6,510 nt of DNA, taken from positions 1-6,510 of the forward strand of contig JAUWBQ010000101.1 in the NCBI GenBank assembly GCA_030601645.1, in the 5' to 3' direction. The stretch comes from Candidatus Bathyarchaeota archaeon. Its GTDB lineage: Archaea > Thermoproteota > Bathyarchaeia > TCS64. Shown piece after piece: positions 1-6,510 of this stretch; position 1 is the stretch's first letter, and each line of letters starts with the position of its first letter. The notes beneath the pieces were generated by a model. The model did no database searches. It was not told where the DNA came from and worked only from the letters and a program-made list of their open reading frames with translations. The position numbers and the translations under genes were made by a program.

Positions 1-30
1 GAAGATGGATGTGATCCAGCGACCCGAGAC

Positions 31-570
31 GTGATGGAGAACCTGGTCAAGAGCCTCTCGATGCAGCTCTGGTCAGTGGACATGCTCCAGGAGGGCAAGG
101 TGAACGAGATGCAGTTCGACCGGCTCCTCGCCGACTACTCGACCCGGTTGAAGCCATGCTTGAACCGTCGGAACGAGATGCTGGAAGAAGCTAGGAACCT
201 GGAACCGCTGGAGATGGAGCTTAACGAAGCGAGGCTGCGCCTCGAGGAGCTTGAGATGAGGAAGAAAATCAGAGACATCTCGGATGAAGAGTTCCGTGTA
301 AAGATGCCCTCAACAAAATGGGACATAGAGCATTACGAAGAAGGCCTCAGAGTCAAGAAGGCCAAGATAACCTTCCTGCACGACTTGAAAAGCGTCCTCT
401 CCGATAAGGAAATTTCCAACTTGCAGGAGAAGGCCGAAAAGTGCATCAGGATGATGGACATGAAGGATCGTCCATGGGAGGCTAGCACGGAGACGAATAA
501 CAAGGTCAAGGACGCCCTCAAGGACGCGAAGGACTGCTTCGAGAGCTTCGGCTACAGCCTGACCGATTGA
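31..570 (+). CDS. CdvA-like coiled-coil protein (possibly 5'-truncated)
   Basis: Highly charged, almost wholly helical protein of 179 residues, with long Glu/Lys/Arg/Leu-rich stretches at about 45-75 and 95-140 that look like coiled coil. It has no signal peptide, membrane segment or catalytic motif. Two short repeated helix-turn patterns are visible: EGKVNEMQF near residue 22 and RDISDEEF near 81. The order matches what I recall of the coiled-coil half of Sulfolobus CdvA, the membrane-associated protein that recruits archaeal ESCRT-III (CdvB) for cell division. CdvA normally also has an N-terminal PRC-barrel domain, which is not in the window. The reading frame stays open to base 1, so the gene may begin upstream; GTG at 31 and ATG at 34 are the first starts visible, with no well-placed ribosome site. 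CdvA relationship is inferred from pattern only; it could be an unrelated coiled-coil protein. Confidence 0.6.
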   Translation: MMENLVKSLSMQLWSVDMLQEGKVNEMQFDRLLADYSTRLKPCLNRRNEMLEEARNLEPLEMELNEARLRLEELEMRKKIRDISDEEFRVKMPSTKWDIEHYEEGLRVKKAKITFLHDLKSVLSDKEISNLQEKAEKCIRMMDMKDRPWEASTETNNKVKDALKDAKDCFESFGYSLTD

Positions 571-596
571 TTCCGTCTATCCCTTGTCTCATCCAC

Positions 597-601
597 TTTT
601 T
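597..601 (+). terminator. Oligo-T terminator candidate after the coiled-coil gene
   Basis: Five consecutive T residues lie 26 bases after the stop codon and just before the promoter region of the E1-alpha gene. Archaeal RNA polymerase commonly terminates at short U-tracts without a hairpin, so this is a reasonable but weak candidate. Confidence 0.3.
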
Positions 602-622
602 CCGTGATCCTTTAGGGCAATT

Positions 623-632
623 CCTAAATTTA
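623..632 (+). promoter_or_regulatory. TATA-like box for the E1 operon
   Basis: The A/T-rich CCTAAATTTA element is centred about 25 bases before the ATG at 653, the usual archaeal TATA-to-transcription-start distance. No Shine-Dalgarno sequence precedes the ATG, so the mRNA is probably leaderless. Judged by eye from position and composition only. Confidence 0.4.
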
Positions 633-652
633 CTTAGCCTCGTATTTCTCCC

Positions 653-1627
653 ATGTCAAATTTGTCGACCAGTAGGGACGTGAAACTCCAGTTATACCGT
701 ACAATGATACGCATCCGGACATTCGAGAACAGCGCTCGGGTCCTCATCAAAGAGGGCAACATCCCCGCGCGCTTCGGTATGTACACGGGGCAGGAGGCCG
801 TCGCTGCAGGGGTGTGCGCCCACCTCGACGCAGGCGATCAGATCGGGAGCACCCATAGGCCTCTGGGCCACATGATAGCGAAAGGCTGCAGTCTCAAGGG
901 TCTGATGGCGGAGCTCTGCGGCAAGAGGACTGGCCTTAACAGGGGAAAGGCCGGCCCCTACCATGTCTTCGACCCGTCCGTCGGCGCCCTGGGGGCTAAC
1001 GGCATCGTCGGAGGGAGCGTGCCCATGACCGCCGGCTATGCCCTGTCTCATCAGTTGAAGGGCGACGGGGGCGTGGCAGTGGCGTTCTTCGGCGAGGGGG
1101 CTTCAAACCAGGGAGGGGTGCAGGAGACCCTGAACCTGGCCGCGTGCTGGGACCTTCCCCTGATCTTCGTCTGCGAGAACAGCTCCCCCGAGGTCCAGAG
1201 GATGCTCGGCCACGAGATCGACTACCCCCAGCTGAGCATAGAGAGGGTCTCAGACAGGGCGGGAGCCTACGGGATGCCGGGGGTCAGCCGCGACGGCTGG
1301 GACGTCTTCGAGGTCTACGAGGCAGCCGGGGAGGCCGTGAGCAGGGCGAGAAACAGTAAAGGCCCGACGTTGCTCGAGTTCAAGGTCCATCAGATCGAGG
1401 GGAACCTCGAGGGAAGGCTTGAGGCCAACGAGGACGAGAAGGTCTGGTGCCCCATCTACCGTCTCAGGGAGAAGCTCATGGCTGAGGGGGTCTTGACCTC
1501 TGACCTCGATCTGGAAATAAGGAGCGAAGAGCGGGAGGCCGTCGATGAGGCCGTCAGCTTCTCCTTGCGTAGCCTCGATCCCGAGCCGTTGGATGCCTTC
1601 ACCGACGTCTTCGCCGGAGGGAACTAG
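653..1627 (+). CDS. 2-oxoacid dehydrogenase E1 alpha subunit-like protein (degenerate ThDP site)
   Basis: 324 residues, the usual length for E1 alpha of the pyruvate/acetoin/branched-chain 2-oxoacid dehydrogenase complexes, which decarboxylate 2-oxoacids with thiamine diphosphate (ThDP) and pass the acyl group to lipoyl-E2. Family signatures are clear: STHRPLGH (66-73), GLNRGKAGPYH (94-104), ANGIVGGSVP (115-124) and the long ThDP-Mg block 147-176. The overall look is closest to acetoin dehydrogenase (AcoA-type) sequences. Key positions are altered. The Mg2+-ligand Asp of GDG is Glu148 (GEG), the second Asn of ENN is Ser177, the Tyr two residues on is Pro179, and the usual RxxGHxxxD loop with its conserved His is replaced around 243-257 (FKVHQIEGNLEG). 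Its stop is one base before the E1-beta start, so the two subunits are co-translated. It may be a divergent E1 with changed chemistry or a structural partner of beta. Family certain, activity doubtful. Confidence 0.9.
   Translation: MSNLSTSRDVKLQLYRTMIRIRTFENSARVLIKEGNIPARFGMYTGQEAVAAGVCAHLDAGDQIGSTHRPLGHMIAKGCSLKGLMAELCGKRTGLNRGKAGPYHVFDPSVGALGANGIVGGSVPMTAGYALSHQLKGDGGVAVAFFGEGASNQGGVQETLNLAACWDLPLIFVCENSSPEVQRMLGHEIDYPQLSIERVSDRAGAYGMPGVSRDGWDVFEVYEAAGEAVSRARNSKGPTLLEFKVHQIEGNLEGRLEANEDEKVWCPIYRLREKLMAEGVLTSDLDLEIRSEEREAVDEAVSFSLRSLDPEPLDAFTDVFAGGN
1616..1621 (+). promoter_or_regulatory. Ribosome binding site fixing the E1-beta GTG start
   Basis: GGAGGG lies seven bases before GTG at 1629, inside the 3' end of the alpha gene. 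It supports this start over the in-frame ATG at 1545, which would add 28 residues of no family resemblance. Confidence 0.6.
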
Positions 1628-1628
1628 G

Positions 1629-2600
1629 GTGACTGGGCGGATAGTCACCTTCGGAGAGGCTTTGAACGAGGCACACAGGCTGGAGATGGCCAGGGACCCC
1701 AACGTCGTAGTGTTCGGGGAGAACGTGTCCAGCGGCTGGCGGGTTGCGACGAGGGGGTTGAGAGAGGAGTTCGGCAGGGAGCGGGTGAGGGACGCCCCCA
1801 TCACGGAGACCGCGTTCATAGGGATGGGGGTAGGCGCCTCCATCCTAGGTGTCAGGCCCATCGTGGAGCTGATGCTGGTGGACTTTGGCCTCGTGGCGAT
1901 GGACCAGATCCTGAACCAGATGGCCAAATCCCGGTACATGTCAGGCGGGGCGGTGAACGTGCCCATGACGCTTAGGGCCATATATGGCGCCGGGACCTCG
2001 GCGGGAGCCACCCACTCCGAGAGCCTCTACTCCATATTCGCCCACATGCCGGGGATGAAGGTCGCCGTGCCCTCAAACCCCTACGACGCCAAGGGGCTAC
2101 TTATCGCCAGCATAAGGGACGATGACCCGGTGCTGTTCATCGAGCACCGCCTGCTCTACGACCTGGAGGGGCCTGTCCCAGAGGGGCCGTACGAGATCCC
2201 CCTGGGCGTAGCCAACCTGGTCAGGGAGGGGAGCGATGTGACCATTGTGGCGACTGGGCTGATGGTGTGCAAGGCAGTGGAGGCCTCCGATCGGCTCAAA
2301 CCTGATATCAGCGTCGATGTGATCGACCCCCGCACCCTCGTGCCCCTGGACGAGGAGGCGATCCTGAGATCCGTGCAGAAGACCGGGAGGCTCGTGGTGG
2401 TGGACGAGGACTATGAGCGATGCGGCTTCAGCGCAGAGGTAGCGGCCATCGCCGCTGAGAAGGCCTTCAAACACCTGACATCACCGGTCATACGAGTAGC
2501 CACGCCAAACGTGCCGATACCCTTCAGCCCAGTGCTGGAGAAGCATTTACTACCGTCAACCGACAAAATCGTGAGAGCCGTCAATGGGCTGTTGGGCTGA
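1629..2600 (+). CDS. 2-oxoacid dehydrogenase E1 beta subunit (transketolase-like)
   Basis: 323 residues from the GTG start, essentially the standard length for E1 beta. It forms the alpha2beta2 E1 enzyme with the preceding gene product, binding the aminopyrimidine side of ThDP. The sequence is well conserved: FGENV (29-33), GLREEFG (43-49), RDAPITE (54-60) with the catalytic Glu60, DFGLVAMDQILNQMAK (85-100), YMSGG, THSES with His129 at the position of the active-site His, HMPGMKVAVPSNPYDAKGLL (139-158) and the C-terminal lobe motifs VIDPRTLVPLD and KTGRLVVVDED. In contrast to its partner alpha subunit it shows no obvious loss of active-site residues. The exact substrate (pyruvate, acetoin or a branched-chain 2-oxoacid) cannot be read from the sequence. 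No E2, E3 or lipoylation gene follows; the next gene is convergent 17 bases on. Confidence 0.92.
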   Translation: MTGRIVTFGEALNEAHRLEMARDPNVVVFGENVSSGWRVATRGLREEFGRERVRDAPITETAFIGMGVGASILGVRPIVELMLVDFGLVAMDQILNQMAKSRYMSGGAVNVPMTLRAIYGAGTSAGATHSESLYSIFAHMPGMKVAVPSNPYDAKGLLIASIRDDDPVLFIEHRLLYDLEGPVPEGPYEIPLGVANLVREGSDVTIVATGLMVCKAVEASDRLKPDISVDVIDPRTLVPLDEEAILRSVQKTGRLVVVDEDYERCGFSAEVAAIAAEKAFKHLTSPVIRVATPNVPIPFSPVLEKHLLPSTDKIVRAVNGLLG

Positions 2601-2617
2601 ACCGGCTTAAAATTGGT

Positions 2618-3031
2618 TTATGGACTCTTCCAGGTTTCCAGAGCCCTCTCAAGGCCAATTTTTCCAACCGCGCCCACTACCCTTTCAATGGGTCTACCGT
2701 TCTTGAAGAGTATGAAGTTGGGGATGCTCATGACCCCAAAGCGTCTTGCGAGCTCCTGATTCCGATCGACGTCAACTTTCGCGAAGAGCACCTTCCCGGT
2801 GTATTCTCTGGCCAAGGCCTCGAAGACCGGTCTCATCATCGTGCATGGAGAGCACCAGCCAGCCCAGAAGTCTACGAGCACCGGAAGGTTGGTCTTCGCC
2901 AGAGCGCCGTCGAAACCGGAACTTGACAGTTCTAGAATCTCGCCGTCTTTCCAGGGGCCTCTATCTGGTGCTGTCATCAATCGTTTCAGCATCTGCTCCT
3001 TGATCCTTTCCAACTCTTTGTCTTCCGCCAT
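2618..3031 (-). CDS. Thioredoxin
   Basis: 137-residue cytoplasmic thioredoxin, a dithiol-disulfide reductase for other proteins. The active site is WCSPC (Trp59, Cys60, Cys63), within LVDFWAGWCSPC; Ser replaces the usual Gly between the cysteines, a natural variant that can shift redox potential. The cis-Pro loop is SIPNFILFKNG with Pro104, and KVDVDRNQELARRFGV supplies the central strand and helix. A charged N-terminal extension of about 35 residues (DKELERIKEQMLKRLM) precedes the fold; similar amphipathic leaders occur on other archaeal thioredoxins as I recall, and it carries no signal peptide or membrane segment. The ATG at 3031 is preceded by GGGTG on the minus strand about 10 bases upstream. 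The gene is divergent from the NifU-domain gene and convergent with E1 beta. Its reductase and targets are not visible here. Confidence 0.93.
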   Translation of the reverse strand: MAEDKELERIKEQMLKRLMTAPDRGPWKDGEILELSSSGFDGALAKTNLPVLVDFWAGWCSPCTMMRPVFEALAREYTGKVLFAKVDVDRNQELARRFGVMSIPNFILFKNGRPIERVVGAVGKIGLERALETWKSP

Positions 3032-3068
3032 GAGCTAGGGCACCCTTACGATTCTTGGGGTTCAACCC

Positions 3069-3077
3069 TTTTTTTAA
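3069..3077 (-). promoter_or_regulatory. A-rich TATA-like element upstream of the thioredoxin gene
   Basis: On the minus strand this reads TTAAAAAAA, centred about 42 bases before the thioredoxin ATG. That would put transcription start near 3047 with a short leader holding the GGGTG ribosome site. Weak, composition-based call. Confidence 0.3.
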
Positions 3078-3149
3078 CCTAACGAAAAGGACGGGGGTGT
3101 CAACCTCATTCAAAAGGAATATCAGCGCCCAGATTCGGGGCGATGAAGG

Positions 3150-3157
3150 TTTATATA
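3150..3157 (+). promoter_or_regulatory. Archaeal TATA box for the NifU-domain/protease operon
   Basis: TTTATATA is the best-looking TATA box in the window. It predicts transcription start near 3180, immediately ahead of the ribosome site GAGGTG (3179-3184) and the TTG start at 3190. This arrangement argues that the open frame running back to 3055 is not translated. Confidence 0.55.
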
Positions 3158-3178
3158 CCCTTGTAGATTCCATTCAGA

Positions 3179-3184
3179 GAGGTG
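3179..3184 (+). promoter_or_regulatory. Ribosome binding site deciding the NifU-domain TTG start
   Basis: GAGGTG, a strong match to the archaeal anti-Shine-Dalgarno, lies five bases before TTG at 3190. There is no ATG near the start of the conserved domain, so this site is the main reason for choosing TTG. Confidence 0.5.
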
Positions 3185-3189
3185 TCGGT

Positions 3190-3408
3190 TTGAGAGAAGA
3201 AGTCGCACAAGCGTTGGAAGATGTTCGTCCGAGTCTGCAGATGGACGGTGGAGATGTCGAGCTTGTAGACGTTGAGGACGGTGTGGTCAAGGTGAAGCTT
3301 ATGGGCGCCTGCGCAGGATGCCCCATGGCCCAGATGACCCTCAAGATGGGCATCGAGAGCTACCTCAAGAAGAAGGTTCCAGGAGTAAAGACAGTAGAAT
3401 CAGTCTGA
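3190..3408 (+). CDS. NifU-like C-terminal-domain Fe-S scaffold/carrier protein
   Basis: 72 residues from the TTG start, consisting solely of the NifU C-terminal (Nfu-type) domain. These small proteins bind an Fe-S cluster between subunits of a dimer through a CxxC motif and pass it to target proteins. The family signature is complete: an N-terminal helix ending in [17 protein letters not shown] (about 12-28), then [12 protein letters not shown] with Cys41 and Cys44, and a closing helix [12 protein letters not shown]. The N-terminal IscU-like and ferredoxin-like domains of full-length NifU are absent, as in many archaeal and Nfu-type proteins. A longer reading from a TTG at 3055 exists in frame but would cover the TATA box and adds no recognisable domain. 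The putative zinc protease gene follows after 17 bases, probably on the same transcript. Confidence 0.9.
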
Positions 3409-3425
3409 GGGCAGAAAAAGACACG

Positions 3426-3899
3426 ATGCTGCTCATAAAAGATATAGGTAAAGCCAAGACCTACGGCGACATCTTCGTTCTGGTCAAGAAGGCTGTGAGG
3501 AATTCTCTAGGCGAGCATAGGGTAGGCCTGATGCTGTACCTGGGTAACCTCCCCATGCACGTGGGGGCGTTCCACCCCATGGGGACCAACGACATAGTCC
3601 TCAACAGGCGATTGATGGAGGCCGCGGCGAAGACCGAGCCCAAGTGGAGGGCCTATGTCTTCTCCATCCTCCTCCACGAGTACCTCCATAGCCTGGGCTA
3701 CGCGGATGAGAGGCAGGTCAGGGGGCTGACATATAGGATCTGCATGGAGAACTTTGGGAGCGATCATCCCGTGACGGAAGCGGCCGTGGCCGGTCCATGG
3801 GTGAACCTCAGCCACGAGGCGTTCGAGGCCATCGGCGAGGACATAGATCTAGAGCGTGTTCGTGACTTCGAGCGTATAGACAGCGGCTATATCATCTAG
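3426..3899 (+). CDS. Putative small metzincin-like zinc metalloprotease (HExxHxxGxxD)
   Basis: 157-residue soluble protein of no family I can name. The helix VFSILLHEYLHSLGYADE (78-95) carries a textbook zinc-protease motif: His84, Glu85 and His88 (HEYLH), followed by Gly91 and Asp94. The spacing HExxHxxGxxD is that of metzincins, with Asp in the third-ligand place as in snapalysin. Met107 in YRICMENFG might be the metzincin Met-turn, but this is speculative. The N-terminal half (LMLYLGNLPMHVGAFHPMGTNDIVLNR) looks like the mixed strand region that precedes the active-site helix in such folds. There is no signal peptide, pro-region or membrane segment, so it should act inside the cell. ATG at 3426 follows the NifU-domain stop by 17 bases; only a weak GAGG is seen upstream. 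A longer frame back to 3318 merely overlaps that gene. Catalysis is inferred from the motif; zinc binding is likely, substrate unknown. Confidence 0.75.
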   Translation: MLLIKDIGKAKTYGDIFVLVKKAVRNSLGEHRVGLMLYLGNLPMHVGAFHPMGTNDIVLNRRLMEAAAKTEPKWRAYVFSILLHEYLHSLGYADERQVRGLTYRICMENFGSDHPVTEAAVAGPWVNLSHEAFEAIGEDIDLERVRDFERIDSGYII

Positions 3900-3927
3900 G
3901 AATTCATATTCATCTGACGTTTCTATC

Positions 3928-3944
3928 TGGTTGATTTTCAACCA
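3928..3944. terminator. Hairpin between convergent genes, possible bidirectional terminator
   Basis: TGGTTGA-TTT-TCAACCA is a perfect 7-bp inverted repeat with a 3-base loop. It sits between the protease stop (3899) and the minus-strand zinc-ribbon gene, overlapping that gene's stop codon at 3938-3940. A symmetrical stem here could end or stabilise both transcripts, though no long T-tract follows on either strand. Confidence 0.4.
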
Positions 3945-4411
3945 ATGAACTCCCTTAGTAGTTTCTCCTCCCTCTGGCATCTTGGACAGTCCAACCTATC
4001 ACTGTAGCCGTGGGGGTAGTCTTCAACCAGGCCGTGGACGGGACATCTGAAAGCAAAGAAAGGCAGAGGGCCGTTCCATCCTGTTCGGGTCCGATGACCA
4101 ATGTATACGTAGCCGGATAATCTTAGCTTGAAACGTTGGGACCCAGTGAGATCCGAGTCGGTCAGTCTTTCGCTTTCTATAATTGACCTCTTGTGAGAAG
4201 GGCTGGTCTTATGCACCCCTTTCTCGAATTCGATATTCTGGATTTTCTCAATGTTGGGGAGGTCCGTGTAGCCTAGCCCTTTGGTTTTATCCTTTCTGCT
4301 CAGGTTGCTCTCCTTGTTGAGTTTACTCGAATCATTTGATAGTGGTTCTGTGACTGATCCCCCACACATTCGAGGACAGTGTATAGTCCAGATCACCACT
4401 ACCGAGGACAC
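3938..4411 (-). CDS. Small zinc-ribbon protein with low-complexity N-terminal half
   Basis: 157 residues from GTG at 4411. The C-terminal 65 residues look like a real folded unit: RFKLRLSGYVYIGHRTRTGWNG then LPFFAFRCPVHGLVEDYPHG and LDCPRCQ. Cys123/His126 and Cys142/Cys145 form a CxxH...CxxC site expected to bind one zinc. I recall similar short, uncharacterised archaeal proteins with this core; the role is unknown, with RNA/DNA or protein binding possible. The first 90 residues are Ser/Asn/Lys-rich, probably disordered, and the DNA here is less G+C-rich than its neighbours. Start is uncertain: GTG 4411 has GAAGGT seven bases ahead and an A/T-rich TTATTT at the right distance; ATG 4369 and GTG 4216 are alternatives that would keep the core. 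Divergent from the flavoredoxin gene. Confidence 0.65.
   Translation of the reverse strand: MSSVVVIWTIHCPRMCGGSVTEPLSNDSSKLNKESNLSRKDKTKGLGYTDLPNIEKIQNIEFEKGVHKTSPSHKRSIIESERLTDSDLTGSQRFKLRLSGYVYIGHRTRTGWNGPLPFFAFRCPVHGLVEDYPHGYSDRLDCPRCQREEKLLREFIG
4371..4410. repeat. Pair of CGAGGACA direct repeats
   Basis: CGAGGACA occurs at 4371-4378 and again at 4403-4410, 32 bases apart (about three helical turns), each followed by a similar GTG/CTGG. They sit at the 5' end of the zinc-ribbon gene, next to its divergent promoter region. They may be an operator pair or chance; they lie inside coding sequence if the GTG 4411 start is right. Confidence 0.25.
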
Positions 4412-4458
4412 TGGTTACCTTCAACGTCATGCAAATAATCTTTCATCCGTCTGAAAAG

Positions 4459-4468
4459 GGTTAAACGA
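4459..4468 (+). promoter_or_regulatory. TATA-like box for the flavoredoxin/flavodoxin operon
   Basis: GGTTAAACGA is centred about 34 bases before the ATG at 4498. It predicts a start near 4489, where GGTG (4489-4492) could serve as the ribosome site five bases before the ATG. The spacing resembles that of the NifU-domain gene. Confidence 0.35.
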
Positions 4469-4497
4469 GACGTTGTGCTATTCTATCCGGTGTTATA

Positions 4498-5040
4498 ATG
4501 GAACGAGATCAAGTAGCTGATTTCAGTTTTGTAGACGAGACCCATCGCCTGATGCGAGACGGGGGCCTGTTCTTGGTCGCCTCTGGGAAGGACGGCAAGC
4601 CAAATACCATGACCATAGGCTGGGGCCTGGTCGGTACCATGTGGAGGAAACCCTTCTTCACGGTCGCGGTCAGGCTGTCCAGGTACACATACAAATTGAT
4701 GGAGGAATCGGATACGTTCACTGTCTGCCTCCCCGCCAAGGGTATGGAGGAAGCCCTGGATGTCTGCGGGACTAAGTCAGGCCGAGACATGGACAAATTC
4801 AAGGAGCTGAACTTGACGGCCAAAAAGGGCTCCAAGGTCGACTCTCCATACATAGCAGAGTGCCCCATACATTACGAGTGCAGGGTGGCGTACAAGACTG
4901 AGCTGAAACCGGGACAGCTCATAGACGAACTAGAGAAGGACGCTTACCCTGGGGGCGACTACCACGTCCTGTACTTTGGGCAAATCTTGGGCGTCTATGC
5001 CGAGAAGGATGCGGCGGAGAAGCTACCTTTAAAGTCGTAA
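4498..5040 (+). CDS. Flavoredoxin / flavin reductase-like FMN-binding protein
   Basis: 180 residues with the FMN-binding split-barrel fold of the flavin reductase-like family (DIM6/NTAB, flavoredoxin). Signature segments are PNTMTIGWGLVGTMWRKPFF (35-54), VAVRLSRYTYKLMEESDTFTV (56-76) and CGTKSGRDMDKF (90-101), which together form the FMN site in relatives. Flavoredoxins carry electrons or reduce flavins in the cytoplasm, often with ferredoxin, rubredoxin or flavodoxin as partners. There is no signal peptide or membrane segment. The ATG start is supported by GGTG five bases upstream. A flavodoxin gene follows after 34 bases in the same direction, so the pair could pass electrons to each other; that is inference from position. 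The minus-strand zinc-ribbon gene is divergent, 86 bases away. The true electron donor is not evident. Confidence 0.9.
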   Translation: MERDQVADFSFVDETHRLMRDGGLFLVASGKDGKPNTMTIGWGLVGTMWRKPFFTVAVRLSRYTYKLMEESDTFTVCLPAKGMEEALDVCGTKSGRDMDKFKELNLTAKKGSKVDSPYIAECPIHYECRVAYKTELKPGQLIDELEKDAYPGGDYHVLYFGQILGVYAEKDAAEKLPLKS

Positions 5041-5074
5041 ACAGAGATGAATGTAAAAACGGGAAGTTACGCGC

Positions 5075-5548
5075 ATGAAGATGCTCGTCGTTTATGACTC
5101 CCGCTCCGGTAACACGGAGGCCATGGCGTACGCGGTGGCCGAGGGCGTGGAATCGGAGGGAGTCGAGGTTGAGGTCAAGAAGGTAGACGAGGCGTCGGTG
5201 GATGAGCTTCCTGAGGTTGACGGCATCATCCTCGGCTCCCCCGTTTACTACGGTCTGCCCTCAGCCAAGATCAAGGAGTTCATAGACGCCTCCGTCAAGT
5301 ATCACGGAAAGCTCGACGGCAAGGTGGGCGGGGCCTTCGCCAGCAGCGGAGGAACCCACACGGGGGCGGAGACCACCATCATCGCCCTCACCGAGGCCCT
5401 CCTCGTCCATGGCATGGTCGTCCAGGGGACCTCGGGTACGAACCACTACGGCGCCGCCTCCGTGGGCGCCCCAGACGCAGATGACTCAAACAACTGCAGG
5501 AAGATGGGCGTCCGGCTGGCCAAGCTTGTCAAAAAGCTCCATGGCTGA
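5075..5548 (+). CDS. Flavodoxin family protein (short WrbA-like)
   Basis: 157-residue flavodoxin fold protein binding FMN. The phosphate-binding loop is SRSGNT (9-14) after strand MLVVYD. The second FMN loop is GSPVYYGLPSAKIKEFID (54-71), and ASSGGTHTGAETTI (89-102) plus NHYGAASVG (123-131) match the third loop of the WrbA/NAD(P)H:quinone oxidoreductase group. It is shorter than typical WrbA (about 200 residues) and lacks its extra insertion, so it may be an electron carrier rather than a quinone reductase. ATG at 5075 is used because the first strand begins there; a second in-frame ATG lies two codons on. The ribosome site is weak (GGGAAG about nine bases upstream). It is probably co-transcribed with the flavoredoxin gene 34 bases upstream, and converges with the phosphorylase gene. 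Confidence 0.9.
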   Translation: MKMLVVYDSRSGNTEAMAYAVAEGVESEGVEVEVKKVDEASVDELPEVDGIILGSPVYYGLPSAKIKEFIDASVKYHGKLDGKVGGAFASSGGTHTGAETTIIALTEALLVHGMVVQGTSGTNHYGAASVGAPDADDSNNCRKMGVRLAKLVKKLHG

Positions 5549-5567
5549 CCTGAATCAACATCTCCTC

Positions 5568-5572
5568 TTTTT
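5568..5572 (+). terminator. T-tract terminator after the flavodoxin gene
   Basis: Five T residues following a CT-rich run lie 20 bases after the flavodoxin stop and at the very end of the converging minus-strand gene. Plausible archaeal U-tract terminator for the plus-strand unit; no hairpin was seen. Confidence 0.35.
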
Positions 5573-6326
5573 AGATCCTGCCCACCAGCCTGACGAGAGC
5601 CTCCATCAGCAACTCGGTGCAGATCTTCCTCCTCTCTCTGTCCTCATCAGATAGTGGATCGAAGAAGCTTTTCTTGATCACCGGGTTGTCGCTCACGACT
5701 TGGATGGAAGCTGCCTTGATGCCGTAGAGGCTGGCTATGGTGTAGATGGCCGAGGTCTCCATCTCGATGCCCAAGAGGTTCCTGGCCCCCCAGAGCTCGA
5801 GAAACTCTTTCGTCTCGGCGGCGAAGGAGTCGGTGGTGTATATCGGGCCATAGTGGATGTTGATGTCATGTTCTGCATACGCCTCTTCTAGGGTCGACGA
5901 CACGGCTTGGAGGAGACCGAAGTCAGCGACGGCAGGGTATTCCTCTTCGATGAAGTATTTTGACGCCCCCTCTCCCCGCAGGGCGGCGGTCGGGACTATG
6001 ATATCTCCAACCCGGATGGAGGGTTGGAGGGAACCGATGAGGCCCGTGTAGACGATGTTCCTGCATGGTGTGAACCTCAGGTAGTAAGTGCAATCGCTGG
6101 CCACGGGACTCCCGATCCTTGAGTTGATGACAGAGACCTCCGTGCCCCCCAGATTGCCGTTGAAGCCGTAGTTGAACCCCTTGAACTCCCTCACATTTTC
6201 CGCCCTAAGCTTCAAGGCCTCAAGGGTAGAATCCATCGGTGTGAGAAGAACTGCCTCCGCTATCTCATCGGCCTCGCAACCATACAAGAGACGGGTGAAG
6301 TAATCTGGATCGCCGTCTGGCATCAC
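5571..6326 (-). CDS. Nucleoside phosphorylase-fold protein (PNP/uridine phosphorylase family)
   Basis: 251 residues, the normal length for the trimeric/hexameric PNP_UDP_1 family, which splits the glycosidic bond of nucleosides for salvage. Recognisable parts are VYTGLIGSLQPSIRVGDIIVP (92-112), the LRGEGASKYF loop (116-125), the ribose-binding IEMETSAIYTIASLYGIKAA (187-206) and VVSDNP with Asp213 at the catalytic Asp place. Two phosphate-binding sites look changed: the usual GDPxR loop reads TPMDST (29-34), and the usual RxGTxG reads YTGLIG (93-98), so the Arg and Thr that hold phosphate in uridine phosphorylase are not obvious. It might be a nucleosidase, use another acceptor, or be a divergent subfamily. 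Start is GTG 6326 or ATG 6323, with GGTG on the minus strand about 10-13 bases upstream. Its base specificity cannot be told. Confidence 0.88.
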   Translation of the reverse strand: MMPDGDPDYFTRLLYGCEADEIAEAVLLTPMDSTLEALKLRAENVREFKGFNYGFNGNLGGTEVSVINSRIGSPVASDCTYYLRFTPCRNIVYTGLIGSLQPSIRVGDIIVPTAALRGEGASKYFIEEEYPAVADFGLLQAVSSTLEEAYAEHDINIHYGPIYTTDSFAAETKEFLELWGARNLLGIEMETSAIYTIASLYGIKAASIQVVSDNPVIKKSFFDPLSDEDRERRKICTELLMEALVRLVGRI

Positions 6327-6432
6327 CGCTGACGAACACCAAGAGGATTTCGATCCTGACGGTAATAACCCTTGTGAGGATCAAAGGAAACTGTTATCCC
6401 GCCAACGTTGTCTAATAGTGCTGGGATTGAGT

Positions 6433-6510
6433 TTGAAGGTTGTTGACAGCGTCCTAGATCTCATCGGGAACACGCCGATGGTCAGGCTGAGGAAAGTCCC
6501 GGAAAAGGGC
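6433..6510 (+). CDS. Cysteine synthase family protein, N-terminal fragment
   Basis: Only the first 26 codons are in the window, running off the right edge. The translation (TTG start) KVVDSVLDLIGNTPMVRL is the standard opening of PLP-dependent cysteine synthase (O-acetylserine sulfhydrylase, CysK/CysM) and cystathionine beta-synthase; the IGNTPMVRL motif is diagnostic of this group. TTG at 6433 places the start just where family members begin; an in-frame GTG at 6418 would add five residues. Neither has a strong ribosome site. The PLP-lysine and domain end lie outside the window, so substrate and a possible CBS or regulatory extension cannot be judged. The gene is divergent from the phosphorylase gene, with about 100 bases between them. 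Confidence 0.85.
   Translation, partial: MKVVDSVLDLIGNTPMVRLRKVPEKG

Follow-up and report, generated by a model that had tools for sequence, protein, structure and literature searches.

The Asp/Asn metal motif is treated as a signature of ThDP enzymes, among which the systems closest to the gene pair described here are the E1 components of pyruvate and branched-chain dehydrogenases. In these, Tyr198 (numbering of the human E1 alpha subunit PDHA1) contributes to the metal site through its main-chain carbonyl, and the side chain at that position would therefore not matter. One account (PMC2663715) proposes that the outer loop of the alpha subunit and its His serve transfer to lipoate, states that the equivalent of the beta Glu considered below activates the ThDP aminopyrimidine, and assigns a role to H128-beta, which is matched by the beta His of our pair. 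Structurally, the title of PDB entry 1ols ties His291-alpha and His146-beta' of human BCKDH to reductive acylation.

A diverged E1-type gene pair in Bathyarchaeota

The window analyzed here, a 6,510-nucleotide stretch of DNA from a Candidatus Bathyarchaeota archaeon, encodes on its forward strand an E1-alpha-type subunit in a remodelled form (653-1627, 324 aa, ATG start) and, directly 3' of its stop codon, an E1-beta-type subunit (1629-2600, + strand), for which the GTG at 1629 is the most likely start within the open frame. The alpha subunit carries the E1_dh domain (PF00676, 175 bits against a Pfam cut-off of 22) and its fold, which is matched over the whole length, and Pfam resolves the beta subunit into two transketolase-type domains (PF02779 and PF02780). 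Against NCBIfam models, alpha scores well under the PDH E1-alpha equivalog TIGR03182 (235.9 versus a cut-off of 393.85 bits) and the equivalog TIGR03181 (166.3 versus 411.35 bits), and beta exceeds the cut-off of the PDH E1 beta subfamily NF006667 (342.1 versus 321 bits). With alpha residue n starting at 653+3(n-1), Glu148 occupies 1094-1096, Ser177 1181-1183 and Pro179 1187-1189, and residue 257 ends at 1423; the span 1094..1423 given in a preliminary description of this DNA is thus correct from Glu148 to residue 257, and the string KVHQIEGNLEG, which it had placed at 243-257, is in fact residues 244-254.

Among the matches listed, the closest relatives of the window alpha subunit are 95% down to 64% identical to it, and the few of these that carry an organism name are Candidatus Bathyarchaeota, as are all 15 loci at least 62% identical. 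An E1-alpha match was present in 105 of 256 genomes of the class, presumably Bathyarchaeia, and these matches are separated by an identity gap, with 17 genomes (hereafter the clade) at 61% or above and the others at 51% or below; one further clade genome, G245, is represented by two fragments only. A search of 398 genomes from the phylum recovered the clade form only in G001 again, the next best match being 49% identical, and an open-access literature search found, as far as it reaches, no description of the clade.

Evolutionarily, on a tree of 80 of the 342 aligned rows, built by a quick method with the trait columns retained and with long-branch warnings, a branch with SH-aLRT support of 100 and a long stem (1.28 changes per column) sets the clade apart from all other rows, and no branch does so for the canonical Bathyarchaeota rows. 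Values of dN/dS (NG86, with dS >1 in 10 of 22 comparisons) were 0.045-0.189 for alpha and 0.021-0.185 for beta across 11 locus pairs each; both clade subunits are under purifying selection. A sequencing error or pseudogene was rejected, given the same letters in 160 clade sequences together with the low dN/dS, and decay is very unlikely. The preliminary description had likewise seen a clean frame under apparent selection, which the dN/dS of 0.02-0.19 bears out, and had argued against decay, a view upheld by changes common to the whole clade, the branch with SH-aLRT 100 and the low dN/dS.

Metal-ligand residues of the alpha subunit

The alpha alignment comprised 161 clade sequences (the window, 17 loci and 143 proteins from the matches listed), 60 canonical E1-alpha loci from genomes of the class, and 121 bacterial rows, which are one Oscillibacter protein and its 120 matches listed in a single search and so sample bacterial diversity narrowly. 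The canonical rows are loci, not genomes, and were drawn from part of the 87 canonical-only genomes, some giving two; they include L118, the second E1 of clade genome G015, with its cut copy L028 excluded, and eight of the 60 contain X, standing for masked bases or for an internal stop. Clade locus L015 is partly masked. Around the canonical E1-alpha of L096, L100, L110 and L126 there are open frames of 670-683 aa, perhaps natural alpha-beta fusions.

The Asn metal ligand of the ENNxY motif is missing from the clade and present in 181/181 canonical rows: Ser fills column 177 in 160 of the 161 clade rows (with one gap, P0113), where the 60 canonical Bathyarchaeota and the 121 bacterial rows all have Asn, as anticipated when Ser177 was first set at the column of the Mg ligand Asn196. 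At the GDG position (Gly147-Glu148-Gly149, 1091-1099, + strand), Glu is found in 159/161 clade rows, and also in 14/60 canonical rows and 1/121 bacterial rows. Because ENNLY and the loop His (13 as GHS, one as GHH) accompany GEG in every one of these 14 canonical proteins, Glu148 is not readable as a lost ligand, and loss of the Asp at GDG was ruled out as a clade marker. GEG was also seen in three of the five E1s parsed from genomes that the phylum search had newly contributed; this residue check covered 19 of 23 loci, 14 of them within class-search genomes. The preliminary description had counted Glu148, at the position of Asp167, as a lost ligand, which the 14 canonical GEG rows and the ability of Glu to bind metal speak against; it had also raised the prospect that a whole clade shares E148, S177 and the altered loop, and this held for S177 and the loop, E148 (14/60 canonical rows) not being clade-specific. 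The metal site is changed, though not necessarily lost, since both Glu148 and Ser177 are able to bind metal and further candidate ligands, His187 among them, lie in the inserted loop.

Rebuilt loops and lost histidines

The rebuilt inner loop (residues 177-205, SSPEVQRMLGHEIDYPQLSIERVSDRAGA, 1181-1267, + strand) has 29 residues compared with 24 in canonical E1. Between the ligand column and the conserved motif that follows it, 29 residues were counted in 135 of 136 parsed clade rows, as against 24 in 50/51 canonical Bathyarchaeota and 115/115 bacterial parsed rows; by these segment lengths the clade loop carries a fixed 5-residue insertion, and phmmer places a 4-residue insertion there. With 29 residues facing 24, the equation of Pro179 with Tyr198 made in the preliminary description depends on the alignment, and Tyr198 cannot be placed by sequence. 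His187 (1211-1213, + strand) is new in the clade, where it occupies 160/161 rows, and further new near-invariant residues are Ser178, Leu185-Gly186 preceding this His, and Pro192-Gln193. Model confidence for this loop is low (pLDDT 56 at 181-190 in a monomer model without ligand). The most divergent clade member, L114 (G240, 59% identity), has Pro-Arg-Arg-Gly in its inner loop in place of Pro-Glu-Val-Gln.

The rebuilt outer loop (FKVHQIEGNLEGRLE, residues 243-257, 1379-1423, + strand) replaces the canonical TYR..GHSxxD and reads KVHQIEGNLEGR or near it in most clade rows; the same monomer model without ligand has low confidence here too (pLDDT 64 at 251-260). The loop His, at column 251, is present in 59/60 canonical Bathyarchaeota and in 121/121 bacterial rows but in not one of the 161 clade rows, which have Asn (113), Asp (20), a gap (12) or one of six other letters (16), so that the replacement of the His263-bearing RxxGHSxxD loop, claimed earlier from the window, extends to the clade. 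We take this alpha loop His to correspond to His291-alpha of 1ols, and the beta His to His146-beta'. A natural loop-minus form, with the outer loop almost fully deleted, is found at L010:6001-6945, L011:6001-6936, L012 and L015, and in L114 as well the loop is down to a few residues.

Two further positions add to the outer loop to make three alpha histidines lost in the clade. At column 42 (Gly42, 776-778, + strand) the 161 clade rows have Gly in 127 and Ser in 26, where His stands in 57/60 canonical and 121/121 bacterial rows. In His68-Arg69-Pro70-Leu71-Gly72 (854-868, + strand) Arg69 is kept and the His of RGHGH is changed: column 71 is Leu, Val, Ile or Met in 160/161 clade rows (one masked) and His in 53/60 canonical Bathyarchaeota and 121/121 bacterial rows. 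The diphosphate-pocket segment GANGIVGG (114-121, 992-1015, + strand) is kept. Overall, 21 alpha columns passed the clade-specificity filter, including column 177 and seven inserted columns. The early view that the remainder of the subunit is intact therefore stands for His68-Arg69 and GANGIVGG and fails for Gly42, Leu71 and the 21 clade-specific columns.

The beta subunit

The beta partner adjoining alpha has both the catalytic Glu and the catalytic His. In a comparison of 17 clade and 59 canonical rows, with no bacterial rows, the Glu (PITE, 1806-1808, + strand) is kept in 17/17 clade rows and the His (THSE, 2013-2015, + strand), the H128-beta equivalent, in 16/17, with Pro in L114. Fifteen beta columns are clade-specific, some of them beside active-site motifs, among the changes being Thr and Glu flanking His-Ser and Leu for Phe in the IVELMLVDF segment.

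Partner enzymes in clade genomes

A strong E2 was found in one of 18 clade genomes (G245, with its two fragments, included) versus 78 of the 87 genomes of the class with canonical E1 only, a contrast whose Fisher p of 3e-12 overstates independence (one clade versus the rest) and which concerns genomes of the window's relatives, mostly metagenome assemblies of completeness not given. There was no E2 match at all in 16 of the 18, including G001, a 2.3 Mb chromosome record, and the E2 catalytic domain PF00198 was matched in 2/15 clade genomes. The sole strong E2, in G015, lies beside its second, canonical E1 pair on another contig, and G004 has a weak E2-like match in a 279-aa frame, with no lipoyl domain visible in the stretch read. 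Nine of the 87 canonical-E1 genomes are also without E2, so E2 absence alone does not force change.

Other cofactor-linked enzymes are widespread in the clade. GcvH occurs in 14/15 genomes, and a lipoyl carrier therefore exists, perhaps for glycine cleavage only; an E3-type dimerisation domain occurs in 15/15. TPP_enzyme_N was found in 17/17 and Transketolase_N over its cut-off in 13/17 (4/17 being without it), and with such ThDP-type enzymes present ThDP is probably available. Small PF00364 proteins of G001, G010 and G002 were considered as stray lipoyl domains, an idea set aside for L030, which reads EAMKMEN round the modified Lys, the biotin form.

Gene neighbourhood

BLAST clustering across 17 sequences served to group the neighbouring genes, with one representative per named group typed by Pfam (for the thioredoxins, the window and L007 only). 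A first synteny group, common to the window, L001, L003, L004 and L013, has a thioredoxin and flanking genes downstream; the window thioredoxin (2618-3031, - strand) has an N-terminal extension and a CSPC motif, which is CAPC or CGPC in the other four. Directly upstream of E1-alpha and on the same strand, L001-L004 and L013 (5/15 Bathyarchaeota loci by clustering, typed by Pfam on L003 only) carry an MgtE-type divalent cation transporter gene, which thus adjoins an enzyme with an altered metal site, an adjacency that may be plain synteny. The second synteny group has M50/AN1-type and PRPP synthetase-type proteins downstream in L005-L008 and L014, and in L006, L007, L008 and L014 an Arcadin-1-like protein and a different thioredoxin-like protein (CPTC, CVTC or CPLC) lie beyond the PRPP synthetase-type gene. 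A pyridine-nucleotide disulphide oxidoreductase is found downstream in L005, L007, L008 and L014, and a two-gene 2-oxoacid:ferredoxin oxidoreductase upstream in L006, L008 and L014. With two synteny groups and no shared pathway, the neighbourhood was set aside as a substrate guide, and the idea that this E1 is the cells' only transketolase, hinted at by the PRPP synthetase-type neighbour of L005-L008 and L014, found no support, since 13/17 genomes have their own Transketolase_N.

Elsewhere in the window, an ORF at 3318-3899 (+ strand) beside a NifU-like gene contains HEYLHSLGY, presumably a zinc-protease-like motif, and has relatives in L001, L003, L004 and L013; within it, 3420-3896 gave no Pfam or NCBIfam match. 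A flavin reductase-like and flavodoxin-like tandem lies at 4498-5548 (+ strand), its order kept in the relatives in L001, L004 and L013.

Functional interpretation

Functionally, the clade retains the GIVGG pocket and the Arg of alpha together with the ThDP-activating Glu of beta and, nearly always, its His; the inner loop with its Asn ligand and the lipoyl-engaging outer loop have been changed, three alpha histidines have been lost and His187 has been gained. The enamine-making parts are kept and the parts that hand over to lipoate are rebuilt or discarded, which makes an E2-independent ThDP enzyme the simplest explanation, and the almost constant lack of a lipoyl-bearing E2 in clade genomes would be a simple reason for the loss of an E2-docking outer loop. 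We posit, with a probability of roughly 0.6, that the pair forms an E1-type alpha-beta ThDP enzyme, presumably alpha2-beta2, that is free-standing and released from service in a 2-oxoacid dehydrogenase complex, its activity being that of a carboligase, a lyase or a non-lipoyl oxidoreductase; the reaction that the clade enzyme carries out by itself is thus probably a different thiamine-dependent one. Against an E2-independent enzyme stand GcvH, a lipoyl carrier, in 14/15 clade genomes, the missing beta His of L114, and conserved neighbours that differ by subclade and indicate no single pathway.

Mechanistically, ThDP would be bound with a divalent metal held by Glu148 and possibly by Ser177 or new inner-loop residues, an enamine would be made from a 2-oxoacid or ketose, and, in place of lipoate, the receiver of this enamine would be either a small molecule (in a carboligation or protonation) or a soluble electron acceptor, with the new inner loop and its His187 perhaps shaping the second half-reaction; a carboligase or a non-oxidative decarboxylase would be examples of such an activity. 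Without compensation from the new loop, loss of the Asn ligand and of a cofactor-contacting His would make ThDP binding weaker. A bolder and less probable extension is that this E1 lineage left the lipoyl-linked dehydrogenase for a free-standing role by rebuilding the site for metal and cofactor phosphate; with the standard Asn ligand gone, the binding of metal or cofactor, perhaps a different metal or an altered form of the cofactor, would fall to the new loop with its invariant His, and the reaction would be new to the E1 fold.

If the alpha site no longer held ThDP-Mg at all, and worked with a different cofactor, a different metal, or thiamine in a form independent of a Mg-bound diphosphate, the invariant Asn-to-Ser change, the invariant His187 loop, the three lost alpha histidines, the purifying selection and the MgtE-type gene directly upstream in 5/15 Bathyarchaeota loci would all be accommodated. 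We consider this doubtful, however, since the clade retains Arg69, GIVGG, GxG and, in beta, the Glu that activates ThDP, metal can be bound by Glu as well as by Ser, ThDP is probably available and the MgtE-type gene may reflect plain synteny. In this respect the preliminary description, right in direction when it inferred changed chemistry or a changed role from what prove to be clade-wide changes under purifying selection, overstated the loss of ThDP-Mg binding: Asp-to-Glu is tolerated, Tyr198 cannot be placed, and the beta Glu (17/17) and His (16/17) persist.

An oxidative 2-oxoacid dehydrogenase whose dithiol acceptor is lipoyl-GcvH or a thioredoxin encoded nearby would be consistent with GcvH in 14/15 and the E3-type dimerisation domain in 15/15 clade genomes, and with a thioredoxin-like gene near the pair in both synteny groups, albeit different proteins. 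It is unlikely, given that the lost loop and His are those proposed for lipoate transfer (PMC2663715), that the window thioredoxin lies on the opposite strand and that GcvH may serve glycine cleavage only. Odds we judge longer still attach to a catalytically dead or regulatory E1-like scaffold, for which the lost metal ligand and loop His, the lack of an E2 to serve and the lost beta His of L114 could be cited; the beta Glu in 17/17 and His in 16/17, the new invariant residues of the inner loop at the active-site entrance and the similar constraint on both subunits argue otherwise, and the purely structural or regulatory role offered earlier as an option becomes less likely, the catalytic beta residues persisting and the new residues being invariant. 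Least probable of all is an ordinary E1 whose loops drifted around the same reaction and whose E2 was missed through incomplete genomes or divergence, for although most genomes are metagenome assemblies and G004 has a weak E2-like match in a 279-aa frame, 16/18 clade genomes, G001 included, have no E2 match where 78/87 relatives have strong ones, and the changes are near-invariant, not drifting.

An E2-independent enzyme of this kind would point to an uncharacterised reaction in uncultured archaea, encoded by genes now named pyruvate dehydrogenase or acetoin oxidoreductase. The clade is also a natural experiment on the function of E1 loops and ligands, its catalytic half being kept, the Asn and both entrance loops replaced and E2 nearly always absent.

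Comparison with known systems

The pyruvate and branched-chain dehydrogenase E1 enzymes (human PDH, 1NI4/2OZL; Thermus, 1UMB; G. stearothermophilus, 1W85/3DUF) resemble the clade in whole-length fold, in alpha-beta pairing, in the Glu and His of beta, and in the Arg and GIVGG pocket of alpha. Unlike them, the clade has Ser for Asn, an inner loop longer by five residues and, where the outer His loop would stand, a substitute or a deletion; its alpha subunit lacks two more of their histidines, and no cognate E2 was found in clade genomes. Its nearest relatives within the class, the canonical Bathyarchaeota E1s, are at best 43-48% identical over the full match and share GEG in 14/60 rows; unlike the clade, they have the Asn (60/60), the loop His (59/60) and mostly RGHGH (53/60). 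Acetoin:DCPIP oxidoreductase alpha, similar in size, is the label that the source database gives to some clade and bacterial matches, but the Asn ligand and loop His, which the clade lacks, are present throughout the 121 bacterial rows. Lastly, transketolase and DXS share domain types with the beta subunit, as weak matches, whereas no PF00456 match was reported for the window alpha subunit and a separate Transketolase_N is encoded in 13/17 clade genomes.
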